Shown: positions 1 to 44,273 of the stretch, piece after piece | Position numbering within the stretch: the first letter of the stretch is position 1 | Layout of the letters: each line of letters opens with the position of its first letter | Assembly: GCA_017534595.1 (NCBI GenBank) | Contig: JAFXVY010000071.1 | Location: forward strand, 1-44,273 | Direction: 5' to 3' | Source of the DNA: Ruminococcus sp. | Lineage (GTDB): Bacteria > Bacillota > Clostridia > Oscillospirales > Ruminococcaceae | Length of the DNA: 44,273 bases | Made by a program: the position numbers and the translations under genes | Notes under the pieces: model-generated | Told to the model about the DNA's origin: nothing | Database searches by the model: none | What the model saw: only the letters and a program-made list of their open reading frames with translations

Positions 1-168
1 ACTGCGATTTTTTCAGTCTTTCGCTTGACTACTCTTTTTTCGAGCCTCCGCTCAATTTCTTGAACTTTCACTCAAAAGAATCCAAGGGTTTGTTTTACTC
101 GTTGCTATTCAATTTTCAAGATGCCGGGTGCCTTTTTCAAGACCGCCGTCATTTCCGACAGCTTTATT
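1..168 (-). other. probable rRNA operon 5' leader (left edge)
   Basis: Read on the minus strand, this is the transcribed leader below the strong promoter at 169-197. It contains CTTGAAAATTGAATAG (revcomp of about 105-120), which resembles the boxA-type TTGAAAA antitermination motif found in front of Firmicute rRNA genes, with a second CTTGAAAAAGG just before it. No 16S or 23S sequence is reached before the window edge and no convincing protein frame is present. The call of an rRNA leader rests on promoter strength plus boxA-like sequence and is an inference; a tRNA operon would be the alternative. Confidence 0.45.
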
Positions 169-197
169 ATTCTATCACAGATCGCTGCGATTGTCAA
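169..197 (-). promoter_or_regulatory. strong sigma-A promoter, probably for an rRNA operon
   Basis: On the minus strand TTGACA (192-197) and TAGAAT (169-174) are separated by 17 nt, and TGA directly before the -10 gives an extended -10. A/T tracts at about 215-237 lie where an UP element would be. It reads leftward, away from the DUF4364 gene, out of the window. Confidence 0.8.
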
Positions 198-302
198 GCG
201 GTTTTCGGCAGTTTTTTATATTTTATATCTTTTCACAACTGCCGCCCTGATTTTCAGTGTTTTTTGTCTATCTGTACTATAATATATTCATATAATAAAG
301 AA

Positions 303-322
303 CGGGAGCTTCAAAGCTCCCG
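303..322 (-). terminator. intrinsic terminator of the aro operon
   Basis: CGGGAGCTT / AAGCTCCCG forms a near-perfect hairpin directly after the DUF4364 stop codon. On the minus strand it is followed by TTCTTTATTATAT. It closes the leftward aro operon before the rRNA-type promoter. Confidence 0.85.
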
Positions 323-328
323 AACGGT

Positions 329-928
329 TCATTCATTTATATCCGGAACGTACTCCTCGTTGCCGATGACGTAGTCCACTACCTTGCCGTAGAACGCCGT
401 GGGGTCCATAAGTATCTTGGACTTTATGAACTCCGCCTGCTCCTTATCCGGGGCAAACAGCGTCAGATCCATCAGCACCAGATCCTCGTCCTCGCAGACG
501 CATCTCACCGAATATCCGCTGCCCTGTTCCTTGATCTCGAAGCGCATCTCCTGCTCGGCACGCAGCTTTGCAAAGAGTCTCAGGCCGGCGGAATAGATCC
601 TGTCGCGCACGCTCTTGCTCACAAGCGACTTGAAGCTCTCGGCGCCCTCGACGCCCGCCTCTGTCAGCACATAAAGCTCGGTGCCCTCCCGCTCCTCGAC
701 AGCCAGCGTCCCGTTTTTCAGCATCTGCTCTATCGCCTCGACGTAGAGGAAATACGACACCGTCCCGTCGCCGGTCACTATCTCGAGAAGCTGTGCCGGC
801 GTGACCGGGCGCTCGATCTTCTTGAGAAAATAGCTGAGCAGTATCTTCACCTCATAGACATTTGCGGGGTTGAAGTACCCGACGGGGAGATTTTTCAGCT
901 CGCTGTCCAACGCTTCGCCTTCTTTCAC
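329..928 (-). CDS. DUF4364 family protein
   Basis: A 199-residue protein of the DUF4364 family, a winged-helix-like protein common in clostridia whose function is not established. The N-terminal half (about 25-95) has the expected short helices and wing, with LLSYFLKKIERPVTPAQLLE and YVLTEAG; the C-terminal half is a mixed alpha/beta domain. The start codon is GTG, with GAGG about 12 nt upstream overlapping the end of aroC (stop at 946), so translation is probably coupled to aroC. It is the last gene of the aro operon and is followed by the terminator at 303-322. The position says nothing firm about function; in other clostridia this family is not tied to shikimate synthesis as far as I know. 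It could be a transcriptional regulator. Confidence 0.8.
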   Translation of the reverse strand: MKEGEALDSELKNLPVGYFNPANVYEVKILLSYFLKKIERPVTPAQLLEIVTGDGTVSYFLYVEAIEQMLKNGTLAVEEREGTELYVLTEAGVEGAESFKSLVSKSVRDRIYSAGLRLFAKLRAEQEMRFEIKEQGSGYSVRCVCEDEDLVLMDLTLFAPDKEQAEFIKSKILMDPTAFYGKVVDYVIGNEEYVPDINE

Positions 929-945
929 GGTAATGGGACCCGACC

Positions 946-2037
946 TCAGAAATTCGGATAATCGAGCATATGGTTGAGCAGAGCGATGTTCACGGCTGCC
1001 TCTACGCAGGGTACCGCTCTCGGCACCACGCAGGGGTCGTGTCTGCCCTTGATGGCGATGACCTCGTTCTTCATCGCAGAGAAATCCACTGTTTCCTGGG
1101 GCTTGGAGATAGAGGGCGTAGGCTTGAACGCCACTCTCAGCGTTATCGGCATACCGGAGGAGATACCGCCCAGGATACCGCCGTGGAAGTTCGTTCTCGT
1201 TACGATATGTCCCTGCTCGTTTACGTAGAACTCATCGTTGTTCTCGCTGCCGAGCATCTTCGACGAATTGAAGCCCGCACCGAATTCAAGTCCCTTGACT
1301 GCGGGGATGCCGAAGATCAGCTGGGCTATGGAATTCTCCAGCCCGTCGAAGATCGGCGAGCCGACGCCTGCAGGAACGTTTATGGCGATGCACTCGATCA
1401 CTCCGCCGACGCTGTCGCCGCACTCTCTGGCCTTCTTGATGTCGTTTATCATCATCCTGCCCTTGCGCTCGCTTATGGTGGGGAACTCCTTACTGCGGAT
1501 GGTCAGGATATCGTCTCTCGAGGTATTGATCGGGTCAAAGCTCTCGTCCTTGATCTTATGTATCTCGGCGATATGAGCGCCCACATAGATCCCGCGCCTT
1601 TCGAGTATCTGGCCTGCCACCGCACCTGCAAAGCAGAGGGGAGCGGTCAGCCTGCCGGAGAAATGCCCGCCGCCTCTCGGATCCGAGAACCCGCGGTATC
1701 TCATAGCTCCGGTATAGTCGGCGTGACCCGGCCTTGCGAGCTTGGAGATCTTGAGATAGTCGGTGGAATGCTGATCGGTGTTGGCGATGAACGCGCAAAG
1801 CGGGGTACCCGTGGTCTTGCCGTTGAAGTAGCCCGACATGATCTGCGGCATATCCTTTTCTCTGCGCTGAGTGGAGGTCTGATCCTTCTTGGGGGCTCTC
1901 CTTGCCATGAACTCCATCAGCTTGTCCATATCAATGCTCTCTCCGGGAGGGACATTGTCCATACAGACTCCGATAGCGGGTCCGTGGCTCTCTCCGAACA
2001 CGGAAAAGGTTATCTTGTTGCTCCATGTAGATGACAT
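946..2037 (-). CDS. aroC: chorismate synthase
   Basis: Chorismate synthase (363 aa, the usual length) converts 5-enolpyruvylshikimate-3-phosphate to chorismate with reduced FMN, the last shared step of aromatic synthesis. Visible signatures are GESHG at residues 15-19 (His18 is the conserved catalytic-type His), RPGHADYTG and RGGGHFSGRLTAP in the middle, and GRHDPCVVPRAVP near the C-terminus. The start is ATG, preceded by GGAGG (TAAGACGGAGGATATATAA). It sits in the operon between the NUDIX gene and DUF4364 and is probably expressed from the promoters in front of aroF and aroB. All family motifs are intact. Confidence 0.97.
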   Translation of the reverse strand: MSSTWSNKITFSVFGESHGPAIGVCMDNVPPGESIDMDKLMEFMARRAPKKDQTSTQRREKDMPQIMSGYFNGKTTGTPLCAFIANTDQHSTDYLKISKLARPGHADYTGAMRYRGFSDPRGGGHFSGRLTAPLCFAGAVAGQILERRGIYVGAHIAEIHKIKDESFDPINTSRDDILTIRSKEFPTISERKGRMMINDIKKARECGDSVGGVIECIAINVPAGVGSPIFDGLENSIAQLIFGIPAVKGLEFGAGFNSSKMLGSENNDEFYVNEQGHIVTRTNFHGGILGGISSGMPITLRVAFKPTPSISKPQETVDFSAMKNEVIAIKGRHDPCVVPRAVPCVEAAVNIALLNHMLDYPNF

Positions 2038-2064
2038 TTATATATCCTCCGTCTTAGAAATATA

Positions 2065-2490
2065 CTATCTCCACACGCCTCTTGCGCCGCTGAAATAGTC
2101 CGCGAGCATAGCCTTGTGCTGCTCGCTGTATATCTCGGGCAGCTCATCCCCCGTGAACCATCCGAGCTCATCGGTCTCGACATGGTCGCAGTAAAGGCTG
2201 CCGCCCGTAATATGTGCAGTAAATGCCGCGGTTATGGGCTGATTGCCCGTAGACCTTGAGAAAAACCCGGAATACACTCCGCAGAGCGCGTCGAGCTCGA
2301 TCTCGAGCCCGGTCTCCTCCCTTGCCTCGCGGACAGCCGCCTGCGCAAGGGTCTCGCCGTACTCCATGAGCCCGCCGGGTATGCCCCACTTTCCGCAGTC
2401 GCACCGCTTGACGAGCAGTATCCTGCCCTCGCTGTCGCTTATGATGCTCACAGCCGCGCCGAGGATCCTCTTTTCTCCGGTACCGGACAT
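2065..2490 (-). CDS. NUDIX hydrolase
   Basis: A 141-residue NUDIX pyrophosphohydrolase. The Nudix box is complete: GLMEYGE, seven residues, then REAREETGL at about residues 40-63, with the catalytic REXXEE core intact. Substrate cannot be predicted: the family covers nucleotide sugars, (deoxy)NTPs and dinucleotides. It lies 3 nt after aroA and 27 nt before aroC inside the aro operon, so it is co-transcribed with shikimate genes; whether it acts on a pathway metabolite or is a passenger is unknown. The start is ATG with GGAGG in the end of aroA. Confidence 0.9.
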   Translation of the reverse strand: MSGTGEKRILGAAVSIISDSEGRILLVKRCDCGKWGIPGGLMEYGETLAQAAVREAREETGLEIELDALCGVYSGFFSRSTGNQPITAAFTAHITGGSLYCDHVETDELGWFTGDELPEIYSEQHKAMLADYFSGARGVWR

Positions 2491-2493
2491 CTT

Positions 2494-3720
2494 TCAGACC
2501 TCCTCAAAGCAGCCCCCGAGCCGGCGGAAGACCTCCCAGAAATCGGGATAGCTCTTCGACACGCATCCGGCGCCCCTTATAATGAGCGGAGCCCTGCATT
2601 TCGTCGATGCCACTGCCGCAGCCATGGCTATGCGGTGGTCGTTGAAGGCATCGATCTCTCCGCCCTCAAGCTCCCCGACGCCCTCGATGACCAGCATATC
2701 CTCATACTCGGTTATCCTGCCGCCGATGCGGTTAAGAGTCTCGGTCACAGCCGCCAGCCTGTCAGACTCCTTTATCCTGAGCCTGCCGGCGTTGTAAAGC
2801 CTGCTGCTGCCCTCGCAGAAACACCCCAGCACCGCCAGTACCGGCACAAGATCGGGGATATCCGAGCAGTCGAGCTCAAAGGGTCTCAGCACACCGTTTT
2901 TATTATACACCATTTCTCTGCAAATTTCAAGGATTTTTTTGTCGCCCTGCAGCGAATTTACATTCAGTCCATTTATTTCGATGCTGCTGCCTATCGCATT
3001 CGCGACCTCAAAGAATGCCGCCTGGGACCAATCCCCCTCGACAGCGCAGCTGCAAGGGGCAAGAGCCCTGCTGCCGGTGACGGTGTAGCCCTGCCCGTCC
3101 TCGGTGACGGTGCAACCGAACTGCCCGAGGCAGCCGGAGGTTATATCCACATAGGGCTTGCTCTCGAGATGGGAGGTCAGCGTTATGCGGCTCTCTCCTT
3201 CAATAACGGAAAGCGCCAGCAGCATCCCGGTTATGAACTGCGAGCTTATCCCGCCGCCGATGCGGTACTCTCCCGCTTCAAGGCGTCCCGAGACGGTGAA
3301 AGGCATCGTCCCCGCATACTCAAATTTGCAGCCGCGGCGCGGCAGCTCCTCGAGATAGGGAGTTATCGGTCTCTCCGGCAGCTTGCCGTGACCGATGAAG
3401 GTCGTCCTCACCCCCAGCGCCGCCGCTGCGGGTATGAGAAATCTCAGCGTCGAGCCGCTCTCGCCGCAGTCGATGACCGCCTCTGCCGGAGGCGCGGTTA
3501 TGCCCTTGATCCGGGCAGTATCGCCCTCAAGCAGGATCTCCGCTCCGAGGGCTCTCATAGCCTCAACTGTCGCAAGGATATCCTTAGAGGGGTAAACATT
3601 GGTTATCACCGACTCGCCGTCAGCCAGCGCCGCCGCAATGACGAGCCTGTGTGCGACGCTCTTTGAAGCGGGCACCGTCACGCTGCCGCTGAGCAGCCGC
3701 GGGGTTATCTTTATATCCAT
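2494..3720 (-). CDS. aroA: 3-phosphoshikimate 1-carboxyvinyltransferase (EPSP synthase)
   Basis: EPSP synthase (408 aa) transfers the enolpyruvyl group of PEP to shikimate-3-phosphate. Motifs in order: ASKSVAHR near the N-terminus, DCGESGSTLRF (PEP site), KLPERPITPYLEEL, DCSDIPDLVPVLAVL, RIKESDRLAAV, and NDHRIAMAAAVA. I placed the start at the ATG at 3720 rather than the in-frame GTG at 3729, because GAGG sits 8 nt before the ATG but touches the GTG. The gene starts 12 nt after the aroB stop. The protein has the conserved Gly of the LPERP loop region; glyphosate class cannot be decided by eye. Confidence 0.96.
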   Translation of the reverse strand: MDIKITPRLLSGSVTVPASKSVAHRLVIAAALADGESVITNVYPSKDILATVEAMRALGAEILLEGDTARIKGITAPPAEAVIDCGESGSTLRFLIPAAAALGVRTTFIGHGKLPERPITPYLEELPRRGCKFEYAGTMPFTVSGRLEAGEYRIGGGISSQFITGMLLALSVIEGESRITLTSHLESKPYVDITSGCLGQFGCTVTEDGQGYTVTGSRALAPCSCAVEGDWSQAAFFEVANAIGSSIEINGLNVNSLQGDKKILEICREMVYNKNGVLRPFELDCSDIPDLVPVLAVLGCFCEGSSRLYNAGRLRIKESDRLAAVTETLNRIGGRITEYEDMLVIEGVGELEGGEIDAFNDHRIAMAAAVASTKCRAPLIIRGAGCVSKSYPDFWEVFRRLGGCFEEV

Positions 3721-3732
3721 CCGGCTCACCTC

Positions 3733-4845
3733 TCAGCGCATTTCTTCGAGCACGGCTCTGATCTCATCCTCGGAGGTCTGCCTGCCGTATTCGTTCTCGC
3801 CGAACTGCATCATGGCTCCGATCTCCTTCTCGAAGACGAACCGCAGCTTCCCGCCGCGCACCTTCTTGTCGGTATAGAGCTTGGAGAGCAGCTCGTCGGT
3901 GCTGACGTTCCCGGGGATCTTAACAGGCAGCTTTGCCCTTTCGAGCAGCGCCTCTATCCTCACAACGTTCTCACCGCTGATGTACCCGAGCTTCTGTCCG
4001 AGCCGCGCCTGTGCCGCAAGACCTATCGAAACAGCCTCGCCGTGCAGCAGTTCGTAGCCGGAAACGGTCTCTATCGCCCTGCCGACGGTGTGACCAAGGT
4101 TGAGTATCTCTCTCAGACCGCTCTCGCGCTCGTCCTGCATGACCACGCTGTACTTTATCTCACAGTTGCGCACCGCGATATGCTCGCAGGGCTCCGCTCT
4201 GCATTCAAGTATCTCCTCAATATGCTCCTCGAGGTACGCAAAGAGCTCCGCATCCGCAAGGCAGGCGTGCTTTACCGTCTCGGCAAGCCCGCTCGACAGC
4301 TGACGCTGCGGCAGGGTCTTCCAGCAGTCGATGTCTATGTAGACCTTCTTCGGCTGATTGAAAAGCCCTATCAGATTTGTGGCCAGCGGAGTATCCACGG
4401 CGGTCTTGCCGCCCACAGAGGCATCCGCCGCCGCAAGGAGGGTGGTGGCATAGTTCACAAAGGGAACGCCTCTGCCGAACGTCCCCGCGACAAAGCCGGC
4501 AAGGTCGGTAACGACACCTCCGCCCACTGCGACAACGGCGCAGTCCCGGCGGAAGCCTGCGGCAAGCATCGAATCCTCGACGAACTCCTTCATCTGGCGG
4601 GTCTTGCTCTGCTCACCCTCCGGGATGACGAACTTCTCCGCCTTGAGCCCCCGCTCACGCAGCAGTTCCAGTATATTTTCTGCATAGAGCCCGTCAACGA
4701 CCGAATCGGTCACGACCGCGAAGCGGCTCGCTCTGCCGCAGAGCCCGTTTGCAAGATCGTCGGCAAGCTGACTTTGCAGTCCCCTGCCCGTCTCGATATC
4801 GTAAGAATCGTCAACGACTCTTTTCAACTCACAGTAAAACCTCAT
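3733..4845 (-). CDS. aroB: 3-dehydroquinate synthase
   Basis: AroB (370 aa) cyclises DAHP to 3-dehydroquinate using NAD and a divalent metal. Visible features: GGGVVTDLAGFVAGTFGRG (NAD-binding region, about 100-120), TTLLAAADASVGGKTAVD, the metal-ligand Glu in LAETVKHA, and the His ligands in LNLGHTVGRAIE and LLHGEAVSIG. The start at 4845 is an ATG after GGGGGTG; an upstream in-frame start at 4878 would add 11 residues with no ribosome site. The aroB part of the operon has its own promoter (4890-4918), whose -35 touches the MITE inserted between aroF and aroB. Confidence 0.95.
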   Translation of the reverse strand: MRFYCELKRVVDDSYDIETGRGLQSQLADDLANGLCGRASRFAVVTDSVVDGLYAENILELLRERGLKAEKFVIPEGEQSKTRQMKEFVEDSMLAAGFRRDCAVVAVGGGVVTDLAGFVAGTFGRGVPFVNYATTLLAAADASVGGKTAVDTPLATNLIGLFNQPKKVYIDIDCWKTLPQRQLSSGLAETVKHACLADAELFAYLEEHIEEILECRAEPCEHIAVRNCEIKYSVVMQDERESGLREILNLGHTVGRAIETVSGYELLHGEAVSIGLAAQARLGQKLGYISGENVVRIEALLERAKLPVKIPGNVSTDELLSKLYTDKKVRGGKLRFVFEKEIGAMMQFGENEYGRQTSEDEIRAVLEEMR

Positions 4846-4889
4846 AGGTACACCCCCGATGATATCTCGCCCCTGCACGGAGCATATAC

Positions 4890-4918
4890 ATTATAACACA
4901 TCAAGCGCAAATAATCAA
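4890..4918 (-). promoter_or_regulatory. sigma-A promoter for aroB, at a MITE edge
   Basis: On the minus strand TTGATT (4913-4918) and a perfect TATAAT (4890-4895) are 17 nt apart, about 45 nt upstream of the aroB start. The first T of the -35 is the terminal base of the repeat element at 4918-5091; the rest is flanking DNA. It would let aroB-aroA-NUDIX-aroC be transcribed independently of the aroF attenuator. Confidence 0.7.
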
Positions 4919-5091
4919 GGCAACACCGCACAACCATTGTGCGTCAGACGCGCAGTCAGATTTTTCGTCAGATTGCCTAAATTCGACGCCGCCTTGCTGG
5001 CGCAAGGCAAGGAAAATTTGGGTAATATGACGGAAAATATGCAAGCGGATGATGTACAAAGGCGTTAGCCGGTGGTTGTACGGTGTTGCCT
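4918..5091 (+). mobile_element. MITE-like hairpin element, copy 1
   Basis: A 174-bp element with terminal inverted repeats AGGCAACACCGCACAACC / GGTTGTACGGTGTTGCCT and no coding capacity. It is near-identical to 26455-26628 (five differences counted by eye) and more distantly like 44134-44273; all lie in the same orientation. The interior is a long imperfect palindrome with the tip GCCTTGC-TGGC-GCAAGGC (4991-5008). Length, terminal inverted repeats and copy number fit a non-autonomous miniature transposable element; no transposase is in the window. Exact ends are uncertain by a few bases and I see no clear target duplication. Confidence 0.8.
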
Positions 5092-5103
5092 AAAGTGAGG
5101 AGC

Positions 5104-6120
5104 TCAGTCGGCGAGCTCTGTCTTACGGAAGTTCTCCATGGCCCTGATCTTGCGCATCGAGGTCTTGAACTGCTCGGGAGTCAGAGACTGTGCGCCGTCG
5201 CTCCAGGCGGTCTTCGGGTCGATGTGTACCTCTATCTCAAGAGCGTCGGCTCCCGCAGCCACGGCGCAGATCGCCATGGGCTCGACCAGCGAGCTTATGC
5301 CGGTAGCGTGGCTCGGGTCGATGACGAGAGGAAGATGAGTCTTCTGTCTGAGCAGCGGCACCGCCGAGATATCAAGGGTGTTGCGCGTCTCGGTCTCGAA
5401 GGTGCGGATACCTCTCTCGCAGAGCATCACCTTGCTGTTGCCCTCCGACATGATATACTCGGCGCTCATCAGCAGCTCCTGCAGCGTCGCGGAAAGGCCT
5501 CTCTTGAGCAGCACCGGCTTGTCGCAGCGGCCGAGAGCCTTGAGCAGGGTGAAGTTCTGCATATTGCGGGCTCCCACCTGAACGACGTCCACGTCGGCGA
5601 AGAGATCGAGGTCGGAGAGATCCATGATCTCGGTAACGATCGGCAGACCGGTCTCCTTCTTGGCCTTGAGCAGCAGCTCTATGCCCTCTTTGCCAAGCCC
5701 CTGGAAGGCGTAGGGCGAGGTGCGGGGCTTGAAGGCGCCTCCGCGCAGCATATCTGCTCCCGCCTCCTTGACGGCTATCGCGGTCTCCATGAGCTGCTTT
5801 TCGGTCTCAACTGAGCAGGGCCCCGCCATGACGGTCAGCCCGCCTCCGCCGATGGTAACGCCGCCGGCCTCGATGATCGTATCGTCCGGGTGGAAGCGGC
5901 GGTTGGCGTTCTTGTAGGGCTCCTGCACCCGCTTTACCGACTCGACTATGCCCCTAGCCTTTACGGCGTCGATATCTATGGGCGTGGTGTCGCCGATAAG
6001 GCCGATTATTCTCGAGTGTACGCCCTCAACGAGATTGGTCTTGACATTGAAGCCCTGGAGCCAGTCCATGAGCTCGTTTACCTGTACGTCTGTTGCATTG
6101 TCTCTGATCACGATTACCAT
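5104..6120 (-). CDS. aroF: 3-deoxy-7-phosphoheptulonate (DAHP) synthase
   Basis: DAHP synthase (338 aa) condenses PEP with erythrose-4-phosphate, the first committed step to aromatic amino acids. It is the Thermotoga/Bacillus-type class: an N-terminal ferredoxin-like domain (about 1-70; [20 protein letters not shown]) associated with feedback control, followed by the TIM barrel with [45 protein letters not shown] and DPSHATG. I chose the ATG at 6120: GGAGG is 9 nt upstream, and the longer in-frame reading to 6186 would run through a transcription terminator. It is the first gene of the operon, behind an attenuator (6147-6382), and is separated from aroB by the MITE at 4918-5091. Confidence 0.96.
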
Positions 6121-6146
6121 TTTGCATAACCTCCGTAAAATCAAAT

Positions 6147-6177
6147 AAGGCAGCCCGGACCGTGTCCAAGCTGCCTT
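6147..6177 (-). terminator. attenuator terminator upstream of aroF
   Basis: On the minus strand AAGGCAGCTTGGAC-ACG-GTCCGGGCTGCCTT is a continuous 14-bp stem (two T-G pairs) with a 3-nt loop, followed by TTATTTGATTTT, 27 nt before the aroF ATG. Its left arm and loop (6160-6173, CAGCTTGGACACGG) are also complementary at 12 of 14 positions to 6216-6229 (CCGTGTGAAAGCTG), the last codons of the leader peptide ORF. The two pairings exclude each other, as in amino-acid attenuators. Confidence 0.85.
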
Positions 6178-6214
6178 TAAGGTCAAAGTATGTTATATAC
6201 CCTCATACTTCATT

Positions 6215-6301
6215 TCAGCTTTCACACGGCAAACAGACCTTAGCCCAGAAGCTAAAGCCGAAAAAGCCGTATGTAAAGACTTTGGAAGTATGACCGTACA
6301 T
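6215..6301 (-). CDS. aromatic-rich leader peptide of the aro operon
   Basis: A 28-codon ORF between the aroF promoter and the attenuator terminator, starting ATG TAC GGT after an AAAGGAAAG ribosome site and ending TGA at 6215. Eight of 28 residues are aromatic: two Tyr, five Phe and one Trp, concentrated in FTYGFFGFSFW (residues 9-19). Its last codons (PCES-stop) form the 5' arm of the antiterminator. The expected logic is that a ribosome stalled at Phe/Tyr/Trp codons leaves that arm free, the antiterminator forms and aroF is transcribed; a ribosome reaching the stop codon masks it and the terminator forms. Translation and regulation are inferred. An overlapping frame starting at 6306 is less aromatic. 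Confidence 0.8.
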   Translation of the reverse strand: MYGHTSKVFTYGFFGFSFWAKVCLPCES

Positions 6302-6353
6302 CGCATTTCTTTCCTTTCGTGTGCTGACGGAGCATTTCGCCCCGACGTGGTAA

Positions 6354-6382
6354 ATTATACAACCGTTCAGCCTTCAAGTCAA
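6354..6382 (-). promoter_or_regulatory. sigma-A promoter of the aro operon
   Basis: On the minus strand TTGACT (6377-6382), a 17-nt spacer and TATAAT (6354-6359). Transcription would begin near 6347, about 45 nt before the leader peptide start and about 227 nt before aroF. It lies directly downstream of the tRNA-Lys terminator. Confidence 0.85.
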
Positions 6383-6442
6383 CCGCAAATGCCAAATGTT
6401 TACAGTTTGTTTATATTCGCGCAGATGTCCCCAAAAAGAAAA

Positions 6443-6470
6443 CCGTCCCCCTGCGCGGGCAGGTGGACGG
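6443..6470 (-). terminator. terminator after tRNA-Lys
   Basis: On the minus strand CCGTCC-CCTGC-loop-GCAGG-GGACGG is followed by TTTTCTTTTT. It lies about 30 nt after the tRNA CCA end and separates the tRNA transcript from the aro promoter. Confidence 0.8.
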
Positions 6471-6497
6471 CTCTTTATTCGCAGGGGGATGCCCTGC

Positions 6498-6573
6498 TGG
6501 TGAACTAGCGGGGATTCGAACCCCGGACCCTTTGATTAAAAGTCAAATGCTCTGCCGACTGAGCTACTAATTC
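6498..6573 (-). tRNA. tRNA-Lys (anticodon TTT)
   Basis: A 76-nt cloverleaf on the minus strand with encoded CCA. The acceptor stem is GAATTAG / CTAGTTC (one T-G pair), the discriminator is A, the D arm is GCTCAGTCGGCAGAGC, the anticodon loop is CTTTTAA with anticodon TTT flanked by a five-pair stem (TTGA..TCAA region), and the T arm is CGGGG-TTCGAAT-CCCCG. It is a single tRNA with its own promoter (6617-6645) and terminator. Confidence 0.97.
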
Positions 6574-6616
6574 ACAGGTTTAAAGTCTCCGTGCGGGTCT
6601 TCACAGCGACTAATAT

Positions 6617-6645
6617 ATTATAACAGATTGTTTTCTCTTTGTCAA
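6617..6645 (-). promoter_or_regulatory. promoter of tRNA-Lys
   Basis: Consensus TTGACA (6640-6645), a 17-nt spacer and TATAAT (6617-6622) on the minus strand, about 45 nt before the tRNA 5' end. Confidence 0.85.
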
Positions 6646-6671
6646 GTGCTGCCGTGAGAATTTATTGTCTG

Positions 6672-7169
6672 TTATAATTCAAGCGAGAAAACATGGTCGT
6701 CCATAACGAATCCGTCACCGATATCCGTTACCTGATCCCTGATGACCTCCATGCCCCAGTGACGGTACACAGCTATCGAGCCGTCATTGTGACGGTTGAC
6801 GGTGAGCCAGACCGATGAAAGCCCTCTGCTGTGCCCTATGCGCTTGACCTCCTCAAACATTTGCGAGGCGTATCCTCTGCCCCTGACCTCCTTGCGGAGA
6901 TAGAGCTTCGAGAGGAAGAGCGTACCGTCGCCGTGATCGGCAACGGCGAAATAGCCCTGCTGAACGCCGTCGGCAAAGAAGCCGTAATATTCGTAATCCT
7001 CGCTCTGTATCTGGCGCTTCATCGCCTCGAAGGACTGGAACTGCTCAAGCATGAACTCGATCTGCTCCGGGGTGATGATGCTCAGAAAATGCTCCCGCCA
7101 GATCTCGGCGGCAAGCTCCGCGTTGGCTCTGAGCTCACCGTCGGATACGAGCCTTCTGATCCCGGTCAT
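6672..7169 (-). CDS. GNAT family N-acetyltransferase
   Basis: A 165-residue single-domain GNAT acetyltransferase. The acetyl-CoA-binding motif A is visible as LYLRKEVRGRGYASQMFEEV (about 92-111), preceded by strand LFLSK and followed by the motif B region VNRHNDGSIAVYRHWGM. The acceptor substrate is not predictable. The start codon overlaps the stop of the upstream DUF815 ATPase gene by 4 nt (ATGA), indicating translational coupling; both follow the aspartate kinase. Confidence 0.88.
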   Translation of the reverse strand: MTGIRRLVSDGELRANAELAAEIWREHFLSIITPEQIEFMLEQFQSFEAMKRQIQSEDYEYYGFFADGVQQGYFAVADHGDGTLFLSKLYLRKEVRGRGYASQMFEEVKRIGHSRGLSSVWLTVNRHNDGSIAVYRHWGMEVIRDQVTDIGDGFVMDDHVFSLEL

Positions 7170-8359
7170 ACCTCCGCTCCTTTCAGGAACTCGATGAACT
7201 GCTTGGCCGCACGCGGCGAACGCCCGCCCCTTGCAAGGGCAAACTGCTCCGCTCGGAGGAACAGCTCCTCCTCGGGCATATCCACGCCGTACTGCTGTGC
7301 AAGATCGCGCACGACTCTGAGATACAGCTCCTTGTCCGGCTTGCGGAAGATGACTCTCAGGCCGAAGCGCTCCGCAAGCGAGAGCAGCTCCTGCATCGTG
7401 TCGTTGCGGTGTACCTCGTCGCCCTCACGCGCCGAGAAGGTCTCCCGGACAAGGTGGCGGCGGTTGGAGGTCGCATAGATCGCAAGGTTCGAGGCCGTGG
7501 AAGAAACGCTCCCCTCGAGTATGGCCTTGAGCGCAGCGAAATCGTCGTCGTCCTCGGTAAAGGAAAGGTCGTCGATGAACACGATGAATTTCAGCGGGTT
7601 GCGGCTGATATGCCGCACGATGTTCGGTATCTCGTGGAGCTGGCGCTTCTTGAGCTCGATGAGCCTGAGCCCCTGCTCGGCATACTCGTTGGCTATCGCC
7701 TTGACCGTGGAGCTCTTGCCGGTGCCGCAGTCGCCGTAGAGCAGGACGTTGTTGGCGGGCTTGTCCCGCAGCAGAGCCATGGTGTTCGCTATGACCTCCT
7801 GCCGCTCCTGCTCGTAGCCGGAGAGCTGCGAGAGCCTTACGCTGTCGGGGTACTCCACCGGAACTATCTGCCCGTCCTTGACCACGAACACATGATACTT
7901 CGCATAGATGCCGTAGCCGTACTTCGCGATCTGCATAACTCTCTCGGCATAGATCTTCGAGAAGTCGAGAGCCTCGATCTCATAGCCGGGCATGAAGCCG
8001 TCGTAGCCGATTCGGCCTATCATCTCATCGCAGGGAATATGCGAGAGCTCCTCAAGAGTATAGAGCTCGTTTGCGAGACATTCCTCCACCTGCCTGCCGG
8101 CGTCGATGCCTTCGCCCTTGCGCAGCATATAGATATTCTCGTCCTCGAGCATGAGCCGCAGCAGATAAAGGGTCAGGCTGCCGCCGTCCTTGTAGAGCTC
8201 GGCGCAGAAGCTGCAATAGTCGCGCTGAGCCTGTGCGCGGTCGCCGCGGTCAAGGTCTGCGAGCGCAGCTATGAACAGCGCCAGCGCGGGATCGCTCTTG
8301 ATCTTTCTGAACACCACAAAGGTATCGAGCTTCTGGAGCATCAGCTTTATATCGGTCAT
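7166..8359 (-). CDS. DUF815-family AAA ATPase
   Basis: A 397-residue protein of the DUF815 family of P-loop ATPases. Walker A GDCGTGKSS is at 209-217, Walker B FIVFIDDLSF at about 258-267, and a sensor-like YATSNRRHL follows. An N-terminal region of about 180 residues precedes the ATPase domain, and the C-terminus carries an AAA lid (RSPRAAKQFIEFL). The cellular role of this family is poorly known. It begins 83 nt after the aspartate kinase gene and overlaps the downstream GNAT by 4 nt. A terminator (8390-8418) stands between it and the kinase gene, so expression depends on read-through or on a promoter I could not find. Confidence 0.88.
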   Translation of the reverse strand: MTDIKLMLQKLDTFVVFRKIKSDPALALFIAALADLDRGDRAQAQRDYCSFCAELYKDGGSLTLYLLRLMLEDENIYMLRKGEGIDAGRQVEECLANELYTLEELSHIPCDEMIGRIGYDGFMPGYEIEALDFSKIYAERVMQIAKYGYGIYAKYHVFVVKDGQIVPVEYPDSVRLSQLSGYEQERQEVIANTMALLRDKPANNVLLYGDCGTGKSSTVKAIANEYAEQGLRLIELKKRQLHEIPNIVRHISRNPLKFIVFIDDLSFTEDDDDFAALKAILEGSVSSTASNLAIYATSNRRHLVRETFSAREGDEVHRNDTMQELLSLAERFGLRVIFRKPDKELYLRVVRDLAQQYGVDMPEEELFLRAEQFALARGGRSPRAAKQFIEFLKGAEV

Positions 8360-8389
8360 AAGGCACCTCGTTTCTTTCGGTATAAAATA

Positions 8390-8418
8390 GGGTCTGCCGC
8401 AGGCATTACGGCAGACCC
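8390..8418 (-). terminator. terminator after aspartate kinase
   Basis: GGGTCTGCCG / CGGCAGACCC is a perfect 10-bp stem followed on the minus strand by TATTTTAT, 25 nt after the kinase stop codon. Confidence 0.75.
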
Positions 8419-8442
8419 GCTAACGGTCGTATATATTCTGTA

Positions 8443-9765
8443 TCAGAGCTGATGAACTACGAATATCTCGTAGATGCTCTTGATAGCAGCCTCAAAGTCC
8501 TTCTCGGCAACGCCGACGATGATGTTGAGCTCGGAGGAGCCCTGGTCGATCATCTTGACGTTCACATGGGCGTGAGCCAGTGCGGAGAAAATGCGTCCCG
8601 CAGTGCCTCTTGCCGACTTCATCGCTCTGCCGACTATGGCGATCAGCGCAAGATCGGTCTCGATGTCGATAGTGTCGGGGTGAACGTTTCTGTGGAGGCC
8701 CGAGAGTATCTCCTGCTCCTTGGGCTCGAACTCGGTCTGGTGAACGACGATGCTCATGGTGTCGATGCCGGAGGGCATATGCTCGAAGCTGATGCCGTTC
8801 TTCTCAAAGACCTCAAGCACTTTCCTGCCGAAGCCCAGCTCGGAGTTCATCATATCCTTCTCGATGTTGACTACCGTAAAGCCCTTCTTGCCGGCGATAC
8901 CGGTAATGGTGAAGGGAGGCTTCTGGGAAGTGCTCTCGACGATCATCGTACCGGGATCGTCGGGGGCGTTGGTGTTCTTGATATTGATGGCTATACCTGC
9001 CTTGCGCACGGGGAAGATAGCGTCCTCGTGGAGCACGGTAGCGCCCATATAGGAGAGCTCGCGGAGCTCCTTGTAGGTGATCGTGGTGATGGGCAGCGGA
9101 TCCTTTACGATCCTCGGGTCGGAGATCAGGAAGCCGGAAACATCCGTCCAGTTCTCGTAGAGGTCTGCGCCGACGGCAGCCGCAACGATAGAGCCTGTGA
9201 TATCCGAACCGCCGCGGGAGAAGGTCTTGACGGTGTCGTTGGGCATCGAACCGTAGAATCCGGGAACGACAGCCCTCTCGAGGCTCTTGAGCCTGTCGCC
9301 GAGAACCTTCTGGGTGCGCTCGGAATCGAACTCGCCGGAATCGGTGAAGAAGATCACCTCGCCTGCATCCACGAACTCATAGCCGAGATAGTTCGCCAGC
9401 ACGATACCGTTCAGGTACTCGCCCCTCGAGGCTGCGTAGTCACGGCCGGCCTTGCCGATGAAGCAAGCCTTGATCGTGTTGAACTCCTCGGTCAGATCGA
9501 GGTCGAGACCCAGCTCATCGATAATGTCGGTGTATCTTTCCTTTATCTTCTCAAACGCCTCAGCAAAGCCTTCCCTGCCCTTGGCGGCAAGGTCATAGCA
9601 GGCGTAGAGCATATCCGTTACCTTTGTGTCTGCGGAAAAGCGCTTTCCGGGAGCGGAGGGGACAACATAACGTCTCGCATCGTCGGCGTGGATGATATCC
9701 GCCACCTTGCGGAACTGCTCGGCACTTGCAAGCGAGCTGCCTCCGAATTTAACTACCTTGGTCAT
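8443..9765 (-). CDS. aspartate kinase (monofunctional, ACT-regulated)
   Basis: Aspartokinase (440 aa) phosphorylates aspartate at the head of lysine, threonine, methionine and diaminopimelate synthesis. The N-terminus MTKVVKFGGSSLAS carries the KFGGSS nucleotide/aspartate-binding signature; SRGGSDITGS and VLHEDAIFPVRKAGI are further kinase motifs. Two ACT regions follow (GFTVVNIEKDMMNSELGFG and ALIAIVGRAMKSARGTAG), so it is an allosteric enzyme. The ATG at 9765 follows AGGAG by 10 nt; 26 in-frame upstream codons contain the leader and lack a ribosome site. Overall length resembles the Bacillus YclM class. The effector (Lys or Thr) cannot be read from the sequence. Confidence 0.94.
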   Translation of the reverse strand: MTKVVKFGGSSLASAEQFRKVADIIHADDARRYVVPSAPGKRFSADTKVTDMLYACYDLAAKGREGFAEAFEKIKERYTDIIDELGLDLDLTEEFNTIKACFIGKAGRDYAASRGEYLNGIVLANYLGYEFVDAGEVIFFTDSGEFDSERTQKVLGDRLKSLERAVVPGFYGSMPNDTVKTFSRGGSDITGSIVAAAVGADLYENWTDVSGFLISDPRIVKDPLPITTITYKELRELSYMGATVLHEDAIFPVRKAGIAINIKNTNAPDDPGTMIVESTSQKPPFTITGIAGKKGFTVVNIEKDMMNSELGFGRKVLEVFEKNGISFEHMPSGIDTMSIVVHQTEFEPKEQEILSGLHRNVHPDTIDIETDLALIAIVGRAMKSARGTAGRIFSALAHAHVNVKMIDQGSSELNIIVGVAEKDFEAAIKSIYEIFVVHQL

Positions 9766-9847
9766 ATCAGCATTTCTCCTTTGGACTGCGCTGTTTCGCA
9801 CAGCATATAGTAAGGGTGCCGCCGCGAACACAGCGGGCAGCATTATT

Positions 9848-9877
9848 ATTATATATTATAGTGTCTCGATAAGTCAA
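9848..9877 (-). promoter_or_regulatory. promoter of aspartate kinase
   Basis: TTGACT (9872-9877) and TATAAT (9848-9853) with an 18-nt spacer on the minus strand; a second overlapping TATAAT is at 9855-9860. The roughly 75-nt leader has small GC-rich hairpins but is too short for a lysine riboswitch. Confidence 0.7.
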
Positions 9878-9964
9878 TGTGCATTTTGCAGATTTTTAGT
9901 GAATTTTATTATGTGCGTTTGTGAAATACGCTTGTATTTCACCGGCGTACACTCTGCCGCCCGT

Positions 9965-9992
9965 CATATCCCGGGGACAAGCCGCATATAAT
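9965..9992 (+). promoter_or_regulatory. sigma-E-type sporulation promoter for spoIID
   Basis: CATATC (9965-9970), a 14-nt spacer and CATATAAT (9985-9992) match the mother-cell sigma-E consensus (KCATATT, 13-14 nt, CATACAAT) closely. It lies 55 nt before spoIID. In Bacillus subtilis spoIID is a known sigma-E target, so motif and gene agree. Confidence 0.75.
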
Positions 9993-10047
9993 GATAAGGG
10001 CAGCCCCCTGCCGCTGCCCAAATATCAAAGAATAAGGAAGTGCGGAT

Positions 10048-11022
10048 ATGAAAGGAAAGCTGCTGCTCACAGGCATACTGACCGCAGCTGTCATACTGCT
10101 GCCGCTGATAAGTCTGCTGGCGGACAGACATCCCGCCGAGCCCGCTGACGTCGCCGACCCTGCCGCCGGGACAGTCGGCATAATGATCCGCGGCGAGAGG
10201 GTCACGCTGTCAATGAAGGACTATATCATCGGAGCCGTCGCGGCGCAGATGCCGGCCTCCCTGCCCGATGAGGCGCTGAAGGCTCAGGCCGTCCTCGCCC
10301 ACACCTACGCCCTGCGCAGGCATCAGGAGGAGCTGAGCTCCCCGACGGAGGCTCTGGGCGGTGCCGATATCGGCGACGACCCCGCTCTCTATCAGGCCTA
10401 TTTTACAAACGATGAGATCCGCGCCCTCTACGGCGTGGATACAGAGGCCGTTATGAAGCGGCTCGAAGCTGCGGCCTCCTACGCCCTCACCCGGACGCTG
10501 ACCTTTGAGGGTGAGCCGATCATAGCGGCGTTCCACCCGATCTCCTCCGGGATGACCGAGTCCGCACTTGATGCCTGGGGACAGAACATCCCCTACCTGA
10601 CGAGCGTACCCTCCGAAAGCGACGCCGAAGATCCTGCCTGTGCATCGTCCCTGACCCTCTCTGCCGACGAGCTTTACGTCAGGCTGACGGCTGCCTTCCC
10701 CGATCTTTCGATAAGCCGTGAGGGTCTGAGCGCCGAGGTGACACAGCGCAGCAAGGCGGGCTCCGCGCTGACCGTCTGCCTCTGCGGGGAGAGCTTCGTC
10801 CCGGGCAGGAGCTTTGCCGAGGCTGCGGGTCTCGCCTCCGCACACTTCGATATCATCGCGACAGCTGAAGGCTTTGAATTCAAATGCCTCGGCCGCGGGC
10901 ATCTTGTGGGGATGAGCCAGCTCGGTGCCGGAGCCATGGCAGCCTCCGGCGCCTCCGCAGATGAGATACTCGCCCACTACTTCCCGAATGCACTGCTGAG
11001 CTGTACGGAGCCCGCAGTATAG
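10048..11022 (+). CDS. spoIID: stage II sporulation protein D (SpoIID/LytB-type lytic transglycosylase)
   Basis: SpoIID (324 aa) is a membrane-anchored lytic transglycosylase that trims peptidoglycan during forespore engulfment. An N-terminal membrane anchor (about 4-25) is followed by the SpoIID domain: AAQMPASLPDEALKAQAVLA (about 65-84), FHPISSGMTESALDAWG, and the C-terminal GRGHLVGMSQLGAGAMA. One residue is odd: families normally read SEMPA at the catalytic Glu (Glu88 in B. subtilis), while here residue 67 is Gln (codon CAG, 10246-10248). This could reduce or abolish glycan cleavage. The neighbours are unrelated; the promoter looks sigma-E-dependent. Confidence 0.93.
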   Translation: MKGKLLLTGILTAAVILLPLISLLADRHPAEPADVADPAAGTVGIMIRGERVTLSMKDYIIGAVAAQMPASLPDEALKAQAVLAHTYALRRHQEELSSPTEALGGADIGDDPALYQAYFTNDEIRALYGVDTEAVMKRLEAAASYALTRTLTFEGEPIIAAFHPISSGMTESALDAWGQNIPYLTSVPSESDAEDPACASSLTLSADELYVRLTAAFPDLSISREGLSAEVTQRSKAGSALTVCLCGESFVPGRSFAEAAGLASAHFDIIATAEGFEFKCLGRGHLVGMSQLGAGAMAASGASADEILAHYFPNALLSCTEPAV

Positions 11023-11059
11023 GGCGTCTGCGGGGGAGAAAAAATTTTTCTCAAAACAC

Positions 11060-11089
11060 TTGCATTTTTCTGAAAATATGTTATTATAT
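11060..11089 (+). promoter_or_regulatory. probable promoter of the ferredoxin gene
   Basis: TTGCAT (11060-11065) with TTATAT (11084-11089) at 18 nt; a perfect TATAAT at 11087-11092 would need a 21-nt spacer. The following leader has two compact hairpins, GGGTC-ATAC-GACCC and GCACGGC-TTCG-GCTGTGC, ending just before the AGGAGG ribosome site. Confidence 0.5.
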
Positions 11090-11175
11090 AATTAAGGCAG
11101 CGTGAGAGCTGTCATGGGTCATACGACCCGTCCGCACGGCTTCGGCTGTGCAGTAACATATAGGAGGTATTTGTT

Positions 11176-11346
11176 ATGGCTTATGTTATCGGCGAAGAGT
11201 GCATCGGCTGCGGTGCTTGCGTAGACGCATGTCCTGCAGGTGCTATCGAGATGGGCGACGGCAAGGCAGTTATCAATGCTGACACTTGCGTAGACTGCGG
11301 TTCCTGCGCAGCTACCTGCCCCGTAGAGGCTCCCAAGGCTGAGTAA
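11176..11346 (+). CDS. 2[4Fe-4S] ferredoxin
   Basis: A 56-residue bacterial-type ferredoxin. It has two complete four-cysteine cluster motifs: C9-IG-C12-GA-C15-VDA-C19-P and C38-VD-C41-GS-C44-AAT-C48-P, and is acidic, as clostridial ferredoxins are. The ATG follows TAGGAGG by 8 nt. It should act as a low-potential electron carrier, for example for the convergent indolepyruvate:ferredoxin oxidoreductase genes at 13898-16219; that pairing is inferred from proximity. A bidirectional terminator follows. Confidence 0.95.
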   Translation: MAYVIGEECIGCGACVDACPAGAIEMGDGKAVINADTCVDCGSCAATCPVEAPKAE

Positions 11347-11360
11347 TTGCACAAAGCAAA

Positions 11361-11388
11361 AGCCCGCACATCTGTGCGGGCTCTTTTT
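11361..11388. terminator. bidirectional terminator
   Basis: AGCCCGCACA-TC-TGTGCGGGCT followed by CTTTTTTT on the plus strand and by TTTTGCTTTG on the minus strand. It separates the convergent ferredoxin and ACT-domain genes. Confidence 0.9.
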
Positions 11389-11400
11389 TTATGCTCTGTT

Positions 11401-11832
11401 TTACATAGCGAGCAGCTCTTCCTGCGAGAGCAGATGATACTTGCCCTCGAAGGCCTGCTCCGCCTTCTCGTTGCTGTCGGCGCGGAGGATGAGATACGCT
11501 TCTCCGTTCTTCTCGCTGATGAATGCCGAGTACATATACTCAACGCTGACGTTGTTGTCATAGAGCAGCTGCATGGCTGCCGCGAGCCCGCCCGGACGGT
11601 CGGGTATGCGGATCGCCAGCACGCTCGTAACAGTGACGGCGCAGTTGCCCTCACGCAGAGCGGCAACGGCCTTGTCTGCGTCGTTTACGATAAGGCGCAG
11701 TATGCCGAAGTCCTTGGTATCGGCAACGCTCATGGCACGGATATTGATACCGTTCACCGCGAGCAGGTGTGTGATGTTGGAAAGCCGCCCGGGGCGGTTC
11801 TCCGCGAATATTGATAACTGCTTAACAGACAT
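11401..11832 (-). CDS. tandem ACT-domain protein
   Basis: A 143-residue protein made of two ACT domains (about 1-68 and 70-140), with the characteristic openings KQLSIFAENRPGRLSNIT and LAIRIPDRPGGLAAAM. ACT domains bind amino acids. There is no catalytic domain, so it is a stand-alone amino-acid-binding regulator. Such proteins commonly sit next to phenylacetate-CoA ligase and indolepyruvate oxidoreductase genes in anaerobes, as here; a role sensing aromatic amino acids is an inference from that context. The start ATG follows AAAGGAGATG by 7 nt. It is the last gene of the iorA-iorB-paaK cluster. Confidence 0.88.
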   Translation of the reverse strand: MSVKQLSIFAENRPGRLSNITHLLAVNGINIRAMSVADTKDFGILRLIVNDADKAVAALREGNCAVTVTSVLAIRIPDRPGGLAAAMQLLYDNNVSVEYMYSAFISEKNGEAYLILRADSNEKAEQAFEGKYHLLSQEELLAM

Positions 11833-11898
11833 TGTGGTACATCTCCTTTGTTTACAGAATGGGGCGGGATGATCTCCGCCGGTTTATGTTCCGTGGGC

Positions 11899-12405
11899 TC
11901 ACTGATCAGCCGTGAACAGCACCCAGAGCCCCTGCTGCGCCGCATGGCGGAAGAAGGGCACGGCGTCCTCAAGATACTCCCAGGAGTACTCCATATCCTC
12001 CTTCGAGCGGTCGGGGTAGTCGCTGCCGATCTGATCGTAGCCGCGTTTGAAGGCCTTGGCTGTAAGCTTTCCGAGCCCTTCCGCCAGCCGGGAGACCTCA
12101 AGGGGCGATTTTGCCGTGATGATATAGTCGTCGTATTCCTCGCCGTCGAAGTAGAGCAGCTCCCCGCCGAGTATGACCCCGCCAAGAGGGTAAGCCTTGC
12201 AGTCGAAGCAGAGTGAGCCGTCGGTGAGAGCGCGGTGAATCGCGTCCCACGACTTGTCGAGCTCGGCGGTGCGCTCAGGGTACTCCTCGAAGTAGAGCTC
12301 CTCAAGCTCCTCTGAGATATAGACAGGCCTCTGCTCCATAGGCAGGCTGCGGATATGGGAAACTATCTCCTCCGGCACGGCGAACAAAACACCGAGGCAG
12401 CTCAT
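11899..12405 (-). CDS. DUF1877 (YfbM-like) protein
   Basis: A 168-residue protein of the DUF1877 family, to which E. coli YfbM (about the same length) belongs. The N-terminal MSCLGVLFAVPEEIV and the LDKSWDAIHRALT segment are typical. The molecular function is unknown. Its ATG shares one base with the paaK stop (TAATG), so it is co-translated with paaK. It has no visible catalytic motif or membrane segment. Confidence 0.82.
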   Translation of the reverse strand: MSCLGVLFAVPEEIVSHIRSLPMEQRPVYISEELEELYFEEYPERTAELDKSWDAIHRALTDGSLCFDCKAYPLGGVILGGELLYFDGEEYDDYIITAKSPLEVSRLAEGLGKLTAKAFKRGYDQIGSDYPDRSKEDMEYSWEYLEDAVPFFRHAAQQGLWVLFTADQ

Positions 12406-13712
12406 TATACAAGGTTCCTCGTGTCGATGACGCGCTTGGCCTTGCCCTCGGAACGGGGGATAGAGTTGGGCTCGACGAGCCTGATCTTGGCCTTGATGCC
12501 GAGCACGGAGAGCATATCCTGACCGATCTTGCGCTCAAGCTCCTCGATCGAGCGGATAGTATCCGAGAACATCTCCTCGGTGAGCTCGACTCTGATCTCG
12601 AAGGTATCGGTATTGTTCTCGCGGCCGACGATGATCTGATAGTTCGGGCTGGCGTTGCTCATCTTGAGCAGCACGCTCTCGATCTGCGACGGGAACACGT
12701 TTACGCCGCGGATGATGAGCATATCGTCCGAGCGGCCCATGGGCTTCGCCATCTTGACGAGAGTTCTGCCGCAGGCGCACTTGCCTCTTGTCAGCACGCA
12801 GATATCGCGGGTGCGGTATCTGAGCAGCGGGAAGGCTTCCTTGGTTATCGCGGTGAACACCAGCTCGCCCTTTGTACCGTCGGGGAGCACCTCTCCGGTA
12901 TCGGGGTCGATGATCTCGGCGATGAAGTTATCCTCATTGATGTGCATACCCGTCTGGCATTCGCACTCGAAGGCCACGCCCGGACCGGAGGTCTCGGTCA
13001 GGCCGTAGATATCGTAAGCCTTGATGCCGAGGGACTTCTCGATCTCCTGACGCATTTCCTCTGTCCAGGGCTCGGCTCCGAAGATACCGGCCTTGAGCTT
13101 GAGGTCATCGGGGGACTTGCCCATCTTCTTCACGGTCTCGCCGATGTATGCGGCATAGGAGGGTGTGCAGCAGAGGATGGTAGCGCCCAGATCCTCCATG
13201 AACTGTATCTGCCTCTCGGTATTGCCCGAGGACATGGGCAGGGTCAGGCAGCCTACCTTGTGGGAGCCGCCGTCGAGACCCGCGCCGCCGGTGAACAGGC
13301 CGTAGCCGTAAGCCACCTGAACGACGTCCTCCTTGCTGCCGCCCGCAGCGGTGATGGCTCTTGCGGTGCAGTCGTTCCAAAGGTCAACGTCATGCTGAGT
13401 ATAGAAAGCAACAACTCGCTTGCCTGTGGTGCCGCTGGTGGAGTGTATACGGACACACTCGGAAAGCGGCTTTGCGAGCAGGCCGTAGGGATAAGCGTCC
13501 CTGAGGTCGGCCTTGGAGAGGAACGGCAGCTTGTGCAGATCCTCTATCCCTTTGATATCATCGGGCGTTACGCCCTTCTCTTCCATTTTTGCGCGGTAGT
13601 AGGGGACGTTGTCCCAGACGTGTCTGACCTGCTTGACGAGCCTTTCGCTCTGCAGAGCACGCATTTCTTCGGGTCCCATACATTCGATCTTTTCGTTCCA
13701 GTATTTGCCCAA
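12405..13712 (-). CDS. paaK: phenylacetate-CoA ligase family (aryl-CoA ligase)
   Basis: An adenylate-forming ligase (435 aa) of the PaaK type, which makes arylacetyl-CoA from an arylacetate, ATP and CoA. Visible are the P-loop STSGTTGKRV (about 92-101), IYGLTETSGPG, YRTRDIC, and the C-terminal GRSDDMLIIRGVNVFPSQIE domain. The start codon is TTG, 7 nt after GGAGG; the next ATG is internal. It is clustered with iorA/iorB and an ACT protein: the IOR enzyme releases or uses aryl-CoA esters, so the ligase could feed or drain them. In rumen Ruminococcus, phenylacetate is known to be used for phenylalanine by reductive carboxylation, which fits. Exact substrate not proven. Confidence 0.92.
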   Translation of the reverse strand: MGKYWNEKIECMGPEEMRALQSERLVKQVRHVWDNVPYYRAKMEEKGVTPDDIKGIEDLHKLPFLSKADLRDAYPYGLLAKPLSECVRIHSTSGTTGKRVVAFYTQHDVDLWNDCTARAITAAGGSKEDVVQVAYGYGLFTGGAGLDGGSHKVGCLTLPMSSGNTERQIQFMEDLGATILCCTPSYAAYIGETVKKMGKSPDDLKLKAGIFGAEPWTEEMRQEIEKSLGIKAYDIYGLTETSGPGVAFECECQTGMHINEDNFIAEIIDPDTGEVLPDGTKGELVFTAITKEAFPLLRYRTRDICVLTRGKCACGRTLVKMAKPMGRSDDMLIIRGVNVFPSQIESVLLKMSNASPNYQIIVGRENNTDTFEIRVELTEEMFSDTIRSIEELERKIGQDMLSVLGIKAKIRLVEPNSIPRSEGKAKRVIDTRNLV

Positions 13713-13822
13713 CGGAATTCCTCCTTTAATTCTGCTGCACCGCAGCAGAGGTCTATAACTTATCCTGCCGTGTTGCAGGGATAATTCAGAATTTTCGCTT
13801 TAAATCATTAAAGCCATATACA

Positions 13823-13844
13823 GACAGGCGGAAAACCGCCTGTC
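13823..13844 (-). other. hairpin between iorB and paaK
   Basis: GACAGGCGG-AAAA-CCGCCTGTC, a perfect 9-bp stem without a T-run on either side. Two further small hairpins (CTGCTG..CAGCAG and CCTGC..GCAGG) lie between it and paaK in a 185-nt non-coding stretch. Possible internal terminator or mRNA processing/stability element that would change the ior:paaK ratio. Confidence 0.4.
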
Positions 13845-13872
13845 CTTATTCACACATACATTCTGTCACAAC

Positions 13873-13901
13873 GTAATTGTGCATTGTGCATTGACAATTA
13901 C
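13873..13901. repeat. short inverted repeat at iorB 3' end
   Basis: GTAATTGT-GCATTGTGCATTG-ACAATTAC: 8-bp arms around a direct repeat GCATTGTGCATTG. It overlaps the iorB stop codon. I recognise similar AATTGTGCATTGTGCATTG-type strings as dispersed intergenic repeats in clostridial genomes; function unknown. Confidence 0.45.
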
Positions 13902-14473
13902 TCCGCAGCTCTGCCGAGAGCGAAGGCCTTCTTGTTGAGCTCGAGGAACTTTGCGGGAACGCACTGCTCAAGGGCAGCCTGCCATACGCTTTCCTCAAAC
14001 TGCATCTTCTTGGATACAACGCCCATGAGCACTACGTTTGAAGCCTTTGCGGTGCCTGCCTGCTCGGCGAGGGTCAGCGCATCGACGGCGATAACGTCAA
14101 CGCCCTGCGCCTTGATCTTCTCGATGATGTCATCGGGATATACCGCTGCGCCGTTGATAACGGGCATGGGGTCGATCTTCTGGGTGGAGGTCACAAGATG
14201 ACCGCCCTTTTTCAGGAAAGGCAGCCAGCGTGCAGCCTCGAGCTGCTCAAAGCTGATGATTATATCCGCTTCGCCCTTTACGATAACGGGTGAGCTGACC
14301 TCGTCGCCGTACTTGACGTAGGTAACCACCGAGCCACCTCTCTGGCTCATGCCGTGTACCTCGCTGACCTTTACCTCAAAGCCCTGCGAGAGCAGCACGT
14401 TTCCGATTATACGCGATGCCAGCAGCGAGCCCTGTCCGCCCACGCCGACTATCATTATAGACTTTGTTTCCAT
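13898..14473 (-). CDS. iorB: indolepyruvate:ferredoxin oxidoreductase, beta subunit
   Basis: IorB (191 aa) is the smaller, gamma-type 2-oxoacid oxidoreductase subunit that pairs with IorA to oxidise aryl-pyruvates to aryl-acetyl-CoA with ferredoxin, or to run in reverse. The start MIVGVGGQGSLLASRIIG (about 7-24) is the family glycine-rich segment, and EVHGMSQRGGSVVTYVK is the diagnostic motif. It begins 18 nt after iorA in the same operon, with GAGGAG in between. Length is normal. Confidence 0.94.
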   Translation of the reverse strand: METKSIMIVGVGGQGSLLASRIIGNVLLSQGFEVKVSEVHGMSQRGGSVVTYVKYGDEVSSPVIVKGEADIIISFEQLEAARWLPFLKKGGHLVTSTQKIDPMPVINGAAVYPDDIIEKIKAQGVDVIAVDALTLAEQAGTAKASNVVLMGVVSKKMQFEESVWQAALEQCVPAKFLELNKKAFALGRAAE

Positions 14474-14491
14474 TATCTTCGCACTCCTCTC

Positions 14492-16219
14492 TTACTTCAC
14501 GATAGCGCCCAGCTTGCACATCTCGGTGCAGATGCCGCAGCCGACACACTGGGTGTGGTCTATGGTCATCTTCTTGTCGTGTACCGAGATAGCGGGACAT
14601 CCGATCTTTAAGCACTGCTTGCAGCCCACGCACTTGTCGTGGTCACAGCGCAGCGGCGGATTGTGCTTGACGTATTTGAGCAGAGCGCATGGCCTGCGGC
14701 TGATGATGACGGAGGGCTCGTCCTTTGCGAGCTCTTCCTTGATGACAGCCTCGGTCTCGGCCATGTGGTAGGGGTCAACGACTCTTACGCTCTTGATGCC
14801 GATAGCCTTGCAGAGCTCCTCGAGGTTCACCGCGGCGGCGGGATCGCCCTTGAGGTTCTTGCCCGTGGTGGGGTTCTGCTGATGACCGGTCATACCGGTG
14901 ATAGAGTTATCAAGGATGATAACGGTGGTGTTCGATGCGTTATAGGCGATGTTCACAAGGCCGGTCATGCCGCTGTGCATGAAGGTCGAGTCACCGATAA
15001 CGGCAACCGACTTCTTTTCAGATTCGGCGCCTCTTGCCTTGTTGAAGCCGTGGAGTCCGCTTATGGATGCGCCCATGCAGATCGTGGTATCCATAGCACA
15101 GAGGGGAGCGGTAGCTCCGAGAGTGTAGCAGCCGATATCGCCGGAAACGGTAACGCCCAGCTTGGAGAGGCAGTAGAACAGGCCTCTGTGAGGACATCCG
15201 GCGCACATAACGGGAGGACGGACGGGAACGCTCTCCGGGAACTCAGCGAACTCAGCGGTCTCGCCGAGGATCTTCTCTCTTACGATAGACTGGCTGATCT
15301 CGCCCAGCAGCGAGAAGGTATCCTTGCCGTGAACGTTCAGGCCGATTTTTTTGCAGTGGGTCTCGATGATGTCGTCGAGCTGCTCGATGACGTAAACGGT
15401 CTCGCACTTTGAGCAGAAATCCTTGATGATCTCAACCGGCAGCGGGTTGACGATGCCGAGCTTTAAGTAGGAAGCCTTGTTCCCGAGGGCTTCTCTGGCG
15501 TACTGATAGGAGATACCCGCGGCGATAACGCCGATCTTGGTATCGTTGTACTCTACCCTGTTGAGGGGCGAGGTCTCGGCATACTCGCGGATGTCAACGA
15601 GCCTCTGCTCCACTTCGGGGTGGCGGCGGATCGCGTTTCCGGGCATCATAACGAATTTCTGAGCGTTCTTTGTATAGGGGATGAGCTCCTTTTCCTCACG
15701 CTCGCAGAGCTCGACCGCCGACTGGGAATGAGCCACACGGGTGGACATCCTCACGATAACGGGGGTATCGAACTTCTCCGAAAGATCAAATGCGGCCTTA
15801 GCAAACTCCTTGCACTCGGCGGAGTCGGAGGGCTCGATCATCATGACCTTGGAAGCGATGGCGTGGTGACGGGAATCCTGCTCGTTCTGAGAGGAGTGCA
15901 TACCCGGGTCGTCGGCAACTGCGATGACCATACCTGCGGTAACTCCGGTATAGCCGGCGGTATAGAGCGGGTCGGCGGCGACATTCAGGCCGACGTGCTT
16001 CATGGCACAGAAGCTTCTTGCACCTGCGATCGACGCACCGAGAGCTACCTCCATGGCTACCTTCTCGTTGGGAGCCCACTCGGCGTAGACCTCATCGTAC
16101 TTAGCGACCTCCTCTGTGATCTCTGTGGAGGGTGTACCGGGATAAGAAGATGCGATCCTGCATCCTGCTTCGTAAAGGCCTCTGGCAAAGGCCTCGTTGC
16201 CCAGCATAAGTTTTTTCAT
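14492..16219 (-). CDS. iorA: indolepyruvate:ferredoxin oxidoreductase, alpha subunit
   Basis: IorA (575 aa), the TPP-dependent large subunit. N-terminal pyrimidine-binding region begins MLGNEAFARGLYEAGCRIASSYPGTP; the TPP/Mg region includes GDIGCYTLG, CMGASISGLHGFNK, GDSTFMHSGMTGL and DNSITGMTGHQQNP. The C-terminus carries two [4Fe-4S] motifs, CVGCKQC...C and CVGCGICTEMC. The enzyme acts on aryl-pyruvates (indolepyruvate, phenylpyruvate, p-hydroxyphenylpyruvate). It is first in an operon with iorB, paaK, DUF1877 and an ACT protein, under the promoter at 16300-16328. In a fermenting anaerobe it may work in the synthetic direction (reductive carboxylation of aryl-acetyl-CoA); direction is inferred. 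Confidence 0.96.
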   Translation of the reverse strand: MKKLMLGNEAFARGLYEAGCRIASSYPGTPSTEITEEVAKYDEVYAEWAPNEKVAMEVALGASIAGARSFCAMKHVGLNVAADPLYTAGYTGVTAGMVIAVADDPGMHSSQNEQDSRHHAIASKVMMIEPSDSAECKEFAKAAFDLSEKFDTPVIVRMSTRVAHSQSAVELCEREEKELIPYTKNAQKFVMMPGNAIRRHPEVEQRLVDIREYAETSPLNRVEYNDTKIGVIAAGISYQYAREALGNKASYLKLGIVNPLPVEIIKDFCSKCETVYVIEQLDDIIETHCKKIGLNVHGKDTFSLLGEISQSIVREKILGETAEFAEFPESVPVRPPVMCAGCPHRGLFYCLSKLGVTVSGDIGCYTLGATAPLCAMDTTICMGASISGLHGFNKARGAESEKKSVAVIGDSTFMHSGMTGLVNIAYNASNTTVIILDNSITGMTGHQQNPTTGKNLKGDPAAAVNLEELCKAIGIKSVRVVDPYHMAETEAVIKEELAKDEPSVIISRRPCALLKYVKHNPPLRCDHDKCVGCKQCLKIGCPAISVHDKKMTIDHTQCVGCGICTEMCKLGAIVK

Positions 16220-16299
16220 AGCTTATTCGTTCCTTTCGACAGTGTTTTCACCGTTTGACGTATCACAGTGTAAAAGCACCGATACGCATTCACGGAATC

Positions 16300-16328
16300 A
16301 TTATAACACATATTTGAGCAAATGTAAA
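16300..16328 (-). promoter_or_regulatory. promoter of the ior operon
   Basis: TTTACA (16323-16328), 17 nt, TATAAT (16300-16305) on the minus strand. The leader to iorA contains a hairpin CGTATC...GATACG (about 16256-16284) but no leader ORF rich in aromatic codons. Confidence 0.75.
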
Positions 16329-16386
16329 GCACCCCGGGCGAAAAAACACGAACTCTCCCCTGCTGTGTGCAGACACAAAGAAAAAA

Positions 16387-16409
16387 CTCCCGTCGGGGTA
16401 GGACGGGAG
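16387..16409 (-). terminator. intrinsic terminator upstream of the ior promoter
   Basis: CTCCCGTC / GACGGGAG, followed on the minus strand by TTTTTTC. It ends a leftward transcript, either that of the zinc-ribbon gene at 16688-17425 (278 nt away) or a separate short RNA from the AT-rich gap. A second hairpin CCGATGA-GAGA-TCATCGG lies at about 16439-16456. Confidence 0.75.
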
Positions 16410-16687
16410 CCAAAAATAAAAAATTATAGGGGAGAAGCCGATGATCTCTCATCGGACTGTATATGAAGGCTTGGGGTAATAGCCTGCATACCGTTTTGAT
16501 ACTATTATTTTATCCGCTTAATGTGATAACCCTATGAAAACTAATCAAATAATTTGTTAACTTTGAAATTGAGAAAATGTCGGAAAATAGGGCGTTTCAG
16601 AGCTTTCGGATAAATTTTTCGCAAATGATAAAAAGATAATACATTTGCAAACGTTTAAGAAATTAAATTTGACAGATATTGTCTTTA
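16410..16687. other. AT-rich non-coding gap
   Basis: No plausible gene on either strand. The stretch holds the hairpin near 16439-16456 and long A/T runs. A small RNA running leftward into the 16387 terminator is conceivable, but I find no convincing -35/-10 pair for one. Confidence 0.4.
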
Positions 16688-17425
16688 TCATTCGGGCTTG
16701 AAGGAATCCAGCCACTTGAACATACTCTCGCGGTACTTTGTCTTCTCCTTGACGTCGCAGTAAGCGTAGAACTCATAGAGATAATCGTTCGTATAGCGCA
16801 TGGCCTCGATCGCGTACACTTCGTCATTGTCGTCGATATAGTTCGGCCTGTGTACATCGTAATCGCAATAGAGATATCCGCTGCGCTGATCGAACGCGAC
16901 CTCCTGCCCGTTTATCTTCAGGGTACGGGTCTTGTACTGATCGAGTATATCCTTGGTGGTCAGCCCGGCGTAGGTCTGCTTCTCGTAATCGCTCAGAGCG
17001 CGGCGCTCGATATATACGGCACACGGAGCACTGGTATAGAAGGCGAGCTTCTGATAATCGGAGCCCTGCACGGTGAGCATCTTATCGGTATCCTCCTTGA
17101 GAGCGCCGGGCAGCACGATCGTAAAGCCCTTGCCCTCAACGGTCTCCCAGGTATCCTCCTTGGTGATATTTGAGAGCGAGCGGAAATGCAGGAAAAGGAA
17201 CACGCCGACGGCTATCAGTGCTGCGACCATAAGGATTATCGGCAGGACCGGCACCTTGACCTTTCTCTGCACCGAAGCCAATGTCTGGGAATTGAGCTGC
17301 TGCTGGAAAGTAGTCGCGGGACCCGCACTCGAGCCGGCACTTGCTCCGGCAACGTTCACCGGTCTGCCGCACTCACAGTAGACAGCACCCTCCTGTACCT
17401 CTCTGCCGCAATACGGACACTCCAT
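16688..17425 (-). CDS. zinc-ribbon membrane protein of unknown function
   Basis: A 245-residue protein with an N-terminal zinc ribbon (C3-PY-C6 ... C17-E-C19), an Ala/Ser/Gln-rich linker, one membrane segment (VPVLPIILMVAALIAVGVFL, about 59-78) and an extracytoplasmic domain of about 165 residues. The outer domain contains an ETVEGKGFTIVLPGALKED segment, resembling small surface-exposed domains of unknown function next to zinc ribbons in clostridia. The start ATG follows CAGGGGG. It is monocistronic, with its own promoter and the terminator at 16387. Confidence 0.75.
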   Translation of the reverse strand: MECPYCGREVQEGAVYCECGRPVNVAGASAGSSAGPATTFQQQLNSQTLASVQRKVKVPVLPIILMVAALIAVGVFLFLHFRSLSNITKEDTWETVEGKGFTIVLPGALKEDTDKMLTVQGSDYQKLAFYTSAPCAVYIERRALSDYEKQTYAGLTTKDILDQYKTRTLKINGQEVAFDQRSGYLYCDYDVHRPNYIDDNDEVYAIEAMRYTNDYLYEFYAYCDVKEKTKYRESMFKWLDSFKPE

Positions 17426-17464
17426 AAAACAAACCCCCTGTAAATTATTTTAATGTTCACACAT

Positions 17465-17493
17465 AGTATAACATAAGTTAACAGGTTTGTCAA
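17465..17493 (-). promoter_or_regulatory. promoter of the zinc-ribbon protein gene
   Basis: TTGACA (17488-17493), 17 nt, TATACT (17465-17470) on the minus strand, 40 nt before the start codon. Confidence 0.8.
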
Positions 17494-17543
17494 TTACTAT
17501 TTGACGGCGATCAAGGAGATCGGCTTCACCGGGCAAAGAAAAG

Positions 17544-17573
17544 AAGAGGCCGCGTGACCGCAGCCCCCTCTTT
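17544..17573 (-). terminator. terminator of the small acidic protein gene
   Basis: On the minus strand AAGAGG..GGCTGCG-GTCA-CGCGGCC-TCTT followed by CTTTTCTTT, about 40 nt after the stop codon. Confidence 0.8.
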
Positions 17574-17612
17574 CAGGAAAGTATGAAAAAGAAAAAATCC
17601 AATAGTTCAGAA

Positions 17613-17864
17613 TTATTCGTCAACTTCCTCTACAGCTTCCTCAACCTTGTCGAGTGCTTCCTCTGCGCTCTCAACAGCGTCCTCGGCAGCATCCTTGGCT
17701 TCCTCGCAAGCGTCCTCAGCGTCGCATACGCAATCGTCGAAATCGTCGTCGAGCTCTTCGTAATCATAATCCTCAAGCTCCTTGCGCTTCTTGAGTGCGA
17801 ATACAGCAGCAGTACCTGCAGCAGCAGCGCCAACTATAGCGAGCACCTTTAATTTCTTTCCCAT
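17613..17864 (-). CDS. small acidic membrane-anchored protein
   Basis: An 83-residue protein. The N-terminus MGKKLKVLAIVGAAAAGTAAVFAL is a short hydrophobic, Ala/Gly-rich membrane segment, followed by KKRKE and then a strongly acidic tail (Asp/Glu/Ala, many heptad-like AEDA/VESAEEAL repeats) likely to be helical or coiled coil. Two Cys lie in DCVCDAEDAC. No family recognised with confidence; it resembles short stress-type YtxH-like proteins in layout. The gene is monocistronic with a strong promoter and a terminator, which supports it being real. Confidence 0.75.
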   Translation of the reverse strand: MGKKLKVLAIVGAAAAGTAAVFALKKRKELEDYDYEELDDDFDDCVCDAEDACEEAKDAAEDAVESAEEALDKVEEAVEEVDE

Positions 17865-17940
17865 GATAGAAACACTCCTTTTTTATAAATTTATTATCTC
17901 CGAATCTTTGCATGATATGCGTATAAATCAGATTACATAA

Positions 17941-17969
17941 ATTATAGCACATAAAAGCGAAATAATCAA
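17941..17969 (-). promoter_or_regulatory. promoter of the small acidic protein gene
   Basis: TTGATT (17964-17969), 17 nt, TATAAT (17941-17946) on the minus strand, about 77 nt before the start codon. Confidence 0.8.
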
Positions 17970-18024
17970 GGCTTTTTCAGAAATTTCAAATACCGTGTTC
18001 ACGTTTTGTTAAACATCAACAAAA

Positions 18025-18047
18025 AAGTGCATTGATTTTTTACACTT
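18025..18047 (-). terminator. weak terminator after rsmE
   Basis: AAGTGC / ACACTT hairpin with a T-run (TTTTTTG) on the minus strand, about 30 nt after the rsmE stop. The stem is short (6 bp, one G-T). Confidence 0.5.
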
Positions 18048-18076
18048 GAAAAAATGTTGGAAAATCGGTTCACCTG

Positions 18077-18796
18077 TCACATTTCGCCGGCAAGCAGCAT
18101 CACTGCGGCGGTGGCTGCTATGGGTGCGGTCTCACAGCGCAGAATACGCTTTCCGAGGGTCACGGGAACGAGACCCGCAGCTTTTGCGGCGGCAGCCTCC
18201 TCATCGGAAAAGCCGCCCTCGGGGCCTATGAGCAGCGCTGCGGAACCTGCCTCATCGAGGCGCTGCGCGGTAAGGCTCTCTCCGCCGCCCTCATAGCAGA
18301 ACAGCCGGCGCTCGCTCTCCTTGCAGAGCCCGAGGCACTTCTCAAAGCTCACCGGCAGCGAAACTGTCGGGATGATCCCCCTGCCGCACTGCTTGGCAGC
18401 CGAGAGGGCAATCTTCTGCCAGCGCTCGGTCTTCTTCGCCGCGGACTTATCATCCGGGCGGGAGACGCATCTCTCGGTCACTACCGGGACGATCTCCGAG
18501 ACGCCGAGCTCCACCGTCTTCTGGACGATAAGCTCCATCTTGTCCGACTTGGGGAGCGCCTGAAAGAGCGTCAGCCTGAGCCTCGGCTCACCCTCTGTCG
18601 GGGCGGATGACAGCACCCTGCACCTGACCTCATCCGATGTTATGGCCTCGATCTCACATTCGTGATCGGTACCGTCACAGCAGACAGTCAGCCTCTCGCC
18701 GGGGCGCATACGCAGGCTCCTGCCGATATGAACGGCGTCCTCGCCGGTTATCACCGCCGTATCCGTCGGCGGAACGGAAACAAAAAATCTCGGCAC
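18077..18796 (-). CDS. rsmE: 16S rRNA m3U1498 methyltransferase
   Basis: RsmE (239 aa), a SPOUT-fold SAM-dependent enzyme that methylates N3 of U1498 in 16S rRNA. The N-terminal PUA-like part begins MPRFFVS; the trefoil-knot part has LIGPEGGFSDEE and LGKRILRCETAPIAA, both diagnostic. It is the last gene of an obg-GNAT-mrnC-rsmE operon, 3 nt after mrnC. Start ATG; length usual. Confidence 0.96.
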   Translation of the reverse strand: MPRFFVSVPPTDTAVITGEDAVHIGRSLRMRPGERLTVCCDGTDHECEIEAITSDEVRCRVLSSAPTEGEPRLRLTLFQALPKSDKMELIVQKTVELGVSEIVPVVTERCVSRPDDKSAAKKTERWQKIALSAAKQCGRGIIPTVSLPVSFEKCLGLCKESERRLFCYEGGGESLTAQRLDEAGSAALLIGPEGGFSDEEAAAAKAAGLVPVTLGKRILRCETAPIAATAAVMLLAGEM

Positions 18797-18799
18797 TGC

Positions 18800-19201
18800 T
18801 CACTCCCCGCTTTCTTCCCCGAGCCCCCAGACCAGCTCGAAAAGCTCTCTGACACGTTCGTCCCGACCCGCAAGGGCGAGATACCCGAACAGGCACTCAA
18901 GGCCTGTCGCGGCGCGGTATTCCAGCACCGTCGAATGCTTCGGCGCGGTGACGCCGCAGGCATTGCGGCCGCGTCTGAGGATGTCCTGCTCCGACTCGGT
19001 CAGCAGACCCTTTTCGGTCAGCATGGCGGCTGCCTTGGCCTGATACTCCGCGCAGACCCGCACCTTGGCAAGGTCGTGCAGCTTGCGCACGGGCATATTC
19101 GCGCTCTCGACTATCCGTCCGCGCACGAGCTGTTCATACACCGCATCACCCATAAAAGCAAGCGTCAGCGGGGAATACTGGTTCAGTTCTTTCTCGGTCA
19201 A
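18800..19201 (-). CDS. mrnC: mini-ribonuclease III
   Basis: Mini-III (about 133 aa), an RNase III catalytic domain without an RNA-binding domain, which in Bacillus matures 23S rRNA. Family motifs are LAFMGDAVYEQLVR (with the catalytic Asp), RGRNAC and PKHSTVLEYRAATGLECLFGYL. No ATG is available: I chose the TTG at 19201, 8 nt after GGAG, giving MTEKELNQYSPLTLAF. An alternative TTG at 19240 would add 13 residues with only a weak ribosome site. It lies between a GNAT gene and rsmE. Confidence 0.9.
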   Translation of the reverse strand: MTEKELNQYSPLTLAFMGDAVYEQLVRGRIVESANMPVRKLHDLAKVRVCAEYQAKAAAMLTEKGLLTESEQDILRRGRNACGVTAPKHSTVLEYRAATGLECLFGYLALAGRDERVRELFELVWGLGEESGE

Positions 19202-19252
19202 TCCGATCACTCCGTTGTAATTGTCAGTATATATGTCCAAATATCCGTACAG

Positions 19253-19747
19253 TTAATCCCTGTATCTCACCATATTGCATCTGTCCCATTTTTTGGACTC
19301 GTAGGCAAAAGCGTTCTCCGTCACCGAACGCTCGGTGAAGCCCGCCTTACGGTAGCAGCGTCGTGCCGCCTCGTTGACCGAGAACACCATGAGCTGCACA
19401 GCGTTTATCTCCGCGTCCTCAAAGGCAAGGTCACAGGCAAGAGAAAGCATCTTCGTGCCGAGTCCCCTGCCCCGAAGGGAGCCGTCTATCACGACGAATT
19501 TGAGCATAGCCTCACCTGTCTCACGGTTGGGTGCAAGGCAGAAGAAGCCCACCGTCCTGCCGTCCTCGGCGGCGGTATAGGCGCGGGTGCCGAAGCTCTC
19601 CTCCGAGCGCAGGAAGCCGTGAAAGGTCTCACGCTCCAAAGGATAAGCCGTCCTGCCGGCACACCAGAGCGCATGGGTGCGCCGGTCGGATATAAAGCCC
19701 GCCACCGCCTCAAAATCGGTCTCGGGGTCATAGGGTCGGACAGTCAT
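19253..19747 (-). CDS. GNAT family N-acetyltransferase
   Basis: A 164-residue GNAT enzyme. Motif A is FVVIDGSLRGRGLGTKMLSL (about 89-108) and motif B is VFSVNEAARRCYRKAGF. The ATG at 19747 follows GGAGGG by 7 nt. An in-frame extension to 19924 reads through the tandem repeats downstream of obg and is not real. Acceptor substrate unknown; the position between obg and mrnC does not suggest one. Confidence 0.87.
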   Translation of the reverse strand: MTVRPYDPETDFEAVAGFISDRRTHALWCAGRTAYPLERETFHGFLRSEESFGTRAYTAAEDGRTVGFFCLAPNRETGEAMLKFVVIDGSLRGRGLGTKMLSLACDLAFEDAEINAVQLMVFSVNEAARRCYRKAGFTERSVTENAFAYESKKWDRCNMVRYRD

Positions 19748-19820
19748 ACTATCCCTCCAAAAAGAAATAACTCCAATAAGCTCAAATCGCCGAAACGCCA
19801 AGCTCAACCTACCGTCCAGC

Positions 19821-19998
19821 CCGCCGTCAAACAGATCTTTCGCCCAAACAACACTTTCCAAAGGCGGAACTGCGCCGTCCGCGCTGAGGACCGCCGTCAA
19901 ACAGATCTTTCGCCCAAACAGCACTTTCCAAAGGCGGAACCGCGCCGTCCGCGCCGAGGACCGCCGTCCGCGCTGAGGACCGCCGTCCGCGCCGAGGA
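19821..19998. repeat. nested tandem repeat array after obg
   Basis: Two 70-bp units (19821-19890 and 19891-19960; three differences by eye) are followed by two 19-bp units (19961-19979, 19980-19998) that match the last 19 bp of the 70-bp unit except at one or two positions. The array starts at the obg stop codon and fills most of the obg-GNAT gap. On the minus strand the 19-mer reads TCCTCGGCGCGGACGGCGG. Nothing suggests coding function. Such arrays arise by slippage and often vary between strains. Confidence 0.9.
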
Positions 19999-21276
19999 CT
20001 AATTTACAAATTCAAACTCAAAATCGAAGATCGACACCGTGTCGCCTTCGTTGATGCCCATTTCCTCCAGCTTGTCAATAACGCCGGTGGAACGCAGCAC
20101 CCGCTGGAAGTATTGCAGCGAGGAGTAGTCGTCCATGTTGACCGAGCGCAGGATGTCCCACAGCCAGTCGGCCTCCACAAAGTAGACTCCCTCCTCCACC
20201 GTGACGGTGAAGTCGCGGCGGCTGGTGAGCTTTTCCTCCAGCTCCTCTCTCGTGAGGGGCTGCGCCTCGAAGCGCTTGACGGGGGGCAGCATCTCGAGCC
20301 TCTCCCAGACGCCGAAGATAAGCTCCTTGGTGCCCTGAGTGGTCGCCGCGGAGATCTCGTAGAACAGCAGCCCCTGATCCTCGACATAGTCTTTGAAGCG
20401 CTTGATCTGCTCGGGAGTCGCCATATCCGACTTGTTGGCCGCAACGATCTGCGGGGCGTCTGCAAGCTCCTGCGAGAAGCTGCGGAGCTCCTTGTTTATT
20501 GCCTCGAAGTCCTCGATGGGATCTCTGCCCTCGATGCCCGAAACGTCCACGACGTGAACGATCAGACGGCAGCGCTCAACGTGCCGCAGGAACTCGTGAC
20601 CGAGCCCCACGCCCTCCGAGGCGCCCTCGATAAGTCCGGGGATGTCAGCCATTACGAAGCTCTTGCCGTCCTCGATCTTGACCACGCCGAGCACGGGGGT
20701 CAGAGTCGTGAAATGGTAGTTTGCGATCTTGGGCTTCGCCGCCGAGACCACCGAGATCAGCGTGGATTTGCCCACATTCGGGAAGCCCACGAGACCCACG
20801 TCCGCGATCAGCTTGAGCTCGAGTACTACCTCGTACTCATCGCCCCGGAAGCCCGGCTTTGCAAAGCGGGGGATCTGCCTCGTTGAAGTGGCAAAGTGCG
20901 CGTTTCCGCGTCCGCCCTTGCCGCCCTTGGCGATCACAACAGGCTCGTCGCCGGACATATCCGCGAGTATCCTGCCCGTGGAGGCCTCGCGCACCACAGT
21001 TCCTCTCGGCACGCTGACCACAAGATCCGGCGCACCTCTGCCCGAGCAGTTCTTCGAGGAGCCGTTCTGACCCTTCTCCGCAACGTATTTTCTCTTGTAG
21101 CGAAAATCTATGAGGTTGGAGATGTTGTCGTCCACCTTGAAAACGATGTCTCCGCCCTTGCCGCCGTCACCGCCGTCGGGGCCGCCGGCAGCCACATACT
21201 TTTCTCTGTGGAACGACACGCAGCCGTCGCCGCCGTCGCCCGCCTTGATATATATTTTTGCTTCATCGACGAACAT
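19999..21276 (-). CDS. obgE: Obg GTPase
   Basis: ObgE/CgtA (425 aa), an essential ribosome-assembly and stress-linked GTPase. The N-terminal glycine-rich Obg fold (MFVDEAKIYIKAGDGGDGCV..., 1-158) is followed by the G domain with G1 GFPNVGKST (164-172), G3 DIPGLIEGA and G4 NKSD, and the C-terminal OCT domain (about 345-425) ending in VSIFDFEFEFVN. In many Firmicutes obg is next to rplU-prp-rpmA, as here with one gene between. The stop codon abuts a tandem repeat array. Confidence 0.97.
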   Translation of the reverse strand: MFVDEAKIYIKAGDGGDGCVSFHREKYVAAGGPDGGDGGKGGDIVFKVDDNISNLIDFRYKRKYVAEKGQNGSSKNCSGRGAPDLVVSVPRGTVVREASTGRILADMSGDEPVVIAKGGKGGRGNAHFATSTRQIPRFAKPGFRGDEYEVVLELKLIADVGLVGFPNVGKSTLISVVSAAKPKIANYHFTTLTPVLGVVKIEDGKSFVMADIPGLIEGASEGVGLGHEFLRHVERCRLIVHVVDVSGIEGRDPIEDFEAINKELRSFSQELADAPQIVAANKSDMATPEQIKRFKDYVEDQGLLFYEISAATTQGTKELIFGVWERLEMLPPVKRFEAQPLTREELEEKLTSRRDFTVTVEEGVYFVEADWLWDILRSVNMDDYSSLQYFQRVLRSTGVIDKLEEMGINEGDTVSIFDFEFEFVN

Positions 21277-21307
21277 CCCGCCGCCTCCTTTGTTTTTTAC
21301 TGTCCGA

Positions 21308-21886
21308 TTATTTGTACTGGTTCATGTTCCCGAAGCCTCTGCGCATGATAAGCGTATCCTCCGCGAATTTCCTTTCTCTTCTCAGCTCGGTGAGGCCTAT
21401 CATCACATTCACCAGAGTCAGCACGCCGAGAGCCGCAGTGATGATGAACAGCACTATCATCGTGCTGTCGGGATTGATACTGTAGAAGTCCTTGGTGGCC
21501 TGCTTCGGGTCGGTCACGTTCTTCCAGCTGATATAATACGCTCCGCCCTCGGTGGAATAGGTGGCACAGGTATAGCTCTGCCCCTTTTTCAGATAGGAAT
21601 ACAAAGCGCTGTCTATCTTCTGATTGTGCGAGCCGCCGTTTTCGTCCACGCAGATCGCGTTGTAAGCCGTGGTGGTGCTGCGGCGGTGGTGATAGGTGTG
21701 CTTCTCGAGCTTGGTCACGGTGAAGGTATGTGTACCCTCCTCCTTCATGGTCTTGGGAGTATAGGTGAGCCTGAGCAGCAGAAAGATAAGCGCCGCCGCA
21801 CCCGTCACCACCGCGATGCGGAAAAACGTCACCGCCATATTGTAGCACGAGTGCCGGTTATAGTCCTTGAACAAAAACGAAAACAT
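21308..21886 (-). CDS. two-TM membrane protein of unknown function
   Basis: A 192-residue protein with two membrane segments (about 18-40, MAVTFFRIAVVTGAAALIFLL; and about 142-166, MIVLFIITAALGVLTLVNVM) flanking a roughly 100-residue extracytoplasmic loop with HTFTVTKLEKHTYHHRRSTT and a TYSTEGGAYYIS stretch. The layout resembles DUF3592-type proteins, but I do not assign it. The C-terminal tail is short and basic. It lies between the rpmA terminator and obg, 31 nt before obg, so it is probably co-transcribed with obg. Confidence 0.7.
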   Translation of the reverse strand: MFSFLFKDYNRHSCYNMAVTFFRIAVVTGAAALIFLLLRLTYTPKTMKEEGTHTFTVTKLEKHTYHHRRSTTTAYNAICVDENGGSHNQKIDSALYSYLKKGQSYTCATYSTEGGAYYISWKNVTDPKQATKDFYSINPDSTMIVLFIITAALGVLTLVNVMIGLTELRRERKFAEDTLIMRRGFGNMNQYK

Positions 21887-21911
21887 TATCTCTTACCCCA
21901 TAAAAGAAATA

Positions 21912-21936
21912 CCCCGAACCATAGAGCGGCTCGGGG
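21912..21936 (-). terminator. terminator of the rplU-prp-rpmA operon
   Basis: CCCCGA..CC / GG..TCGGGG hairpin followed on the minus strand by TATTTCTTTT, 14 nt after the rpmA stop. Confidence 0.75.
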
Positions 21937-21949
21937 CTGAATGTCTTGA

Positions 21950-22231
21950 TTAAGCCTGCGGATAAACAGATACCTTCTTGCGGTCTCTGCCCAGTCTTTC
22001 AAATTTTACAACGCCGTCAGCGGTAGCGAACAGCGTGTCGTCCGAGCCGCGGCCTACGTTCTCACCCGGATGGATATGAGTGCCTCTCTGACGGACAAGA
22101 ATGTTGCCGGCAACTACGGCCTGACCGTCGGCTCTCTTGACGCCGAGCCTCTTAGCCTCGGAATCACGGCCGTTCTTGGTCGAACCCATACCTTTCTTAT
22201 GAGCGAAGAACTGCATAGAAATTCTGATCAT
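21950..22231 (-). CDS. rpmA: 50S ribosomal protein L27
   Basis: L27 (93 aa encoded) with the Firmicute N-terminal leader MIRISMQFF, which the Prp protease removes so that the mature protein starts AHKKG near the peptidyl-transferase centre. The core [17 protein letters not shown] and [15 protein letters not shown] are typical. The P4 residue of the cleavage motif is Met (MQFF) rather than the common Leu (LQFF). The dedicated protease gene prp is immediately upstream. Confidence 0.97.
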
Positions 22232-22234
22232 TGA

Positions 22235-22558
22235 TTACACCTCCGTAAATGTGATCCTGATACGCCCCTTAAACTCATCATCCGAGAGGAAATTCAGGTG
22301 GATCAGCAGCCCCTGCAGGAGCCTGTCCCCATCCTCATCCCCGGGATCGTTTAAGGTAAGTGATATTTCATTTTCTTCGACCCTCACATCCGCTCCTATA
22401 CGGAAAGCTTCCGTAAGGGTATTGGCTGTCAGCATAACAGCCGAGGATACGCTTGCACAAGCTATATCCTGCCCGTACTCCGCATAGCCGGCGTGCCCCG
22501 TTACACGGAAGCCGCAGAGCTTATCCGAAGCTGAGCGGAAAAACTCGGCTCGTATCAT
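22235..22558 (-). CDS. prp: ribosomal-processing cysteine protease Prp
   Basis: Prp (107 aa; YsxB family) cleaves the leader of ribosomal protein L27. The catalytic dyad region is intact: GHAGYAEYGQDIACASVSS with the His of GHAGYAE and Cys in DIACAS. It lies between rplU and rpmA, the standard order, and its ATG shares one base with the rplU stop. Confidence 0.95.
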   Translation of the reverse strand: MIRAEFFRSASDKLCGFRVTGHAGYAEYGQDIACASVSSAVMLTANTLTEAFRIGADVRVEENEISLTLNDPGDEDGDRLLQGLLIHLNFLSDDEFKGRIRITFTEV

Positions 22559-22869
22559 TATGCGTTGATCGCTTCGATCTTTACCTGAGTGTAGGGCTGT
22601 CTGTGGCCGAGCTTTCTCTTCTCACCCTTCTTGGGCTTGTAGGTGAAGACTGTGATCTTCTTGGCCTTGCCGTTCTTTACGACCTTAGCGGAAACGGATG
22701 CGCCCTCAACATAAGGAGCTCCTACGTTCACGCTGCCCTCGCCGCCGACTGCCAGGACCTTGTCAAAGGTAACTGCCTCATCAGCCTCAGCGTTAAGCTT
22801 CTCGATGAAAACAACGTCGCCGACGTTTACCTGATACTGCTTCCCGCCTGTCTCGATAACTGCGTACAT
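22558..22869 (-). CDS. rplU: 50S ribosomal protein L21
   Basis: L21 (103 aa), a 23S rRNA-binding protein. The N-terminus [19 protein letters not shown] and the C-terminal [14 protein letters not shown] are diagnostic. It is the first gene of the rplU-prp-rpmA operon, behind a promoter at 22974-23002 and a structured leader that could be the L21 autoregulatory leader. Confidence 0.97.
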
Positions 22870-22966
22870 TCAAAATGCACCTGCCTTTTCATATCAAACT
22901 CGCTGCGCACGGCGTCATCCCCTGCGCGTGAGAGCACAGTGATGCCTTGGGGCCGTAAACAAGCGG
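22870..22966 (-). ncRNA. probable L21 leader (cis-regulatory)
   Basis: On the minus strand, between promoter and rplU, there are GCCG-CTTGTTTA-CGGC and a longer arm GGCATCA-CTGTG...CGCAG-TGACGCC. A structured rplU leader is known in Firmicutes (the Rfam L21 leader family), and its position and size fit. I could not test the match to the covariance model. Confidence 0.5.
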
Positions 22967-22973
22967 CTCAATT

Positions 22974-23002
22974 ATCATAGCACATTTCACACTCAAAGTC
23001 AA
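22974..23002 (-). promoter_or_regulatory. promoter of rplU-prp-rpmA
   Basis: TTGACT (22997-23002), 17 nt, TATGAT (22974-22979) on the minus strand. Confidence 0.75.
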
Positions 23003-23185
23003 GCGGCGTGAATTGGCTTTAAGCGATTTTACAAATTGTTTACAATTAGCCCGGGTACCCCTTGCGCACCTCTGAGGCGGTATATTTATCGTTCGTTCAC
23101 AGCCCATTAAATATTGCACAAAAAATAGCCGCTTTTACCGTTAAAATCACCAAAACGGCAGAGGGCTTATACCTCCAATTTTTAA

Positions 23186-23214
23186 TTGCAAAATCCGCAT
23201 AGCTGTGTTATAAT
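23186..23214 (+). promoter_or_regulatory. promoter of typA
   Basis: TTGCAA (23186-23191), 17 nt, TATAAT (23209-23214), 50 nt before the typA start. The roughly 180 nt between it and the divergent rplU promoter holds no gene. Confidence 0.8.
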
Positions 23215-23264
23215 AGTATTTCGGAGAAAAAGAGTACACAGGATCGTTTTTTGGAGGAATAAGT

Positions 23265-25082
23265 ATGATAAGAGAAGATCTCAGGAACGTAGCCATTATC
23301 GCACACGTCGATCACGGCAAGACCACCCTCGTTGACGGTATGCTCAGACAGAGCGGCACCTTCCGCGAGAATCAGGCCGTTGACGAGAGAGTCATGGATT
23401 CCAACGACATCGAGCGCGAAAGAGGCATCACCATACTCGCAAAGAACACTTCCATTCACTACAAGGACGTAAAGATAAATGTCATCGACACCCCCGGCCA
23501 TGCCGACTTCGGCGGCGAGGTCGAGCGTGTGCTCAAAATGGTCAACGGCGTTATCCTGCTCGTTGACGCGGCTGAGGGTCCCATGCCCCAGACCCGTTTC
23601 GTGCTCCAGAAGGCTCTTGAGCTCGGGCACAAGATAATCGTAGTCATCAACAAGATCGACCGTCCCGATGCAAGGCTCGGCGAGGTCGGCGACGAGGTGC
23701 TTGAGCTGCTCATGGATCTCGACGCCTCCGACGAGCAGCTGGACAGCCCCATCATCTACTGCTCCGGCAGAGACGGCACTGCTTCCTACAGCCCCAACGA
23801 GCCCGGCAAGGATCTCATGCCCCTGCTCGACGAGATACTCTCCTACATCCCCGCCCCCGAGGTTGACGGCGAGGGTTCCATGCAGTACCTCGTTTCGGCT
23901 ATCGACTACAACGACTATGTGGGGCGTATCGCTATCGGGCGCATCGAGCGCGGCACCATGAAAGTCGGCCAGGAGGTCACCGTCGGCGACTATCACCAGA
24001 CCAAGAAGGAGTACCGCGGCAAGGTCGTTACCATGTATCAGATCGAGGGACTCAACCGTGTGCCCGTAGAGACAGCCAATGCCGGCGACATCGTCTGCAT
24101 CAGCGGTATAGAGAACATAACCATCGGCGACACCATCTGCGACTTCGGCGCCTTCGAGGCTCTGCCCTTTGTGAAGATCTCCGAGCCCACCGTCGAGATG
24201 ACCTTCTCGGTAAACGACTCGCCCTTCGCAGGCAGAGAGGGCAAGTACGTCACCTCCCGCCAGCTCAGGGACAGGCTGTTCAAGGAGCTCCTGAAGGACG
24301 TTTCCCTGCGTGTTTCCGAGACGGATACCACCGACAGCTTCAAAGTTGCGGGACGCGGCGAGATGCACCTCTCCATACTTATCGAGAATATGCGCCGCGA
24401 GGGTTACGAGCTCGGCGTTTCGACTCCCCGCGTATTATATAAGGAAATAGACGGCAAGCTCTGCGAGCCTATCGAGCGTCTCGTTATCGACGTTCCCGAG
24501 GAGAGCGTGGGCGCCGTTATGGAAAAGATCGGCTCCCGCAAGGGCGAGATGACCCAGATGACCCCCGTGGGCAGCAGGATGAGGCTCGAGTTCCTTATCC
24601 CGTCAAGAGGCCTTTTCAGCTACAGGAGCGAGTTCCTTACCGACACCAAGGGCGAGGGCATACTCAGTTCGGTATTCAACTGCTACCAGCCCTACAAGGG
24701 TGAGATACAGAAGCGCAACACCGGCTCTCTCGTCGCCTTCGAGACCGGCGAGGCTGTCACCTACGGCCTCTACAACGCGCAGGAGCGCGGCGAGCTGTTC
24801 ATCACCGCCGGCACCGCAGTATACGAGGGAATGATCGTCGGGGCTTCGCCCAAGTCGGATGACCTCGTAGTAAACGTCTGCAAGAGAAAGCACCTTACCA
24901 ACACCCGTGCCTCCGGCTCGGATGATGCGCTCAGACTCATCCCGCCCCGCAACCTCAGCCTTGAGGACTGCCTTGAATTCCTCGCGGACGACGAGCTGCT
25001 TGAGGTAACGCCGAAAAATCTCAGGATCAGAAAGCGCATCCTCTCCAACACCCAACGCGCCAAGGACAGGGCAAAGAGATAA
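23265..25082 (+). CDS. typA: translational GTPase TypA/BipA
   Basis: TypA (605 aa), an EF-G-like GTPase associated with the ribosome in stress and low-temperature growth. G1 AHVDHGKTT, switch region RERGITI, G3 DTPGHADFG and G4 NKIDRPDA lie in the first 140 residues; domains II, III (SVNDSPFAGREGKYVTSRQL) and V follow, and the BipA-specific C-terminal domain ends with LTNTRASGSDDALRLIPP. ATG with GGAGG 9 nt upstream. It is a single gene; no clear terminator before the secG promoter. Confidence 0.97.
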   Translation: MIREDLRNVAIIAHVDHGKTTLVDGMLRQSGTFRENQAVDERVMDSNDIERERGITILAKNTSIHYKDVKINVIDTPGHADFGGEVERVLKMVNGVILLVDAAEGPMPQTRFVLQKALELGHKIIVVINKIDRPDARLGEVGDEVLELLMDLDASDEQLDSPIIYCSGRDGTASYSPNEPGKDLMPLLDEILSYIPAPEVDGEGSMQYLVSAIDYNDYVGRIAIGRIERGTMKVGQEVTVGDYHQTKKEYRGKVVTMYQIEGLNRVPVETANAGDIVCISGIENITIGDTICDFGAFEALPFVKISEPTVEMTFSVNDSPFAGREGKYVTSRQLRDRLFKELLKDVSLRVSETDTTDSFKVAGRGEMHLSILIENMRREGYELGVSTPRVLYKEIDGKLCEPIERLVIDVPEESVGAVMEKIGSRKGEMTQMTPVGSRMRLEFLIPSRGLFSYRSEFLTDTKGEGILSSVFNCYQPYKGEIQKRNTGSLVAFETGEAVTYGLYNAQERGELFITAGTAVYEGMIVGASPKSDDLVVNVCKRKHLTNTRASGSDDALRLIPPRNLSLEDCLEFLADDELLEVTPKNLRIRKRILSNTQRAKDRAKR

Positions 25083-25142
25083 GATCTCCCCGGCTTCTGA
25101 GCCTCTAAGTATCTATGTATCCAAGAAACTAAAAGCGGGTAC

Positions 25143-25171
25143 TTGACAAATCCCCGGGATTGTGTTATAAT
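25143..25171 (+). promoter_or_regulatory. promoter of secG
   Basis: Consensus TTGACA (25143-25148), 17 nt, TATAAT (25166-25171), 43 nt before secG. Confidence 0.9.
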
Positions 25172-25213
25172 ATACGAGATATCGCTTTTTTGACAGAAAG
25201 GACTGTATTATAA

Positions 25214-25642
25214 ATGGGAACACTTGAAGTAGTAGCCGGTGTGCTGCTTATCCTTATGGGAGTTATAATCATACTTGCGGTGCTCGCTCAGGAGACCAAG
25301 GAGCAGGGTCTGACCTCCGCTATCGGCGGCGGCTCCAACGAATCATTCTATGAGCACAATATGGGCAAGACCCGCGATGCAAGGCTTTCCAAGTTCACCC
25401 GCAACGCTGCGATAGTGCTGTTCATAGTCACACTTGTGGTAAACATCGTGGCGACCGTGTCGAAGAACTCCGACAAGTCTTCGGGCTCTTCCGACAAAGC
25501 CGCGACGGTAAGCACTGCTTCCGACGACAGCTCGGCTGCCGATGCAAGCTCTGTTGAGGAGGCTGTAAGCTCCGCAGTTGAGGAAGCTGCAAGCGCAGCT
25601 GAAGAAGCTGCCAGCGCCGCAGACGATGCAGCAGCCGAATAA
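25214..25642 (+). CDS. secG: preprotein translocase subunit SecG with long acidic tail
   Basis: SecG is the small two-TM subunit of the SecYEG channel. Residues 1-80 are a standard SecG: TM1 (VAGVLLILMGVIIILAVLAQ), the loop AIGGGSNESFY, and TM2 (AAIVLFIVTLVVNIVATV). The usual length is about 75 residues; here another 60 follow, a low-complexity Ser/Ala/Asp/Glu tail (SVEEAVSSAVEEAASAAEEA). Such a tail should face the outside or cytosol in an unstructured or helical form; function unknown. A terminator follows at 25663. In many Firmicutes secG precedes rnr, as here with a GNAT gene between. Confidence 0.92.
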   Translation: MGTLEVVAGVLLILMGVIIILAVLAQETKEQGLTSAIGGGSNESFYEHNMGKTRDARLSKFTRNAAIVLFIVTLVVNIVATVSKNSDKSSGSSDKAATVSTASDDSSAADASSVEEAVSSAVEEAASAAEEAASAADDAAAE

Positions 25643-25662
25643 GGAAAGACTACCGTGATCAT

Positions 25663-25689
25663 AAAGCCCTGCCGAGTGCGGGGCTTTTT
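25663..25689 (+). terminator. terminator after secG
   Basis: AAAGCCC-TGCCGAGTGC-GGGGCTTTTTG: a short stem and T-run 21 nt after secG and only about 20 nt before the next gene, so GNAT-rnr expression probably depends on read-through. Confidence 0.75.
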
Positions 25690-25709
25690 GTTTGGAGGAA
25701 ATAAAACGG

Positions 25710-26567
25710 ATGTATGTAACGGATAACGACAGAAAGGGTCTGCGGCACCGCTTTGACTGGTGCGGGGACTCTATGATAAGCTCTTATTTCGAGGGCATAA
25801 TTGGTACAGGCGTCGCCGAGCGCAGGGACGATCCCCGCTGGATGCTCATACGCTCCGGGGATTTTTACTTCGCCGCCGGTGAGCCTGTCGGTATAGACGA
25901 GGCGGTGCGGGATTTCATCCTGCCGCACTCTGTCATCATACCTGAGGATATGAAATGGCTCGAAGCAGTACAGGCCTGCGGCCTTGAAGCCGGCCCCTAT
26001 ACCCGGTACAGGACGAGGATACCCGAGAAGGGTCTCGACAGGGCTCTGCTCGAGAGCTATCTGCGAAACGCCGGCTGCGTGACGGTAAAGCGAGCCGGAG
26101 AGCGCGAATATGCTCTGCTCCGGGACTGCGAGTGGGAGAACGCCTTTGTGTTCAACTTCTCCGGGATGGAGGATTTTCTCACCAACGGCTTTGCCTGGTG
26201 TGTTTTCATCGGGGACGAGCTCGCCTCCGCCGCCTCGACCTACGGCTGGTACAGCGGCGGATATGAGCTGCAGATCGCCACAGCTCCCATGTTCAGACGC
26301 AGAGGTCTTGCAGCCGTGTCGGGAGCGGCCTTCCTGCTCGAATGCCTCGACCGCGGCAAGCGCCCTCACTGGGACGCCGCCAACGAGACCTCGGTGCGCA
26401 TAGCTCAGCGCCTCGGCTTTGAGTATGCGGGAGAGTATCAGGCGATATCGGTAAAGGCCACACCGCACAACCATTGTGCGTCAGACGCGCAGTCAGATTT
26501 TTCGTCAGATTGCCTAAATTCGACGCCGCCTTGCTGGCGCAAGGCAAGGAGGATTTGGGTAATATGA
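25710..26567 (+). CDS. GNAT acetyltransferase with MITE-derived C-terminus
   Basis: A 285-residue protein of the larger GNAT class (resembling the GNAT_acetyltr_2/ZmaR-like family): an N-terminal domain of about 130 residues and a C-terminal acetyltransferase domain with LQIATAPMFRRRGLAAVSGA (about 191-210) and the closing ANETSVRIAQRLGFEYAGEY. The ATG at 25710 follows GGAGG by 11 nt. From about residue 249 to the stop the frame runs inside the repeat element starting at 26455, so the last 36 or so residues (KATPHNHC...) are encoded by inserted DNA and are unlike the family. The true C-terminus probably lay near YQAISVK. Confidence 0.85.
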   Translation: MYVTDNDRKGLRHRFDWCGDSMISSYFEGIIGTGVAERRDDPRWMLIRSGDFYFAAGEPVGIDEAVRDFILPHSVIIPEDMKWLEAVQACGLEAGPYTRYRTRIPEKGLDRALLESYLRNAGCVTVKRAGEREYALLRDCEWENAFVFNFSGMEDFLTNGFAWCVFIGDELASAASTYGWYSGGYELQIATAPMFRRRGLAAVSGAAFLLECLDRGKRPHWDAANETSVRIAQRLGFEYAGEYQAISVKATPHNHCASDAQSDFSSDCLNSTPPCWRKARRIWVI

Positions 26568-26628
26568 CGGAAAATATGCAAGCGTATGATGTACAAAGGC
26601 GTTAGCCGGTGGTTGTGCGGTGTTGCCT
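26455..26628 (+). mobile_element. MITE-like hairpin element, copy 2
   Basis: 174 bp, about 97 percent identical by eye to 4918-5091, in the same orientation. Terminal repeats are AGGCCACACCGCACAACC and GGTTGTGCGGTGTTGCCT. It has landed at the 3' end of the GNAT gene and supplies its stop codon (26565-26567); its right end is 27 bp before the rnr start codon. Confidence 0.85.
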
Positions 26629-26655
26629 AAAGTAACAGATAAGAAAGGAAAGACA

Positions 26656-28788
26656 ATGAAAAAGGATAAAAAGAAAAAGCAGCGCCGTGAGGAGTATAAG
26701 GAGTTCATACTCGCACGGCTCAAAAGAGCGGGAAAGAAGCCGCTGACATTCAAGGAGCTCCGCAAGAGCATGAGCAACGTCGGCGGATTCGATAATGAGC
26801 AGTTCGTCCGGGCGGTGGAAAAGCTCAAGGAAAAGGGACTCATCGTTGAGGACAGCTACGGCATCCGCCTCAGGGACAAGAGCGACCTTGTGAGATGCAC
26901 TGTGTCAAGGGTCAACAAGACCTTCGGCTTTGTAAAGAACGAGGAGACCGCAGAGGAATACTTCGTCTCGGGGAGGAACCTGCTCGGCGCCATGCCCGGG
27001 GACGTAGTCCTTGTGCGCACCTTCGAGGGCACCGGCGACAAGACCGAGGCCGAGGTCGTCGAGGTGGAGGAGGAGGTATTCTCCCGCTTCACCGGTGAGA
27101 TCGTCAGCGAGTACGGCTATCTGCGGATAGTCCCCGATACGCTCTCAAAATTCCCGATGCAGTTCGACAACCCCCTCGGCCTCGAGCTGCACGAGCACGA
27201 CAAGGTCATGGCTGTGATAACCGAGCGCGGCAGGCGCCACTCGGAGCACCGCTGCGAGCTGACCGCTTCCTTCGGCAGCTCGCTGAGAGCCGCGGTATGT
27301 GCGCTCTCGCTGCTGGAGCTCAGCGGCATCACGCCGATCTTCCCGCCCGAGGTCATCGCGGAGGCGAGAGCCGTTTCCGATTACCGCCGCATCTCCGACG
27401 AGCTGCCGAGGCGGCTCGACCTCCGTGACAAGCCGATCTTCACCATCGACGGCGCCGACACCAAGGATATCGACGATGCCGTCTCCTTCGCACGCACCAA
27501 GAACGGCTATGAGCTCGGCGTACATATCGCCGACGTTTCCCATTATGTCCGCCCCAAGTCGGAGCTGGACAACGAGGCCTACGAGCGCGGCACCAGCGTT
27601 TACTACGCCAACCGGGTCATACCTATGCTGCCGCCGGAGCTTTCCAACGGGATATGCTCCCTCAACCCCGGCGAGGACAGGCTGGCATTCTCCTGTATCG
27701 CTCAGCTGGATGAAAACGCCGAGATAAAGAGCTTCAAGTTCTCAAAGACGGTGATACGCTCCCGCGTAAAGGGCGTTTACAGCGAGATCAACGAGCTGAT
27801 CACCGGCGGCGGCGACGAAGCCCTCAGGGAGAAGTACAAGGAGGTCAGCGGCGAGTTTGAGATCATGTGCGAGCTGGCGGAAAAGCTGCATAAAAAGCGT
27901 GTATCCCGCGGAGCGCCCGAGCTCGAAACGCAGGAGAGCGTGCTGCTCATCAACGAGCAGGATATCTGCGTGGGAGCGGCGCCCTACAAGCGCGGCGCCT
28001 CGCAGGAGATGATCGAGGACTTCATGCTCACAGCCAACGAGTGCGCGGCTAAGTTCGGCCTCGAACACGGTCTGCCGTTCGTATACCGCGTCCACGAGCC
28101 GCCCTCGGAGGAAAAGGCCGAGGCACTGAGAGAGGTGCTGGCAAGGCTGAACATCCCATTTGATTTCACCTATCCCAAGCAGAAAGATCTGTCCGAAATT
28201 TTGGACAGCGTCAAGGATACGGACGTCGCGCCGATAATAAACACCGCGATCCTGCGCAGTATGTCAAAGGCTAAGTATTCCACCGAGCCGATAGGTCACT
28301 TCGGGCTCGTCCTCGAGGACTATGCCCACTTCACCTCCCCGATCAGACGATACCCCGACCTTGCGATACACCGGATAATGTCTGCGTTCCTGACCGGTGA
28401 CTCGCCGGAGGAATGCCGTCAGCGCTTCGGGAAGTTCGCATACGCCGCCGCAGACCGCTCTACCCTCACCGAGCTCACTGCCATGCAGGTCGAGCGCAGC
28501 TGTGAGGACTGCTACAAGGCCGAATATCTCAAGGAGCACATCGGCGAGGAGCGCGACGGCATCATAAGCTCGGTAACAGAGTTCGGCTTCTTTGTCACGA
28601 TGCCCGACACCTGCGAGGGGCTCGTTTCGGTGCGCAGCCTGCCCTTCGGCGAGTATGTGTACGACGGGATGATGAGCCTGCGCAACGAAAATACGGGCGA
28701 AAGCTACCGCGTCGGCGACAAGCTCAGAGTAAGGATCCAGAGCGCCGAGGTCAACAGCGGAAGAGTCGAGCTCGAGGCGGTTTTGTAA
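26656..28788 (+). CDS. rnr: ribonuclease R
   Basis: RNase R (710 aa), a processive 3'-5' exoribonuclease that degrades structured RNA. Domains in order: N-terminal winged helix (about 20-70), cold-shock domains, the RNB catalytic domain (TIDGADTKDIDDAVSFA with the catalytic Asp cluster; HFTSPIRRYPDLAIHR), and a C-terminal S1 domain (GIISSVTEFGFFVTMPDTCEG). The ATG at 26656 has AAAGGAAAG upstream; a longer frame would start inside the MITE. Its 5' flank is the MITE, so any upstream transcript carries that hairpin. smpB, often downstream, is absent here. Confidence 0.96.
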   Translation: MKKDKKKKQRREEYKEFILARLKRAGKKPLTFKELRKSMSNVGGFDNEQFVRAVEKLKEKGLIVEDSYGIRLRDKSDLVRCTVSRVNKTFGFVKNEETAEEYFVSGRNLLGAMPGDVVLVRTFEGTGDKTEAEVVEVEEEVFSRFTGEIVSEYGYLRIVPDTLSKFPMQFDNPLGLELHEHDKVMAVITERGRRHSEHRCELTASFGSSLRAAVCALSLLELSGITPIFPPEVIAEARAVSDYRRISDELPRRLDLRDKPIFTIDGADTKDIDDAVSFARTKNGYELGVHIADVSHYVRPKSELDNEAYERGTSVYYANRVIPMLPPELSNGICSLNPGEDRLAFSCIAQLDENAEIKSFKFSKTVIRSRVKGVYSEINELITGGGDEALREKYKEVSGEFEIMCELAEKLHKKRVSRGAPELETQESVLLINEQDICVGAAPYKRGASQEMIEDFMLTANECAAKFGLEHGLPFVYRVHEPPSEEKAEALREVLARLNIPFDFTYPKQKDLSEILDSVKDTDVAPIINTAILRSMSKAKYSTEPIGHFGLVLEDYAHFTSPIRRYPDLAIHRIMSAFLTGDSPEECRQRFGKFAYAAADRSTLTELTAMQVERSCEDCYKAEYLKEHIGEERDGIISSVTEFGFFVTMPDTCEGLVSVRSLPFGEYVYDGMMSLRNENTGESYRVGDKLRVRIQSAEVNSGRVELEAVL

Positions 28789-28861
28789 GGCCGCCGGGCT
28801 CTTTGTTGATAATGAATAAGAAATCCCCGGCAAAAATATAAAAAGCTGTCGCAAAATAGGA

Positions 28862-28879
28862 TTGACAAAAAAATAACAA
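28862..28879. promoter_or_regulatory. candidate Rex operator over the adhE promoter
   Basis: TTGACAAAAAAATAACAA matches the clostridial Rex consensus TTGTTAA-N4-TTAACAA at 11 of 14 fixed positions with correct spacing. It covers the -35 and spacer, where a redox (NADH/NAD) repressor would block transcription. Rex control of adhE is established in other clostridia; here it is an inference. Confidence 0.5.
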
Positions 28880-28890
28880 TCTGGTATAAT
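28862..28890 (+). promoter_or_regulatory. promoter of adhE
   Basis: TTGACA (28862-28867), 17 nt, TATAAT (28885-28890). Transcription starts near 28897, giving a leader of about 85 nt with CCGAG-AATAGG-CTCGG followed by TCTTTTT, then CCCGAA-GG-TTCGGG. Confidence 0.9.
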
Positions 28891-28981
28891 ATAGGTAAGC
28901 CGAGAATAGGCTCGGGTCTTTTTGAAAAACCGAATACCGCCCGAAGGTTCGGGTAAAATATATCGTATTGGAGGTACCGTT

Positions 28982-31591
28982 ATGTCCGATGCAAAAGCTT
29001 TCGGTCTCGTTGACAGCGTAGAAGCTCTCGAGGCCAGGATCAAGGAAGTAAGAGAAGCCCAGAAAAAGTTTGCGTCCTACTCACAGGAGCAGGTGGACAG
29101 GATCTTCAAGGCCGCCGCCGTTGCTGCCAATATGGCAAGGATACCCCTCGCAAAGCTTGCCGTAGAGGAAACGGGTATGGGCGTCGTTGAGGATAAGGTC
29201 ATCAAGAACAACTTTGCCGCCGAGTATATCTACAACGCTTACAGAGATACCCGGACCTGCGGCATCATCGAGGAAGACAAGGTCTTCGGCACCAAGAAGG
29301 TACTGGAGCCCATCGGCGTGGTCGCGGCGGTAATACCCACCACCAACCCGACCTCCACTGCCATTTTCAAGACCATGCTCTGCCTCAAGACCAGAAACGG
29401 CATCATAATCAGCCCGCACCCCCGTGCAAAGAAGAGCACCATCGAAGCCGCAAGGATCGTTTATGAGGCGGCTGTAAAGGCGGGCGCACCCGAGAACATC
29501 ATCGGCTGGATAGATGTTCCCTCCCTCGAGATGACCAATCTCGTAATGAAGGAAGCGGATATCATCCTCGCTACCGGCGGCCCCGGAATGGTAAAGAGCG
29601 CATATTCCAGCGGCAAGCCCGCTATCGGCGTGGGTGCCGGAAACACCCCCGCGGTTATAGATGCCAGCGCGGATATCAAGCTGGCGGTCAACTCGATCAT
29701 CCACTCCAAGACCTTCGACAACGGCATGATCTGCGCTTCGGAGCAGAGCGTTATCATCGAAGAGAGCATCTACGACGAAGCCAAGGCGGAGTTCATCGCC
29801 CGCGGCTGCCATGTCTGCACTCCCGAGGAATGCGACAAGGTAAGGCATACCATAATCATCAACGGCGCACTCAACGCGAAGATCGTCGGGCAGAGCGCAT
29901 ACAAGATCGCACAGCTCGCCGGCTTCGAGGTACCCGAGAGGACAAAGATACTCATCGGCGAGGTCGAGAGAGTCGATATGGACGAGGAATTCGCCCACGA
30001 AAAGCTCTCCCCTGTTCTGGCTATGTACAAGGCCAAGGACTTTGACGACGCCATGGACAAGGCCGACAGGCTCGTTCAGGACGGCGGCTTCGGTCACACC
30101 TCCTCCCTCTATGTTGACACTGTCGCCGGGGCGGATAAGATAAACCGCTTTGCCGAGCGCATGAAGACCTGCCGCATACTTGTCAACACACCCTCCTCTC
30201 ACGGAGGCATCGGAGACCTTTACAACTTCAAGCTCACTCCTTCCCTCACGCTGGGCTGCGGCTCCTGGGGCGGCAACTCGGTATCCGAGAACGTGGGAGT
30301 CAAGCATCTGCTGAATGTAAAGACCGTTGCCGAGAGGAGAGAGAATATGCTTTGGTTCAGAGCACCGCAAAAGGTATACTTCAAGAAGGGCTGTCTGCCC
30401 GTTGCGCTCGACGAGCTCAAAAACGTGCTCGGCAAGAAGCGCGCATTCATCGTTACCGACAGCTTCCTGTTCAAGAACGGCTTTACCAAGCCGATAACCG
30501 ATAAGCTCGACGAGCTGGGTATCGTTTACCAGACCTTCTCCGACGTTGAGCCCGACCCGACTCTTGCCTGCGCTGTTGAGGGCGCGAAGTTCATCAGAGA
30601 GTTCGAGCCGGATGTGATAATCGCCATGGGCGGCGGCTCCGCTATGGACGCCGCAAAGATAATGTGGGTGCTCTACGAGCATCCAGAGGCCGACTTTATG
30701 GATATGGCCATGCGCTTCATCGACATCAGAAAGAGAGTGTATACCTTCCCGAAGATGGGCGAAAAGGCGTATTTCGTCTGCGTGCCGACTTCGTCGGGCA
30801 CAGGCTCGGAGGTAACGCCCTTCGCTGTTATCACCGATGAGAAGACCGGTCACAAGTATCCTCTCGCCGACTACGAGCTCATGCCCAACATGGCTATCGT
30901 TGACGCCGACCTTATGATGTCCGCTCCCAAGGGTCTGACCGCTGCTTCGGGTCTCGACTGCATGGTACACGACCTCGAGGCGCTGGCTTCGGTAATGGCT
31001 ACCGATTTCACCGACGGCATCGCGCTGCAGTCCCTCAAGCAGACCTTTGATAACCTGCCCGAATGCGTAGCTAACGGACAGACAGCGTACAGAGCCCGCG
31101 AGAACATGGCTCACGCCGCAACTATGGCGGGTATGGCGTTCGCTAACGCATTCCTCGGCATAGGTCACTCGCTGGCGCACAAGCTGGGCGCATATCATCA
31201 CCTGCCTCACGGCATCTGCTGCGCACTGGTCATCACCGAGGTAATGAAGTTCAACGCGGAGGCTGCTCCGACCAAGATGGGCACCTTCCCGCAGTACGAG
31301 TACCCCAACGCGCTTGCGAAGTATGCGCAGGTAGCACGTTATCTCGGGCTTTACGGCAAGGACGACGAGGAGTGCTTCAAGCTGCTCTGCGACAAGGTAG
31401 AGGAGCTCAAGGAGACAGTCGGCTGCAAGAAGACCATAGCCGAGTACGGCATCAGCGAGGAGGACTTCCTTGCAACGCTCGACAAGATGAGCGAGGATGC
31501 CTTCGACGATCAGTGTACGGGAGCCAACCCGCGCTATCCGCTGATAAGCGAGCTGAAGGAGATCTACAGGAAGTGCTATTACGGGGCATGA
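28982..31591 (+). CDS. adhE: bifunctional acetaldehyde-CoA/alcohol dehydrogenase
   Basis: AdhE (869 aa) reduces acetyl-CoA to acetaldehyde and then ethanol with two NADH, the main redox sink of ethanol-forming anaerobes. The N-terminal aldehyde dehydrogenase half has the catalytic Cys in NGMICASEQS (about residue 246); the C-terminal iron-dependent alcohol dehydrogenase half has AMGGGSAMDAAK, the metal-site segment HSLAHKLGAYHHLPHG, and SSGTGSEVTPFAV. Start ATG, 7 nt after GGAGG. Monocistronic, with a consensus promoter and a terminator at 31615. Protein of this type forms spirosome filaments in other bacteria. Confidence 0.97.
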   Translation: MSDAKAFGLVDSVEALEARIKEVREAQKKFASYSQEQVDRIFKAAAVAANMARIPLAKLAVEETGMGVVEDKVIKNNFAAEYIYNAYRDTRTCGIIEEDKVFGTKKVLEPIGVVAAVIPTTNPTSTAIFKTMLCLKTRNGIIISPHPRAKKSTIEAARIVYEAAVKAGAPENIIGWIDVPSLEMTNLVMKEADIILATGGPGMVKSAYSSGKPAIGVGAGNTPAVIDASADIKLAVNSIIHSKTFDNGMICASEQSVIIEESIYDEAKAEFIARGCHVCTPEECDKVRHTIIINGALNAKIVGQSAYKIAQLAGFEVPERTKILIGEVERVDMDEEFAHEKLSPVLAMYKAKDFDDAMDKADRLVQDGGFGHTSSLYVDTVAGADKINRFAERMKTCRILVNTPSSHGGIGDLYNFKLTPSLTLGCGSWGGNSVSENVGVKHLLNVKTVAERRENMLWFRAPQKVYFKKGCLPVALDELKNVLGKKRAFIVTDSFLFKNGFTKPITDKLDELGIVYQTFSDVEPDPTLACAVEGAKFIREFEPDVIIAMGGGSAMDAAKIMWVLYEHPEADFMDMAMRFIDIRKRVYTFPKMGEKAYFVCVPTSSGTGSEVTPFAVITDEKTGHKYPLADYELMPNMAIVDADLMMSAPKGLTAASGLDCMVHDLEALASVMATDFTDGIALQSLKQTFDNLPECVANGQTAYRARENMAHAATMAGMAFANAFLGIGHSLAHKLGAYHHLPHGICCALVITEVMKFNAEAAPTKMGTFPQYEYPNALAKYAQVARYLGLYGKDDEECFKLLCDKVEELKETVGCKKTIAEYGISEEDFLATLDKMSEDAFDDQCTGANPRYPLISELKEIYRKCYYGA

Positions 31592-31614
31592 GCTCCGGCC
31601 TTATGAACACAAAG

Positions 31615-31649
31615 GCGCCGTACCCGGCAAACGGGTGCGGCGTTTTTTT
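31615..31649 (+). terminator. terminator after adhE
   Basis: GCGCCGTACCCG-GCAA-ACGGGTGCGGCG hairpin followed by TTTTTTT, 25 nt after the stop codon. Confidence 0.9.
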
Positions 31650-31739
31650 CGGATATTTTCTTAAAAAGTGCGACCTGACAGTTTGTTTTCGCGTGTATAT
31701 AGGTGAAGCGCTTCTGATAATGAGAAAGGAGAAAGAGCT

Positions 31740-32297
31740 GTGACAGACAGTGAGCTGATCGGGCTGTATAATGCCCGGGACGAGAGTGCAGTCTCGGAAA
31801 CAAAAAGAAAATACGGCAGCTACTGTATGACCGTGGCTCAGAACATCCTGCGCAGCAGCGAGGATGCGGAGGAATGTCTCAGCGACGCTCTGCTCGCAGC
31901 CTGGAAGAGCATACCTCCCGCGCAGCCGGAAAATATGCAGACCTTTCTCGGCAAGCTGACCCGCAACGCCGCACTCAGCCGCTGGCGCAAGCTCCACACC
32001 GGAAAGCGCGGGTCGGGGCGCATAGAGCTGCTGCTCGAGGAGCTATCCGACGCTGCGGCAAGCGACGACGCTCTTGACAGGCTCGAGGATGTCATGGCGC
32101 TCCGTGAGACGTTCAACCGCTTTCTCGGGTCGCTCAAAAAGGAACATCGGATCATCTTCCTGCGAAGATACTGGTATATGCAGGATGTGGCGGAGATAGC
32201 CTCCGCGCTTGGGCTCAGCGAAAGCAAGGTGAAGACGGTGCTTCACCGCACACGGAAAAAACTGAAAAAAGCACTTGAAAGCGAGGGATCAATATGA
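31740..32297 (+). CDS. ECF-type RNA polymerase sigma factor
   Basis: A 185-residue sigma-70-family factor with only regions 2 and 4. Region 2 (about 15-80) includes ILRSSEDAEECLSDALLAAW and TFLGKLTRNAALSRWRK; region 4 (about 120-180) includes FLRRYWYMQDVAEIASALGL and SESKVKTVLHRTRKKLKKAL, a helix-turn-helix. The start is GTG after AAAGGAG. The next gene overlaps by 4 nt and encodes a membrane protein, the usual sigma/anti-sigma layout. The target regulon cannot be inferred. Confidence 0.92.
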   Translation: MTDSELIGLYNARDESAVSETKRKYGSYCMTVAQNILRSSEDAEECLSDALLAAWKSIPPAQPENMQTFLGKLTRNAALSRWRKLHTGKRGSGRIELLLEELSDAAASDDALDRLEDVMALRETFNRFLGSLKKEHRIIFLRRYWYMQDVAEIASALGLSESKVKTVLHRTRKKLKKALESEGSI

Positions 32298-33253
32298 ACG
32301 ACAAAATGCTTGATATTATAGGTCTTGCAGATGAAAAGTATCTGCTCGAAGCCGAAGCCCAGCCCGCAAGAAGGATAAAGCACACCCGCAGGTTTTCGGC
32401 GGGGATGATAGCTGCGGCAGCTGCCATAGGGCTTATGACCGTGACTGCGGGGGCTGTGGCTATCAATTCAATGTTCAATAAAGAGGAAGTCAACCGTTTC
32501 TACAACAACAGTCAGACTGCCGAACAGATCGAGAGTCACGGCTATGCAGACGGGCGCTCGGTGGAGAACGGACACTTCCGCGTTACCATTCAAAGCTTTG
32601 TTTCAGACGATTACAGAGGACAGCTCGTGCTTACCACAGAAGCTCTTGACAGTCAGGGTGAGCAATATATGAAAGATCTGAACGGAGAGTTTTCGTTTGA
32701 TCTTATTTATACCGATACAGGAGAAGCAGCTCTTGAAGGAGCTGATGCTATGGGCACGGAGGAATATTCCGCCGGTAAACCGATGACACATGAATGTGAC
32801 CTTGAATATCAGATCGGAAAGCAGTACAGCATAGACAGATCAAGACCGCTGGCTGTAAAGGTCGTCTGCACTCTGCCTACCGAAAAGACTGAAAAGGTAC
32901 TGGAGAAATATCAGGATAATGCCCTGTTTGAGGGGCTCAGCTTTGACATCACGCCGTCCGATTATTTCAAGAGCAAAATGCTGTACTCCGCAGACGGCAA
33001 AGAGCTTTACGTTTCCGAGATAACCGTTATGGCTATGGGCGATCAGGATGAAGAAGATATGTCTGACAGATACTTTGAGATCAAGTACAGGGACGGCACT
33101 GTTCGTTCATGCTGGGGACTGCGGACCCACGGCGGTCCCTATTACAACAGTGACAGCGAAAAGTACATCGGCTGGTACTGGGCTGTCAGGGAACTGCTTG
33201 ATGTTGACAGCATCGAAAGCATCACCTTTAATGGTGTAGAATACAACGGATAA
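32294..33253 (+). CDS. putative membrane anti-sigma/sensor protein
   Basis: A 319-residue protein translationally coupled to the ECF sigma gene (ATGA overlap). A cytoplasmic N-terminus (about 1-32, MNDKMLDIIGLADEKYLLEA) could bind the sigma factor; one membrane segment (about 34-58, AGMIAAAAAIGLMTVTAGAVAI) is followed by a 260-residue extracytoplasmic domain with a DUF4179-like look (QSFVSDDYRGQLVLTTEAL). Anti-sigma function is inferred from position and topology; no zinc-binding HXXXCXXC motif is present. Confidence 0.7.
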   Translation: MNDKMLDIIGLADEKYLLEAEAQPARRIKHTRRFSAGMIAAAAAIGLMTVTAGAVAINSMFNKEEVNRFYNNSQTAEQIESHGYADGRSVENGHFRVTIQSFVSDDYRGQLVLTTEALDSQGEQYMKDLNGEFSFDLIYTDTGEAALEGADAMGTEEYSAGKPMTHECDLEYQIGKQYSIDRSRPLAVKVVCTLPTEKTEKVLEKYQDNALFEGLSFDITPSDYFKSKMLYSADGKELYVSEITVMAMGDQDEEDMSDRYFEIKYRDGTVRSCWGLRTHGGPYYNSDSEKYIGWYWAVRELLDVDSIESITFNGVEYNG

Positions 33254-33259
33254 AACCAA

Positions 33260-33289
33260 AAAAGCTGTCCAATTTCTTGGACAGCTTTT
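33260..33289. terminator. bidirectional terminator
   Basis: AAAGCTGTCCAA-TTTC-TTGGACAGCTTTT with T-rich tails on both strands. It serves the anti-sigma gene (plus) and pckG (minus). Confidence 0.9.
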
Positions 33290-33306
33290 ATTTGTTTCGG
33301 AAGTGA

Positions 33307-35112
33307 TTACTTCTCCAGTCTCTCCTCGATCATATCGAGCTCCTTGTACAGAGCCTCGGGGATACGGCCGCCCTTGGCAGCGATGTCCTCATCGTAGTAA
33401 CGGCGCATCTCCTTGATCTCAGCCTTCCAAAGATCCTTGTCAACTGCAAGCAGTTCCTTCATCCTGTCGAGAGATACCTCGTCCTCGATGCCCTCGCGGT
33501 TGATATCCTCAGGCTTGGGCAGATAGCCGATAGCAGTCTCAACTGCATCAACGGAGCCCTCGCAGCGCTTGATGATCCAGTCAAGAACTCTCATGTTGTC
33601 GCCGAAGCCGGGCCACATGAAGTTGCCCTCGGAGTCCTTCTTGAACCAGTTAACGTTGAAGATCTTGGGAGCCTTGTCGCCGAGCTTCTCGCCCATCTCG
33701 AGCCAGTGAGCCCAGTAGTCGCCTACGTTGTAGCCGATGAAAGGCTTCATAGCCATAGGATCGTGACGCAGTACGCCTACCGCACCGGTAGCAGCAGCGG
33801 TGGTCTCGGAGGAAACTGCCGAGCCTACATAAGTACCGTGTACCCAGTCAAAGGACTGATATACCAGCGGAGTGGTCTTCTCACGTCTGCCGCCGAAGAT
33901 CATAGCCATTACGGGAACGCCCTCGGGGTTGTTGAACTCAGGCGATACGCAGGGGCAGTTCTCTGCGGGAGCGGTAAATCTCGAGTTGGGGTGAGCCAGC
34001 TTCTCGCCGCCGGCAACATACTCGGGGCCGTTCACATGAGCGCCCTTCCACTCCTCAGCGTTGACGGGAGGATTCTTGTCGAGACCTTCCCACCAGGGAG
34101 TCATATTGTCGAGGTTGATAGCAACGTTTGTGAAAATAGCGTTCTTCTTGGTGGAAGCAAGAGCGTTGAAGTTGCTCTTTGCATTGGTTCCGGGAGCAAC
34201 GCCGAAGAAGCCGTTCTCGGGGTTGATGGCATAGAGTCTGCCGTCAGGACCGGGCTTCATCCAGGCGATATCGTCGCCGACTGTCCAAACCTTGTAGCCC
34301 TGCTCGGTGTAGAACTTGGGCGGGATGAGCATTGCAAGGTTGGTCTTGCCGCAGGCAGAGGGGAATGCAGCGGTGATGTACTTAACTTCGCCGTCGGGCT
34401 TCTCAACGCCGAGGATGAGCATATGCTCGGCCATCCAGCCCTCGTTCTTGCCCTGGAAGGAAGCGATACGCAGAGCGAAGCACTTCTTGCCCAGCAGAAC
34501 GTTTCCGCCGTAAGCGGAGTTGATGGAGCAGATCCAGTTTCTCTCGGGGAACTGAACGATATATCTCTTCTCGGGGTCAACGTCAGCCTTGGAGTGGAGA
34601 CCTCTTACGAAATCGTCGGAGGTATCGCCGAGGTTCTCGAAGGCCTTGGTGCCCATACGGGTCATGATATCCATATTGAGAACAACATAGATAGAGTCGG
34701 TCAGCTCTACGCCCACCTTAGCAAGGGGCGAACCGATGGGACCCATGGAATAGGGGATAACATACATTGTTCTGCCCTTCATAACGCCGTCGTACATCGG
34801 CTCGAGCATATTCCACATCTCATCGGGATCCATCCAGTTGTTTGTCGGGCCTGCATCCTCCTTGGTCTTGGTGCAGATGAACGTTCTGTCCTCAACACGT
34901 GCAACGTCGTTGGGCTTTGTCCTGTGATAGAGACAGCCGGGATACTCGTCCTGATTCATCAGTACCATTTCACCGGTGGACAGCGCCTCGTCGCGCAGCG
35001 ACTGGAGCTGCTCGTCGGAGCCGTCGATCCAAACCACGCTGTCGGGCTTGGTAAGAGCGATCATTTCATCGACCCATTTATTAACGTTAGGGTTCTTGGT
35101 CAAGCTTGCCAT
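33307..35112 (-). CDS. pckG: phosphoenolpyruvate carboxykinase (GTP type)
   Basis: GTP-dependent PEP carboxykinase (601 aa) interconverts oxaloacetate and PEP. The kinase/P-loop segment AAFPSACGKTNLAMLIPP (about 255-272) and the GTP-class MIFGGRREKTTPLVYQSF and MKPFIGYNVGDYWAHWLEMG place it with the GTP rather than ATP enzymes. In rumen-type Ruminococcus it is expected to run in the carboxylating direction for succinate or C4 precursors as well as gluconeogenesis. The ATG at 35112 follows AGGAG by 9 nt. Monocistronic with a consensus promoter. Confidence 0.96.
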   Translation of the reverse strand: MASLTKNPNVNKWVDEMIALTKPDSVVWIDGSDEQLQSLRDEALSTGEMVLMNQDEYPGCLYHRTKPNDVARVEDRTFICTKTKEDAGPTNNWMDPDEMWNMLEPMYDGVMKGRTMYVIPYSMGPIGSPLAKVGVELTDSIYVVLNMDIMTRMGTKAFENLGDTSDDFVRGLHSKADVDPEKRYIVQFPERNWICSINSAYGGNVLLGKKCFALRIASFQGKNEGWMAEHMLILGVEKPDGEVKYITAAFPSACGKTNLAMLIPPKFYTEQGYKVWTVGDDIAWMKPGPDGRLYAINPENGFFGVAPGTNAKSNFNALASTKKNAIFTNVAINLDNMTPWWEGLDKNPPVNAEEWKGAHVNGPEYVAGGEKLAHPNSRFTAPAENCPCVSPEFNNPEGVPVMAMIFGGRREKTTPLVYQSFDWVHGTYVGSAVSSETTAAATGAVGVLRHDPMAMKPFIGYNVGDYWAHWLEMGEKLGDKAPKIFNVNWFKKDSEGNFMWPGFGDNMRVLDWIIKRCEGSVDAVETAIGYLPKPEDINREGIEDEVSLDRMKELLAVDKDLWKAEIKEMRRYYDEDIAAKGGRIPEALYKELDMIEERLEK

Positions 35113-35166
35113 AAAAAAATCTCCTCTCAAAATACTCTTGGAAAACTACAAATTTCCCTATTTTCT

Positions 35167-35195
35167 ATTATACCCGAAATCAGCAGTTTTGTCAA
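35167..35195 (-). promoter_or_regulatory. promoter of pckG
   Basis: Consensus TTGACA (35190-35195), 17 nt, TATAAT (35167-35172) on the minus strand. Confidence 0.9.
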
Positions 35196-35470
35196 CCTGA
35201 ATTTTGCAGGAGAACAGGAAATAAAATTCATACATCCGCGCAGATACGCGCTTTGGGGTGCGTTCGCTTATGCTTACCGTCAAAATCTGCGATTTGCACA
35301 AAAATCCCGCACACCCGGCGCGGCTTTGTGCATACTGACGGGAGCCCCCGCAGAGGGTCTCCGGCCACCCTTATACCGCTGTGGAAGGTGCACTATATCC
35401 CGGCATACACTGACTTTTTATACGTTGAAAACTCACAAAGCAGCACCCCTCAGCGCCCGGGATACCCGAT
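35196..35470. other. non-coding gap between pckG and the ECF S component
   Basis: About 275 nt with no supported gene. Reading it for thiamine, folate, preQ1 and flavin riboswitch cores gave nothing convincing, and the promoter at 35471-35499 lies downstream of it, so it is not in the S-component transcript. Confidence 0.4.
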
Positions 35471-35499
35471 TTGCAAAGCGGGGAAGTATGAGTTATAAT
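35471..35499 (+). promoter_or_regulatory. promoter of the ECF S component gene
   Basis: TTGCAA (35471-35476), 17 nt, TATAAT (35494-35499), leaving a leader of only about 45 nt, too short for most riboswitches. Confidence 0.75.
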
Positions 35500-35551
35500 G
35501 ACATCAACACAAGGGTAAGCATCGCCCGTAATGAAGGAAGGAGACTTTAAA

Positions 35552-36067
35552 ATGTCAGACTCTAAACTCAATCGCCGCCTCGCCCTCGCAGGGCTTTTCA
35601 CGGCGCTCATATTCATCTTCACGGCCTATGTACACATCCCGACAGGCCTCGGCTACACCCACGCCGGCGACGGCTTCATATTCCTTGCCGCCTCGCTGCT
35701 GCCGCTGCCCTACGCCATAGGCGCTGCGGCTATCGGTGCCGCCTCGGCAGACCTGCTCACCGGTATGGCGATCTGGGCTCCGGCGACTCTCGTCATCAAG
35801 TCGGTGACGGTGCTGTTCTTCGGACGCAATCCCGGCAGGGTACTGACCCGCAGACACTACATCGCACTGATCCCGGCGCTGCTCATAAACGTCTTCGGCT
35901 ACAGCTTCTATGAGGCCGCGGTCATGACCGGCGGCAGCCTCGGCGCGGCATTCACCGCAGCCATAGGTCAGGCGCCCTTCTACACGATCCAGACGCTGAT
36001 CGGCGCGGCGATATTCACCATGCTCGGCCGCTTCGCCGACGCAAGGCAGCTCGGGGTCAGGCTGTAA
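35552..36067 (+). CDS. ECF transporter S component (substrate unknown)
   Basis: A 171-residue integral membrane protein with about five or six helices, of the vitamin-type ECF transporter S-component fold. The segment VHIPTGLGYTHAGDGFIFLA and GAAAIGAASADLLTGMAIWA resemble the TIGR04002-type S components, which bind an unassigned small molecule (pyrimidine/thiamine-type compounds have been suggested for relatives). The ATG at 35552 follows AAGGAGA by 7 nt; an upstream ATG at 35531 lacks a site. No energising ATPases (EcfA/EcfT) lie in the window, as usual for group II ECF systems. Its end overlaps the convergent amidase gene by 11 bp. Confidence 0.75.
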   Translation: MSDSKLNRRLALAGLFTALIFIFTAYVHIPTGLGYTHAGDGFIFLAASLLPLPYAIGAAAIGAASADLLTGMAIWAPATLVIKSVTVLFFGRNPGRVLTRRHYIALIPALLINVFGYSFYEAAVMTGGSLGAAFTAAIGQAPFYTIQTLIGAAIFTMLGRFADARQLGVRL

Positions 36068-36785
36068 GAAAGGCTATCACCCCGTCGCAGAGGGTAAAGG
36101 CGACCTCCCGCTGATAGGAGGGCGTCTCGAGCAGAGCCGCCTCCTCGGGATTGGACAGGAACCCGCACTCCGCCATGACCGCCGGACACACGGCGTTATG
36201 TATCAGATAGAGCTCGCTGCCGACAGGCTTGGTCTCCCGCTCGTTATCGGGCCGGAGGCTGCGGCGGAAGCTCTCACGCAGCGACTCCGCCAGCCGTTCG
36301 CTCTCGGCGCTGCCCTCACGGTAGAACATCTGCGCACCGGAATACTTCGGATCGGTGAACTGATTCTGATGTATCGAAAGCGCCAGCACCGCCCCGCTTG
36401 AGTTTATCAGGCTGAGGCGGTTTTTCATATCCGAGAGTTTCTGGTCGGCGAGCCCCTGCACCCCCTCGTCGTGAACCGAGACATCGCTCTCGCGGGTGCA
36501 GCGGACATCGTAGCCGAGAAGGGTCAGGATGTCCCGGGTACTCTGCATGACCGAGAGATTTATCCCCTTTTCCGGCACACCGTTGACCGACACGCAGCCG
36601 CCGTCCGCACCGCCGTGCCCGGCATCGAGGACTATCACCGGCCTGTGCGCCGCAGCCCCGGCGGAGGTCTCGACGGCGTCCCTACCCTTCTTTGCAGCCT
36701 TATCCGTAAGCTCGGCGCCGAATACCGATGCCGCTATGACGGCGGCGGTACTGAGGCAGACAATTAGTTTTCTCCTGAGATCCAT
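36057..36785 (-). CDS. N-acetylmuramoyl-L-alanine amidase, CwlD-like
   Basis: A 242-residue zinc amidase (Amidase_3). An N-terminal signal/anchor (about 4-24) precedes the catalytic domain: LDAGHGGADGG (zinc His), EKGINLSV (zinc Glu), LSIHQNQFTDPKYSGAQMFY (zinc His) and the catalytic Glu in AVMAECGFLSN. The IHQN-F-D/P-YSGAQ-FY segment is typical of CwlD, the sporulation amidase that helps make cortex muramic delta-lactam. A sigma-E-like promoter upstream supports a sporulation role. The ATG at 36785 is 10 nt after AAAGGA. Confidence 0.85.
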   Translation of the reverse strand: MDLRRKLIVCLSTAAVIAASVFGAELTDKAAKKGRDAVETSAGAAAHRPVIVLDAGHGGADGGCVSVNGVPEKGINLSVMQSTRDILTLLGYDVRCTRESDVSVHDEGVQGLADQKLSDMKNRLSLINSSGAVLALSIHQNQFTDPKYSGAQMFYREGSAESERLAESLRESFRRSLRPDNERETKPVGSELYLIHNAVCPAVMAECGFLSNPEEAALLETPSYQREVAFTLCDGVIAFLTA

Positions 36786-36814
36786 AATGAGCAAGTCCTT
36801 TCGTTTTTTGTAAA

Positions 36815-36842
36815 AGGATATGCCCGAAGGAATGAAAATATG
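36815..36842 (-). promoter_or_regulatory. possible sigma-E promoter of the CwlD-like amidase
   Basis: On the minus strand CATATT (36837-36842), a 14-nt spacer and CATATCCT (36815-36822). The -35 is a full match to the sigma-E consensus; the -10 matches 5 of 8. Located about 30 nt before the start codon. Confidence 0.5.
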
Positions 36843-36847
36843 AACAC

Positions 36848-36883
36848 AAAGCCCGGTCTCGCACCAACGTGAGACCGGGCTTT
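36848..36883 (-). terminator. terminator of the ftsW/galK/trmB operon
   Basis: AAAGCCCGGTCTC / GAGACCGGGCTTT, a perfect 13-bp stem with a 10-nt loop, about 100 nt after the last gene. The T-run beyond it is poor (GTGTTCATATTTTC), but stem strength is high. Confidence 0.75.
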
Positions 36884-36984
36884 AAACATCCGCGAAGCGG
36901 ACACCTTAATTATTTATTATCTTCCGGCACGAACGATCCGTAAGTCAGGGCGCAGCATTTCCGCGCCCGCACGATACCGGAATA

Positions 36985-37512
36985 TCATTTGAACCTGTAC
37001 CACGTATCTTCGATAAGATTCTCGTCGAGATAACCGTCGGGGTAGTAGAAATCCGGCTGCCCGGTCGATTTCGGGGAGATGTAGAACAGACCCGAGTTAG
37101 TGTCGGTGTAGAACCTGACCTCATAGCCGTAGAGGGTAATTTTTTGGACACCAGCGTCTGCAAGCTTCTTGATCTCGCCGGCTATCGGCTTGCCCTCGAG
37201 CCTGTCCATAAGCGTCTCGACAGAGGCGTAGGAGCTCTTCTTGACGGTGTTCGTATCGGTATCCTTAACGTCGCCGATCTCGATAGTGTTCTCGCCGTCA
37301 ACGCCGAAATATTCGGCGCAGGCCTCGAATGCGGAGCGGTTGTCCTCGAGCAGAGAACGGATATGCTTGTCCGAATGCTTCCAGATCTCTATGATGAGCC
37401 CCACCGCAAAGGCAAGTATGAAAACTATTATCGCTATGTTCTTCGGGCGCAGGAATCTGCGATTTTTCCGGAAGTCAAATTCGGGTACGGGGGCTTTGAT
37501 CTCCTCGCTCAT
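36985..37512 (-). CDS. single-TM membrane protein of unknown function
   Basis: A 175-residue protein with a basic cytoplasmic N-terminus (FDFRKNRRFLRPKN), one membrane segment (IAIIVFILAFAVGLIIEIW, about 26-44) and an extracytoplasmic domain containing DAGVQKITLYGYEVRFYTDT and GLFYISPKSTGQPDFYYPDG. I do not recognise the family. Its start overlaps the trmB stop by 4 nt (ATGA), so it is translationally coupled; it ends the operon that begins with the SEDS gene. Confidence 0.72.
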   Translation of the reverse strand: MSEEIKAPVPEFDFRKNRRFLRPKNIAIIVFILAFAVGLIIEIWKHSDKHIRSLLEDNRSAFEACAEYFGVDGENTIEIGDVKDTDTNTVKKSSYASVETLMDRLEGKPIAGEIKKLADAGVQKITLYGYEVRFYTDTNSGLFYISPKSTGQPDFYYPDGYLDENLIEDTWYRFK

Positions 37513-38177
37513 TTACGGTATGCCTCCAGTCTGTAGATCGGGAAGCCCTGCTCGGCAAAGCGCTGCTCGTACTCGGTGACGATATTGTCCTCGGGCTCGG
37601 AGGCGTGCAGGTCAAGGCTGATGTTCTTGAGCGTATAGCCGAAATCGGAGAGCTGCTCTATCGAGAACTCGAAGAAATTGCGGTTATCGGTCTTCTGCCA
37701 GATCTCGGCATGAGGCTTGAGCAGCCGGTCGTAAATCTCGAGAAAGCGCTGATGTGTGAGCCTGTGTGTAGCGTAGGATTTCTTCGGGAAGGGACAGCTG
37801 AAATTGAGGTAGATCCTCTCTATGCTCCCCGCCGGGATGTAGCAGTCGAGGTACTCGGCGCCGCCGCGCAGGAAGCGGACGTTCTCAAGCCCGAGCTTCT
37901 TCGCCTTGTTCACGGCGTCCACTATGACGTTGCTTGCCTTCTCCACCGCAAGGAAGTTGACCTCCGGCTTACGCTGTGCAAGCTCGCAGATGAACTGTCC
38001 CTTGCCGCAGCCGACCTCCAGCTCCACGGGTCTGTCATTACCGAACAGAGCGGCGAGGTCGAGCATATCGGCATCGTCCTTGACCGAGAAATTGCGGTCC
38101 TCTCTGTCCATAAAGATCAGGTATTCACCGCACTCCGCGAGGCGCTCCTCGAGGTGCTTCTTTCTTCTCATTCTCAT
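37509..38177 (-). CDS. trmB: tRNA (guanine-N7-)-methyltransferase
   Basis: TrmB (222 aa) makes m7G46 in tRNA using SAM. SAM-site motif VELEVGCGKGQFICELA (about 51-67) and AVEKASNVIVDAV are present. The usual substrate/catalytic motif SDPWPK reads SCPFPK here (about residue 127-132), followed by the normal KSYATHRLTHQRFL. Start ATG after AAGGAGAG. The gene sits between two hypothetical genes in the SEDS-GHMP-kinase operon. Confidence 0.95.
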   Translation of the reverse strand: MRMRRKKHLEERLAECGEYLIFMDREDRNFSVKDDADMLDLAALFGNDRPVELEVGCGKGQFICELAQRKPEVNFLAVEKASNVIVDAVNKAKKLGLENVRFLRGGAEYLDCYIPAGSIERIYLNFSCPFPKKSYATHRLTHQRFLEIYDRLLKPHAEIWQKTDNRNFFEFSIEQLSDFGYTLKNISLDLHASEPEDNIVTEYEQRFAEQGFPIYRLEAYRK

Positions 38178-38189
38178 TATGTTCTCTCC

Positions 38190-38774
38190 TTAATGCCCGA
38201 AGCGGCGCTTTTTCACGGGTTTGAGCGCGTCTGGGTTATGCTCGAACCAATCCTTGTCGGAGGTGCAGGATCTCCACTCAACGGCGAGCCCGGCGAGGGG
38301 ATCCTCTATCGGGTAGACAGTGAGCATGACCTCGGCGTCCTCGGAGCCTTTATAGGTCGGTGTAGTCTTAAAGCTCAGCGCGGAGGCGACGTCGGCGAGG
38401 AAATCCTCGCTGCCGGCCTTGCCCTTGGAGGGCACGAACTCCGCAAGTGCGGCCTCGGTGAACTTTGCCTGATAGATATGCTTGCCGTCGGACTTCTCTA
38501 TGCGGTTGAGCTTCTTGGTGGCGGAGCGCGCCCTGCCGCCGACGAAGAACCGCAGCTCGATGGTGCCGAAGGTCAGCGAACCGTTCTCCACGGGCTCACC
38601 CGAGAAGGAGACGACTATCCCCTTCTGTGAGGCGGCGCCGTCACTGACCGCCGAGAACGAGAACGGCAGCCCGTCTATGAGCACCTTCCCGCAGGTGCTT
38701 ATGCGCACCTTTACGCCCTGCTTCCGGAGCTCTTTTATCTGTTTTTTAGCAAGTGCAAGCTTGTTGAGCTTCAT
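38190..38774 (-). CDS. hypothetical protein
   Basis: A 194-residue soluble protein without membrane segment or recognised motif. The N-terminus is basic and helical (MKLNKLALAKKQIKELRKQG); the middle has strands (GSLTFGTIELRFFVGGRAR) and the C-terminus is basic (KPVKKRRFGH). It has good coding character: GAGGAATG 4 nt from the ATG, tight 12-nt gap to trmB and 35 nt from the kinase gene. No function proposed. Confidence 0.7.
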   Translation of the reverse strand: MKLNKLALAKKQIKELRKQGVKVRISTCGKVLIDGLPFSFSAVSDGAASQKGIVVSFSGEPVENGSLTFGTIELRFFVGGRARSATKKLNRIEKSDGKHIYQAKFTEAALAEFVPSKGKAGSEDFLADVASALSFKTTPTYKGSEDAEVMLTVYPIEDPLAGLAVEWRSCTSDKDWFEHNPDALKPVKKRRFGH

Positions 38775-38809
38775 CGGTCATTCCTCTTTATGTACAGTTT
38801 ATTGGACAG

Positions 38810-40048
38810 TTACAGCTTGACCTCGGTGCCGCCGAAGGGCCTTACCGAGAGCAGGTAGCAGCAGCGCTCGCCGAATGCGCTCTCCATGGTCCTTATGAAT
38901 TCCCCGACCTTGCCGTCGGGCACGAAGGCCTGTATAGTCCCGGCGAAGCCGCCGCCGTGAACGCGGTAAGCGCCCTCGTCACCGAGGACCTCCGCGGCGA
39001 GGTAGAGCGCCAGTGAGAGCCCCTGATGAGCAGGGTCAGCAGACGCAAAAACGTTTTGCAGGTACATATACGACGATCTTCCCGACTCCTTCACAGCGGC
39101 GAAGAAGCCTTCAAGGTCGCCCTTGCGGAGCGCCTCTGCCTCACGCAGCACACGCTCGTTCTCGTCAACGAAATGCAGGGCGCGGAGCACTGCTCTTTCG
39201 CCGAACTGCTCTCTCAGCTCCGCGATATTCTCAAGCAGCTGAGCCCTGGAAACTCCCCGCAGGACTTCCCTGCCGAAGAAGGCCGCTATCTCCTTCATCT
39301 CGGCGGGGATAGCTGCATACTCTGGGGTGAGGTCGGCGTGGCTGCCCTTGGTGTCAACGATGCAAAGCTTACAGCCGGAGGCCTCGAGGTCGAAGTCTAT
39401 GGAGTTTATCACCGGCTGAGAGGGGTCGGCGAAATCTATCGTTATAAAGCCGCCCACCGAGGAAGCCATCTGATCCATAAGACCCGAGGGCTTGCCGAAG
39501 TAGACGTTCTCGGCATACTGCGAGAGCTGTGCGATCTCCACATCTGAGACGGAATGGTCGTTGTAAAGGCCGTTGAGTATCGTGCCGATCAGCACCTCGA
39601 ATGCCGCCGACGATGAAAGTCCCGAGCCCTTGAGGACATTGGTGGTTGTATAGGCCTTGAAGCCGCCGATCTTATGGCCGTTCTTCACGAAACCCGCCGC
39701 CACGCCTCTTATGAGCGCCGCGGAAGTGCCCTCCTCGTCCTTTCTGACTTCAAGCTCGGAGATATCCACTTTATCAAGGGGAAATCCCGCCGACTTGACC
39801 TCTATGATGCCGTCATCGGTGGGGATGACAGCTGCGATGACATCCAGCGAGACGCCAGCCGCCATTACTCTGCCGTGGTTGTGATCGGTATGGTTCCCGC
39901 CGACCTCGGTACGTCCCGGGGCGGAAAAGAGCCGCACGGGCAGGGTGCTGTAAAGCTTCTCAAACTCATTGACCGCCATGGCGTAACGTGCCCGCTGCAT
40001 TTCGACCGCGTCGAGGGTATAGATCTCGCTCAGCTTGTGGATCGACAT
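38810..40048 (-). CDS. galK: galactokinase-family GHMP kinase
   Basis: A 412-residue GHMP kinase closest to galactokinase. It has GSGLSSSAAFEVLIG (ATP loop), a GLMDQ segment (base Asp) and HGGGFAGTIQAFVP near the C-terminus. The sugar-binding signature normally GRVNLIGEHTDY reads GRTEVGGNHTDH (about 45-56): the Asn and Glu positions are exchanged, so the residue that binds the sugar hydroxyl in GalK (Glu43) is Asn52. The sugar may therefore not be galactose. The ATG at 40048 follows GGAGG by 7 nt and overlaps the SEDS gene by 19 nt. No other Leloir gene is near. Confidence 0.85.
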   Translation of the reverse strand: MSIHKLSEIYTLDAVEMQRARYAMAVNEFEKLYSTLPVRLFSAPGRTEVGGNHTDHNHGRVMAAGVSLDVIAAVIPTDDGIIEVKSAGFPLDKVDISELEVRKDEEGTSAALIRGVAAGFVKNGHKIGGFKAYTTTNVLKGSGLSSSAAFEVLIGTILNGLYNDHSVSDVEIAQLSQYAENVYFGKPSGLMDQMASSVGGFITIDFADPSQPVINSIDFDLEASGCKLCIVDTKGSHADLTPEYAAIPAEMKEIAAFFGREVLRGVSRAQLLENIAELREQFGERAVLRALHFVDENERVLREAEALRKGDLEGFFAAVKESGRSSYMYLQNVFASADPAHQGLSLALYLAAEVLGDEGAYRVHGGGFAGTIQAFVPDGKVGEFIRTMESAFGERCCYLLSVRPFGGTEVKL

Positions 40049-41163
40049 AGATATTCCTCCGTTTTGATGTTCTTGGCTCCCTGCGCCGCACCTGTCAGCG
40101 CGAGCATGGAAACTGTTGCCGTACCTCCCGCCGATATGAACGGCAGGGGTACTCCTATCACGGGCATGAAGCCCAGTACCATTGCGATGTTTACAAATGT
40201 GTGGGTGAAAAACAGCGCCGCCGCTCCGGCAAGCACGAGCCTGCCCTCGTCCTGCGCCCTTCCGCAGAGGACGAGCAGCCGCAGCACGAATGCAAACTCG
40301 AGCACGATTATCAGAGCGCACAGCACAAGTCCCCCGACCTGTGCGGCATAGGAAAATATGAAATCATTTTCCGCCTGCGACACATAGACGAGCTCCCTCT
40401 CCCGAGAGAAAAGCCCGCTGCCGAATATCCCGCCGCCCTCTATCGCCGAGCGTGAGGCAAGCTGCTGATATCCGGCGCCGAGAGGGTCAAGTGTCGGGTC
40501 AAGGATCGTGAGTATTCGCTGCTTCTGATGCTCGGCAAGCAGAGCCGTCCAAACCGCCGCACCCACAGCGGGCAGTATCAGCAGCGCTCCGATCAGATAC
40601 CTTACCTCGAGACCGCCGGCTATGAGCATCGCCGCAGCCACGGCTGTGAAGATCACTCCGGTGCCCTGATCCCCCTGCACCCAGACCGTCGCCGTAGGCA
40701 CCGCTGCATGGAGCAGCAGCAAAAGCAGGTCGCGCAGACGGCTTATCCTGCCTCCGTACCGGGAGATATGCGCCGCAAAGCTCAGAATAAAGCAGACCTT
40801 CAGGATCTCCGAGGGCTGCACCGTCACATACCCGAGATCGAGCCATGCCCGGTCGTCCGAGCCGTCGGGAGAATATCCGAGGGGCGTCAGGGTGAGAAGC
40901 GTCAGCACCTCGCCGGCCGCAAGCAGCATATAGGCGTGAGCCGTGAGCCTCTGCGGGCCGAAAAAGGTCAGCACCGCACAGATCGCCGTCCCCGCGAGCA
41001 TGGACACCGCATGGGTGACGAAAAGCCTATCCGTACTGCCGGAGGTAAGTTCCTGCGCCGCACCGATATAACCCAGCGAGGCTGCAAGCAGCAGACCTGT
41101 GCAGCAGCAGGCAAGCGCCGTCAGCATCAGCGGCAGATCGGGTCTCCCGCTCTTATTATACAC
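40030..41163 (-). CDS. SEDS-family glycosyltransferase (FtsW/RodA-like)
   Basis: A 377-residue, roughly ten-TM SEDS protein that polymerises lipid II glycan strands for division or elongation. Visible: QPSEILKVCFILSFA, GDQGTGVIF, the extracellular-loop AENDFIFSYAAQVGG (with the conserved Asp), and the C-terminal GFMPVIGVPLPFISAGGT signature. FtsW versus RodA cannot be decided by eye. The start is GTG, 8 nt after AGGAGG. First gene of an operon continuing with the galactokinase-family gene (19-nt overlap). A weak promoter with a GAATATT..AATATTC palindrome lies upstream (41184-41202). Confidence 0.92.
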   Translation of the reverse strand: MYNKSGRPDLPLMLTALACCCTGLLLAASLGYIGAAQELTSGSTDRLFVTHAVSMLAGTAICAVLTFFGPQRLTAHAYMLLAAGEVLTLLTLTPLGYSPDGSDDRAWLDLGYVTVQPSEILKVCFILSFAAHISRYGGRISRLRDLLLLLLHAAVPTATVWVQGDQGTGVIFTAVAAAMLIAGGLEVRYLIGALLILPAVGAAVWTALLAEHQKQRILTILDPTLDPLGAGYQQLASRSAIEGGGIFGSGLFSRERELVYVSQAENDFIFSYAAQVGGLVLCALIIVLEFAFVLRLLVLCGRAQDEGRLVLAGAAALFFTHTFVNIAMVLGFMPVIGVPLPFISAGGTATVSMLALTGAAQGAKNIKTEEYLCRSTS

Positions 41164-41183
41164 TATAATGACCTCCTATGCAA

Positions 41184-41202
41184 GAATATTTTATAAATAT
41201 TC
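41184..41202. promoter_or_regulatory. AT-rich palindrome in the SEDS operon promoter region
   Basis: GAATATT-TTATA-AATATTC immediately upstream of the ribosome site region of the SEDS gene; the embedded TATAAA could act as a -10 with TTTCAA 16 nt upstream on the minus strand. It could be an operator; evidence is only the symmetry. Confidence 0.35.
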
Positions 41203-41245
41203 CGTTGGGATTTGAAACTATTATTCCCGCACAGGCAGAAAAAAT

Positions 41246-41264
41246 CCCGGAGCAGAGCTCCGGG
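41246..41264 (-). terminator. terminator of the DUF1836-SPFH operon
   Basis: CCCGGAGC-AGA-GCTCCGGG perfect 8-bp stem followed on the minus strand by ATTTTTTC, about 70 nt after the SPFH stop. Confidence 0.9.
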
Positions 41265-41332
41265 CAAGGGATTTGACACAGTGTTTTTTCTCTCTGTATA
41301 TTTAATGCAGGTGTAAGCTTGTAAGCGGAGGA

Positions 41333-42208
41333 TCACTCGGCAAGGTCGTTAAGATCCATCGAGATCAGCGGGTTGGCGCTGGATGCCACCTTGGGAACCG
41401 AACCGTCCCACTTCTCGAGCATCTGATATCTGATGAGCGTATCGTTGAGCGACTCGCTGATGACCTTGTTGGCCTCGGCCTGAGCATCGGCCTTGAGCTT
41501 GATAGCGTTGGCCTCGGCGGTAGCGGCCTTGACCTTCTTCTGAGCATCGGCATCTGCGATGACGAGCTGCTCCTTCTGCTCGGTCTCGGTCTTTAAGAGG
41601 TTCTGCTCGGCTACCTGCTTCTGCTCGATAGCGGAGTTGAACTCTGCCGAGAAATCGAAGTTTACGATATTGAACTTCTCGATCTGGATACCGTAATCGG
41701 ATACCTTGGCCTCAAGCTGCTCCTTGATCTCCTGACCGACCTGATTTCTCTTGGTGATGAGCTCCTCGGCGGTGTACTGAGCGCTTATGGCCTTCATCGA
41801 CTCCTGCACCGCAGGCATCAGGATCACCTGCTGGTAGTCGTGGCCGATGTTCTTGTAGATCGAAGCGGAAGCATCCGAGCGAACGCGGAAGTTTACCGCG
41901 ATCTTGGAGTTAACGGTCTGGAGGTCTCTCGACACGGCGCTTGCGTCGGTCTCATAGACCTGGATCTTATTGGAGATTATCTCCATGCTCTGCACGAAGG
42001 GTATCTTTAAGTGGAAGCCCTCTGTATATGCAGTTTCGGAGACCTTTCCGAAGGTGGTTATAACTCCCGTCGAGCCTGCGGGCACTATCGCCACGGCTGA
42101 CGAGAACACGATTATCAGCAGTATGATGCCGATCACAATCGCGGCTATCAGGCCGCCCTTGATATTTTTGCCCTTCTTCAGATCAACAAACTTATTGTTC
42201 TCATTCAT
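41333..42208 (-). CDS. SPFH/prohibitin-family membrane protein
   Basis: A 291-residue SPFH (band 7) protein. One N-terminal membrane segment (about 19-42, GLIAAIVIGIILLIIVFSSA) is followed by the SPFH domain (GSTGVITTFGKVSETAYTEGFHLKIPF; about 45-200) and a coiled-coil Ala/Glu/Lys-rich helix (LLKTETEQKEQLVIADADA...). It resembles HflC/prohibitin, which scaffold membrane microdomains or regulate proteases such as FtsH. It is the last gene of an operon with a small membrane protein and a DUF1836 regulator. Confidence 0.9.
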   Translation of the reverse strand: MNENNKFVDLKKGKNIKGGLIAAIVIGIILLIIVFSSAVAIVPAGSTGVITTFGKVSETAYTEGFHLKIPFVQSMEIISNKIQVYETDASAVSRDLQTVNSKIAVNFRVRSDASASIYKNIGHDYQQVILMPAVQESMKAISAQYTAEELITKRNQVGQEIKEQLEAKVSDYGIQIEKFNIVNFDFSAEFNSAIEQKQVAEQNLLKTETEQKEQLVIADADAQKKVKAATAEANAIKLKADAQAEANKVISESLNDTLIRYQMLEKWDGSVPKVASSANPLISMDLNDLAE

Positions 42209-42291
42209 GGTACATTACTCCCTTCGCAGCCGCCTGTTATCCAAGCGGCAGGATGATGTTTGCAGTTGTCTCTTCTGTTTTGCTCTGCACT

Positions 42292-42639
42292 TTATTTTTC
42301 TTTGTTCTCTTTATTCTTCTTCTCCATCCTCGCGCTCGATGCAACGGCATACACCACCGCCGCAGCCATTACTGCCGCGGCTGCCGCTGTGAAGTACCAC
42401 AGACCGGTCAGCGCATAGAGCCCGTTGAAGACAAAGACCGGCGAGACGAGCAGCAGTACCCTGCCCGACTGCTTGTAATAGGGTGTGAAGTCGCGTTCCT
42501 CGCGCTCCTTCTTCGAGGCATAGATATAGGCGTTGTTGAAGCAGCAGCCCTTACACGCCAGCTGCCTCAGAGCGATCACAAACATAAATGCCGCTCCCAA
42601 AAACATCAGCACCGATACGACTATCCTTCCGACGTCCAT
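42292..42639 (-). CDS. small membrane protein, DUF3784-like
   Basis: A 115-residue protein with three predicted membrane helices (about 5-25, 58-76 and 80-102) and a short cytoplasmic loop containing CKGCCFNN and KKEREERDFTPYYK. The layout resembles DUF3784 proteins, but the match is by look only. It lies between DUF1836 (20 nt upstream) and SPFH, and its C-terminus is very basic/acidic (RMEKKNKENKEK). Confidence 0.65.
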   Translation of the reverse strand: MDVGRIVVSVLMFLGAAFMFVIALRQLACKGCCFNNAYIYASKKEREERDFTPYYKQSGRVLLLVSPVFVFNGLYALTGLWYFTAAAAAVMAAAVVYAVASSARMEKKNKENKEK

Positions 42640-42659
42640 ACTGCCACCCCCTTATTTGT

Positions 42660-43226
42660 TCAGCAGAAATACTCCAGCTCGGCAAACTCGTTCTCCGCCA
42701 TTCTGCGGTAGTAGGATGCTCTGTAGCCGAGTATCATGATAAGCAGCACGCGCTTGAGCCTGACGCGGTTCTCCCCCTCGAAGCTCTTATCGAGGCGTTT
42801 TTCTATCTCTTCCTCGATATCCTCGCGGCTGTGCAGGTTTTTCAGCGACATCTCCGTCAGCAGCTGACACATGAGATTGTAGAGCTCGGTGTCGTGCATG
42901 ATATCGTCGCTGAGGTCGGCGACCTCGCCGTTTATGTATTCCATGAGCTTTGCGATGTCCTCGAGCCTTATGGTGCCGCGCAGGATATTGATGAGCATTA
43001 TCCTGACGACCTGTCTCTCGCCGTATTTCTTGCCGGTGGTCGGCACTACCCAGCCCCGCTTGATCCAGTTCTGGATCGTCGAGCCCTCGAGACCCGTCAG
43101 AGTGGCGAGCTGCGAAAGGGTGAGGCCGCCGGTCGCGTCGAGTATAGGCGAGATGACCGAAAAGGCATTTGAAGCCCCGCGCTCATCGAAATCAAGCGCA
43201 GTTCCGGGGAGCTTGTCAAGCATCAT
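42660..43226 (-). CDS. DUF1836 domain protein (MerR-like helix-turn-helix)
   Basis: A 188-residue DUF1836 protein. The N-terminal half has a MerR-like winged helix (LTLSQLATLTGLEGSTIQNW and KRGWVVPTTGKKYGERQVVR, about 35-75); the C-terminal half is helical. These are predicted DNA-binding proteins of unknown regulon. The ATG at 43226 follows GGAGGG by 6 nt; a second ATG is next in line. It heads the operon with the small membrane protein and SPFH, about 240 nt downstream of a promoter overlapped by inverted repeats, which it may autoregulate (inference). Confidence 0.85.
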   Translation of the reverse strand: MMLDKLPGTALDFDERGASNAFSVISPILDATGGLTLSQLATLTGLEGSTIQNWIKRGWVVPTTGKKYGERQVVRIMLINILRGTIRLEDIAKLMEYINGEVADLSDDIMHDTELYNLMCQLLTEMSLKNLHSREDIEEEIEKRLDKSFEGENRVRLKRVLLIMILGYRASYYRRMAENEFAELEYFC

Positions 43227-43280
43227 ATCGATCCCTCCGTTTACTAAGATCTCCGAAGCAGCGATACGTCAGCTGTCGGG

Positions 43281-43466
43281 AAAAAGCGGGCGCAGGCATT
43301 GTATTGTGGATAGTATGCGCCCGCTGTCCTTTTGCCCCGGGCAGATACTGCCCGGGCTGTCTCCCCTGCGGCACGGCCCTTATATTACCCCGCCCGTGCC
43401 TTCTTTTTGTTTTCGTAACCGGAAACGATGTGTCTTTTTATTTATATATCATCTTTCCTTACGATA
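43281..43466 (-). ncRNA. structured leader or small RNA upstream of DUF1836
   Basis: From the promoter at 43472-43500 a transcript would run about 185 nt through three strong hairpins: GGCACGG / CCGTGCC (43370-43400), CCCGGGCAG-ATA-CTGCCCGGG (43336-43356) and GCGGGCGCA / TGCGCCCGC (43286-43324) followed by TTTTT (minus strand). The last is a terminator-like hairpin 55 nt before the DUF1836 start. No protein frame is supported. It is either an attenuated mRNA leader or a free-standing RNA. Confidence 0.55.
43286..43324 (-). terminator. terminator-like hairpin before DUF1836
   Basis: GCGGGCGCA / TGCGCCCGC with a 21-nt loop and TTTTTCCC after it on the minus strand. The long loop makes it imperfect as a classical terminator. 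Confidence 0.6.
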
Positions 43467-43471
43467 CTATG

Positions 43472-43500
43472 ATTATATCATAGGTTCACTTGAACCGCAA
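43472..43500 (-). promoter_or_regulatory. promoter with overlapping palindromic operators
   Basis: On the minus strand TTGCGG (43495-43500), 17 nt, TATAAT (43472-43477), with TGA giving an extended -10. Two inverted repeats overlap it: CTATGAT-TAT-ATCATAG (43467-43483) over the -10 and GGTTCA-CT-TGAACC (43483-43496) between -10 and -35, typical operator positions for a repressor. Confidence 0.7.
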
Positions 43501-43737
43501 GTCTCGCCCGATGAACCTAACCCGGATTTTAGCCGGTTTTGAGCATTTATCACCAGGTTTTCTTCTTTTTTCAGCATTTTTTGAACTCTTGCTCGCCCTT
43601 TCTCGAAAACGGTTTCGCTGTGACCTCCGTTCCGTGTGCGGCATAATATATGGTATCAACGCACAATGCATTGAATATTTATCAAGACTTCCGCTCATAC
43701 TACTGTTGAAAAACCACAAAGAAACGGAGTGTTCAAA

Positions 43738-44082
43738 ATGACAGTTCACAGAGGCGAGATATATTATGCCGATCTCAGTCCCGTGGTAGGGTCAGAGCAG
43801 GGCGGGCTGCGGCCTGTGCTGATCGTGCAGAACGACGTCGGCAACAAATATTCACCCACGGTCATAGCCGCCGCGATAACGAGCCGCCTCGAGAAGTCGA
43901 GGCTCCCGACACATATCCGCGTCGGAGGGGGCAGCTGCGGGCTTTCCAAGGATTCGATAGTCCTGCTCGAGCAGATACGTACATTAGACAAGCGCCGTCT
44001 GCGCGAGCGCATGGGCGAGCTCGATACGGCATCAATGTCAGCCGTAAATTCAGCTCTGTCGGTATCCTTCGGGCTGTCCTGA
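43738..44082 (+). CDS. mazF: MazF/PemK-family endoribonuclease toxin
   Basis: A 114-residue MazF-type mRNA interferase, close to the Firmicute EndoA/NdoA pattern: HRGEIYYADLSPVVGSEQGG and LRPVLIVQNDVGNKYSPTVI at the N-terminus (with the conserved RPVL and Asn-Asp residues), ITSRLEKSRLPTHI in the middle, and SIVLLEQIRTLDKRRLRERM. The ATG at 43738 has GGAG 8 nt upstream. No antitoxin frame is visible directly upstream, where mazE/endoAI normally lies. A very strong terminator follows. Confidence 0.92.
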   Translation: MTVHRGEIYYADLSPVVGSEQGGLRPVLIVQNDVGNKYSPTVIAAAITSRLEKSRLPTHIRVGGGSCGLSKDSIVLLEQIRTLDKRRLRERMGELDTASMSAVNSALSVSFGLS

Positions 44083-44088
44083 AAGCGA

Positions 44089-44128
44089 AAAACGGTATAT
44101 CTCCCTACCCCGGGAGATATACCGTTTT
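44089..44128 (+). terminator. terminator after mazF
   Basis: AAAACGGTATATCTCCC / GGGAGATATACCGTTTT, a perfect 17-bp stem with a 6-nt loop, followed by ATCTTAGG; the A/T ends make it likely to act in both directions. Confidence 0.9.
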
Positions 44129-44133
44129 ATCTT

Positions 44134-44273
44134 AGGCAACACCGCACAACCCCTGTGCGTCAGATGCGCCGTCCAGATTTTCGTCAGATTGCCCGAATTC
44201 GACGCAGGCTTGCTAACGCAAGTCAAGGAGAATTTGGGTGATATGACGGAAAGCTGGCAAGCAGATGGCGTGC
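44134..44273 (+). mobile_element. MITE-like hairpin element, copy 3 (cut by window edge)
   Basis: 140 bp of the same element as 4918-5091, more diverged, in the same orientation, starting AGGCAACACCGCACAACC right after the mazF terminator. Several differences preserve base pairing of the internal hairpin, for example GGCTTGC / GCAAGTC (44207-44213, 44218-44224) in place of GCCTTGC / GCAAGGC. Confidence 0.8.

Follow-up and report, generated by a model that had tools for sequence, protein, structure and literature searches.

The aroR-aroF attenuator of Corynebacterium glutamicum, reportedly described by Neshat et al. 2014, is a described case of a leader peptide placed upstream of a DAHP synthase gene. 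In the classical leaders of E. coli trp and pheA, the helices 1:2, 2:3 and 3:4 are formed by four segments, of which the first holds the regulatory codons and the second lies at the stop codon. In Firmicutes, T-boxes are the better-known alternative to such leader-peptide control. The aroR peptide is quoted with the residues Phe-Tyr-Phe, and ribosome stalling under Phe limitation raises aroF transcription (PMC11802643, PMC4046766); the first of these papers also mentions the E. coli trp and pheA leaders. In Acholeplasma, an upstream ORF of aroF named uORFC-13-1 was proposed, with at least one Phe codon, a possible promoter, a ribosome binding site and an adjacent intrinsic terminator (Brewer et al. 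2021, PMC8632094). Attenuation of E. coli aroF was hypothesised as early as 1980 (cited in PMC8632094, PMC2659441). Within Firmicutes, leader-peptide attenuators are reported for hisS/hisZ in Bacilli (PMC2965389) and for branched-chain amino acid synthesis in S. aureus (PMC5794164).

We analysed a stretch of 44,273 nucleotides (the window), in which an aroF gene is preceded by a putative attenuator of this type. By description, the C. glutamicum system resembles it in having a leader peptide upstream of the DAHP synthase gene, but belongs to another phylum, is quoted with three aromatic residues and is reported not to depend on Tyr availability. Also compared by description, uORFC-13-1 differs in its distribution, its 24 representatives coming only from Acholeplasma and environmental sequences, and the source passage (PMC8632094) does not describe alternative 1:2/2:3 helices. 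The window shares its predicted four-segment architecture with the E. coli trp and pheA leaders, whereas it would regulate the enzyme at the entry of the shared pathway, mixes Phe and Tyr codons and has no Rfam match. The Firmicutes leaders use the same classical control, but for other amino acids and genes, and in Bacilli, not Clostridia. The earlier note on this DNA was not aware of such control being described in this group. Among the papers listed in our literature search, with most subscription papers outside its scope, there was no clostridial aroF leader attenuator; in other bacteria, this kind of control has been described (C. glutamicum aroF) or proposed (Acholeplasma aroF). This is apparently a new and wide family of an already known kind of attenuator, with a textbook mechanism.

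Leader ORF and predicted RNA structure at aroF

The features of the leader region and of the genes around it are as follows.

6498..6573, minus strand: tRNA-Lys gene, upstream of the leader promoter
6354..6382, minus strand: promoter of the leader transcript, sigma-A type, TTGACT-17-TATAAT, 11/12 to consensus
6313..6318, minus strand: GAAAGG, ribosome binding site for the leader ORF, read from the sequence
6215..6301, minus strand: leader ORF of 28 codons plus stop with the aromatic run FTYGFFGFSFW, translated as MYGHTSKVFTYGFFGFSFWAKVCLPCES and then the stop
6266..6281, minus strand: segment 1, codons 7-12, forming the protector helix with segment 2 (6230-6217) in the minimum-energy structure
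6236..6259, minus strand: inner hairpin over codons 15-22, 6259-6250 with 6245-6236 in the minimum-energy structure
6216..6230, minus strand: segment 2, last leader codons and stop, with segment 1 (6230-6217) or segment 3 (6229-6216) as partner
6160..6173, minus strand: segment 3, pairing with segment 2 and overlapping the 5' arm of the terminator
6147..6177, minus strand: predicted intrinsic terminator formed by 3:4, with 14 pairs and then ATTTGATTTT
5104..6120, minus strand: aroF, DAHP synthase (3-deoxy-7-phosphoheptulonate synthase) with an N-terminal ferredoxin-like domain; NF006421 475.4 bits, TIGR01361 391.8 bits
3733..4878, minus strand: aroB, 3-dehydroquinate synthase, 3' of aroF on the same strand; TIGR01357 354.5 bits
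2494..3729, minus strand: aroA, 3-phosphoshikimate 1-carboxyvinyltransferase, 3' of aroF on the same strand; TIGR01356 357 bits
946..2037, minus strand: aroC, chorismate synthase, 3' of aroF on the same strand; NF003793 403.7 bits

Our reading, to which we give a probability of about 90% on sequence comparison and structural modelling, is that a ribosome-mediated attenuator sets the expression of the DAHP synthase, and probably also of aroB, aroA and aroC, according to how much charged tRNA-Phe and tRNA-Tyr is available. If charged tRNA is abundant, the ribosome would reach the stop codon and cover segment 2, and the terminator would form. When charged tRNA-Phe or tRNA-Tyr is scarce, the ribosome would stall on segment 1 and leave segment 2 free to catch the emerging segment 3, so that transcription would proceed into aroF. 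In the absence of translation, 1:2 would form, and the terminator too. A Ruminococcus-like bacterium would in this way very probably produce aromatic amino acids chiefly in times of shortage.

The promoter (6382-6354) and the 28-codon ORF (6301-6215) were confirmed as the earlier note had read them, and eight of the 28 codons are aromatic (5 Phe, 2 Tyr, 1 Trp). Among 13 sequences compared, the window included, a promoter with a spacing of 17 and at least 10/12 matches precedes the leader in 13/13, a raw count without a chance baseline. AAAGG is found ahead of the leader start in 12 of them and AAGGGG in the remaining one (L002). In the window, an out-of-frame ATG at 6306 lies five bases ahead of the leader start and nearer to the ribosome site, an overlapping arrangement that only one other of the 13 sequences shares (L006). 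The leader peptide gave no NCBIfam match when searched with the leaders of three relatives, and no Pfam match with those of two. The Phe-Thr-Tyr codons CTTTACATAC (window 6278-6269) are identical in all 13 sequences, wobble positions included, in a set that was anchored on CTTTACATAC. They are unchanged even where the segment-2 partner differs, and this identity seems to exceed what the 1:2 helix demands.

The region 6348-6120 (minus strand) folds at -89 kcal/mol, against -59.7 (SD 4.4) in 200 shuffles (z -6.6), and the minimum-energy fold has the classical attenuator form of 1:2, inner hairpin and 3:4. The 1:2 helix (6281-6266 with 6230-6217), which was not named in the earlier note, makes termination the default without translation. 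A terminator with a T-run had been claimed; the hairpin of 14 pairs is there, but its tail ATTTGATTTT is a T-run with interruptions. Positions 5800-6800 hold this one terminator-like site (6177-6147, minus strand) and shuffles of that stretch average 1.2; alone, the hairpin is unremarkable. The competing 2:3 pairing is present with 12 of 14 bases matched (6229-6216 with 6173-6160). In the window it is no better than in shuffles, either when segment 2 is restricted to the ORF end (p 0.60) or when the whole stretch from the aromatic run to the terminator is allowed (p 0.12).

Recurrence and amino-acid content of the leaders

Upstream regions of aroF were collected from two samples. In the related-genome sample, 45 of 61 genomes had a DAHP synthase match and loci were taken for 30 of the matches; the sample of named public genomes comprised the best 80 of 590 matches, a set biased to close relatives. 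The 110 regions were reduced to 104 by removing three duplicates (L031, L033, L069) and three with less than 300 nt upstream (L034, L041, L092). A leader was defined as an ORF of 10-70 codons with at least six Phe/Tyr/Trp within 12 codons, and leaders starting more than 300 nt upstream (L102, L107) were scored as absent. On this definition, 78 of the 104 non-redundant regions, 74 of which come from the best 80 of 590, have an aromatic leader, as compared to 6 of 342 control regions. The controls were regions upstream of other unannotated ORFs of at least 200 aa, on both strands of the same loci. Forty shuffled sets gave a mean of 5.0 leaders and a maximum of 9. By source, leaders were found at 27/30 loci of the related-genome sample and at 51/74 of those from the named public genomes (best 80 of 590). 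A terminator-like hairpin lies between the leader stop and aroF at 71 of the 78 loci, with 9.6 expected from shuffles.

Within the genus, all 11 genomes with an aroF orthologue have both the leader and a terminator-like hairpin. A DAHP synthase match was absent in five of the 16 genus genomes, and four of the five are less than 90% complete. Two same-genus genomes carry second DAHP synthase copies (63% identical; L121, L122), and neither has an ATG-started aromatic leader within 400 nt, which suggests one regulated and one unregulated copy.

Among the 26 regions that were leaderless at threshold, a long same-strand frame ends within 60 nt of the gene in 10, and a weaker leader with five aromatic codons in 12 is found in six. 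An Rfam scan of 20 of these 26 loci returned a single match, to a ribosomal-protein leader; it lies at L058 on the other strand and not at aroF. In the window's own genome, the pheA-type (PF00800) gene has no room for a leader because the upstream ORF runs to its start.

The earlier note proposed that the peptide senses Phe, Tyr and Trp together. The comparison does not support this for the family as a whole. The 78 leaders (51 of them from the best 80 of 590) contain 449 Phe and 301 Tyr codons and only 21 Trp codons, and Trp is present in 19 leaders and absent from 59. Its share of the aromatic codons is 2.7%, against 8.9% in the long frames of the same loci, a background that includes antisense frames. 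At the position of the window's Trp, the eight closest relatives have Trp in four and Phe, Tyr-Phe or Ser in the rest. Since Trp is rare, the sensor would read Phe and Tyr with Trp as an occasional addition, and the sequences point to an attenuator that is mainly a Phe/Tyr sensor. In the Thermotoga enzyme, the PF18152 ferredoxin-like domain is the site of feedback inhibition by Tyr and Phe. The DAHP synthase of the window matches the Pfam families PF00793 and PF18152, and sensing of Phe and Tyr agrees with the presence of this domain. Elsewhere in the same genome, a T-box match that exceeds the cut-off is found ahead of a TrpB-like gene (L112), and Trp supply may therefore be under a T-box of its own.

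A covariance model built from eight close relatives was searched in 148 family genomes under stricter filters, scoring up to 20 candidates per genome. It gave at least 10 matches in 9 of the 148 genomes, and four of these matches precede DAHP synthase. For the other six (E 1.7e-5 to 5.8e-4), the stretch examined contains no DAHP synthase, and they look like chance matches or bare terminators. The small number of relatives recovered indicates that the RNA diverges too fast for that model.

By record title, the leaders come from Ruminococcus, Oscillospiraceae, Lachnospiraceae, Christensenella and others; named relatives with the leader include Oscillibacter valericigenes (L040), Angelakisella massiliensis (L052) and Bittarella massiliensis (L098). 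We consider it likely that Clostridia of the gut and rumen share a large family of Phe/Tyr leader attenuators, as yet without a name, that governs the entry step of the shikimate pathway. It would hold aroF in a phylum better known for T-boxes and keep the logic of four segments, with segment 2 free to shift from the ORF to the region past its stop. The first shikimate step in many of these bacteria appears to be set by whether a tiny Phe/Tyr peptide is translated smoothly, which offers a simple way to tell when they make their own aromatic amino acids. The finding predicts many unannotated leader peptides and would bring widespread classical attenuators into a group for which T-boxes are the usual topic; the surprise is in the breadth, not in the kind.

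Aromatic leaders with a terminator-like hairpin were also seen before DAHP synthase on MAG contigs labelled Kiritimatiellae, Lentisphaerae and Planctomycetaceae (L071, L078, L100), which may be mislabelled bins or the result of transfer.

Pairing tests, folding model and alternative readings

Pairing was analysed at 71 loci, the seven of the 78 leaders without a terminator-like hairpin being excluded, and the cross-pairing set was thinned by shared 8-mers from 71 to 59 loci. The cross-pairing permutation asks whether the segments of a locus fit each other better than they fit those of other loci. All three helices of the attenuator were supported (1:2, z -18.8; 2:3, z -6.6; 3:4, z -29.0), as opposed to the pairs that an attenuator does not need (1:3, z 0.2; 2:4, z -1.1; and a weak 1:4, z -3.4). 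The permutation does not model relatedness; kinship should weaken the contrast and not strengthen it, because relatives share both segments. Against shuffles, the narrow 2:3 test at the ORF end gave p <=0.05 in 12/71 loci. As segment 2 follows the stop in many loci, a position-free test was run after this weak result, and gave a mean z of -1.10 (s.e.m. 0.14) with p <=0.05 in 19/71 loci, 3.6 being expected. The competing pairing that the earlier note saw in the window is backed by the set of loci and not by the window sequence alone.

The earlier note had also proposed a search for covariation in related Ruminococcus genomes. In the eight close relatives, helix 1:2 has 85.2% of cells paired with one pair changed on both sides, and the inner hairpin 96.3% with no such change. 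Together with 3:4, they have 89.9% of cells paired, against 31-50% when slid, and double changes in four pairs (one belonging to 1:2 and three to 3:4), a number reached by 2 of 500 shuffles. The 2:3 helix is paired in 85.7% of cells, against 15-49% slid, but hardly varies: it shows one both-side change, which 191 of 500 shuffles equal, too little for a covariation signal of its own. An extra 9-nt switching pair, TCATACTTC with GAAGTATGA, had been suggested as well, and was not established in these relatives, where the controls were mixed. The helix that includes it has 65.1% of cells paired, with both letters of 4 of its 15 pairs found in one sequence only. It exceeds column shuffles (4/500 reach its paired percentage, 10/500 its number of double changes), but equally many double changes arise when it is shifted by -3 columns.

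In the folding model, only the RNA downstream of the ribosome folds, before the 3' arm of the terminator exists, and the size of the ribosome footprint is assumed. For the window, upstream RNA is predicted to hold a fraction of the terminator's 5' arm that amounts to 0.63 with a stalled ribosome, 0.23 with the ribosome at the stop codon and 0.03 without a ribosome. The 71-locus means are 0.72, 0.37 and 0.49, respectively, and those of shuffled leaders 0.53, 0.37 and 0.59. The gain over shuffles is thus in the stalled and ribosome-free states and not at the stop codon, where real and shuffled leaders give the same mean over the 71 loci (0.37). The stalled state exceeds the ribosome-free state by more than 0.2 in 38/71 loci, compared with 5-9 in five shuffled sets, and exceeds the stop-codon state by as much in 56/71, compared with 22-32 in shuffled sets. 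The model predicts a structural switch by ribosome position, with the antiterminator favoured at the aromatic codons beyond shuffles. Once the 3' arm is made, the terminator of the window dominates at every ribosome position (0.82-0.97); as the finished terminator is the most stable throughout, the switch must be kinetic and take place during transcription.

Taken together, the recurrence of leader and terminator, the exclusive helices, the folding model and the promoter in 13/13 sequences strongly support ribosome-mediated attenuation, as the earlier note had read the locus. The helices 1:2, 2:3 and 3:4, mutually exclusive as predicted, are supported across loci at the sequence level.

A leader peptide could also act by nascent-peptide sensing in the manner of TnaC, with free Phe or Tyr, and not empty tRNA, as the signal for the ribosome arrest that it causes. 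The recurrent peptide motifs (VFTYGFFGFSF.AKV in the genus; AAEYFYF, FGKA and LCC elsewhere) would suit such an arrest, but the motif of the genus falls on the 1:2 helix and the inner one, and the leaders of distant genera share, by eye, little besides aromatic residues. The recurrent end of the leader bears on the same point. A segment-2 core resembling TTTGTGCTGC is found in 27/71 loci (hand-made pattern, no chance baseline), after the leader stop in 10 and within the ORF in frames 0, 1 and 2 in 3, 6 and 8 loci, respectively. Being kept regardless of frame, it looks conserved as RNA, which speaks against an arrest peptide. We regard such an arrest as very unlikely, and attenuation through tRNA charging as the preferred reading.

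It is extremely unlikely that the short ORF merely boosts translation or mRNA stability by reinitiation or coupling, the hairpin being an ordinary terminator for tRNA-Lys transcripts. The tRNA-Lys gene does lie upstream (6573-6498), and leader genes that raise expression of the next gene have been proposed (PMC4833913). This explanation does not fit with a clustering of aromatic codons far above that of other upstream ORFs, with a terminator placed behind a promoter of its own in 13/13 relatives, or with the support across loci for a 2:3 pairing that excludes the terminator.

A T-box, or another ligand- or tRNA-binding RNA for which translation of the ORF would be unnecessary, has a next to negligible probability: T-boxes are common in Firmicutes and the window's genome has nine T-box matches, five of them over the cut-off, but no Rfam family reaches its gathering score in the region, where E values up to 10 bring only far-below-cut-off matches, and the ORF recurs while the RNA model of the closest eight finds few relatives.

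The T-box covariance model (RF00230) was not matched at the leader, the nine matches lying elsewhere in the genome. One match over the cut-off (L114) precedes a gene weakly similar to muramoyltetrapeptide carboxypeptidase (38 bits, below the family cut-off), an unusual T-box partner.

Other elements around the aro operon

Between aroF and aroB, we noticed a 174-nt element (window 4915-5100, arms 4918-4936 and 5073-5091) whose 19-nt inverted ends are 95% complementary, and a second copy lies at 26454-26633 of the window. The genome yields at least 43 match rows for it, 40 of them at 97-100% identity with the query included (best 40 of 169 candidates), and 19 of the rows begin at contig base 1. 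The element looks like a MITE-type repeat within the aro operon.

The tRNA-Lys gene is itself preceded by TTGACA-17-TATAAT (window 6645-6617), a 12/12 match to consensus with TG ahead of the second hexamer.
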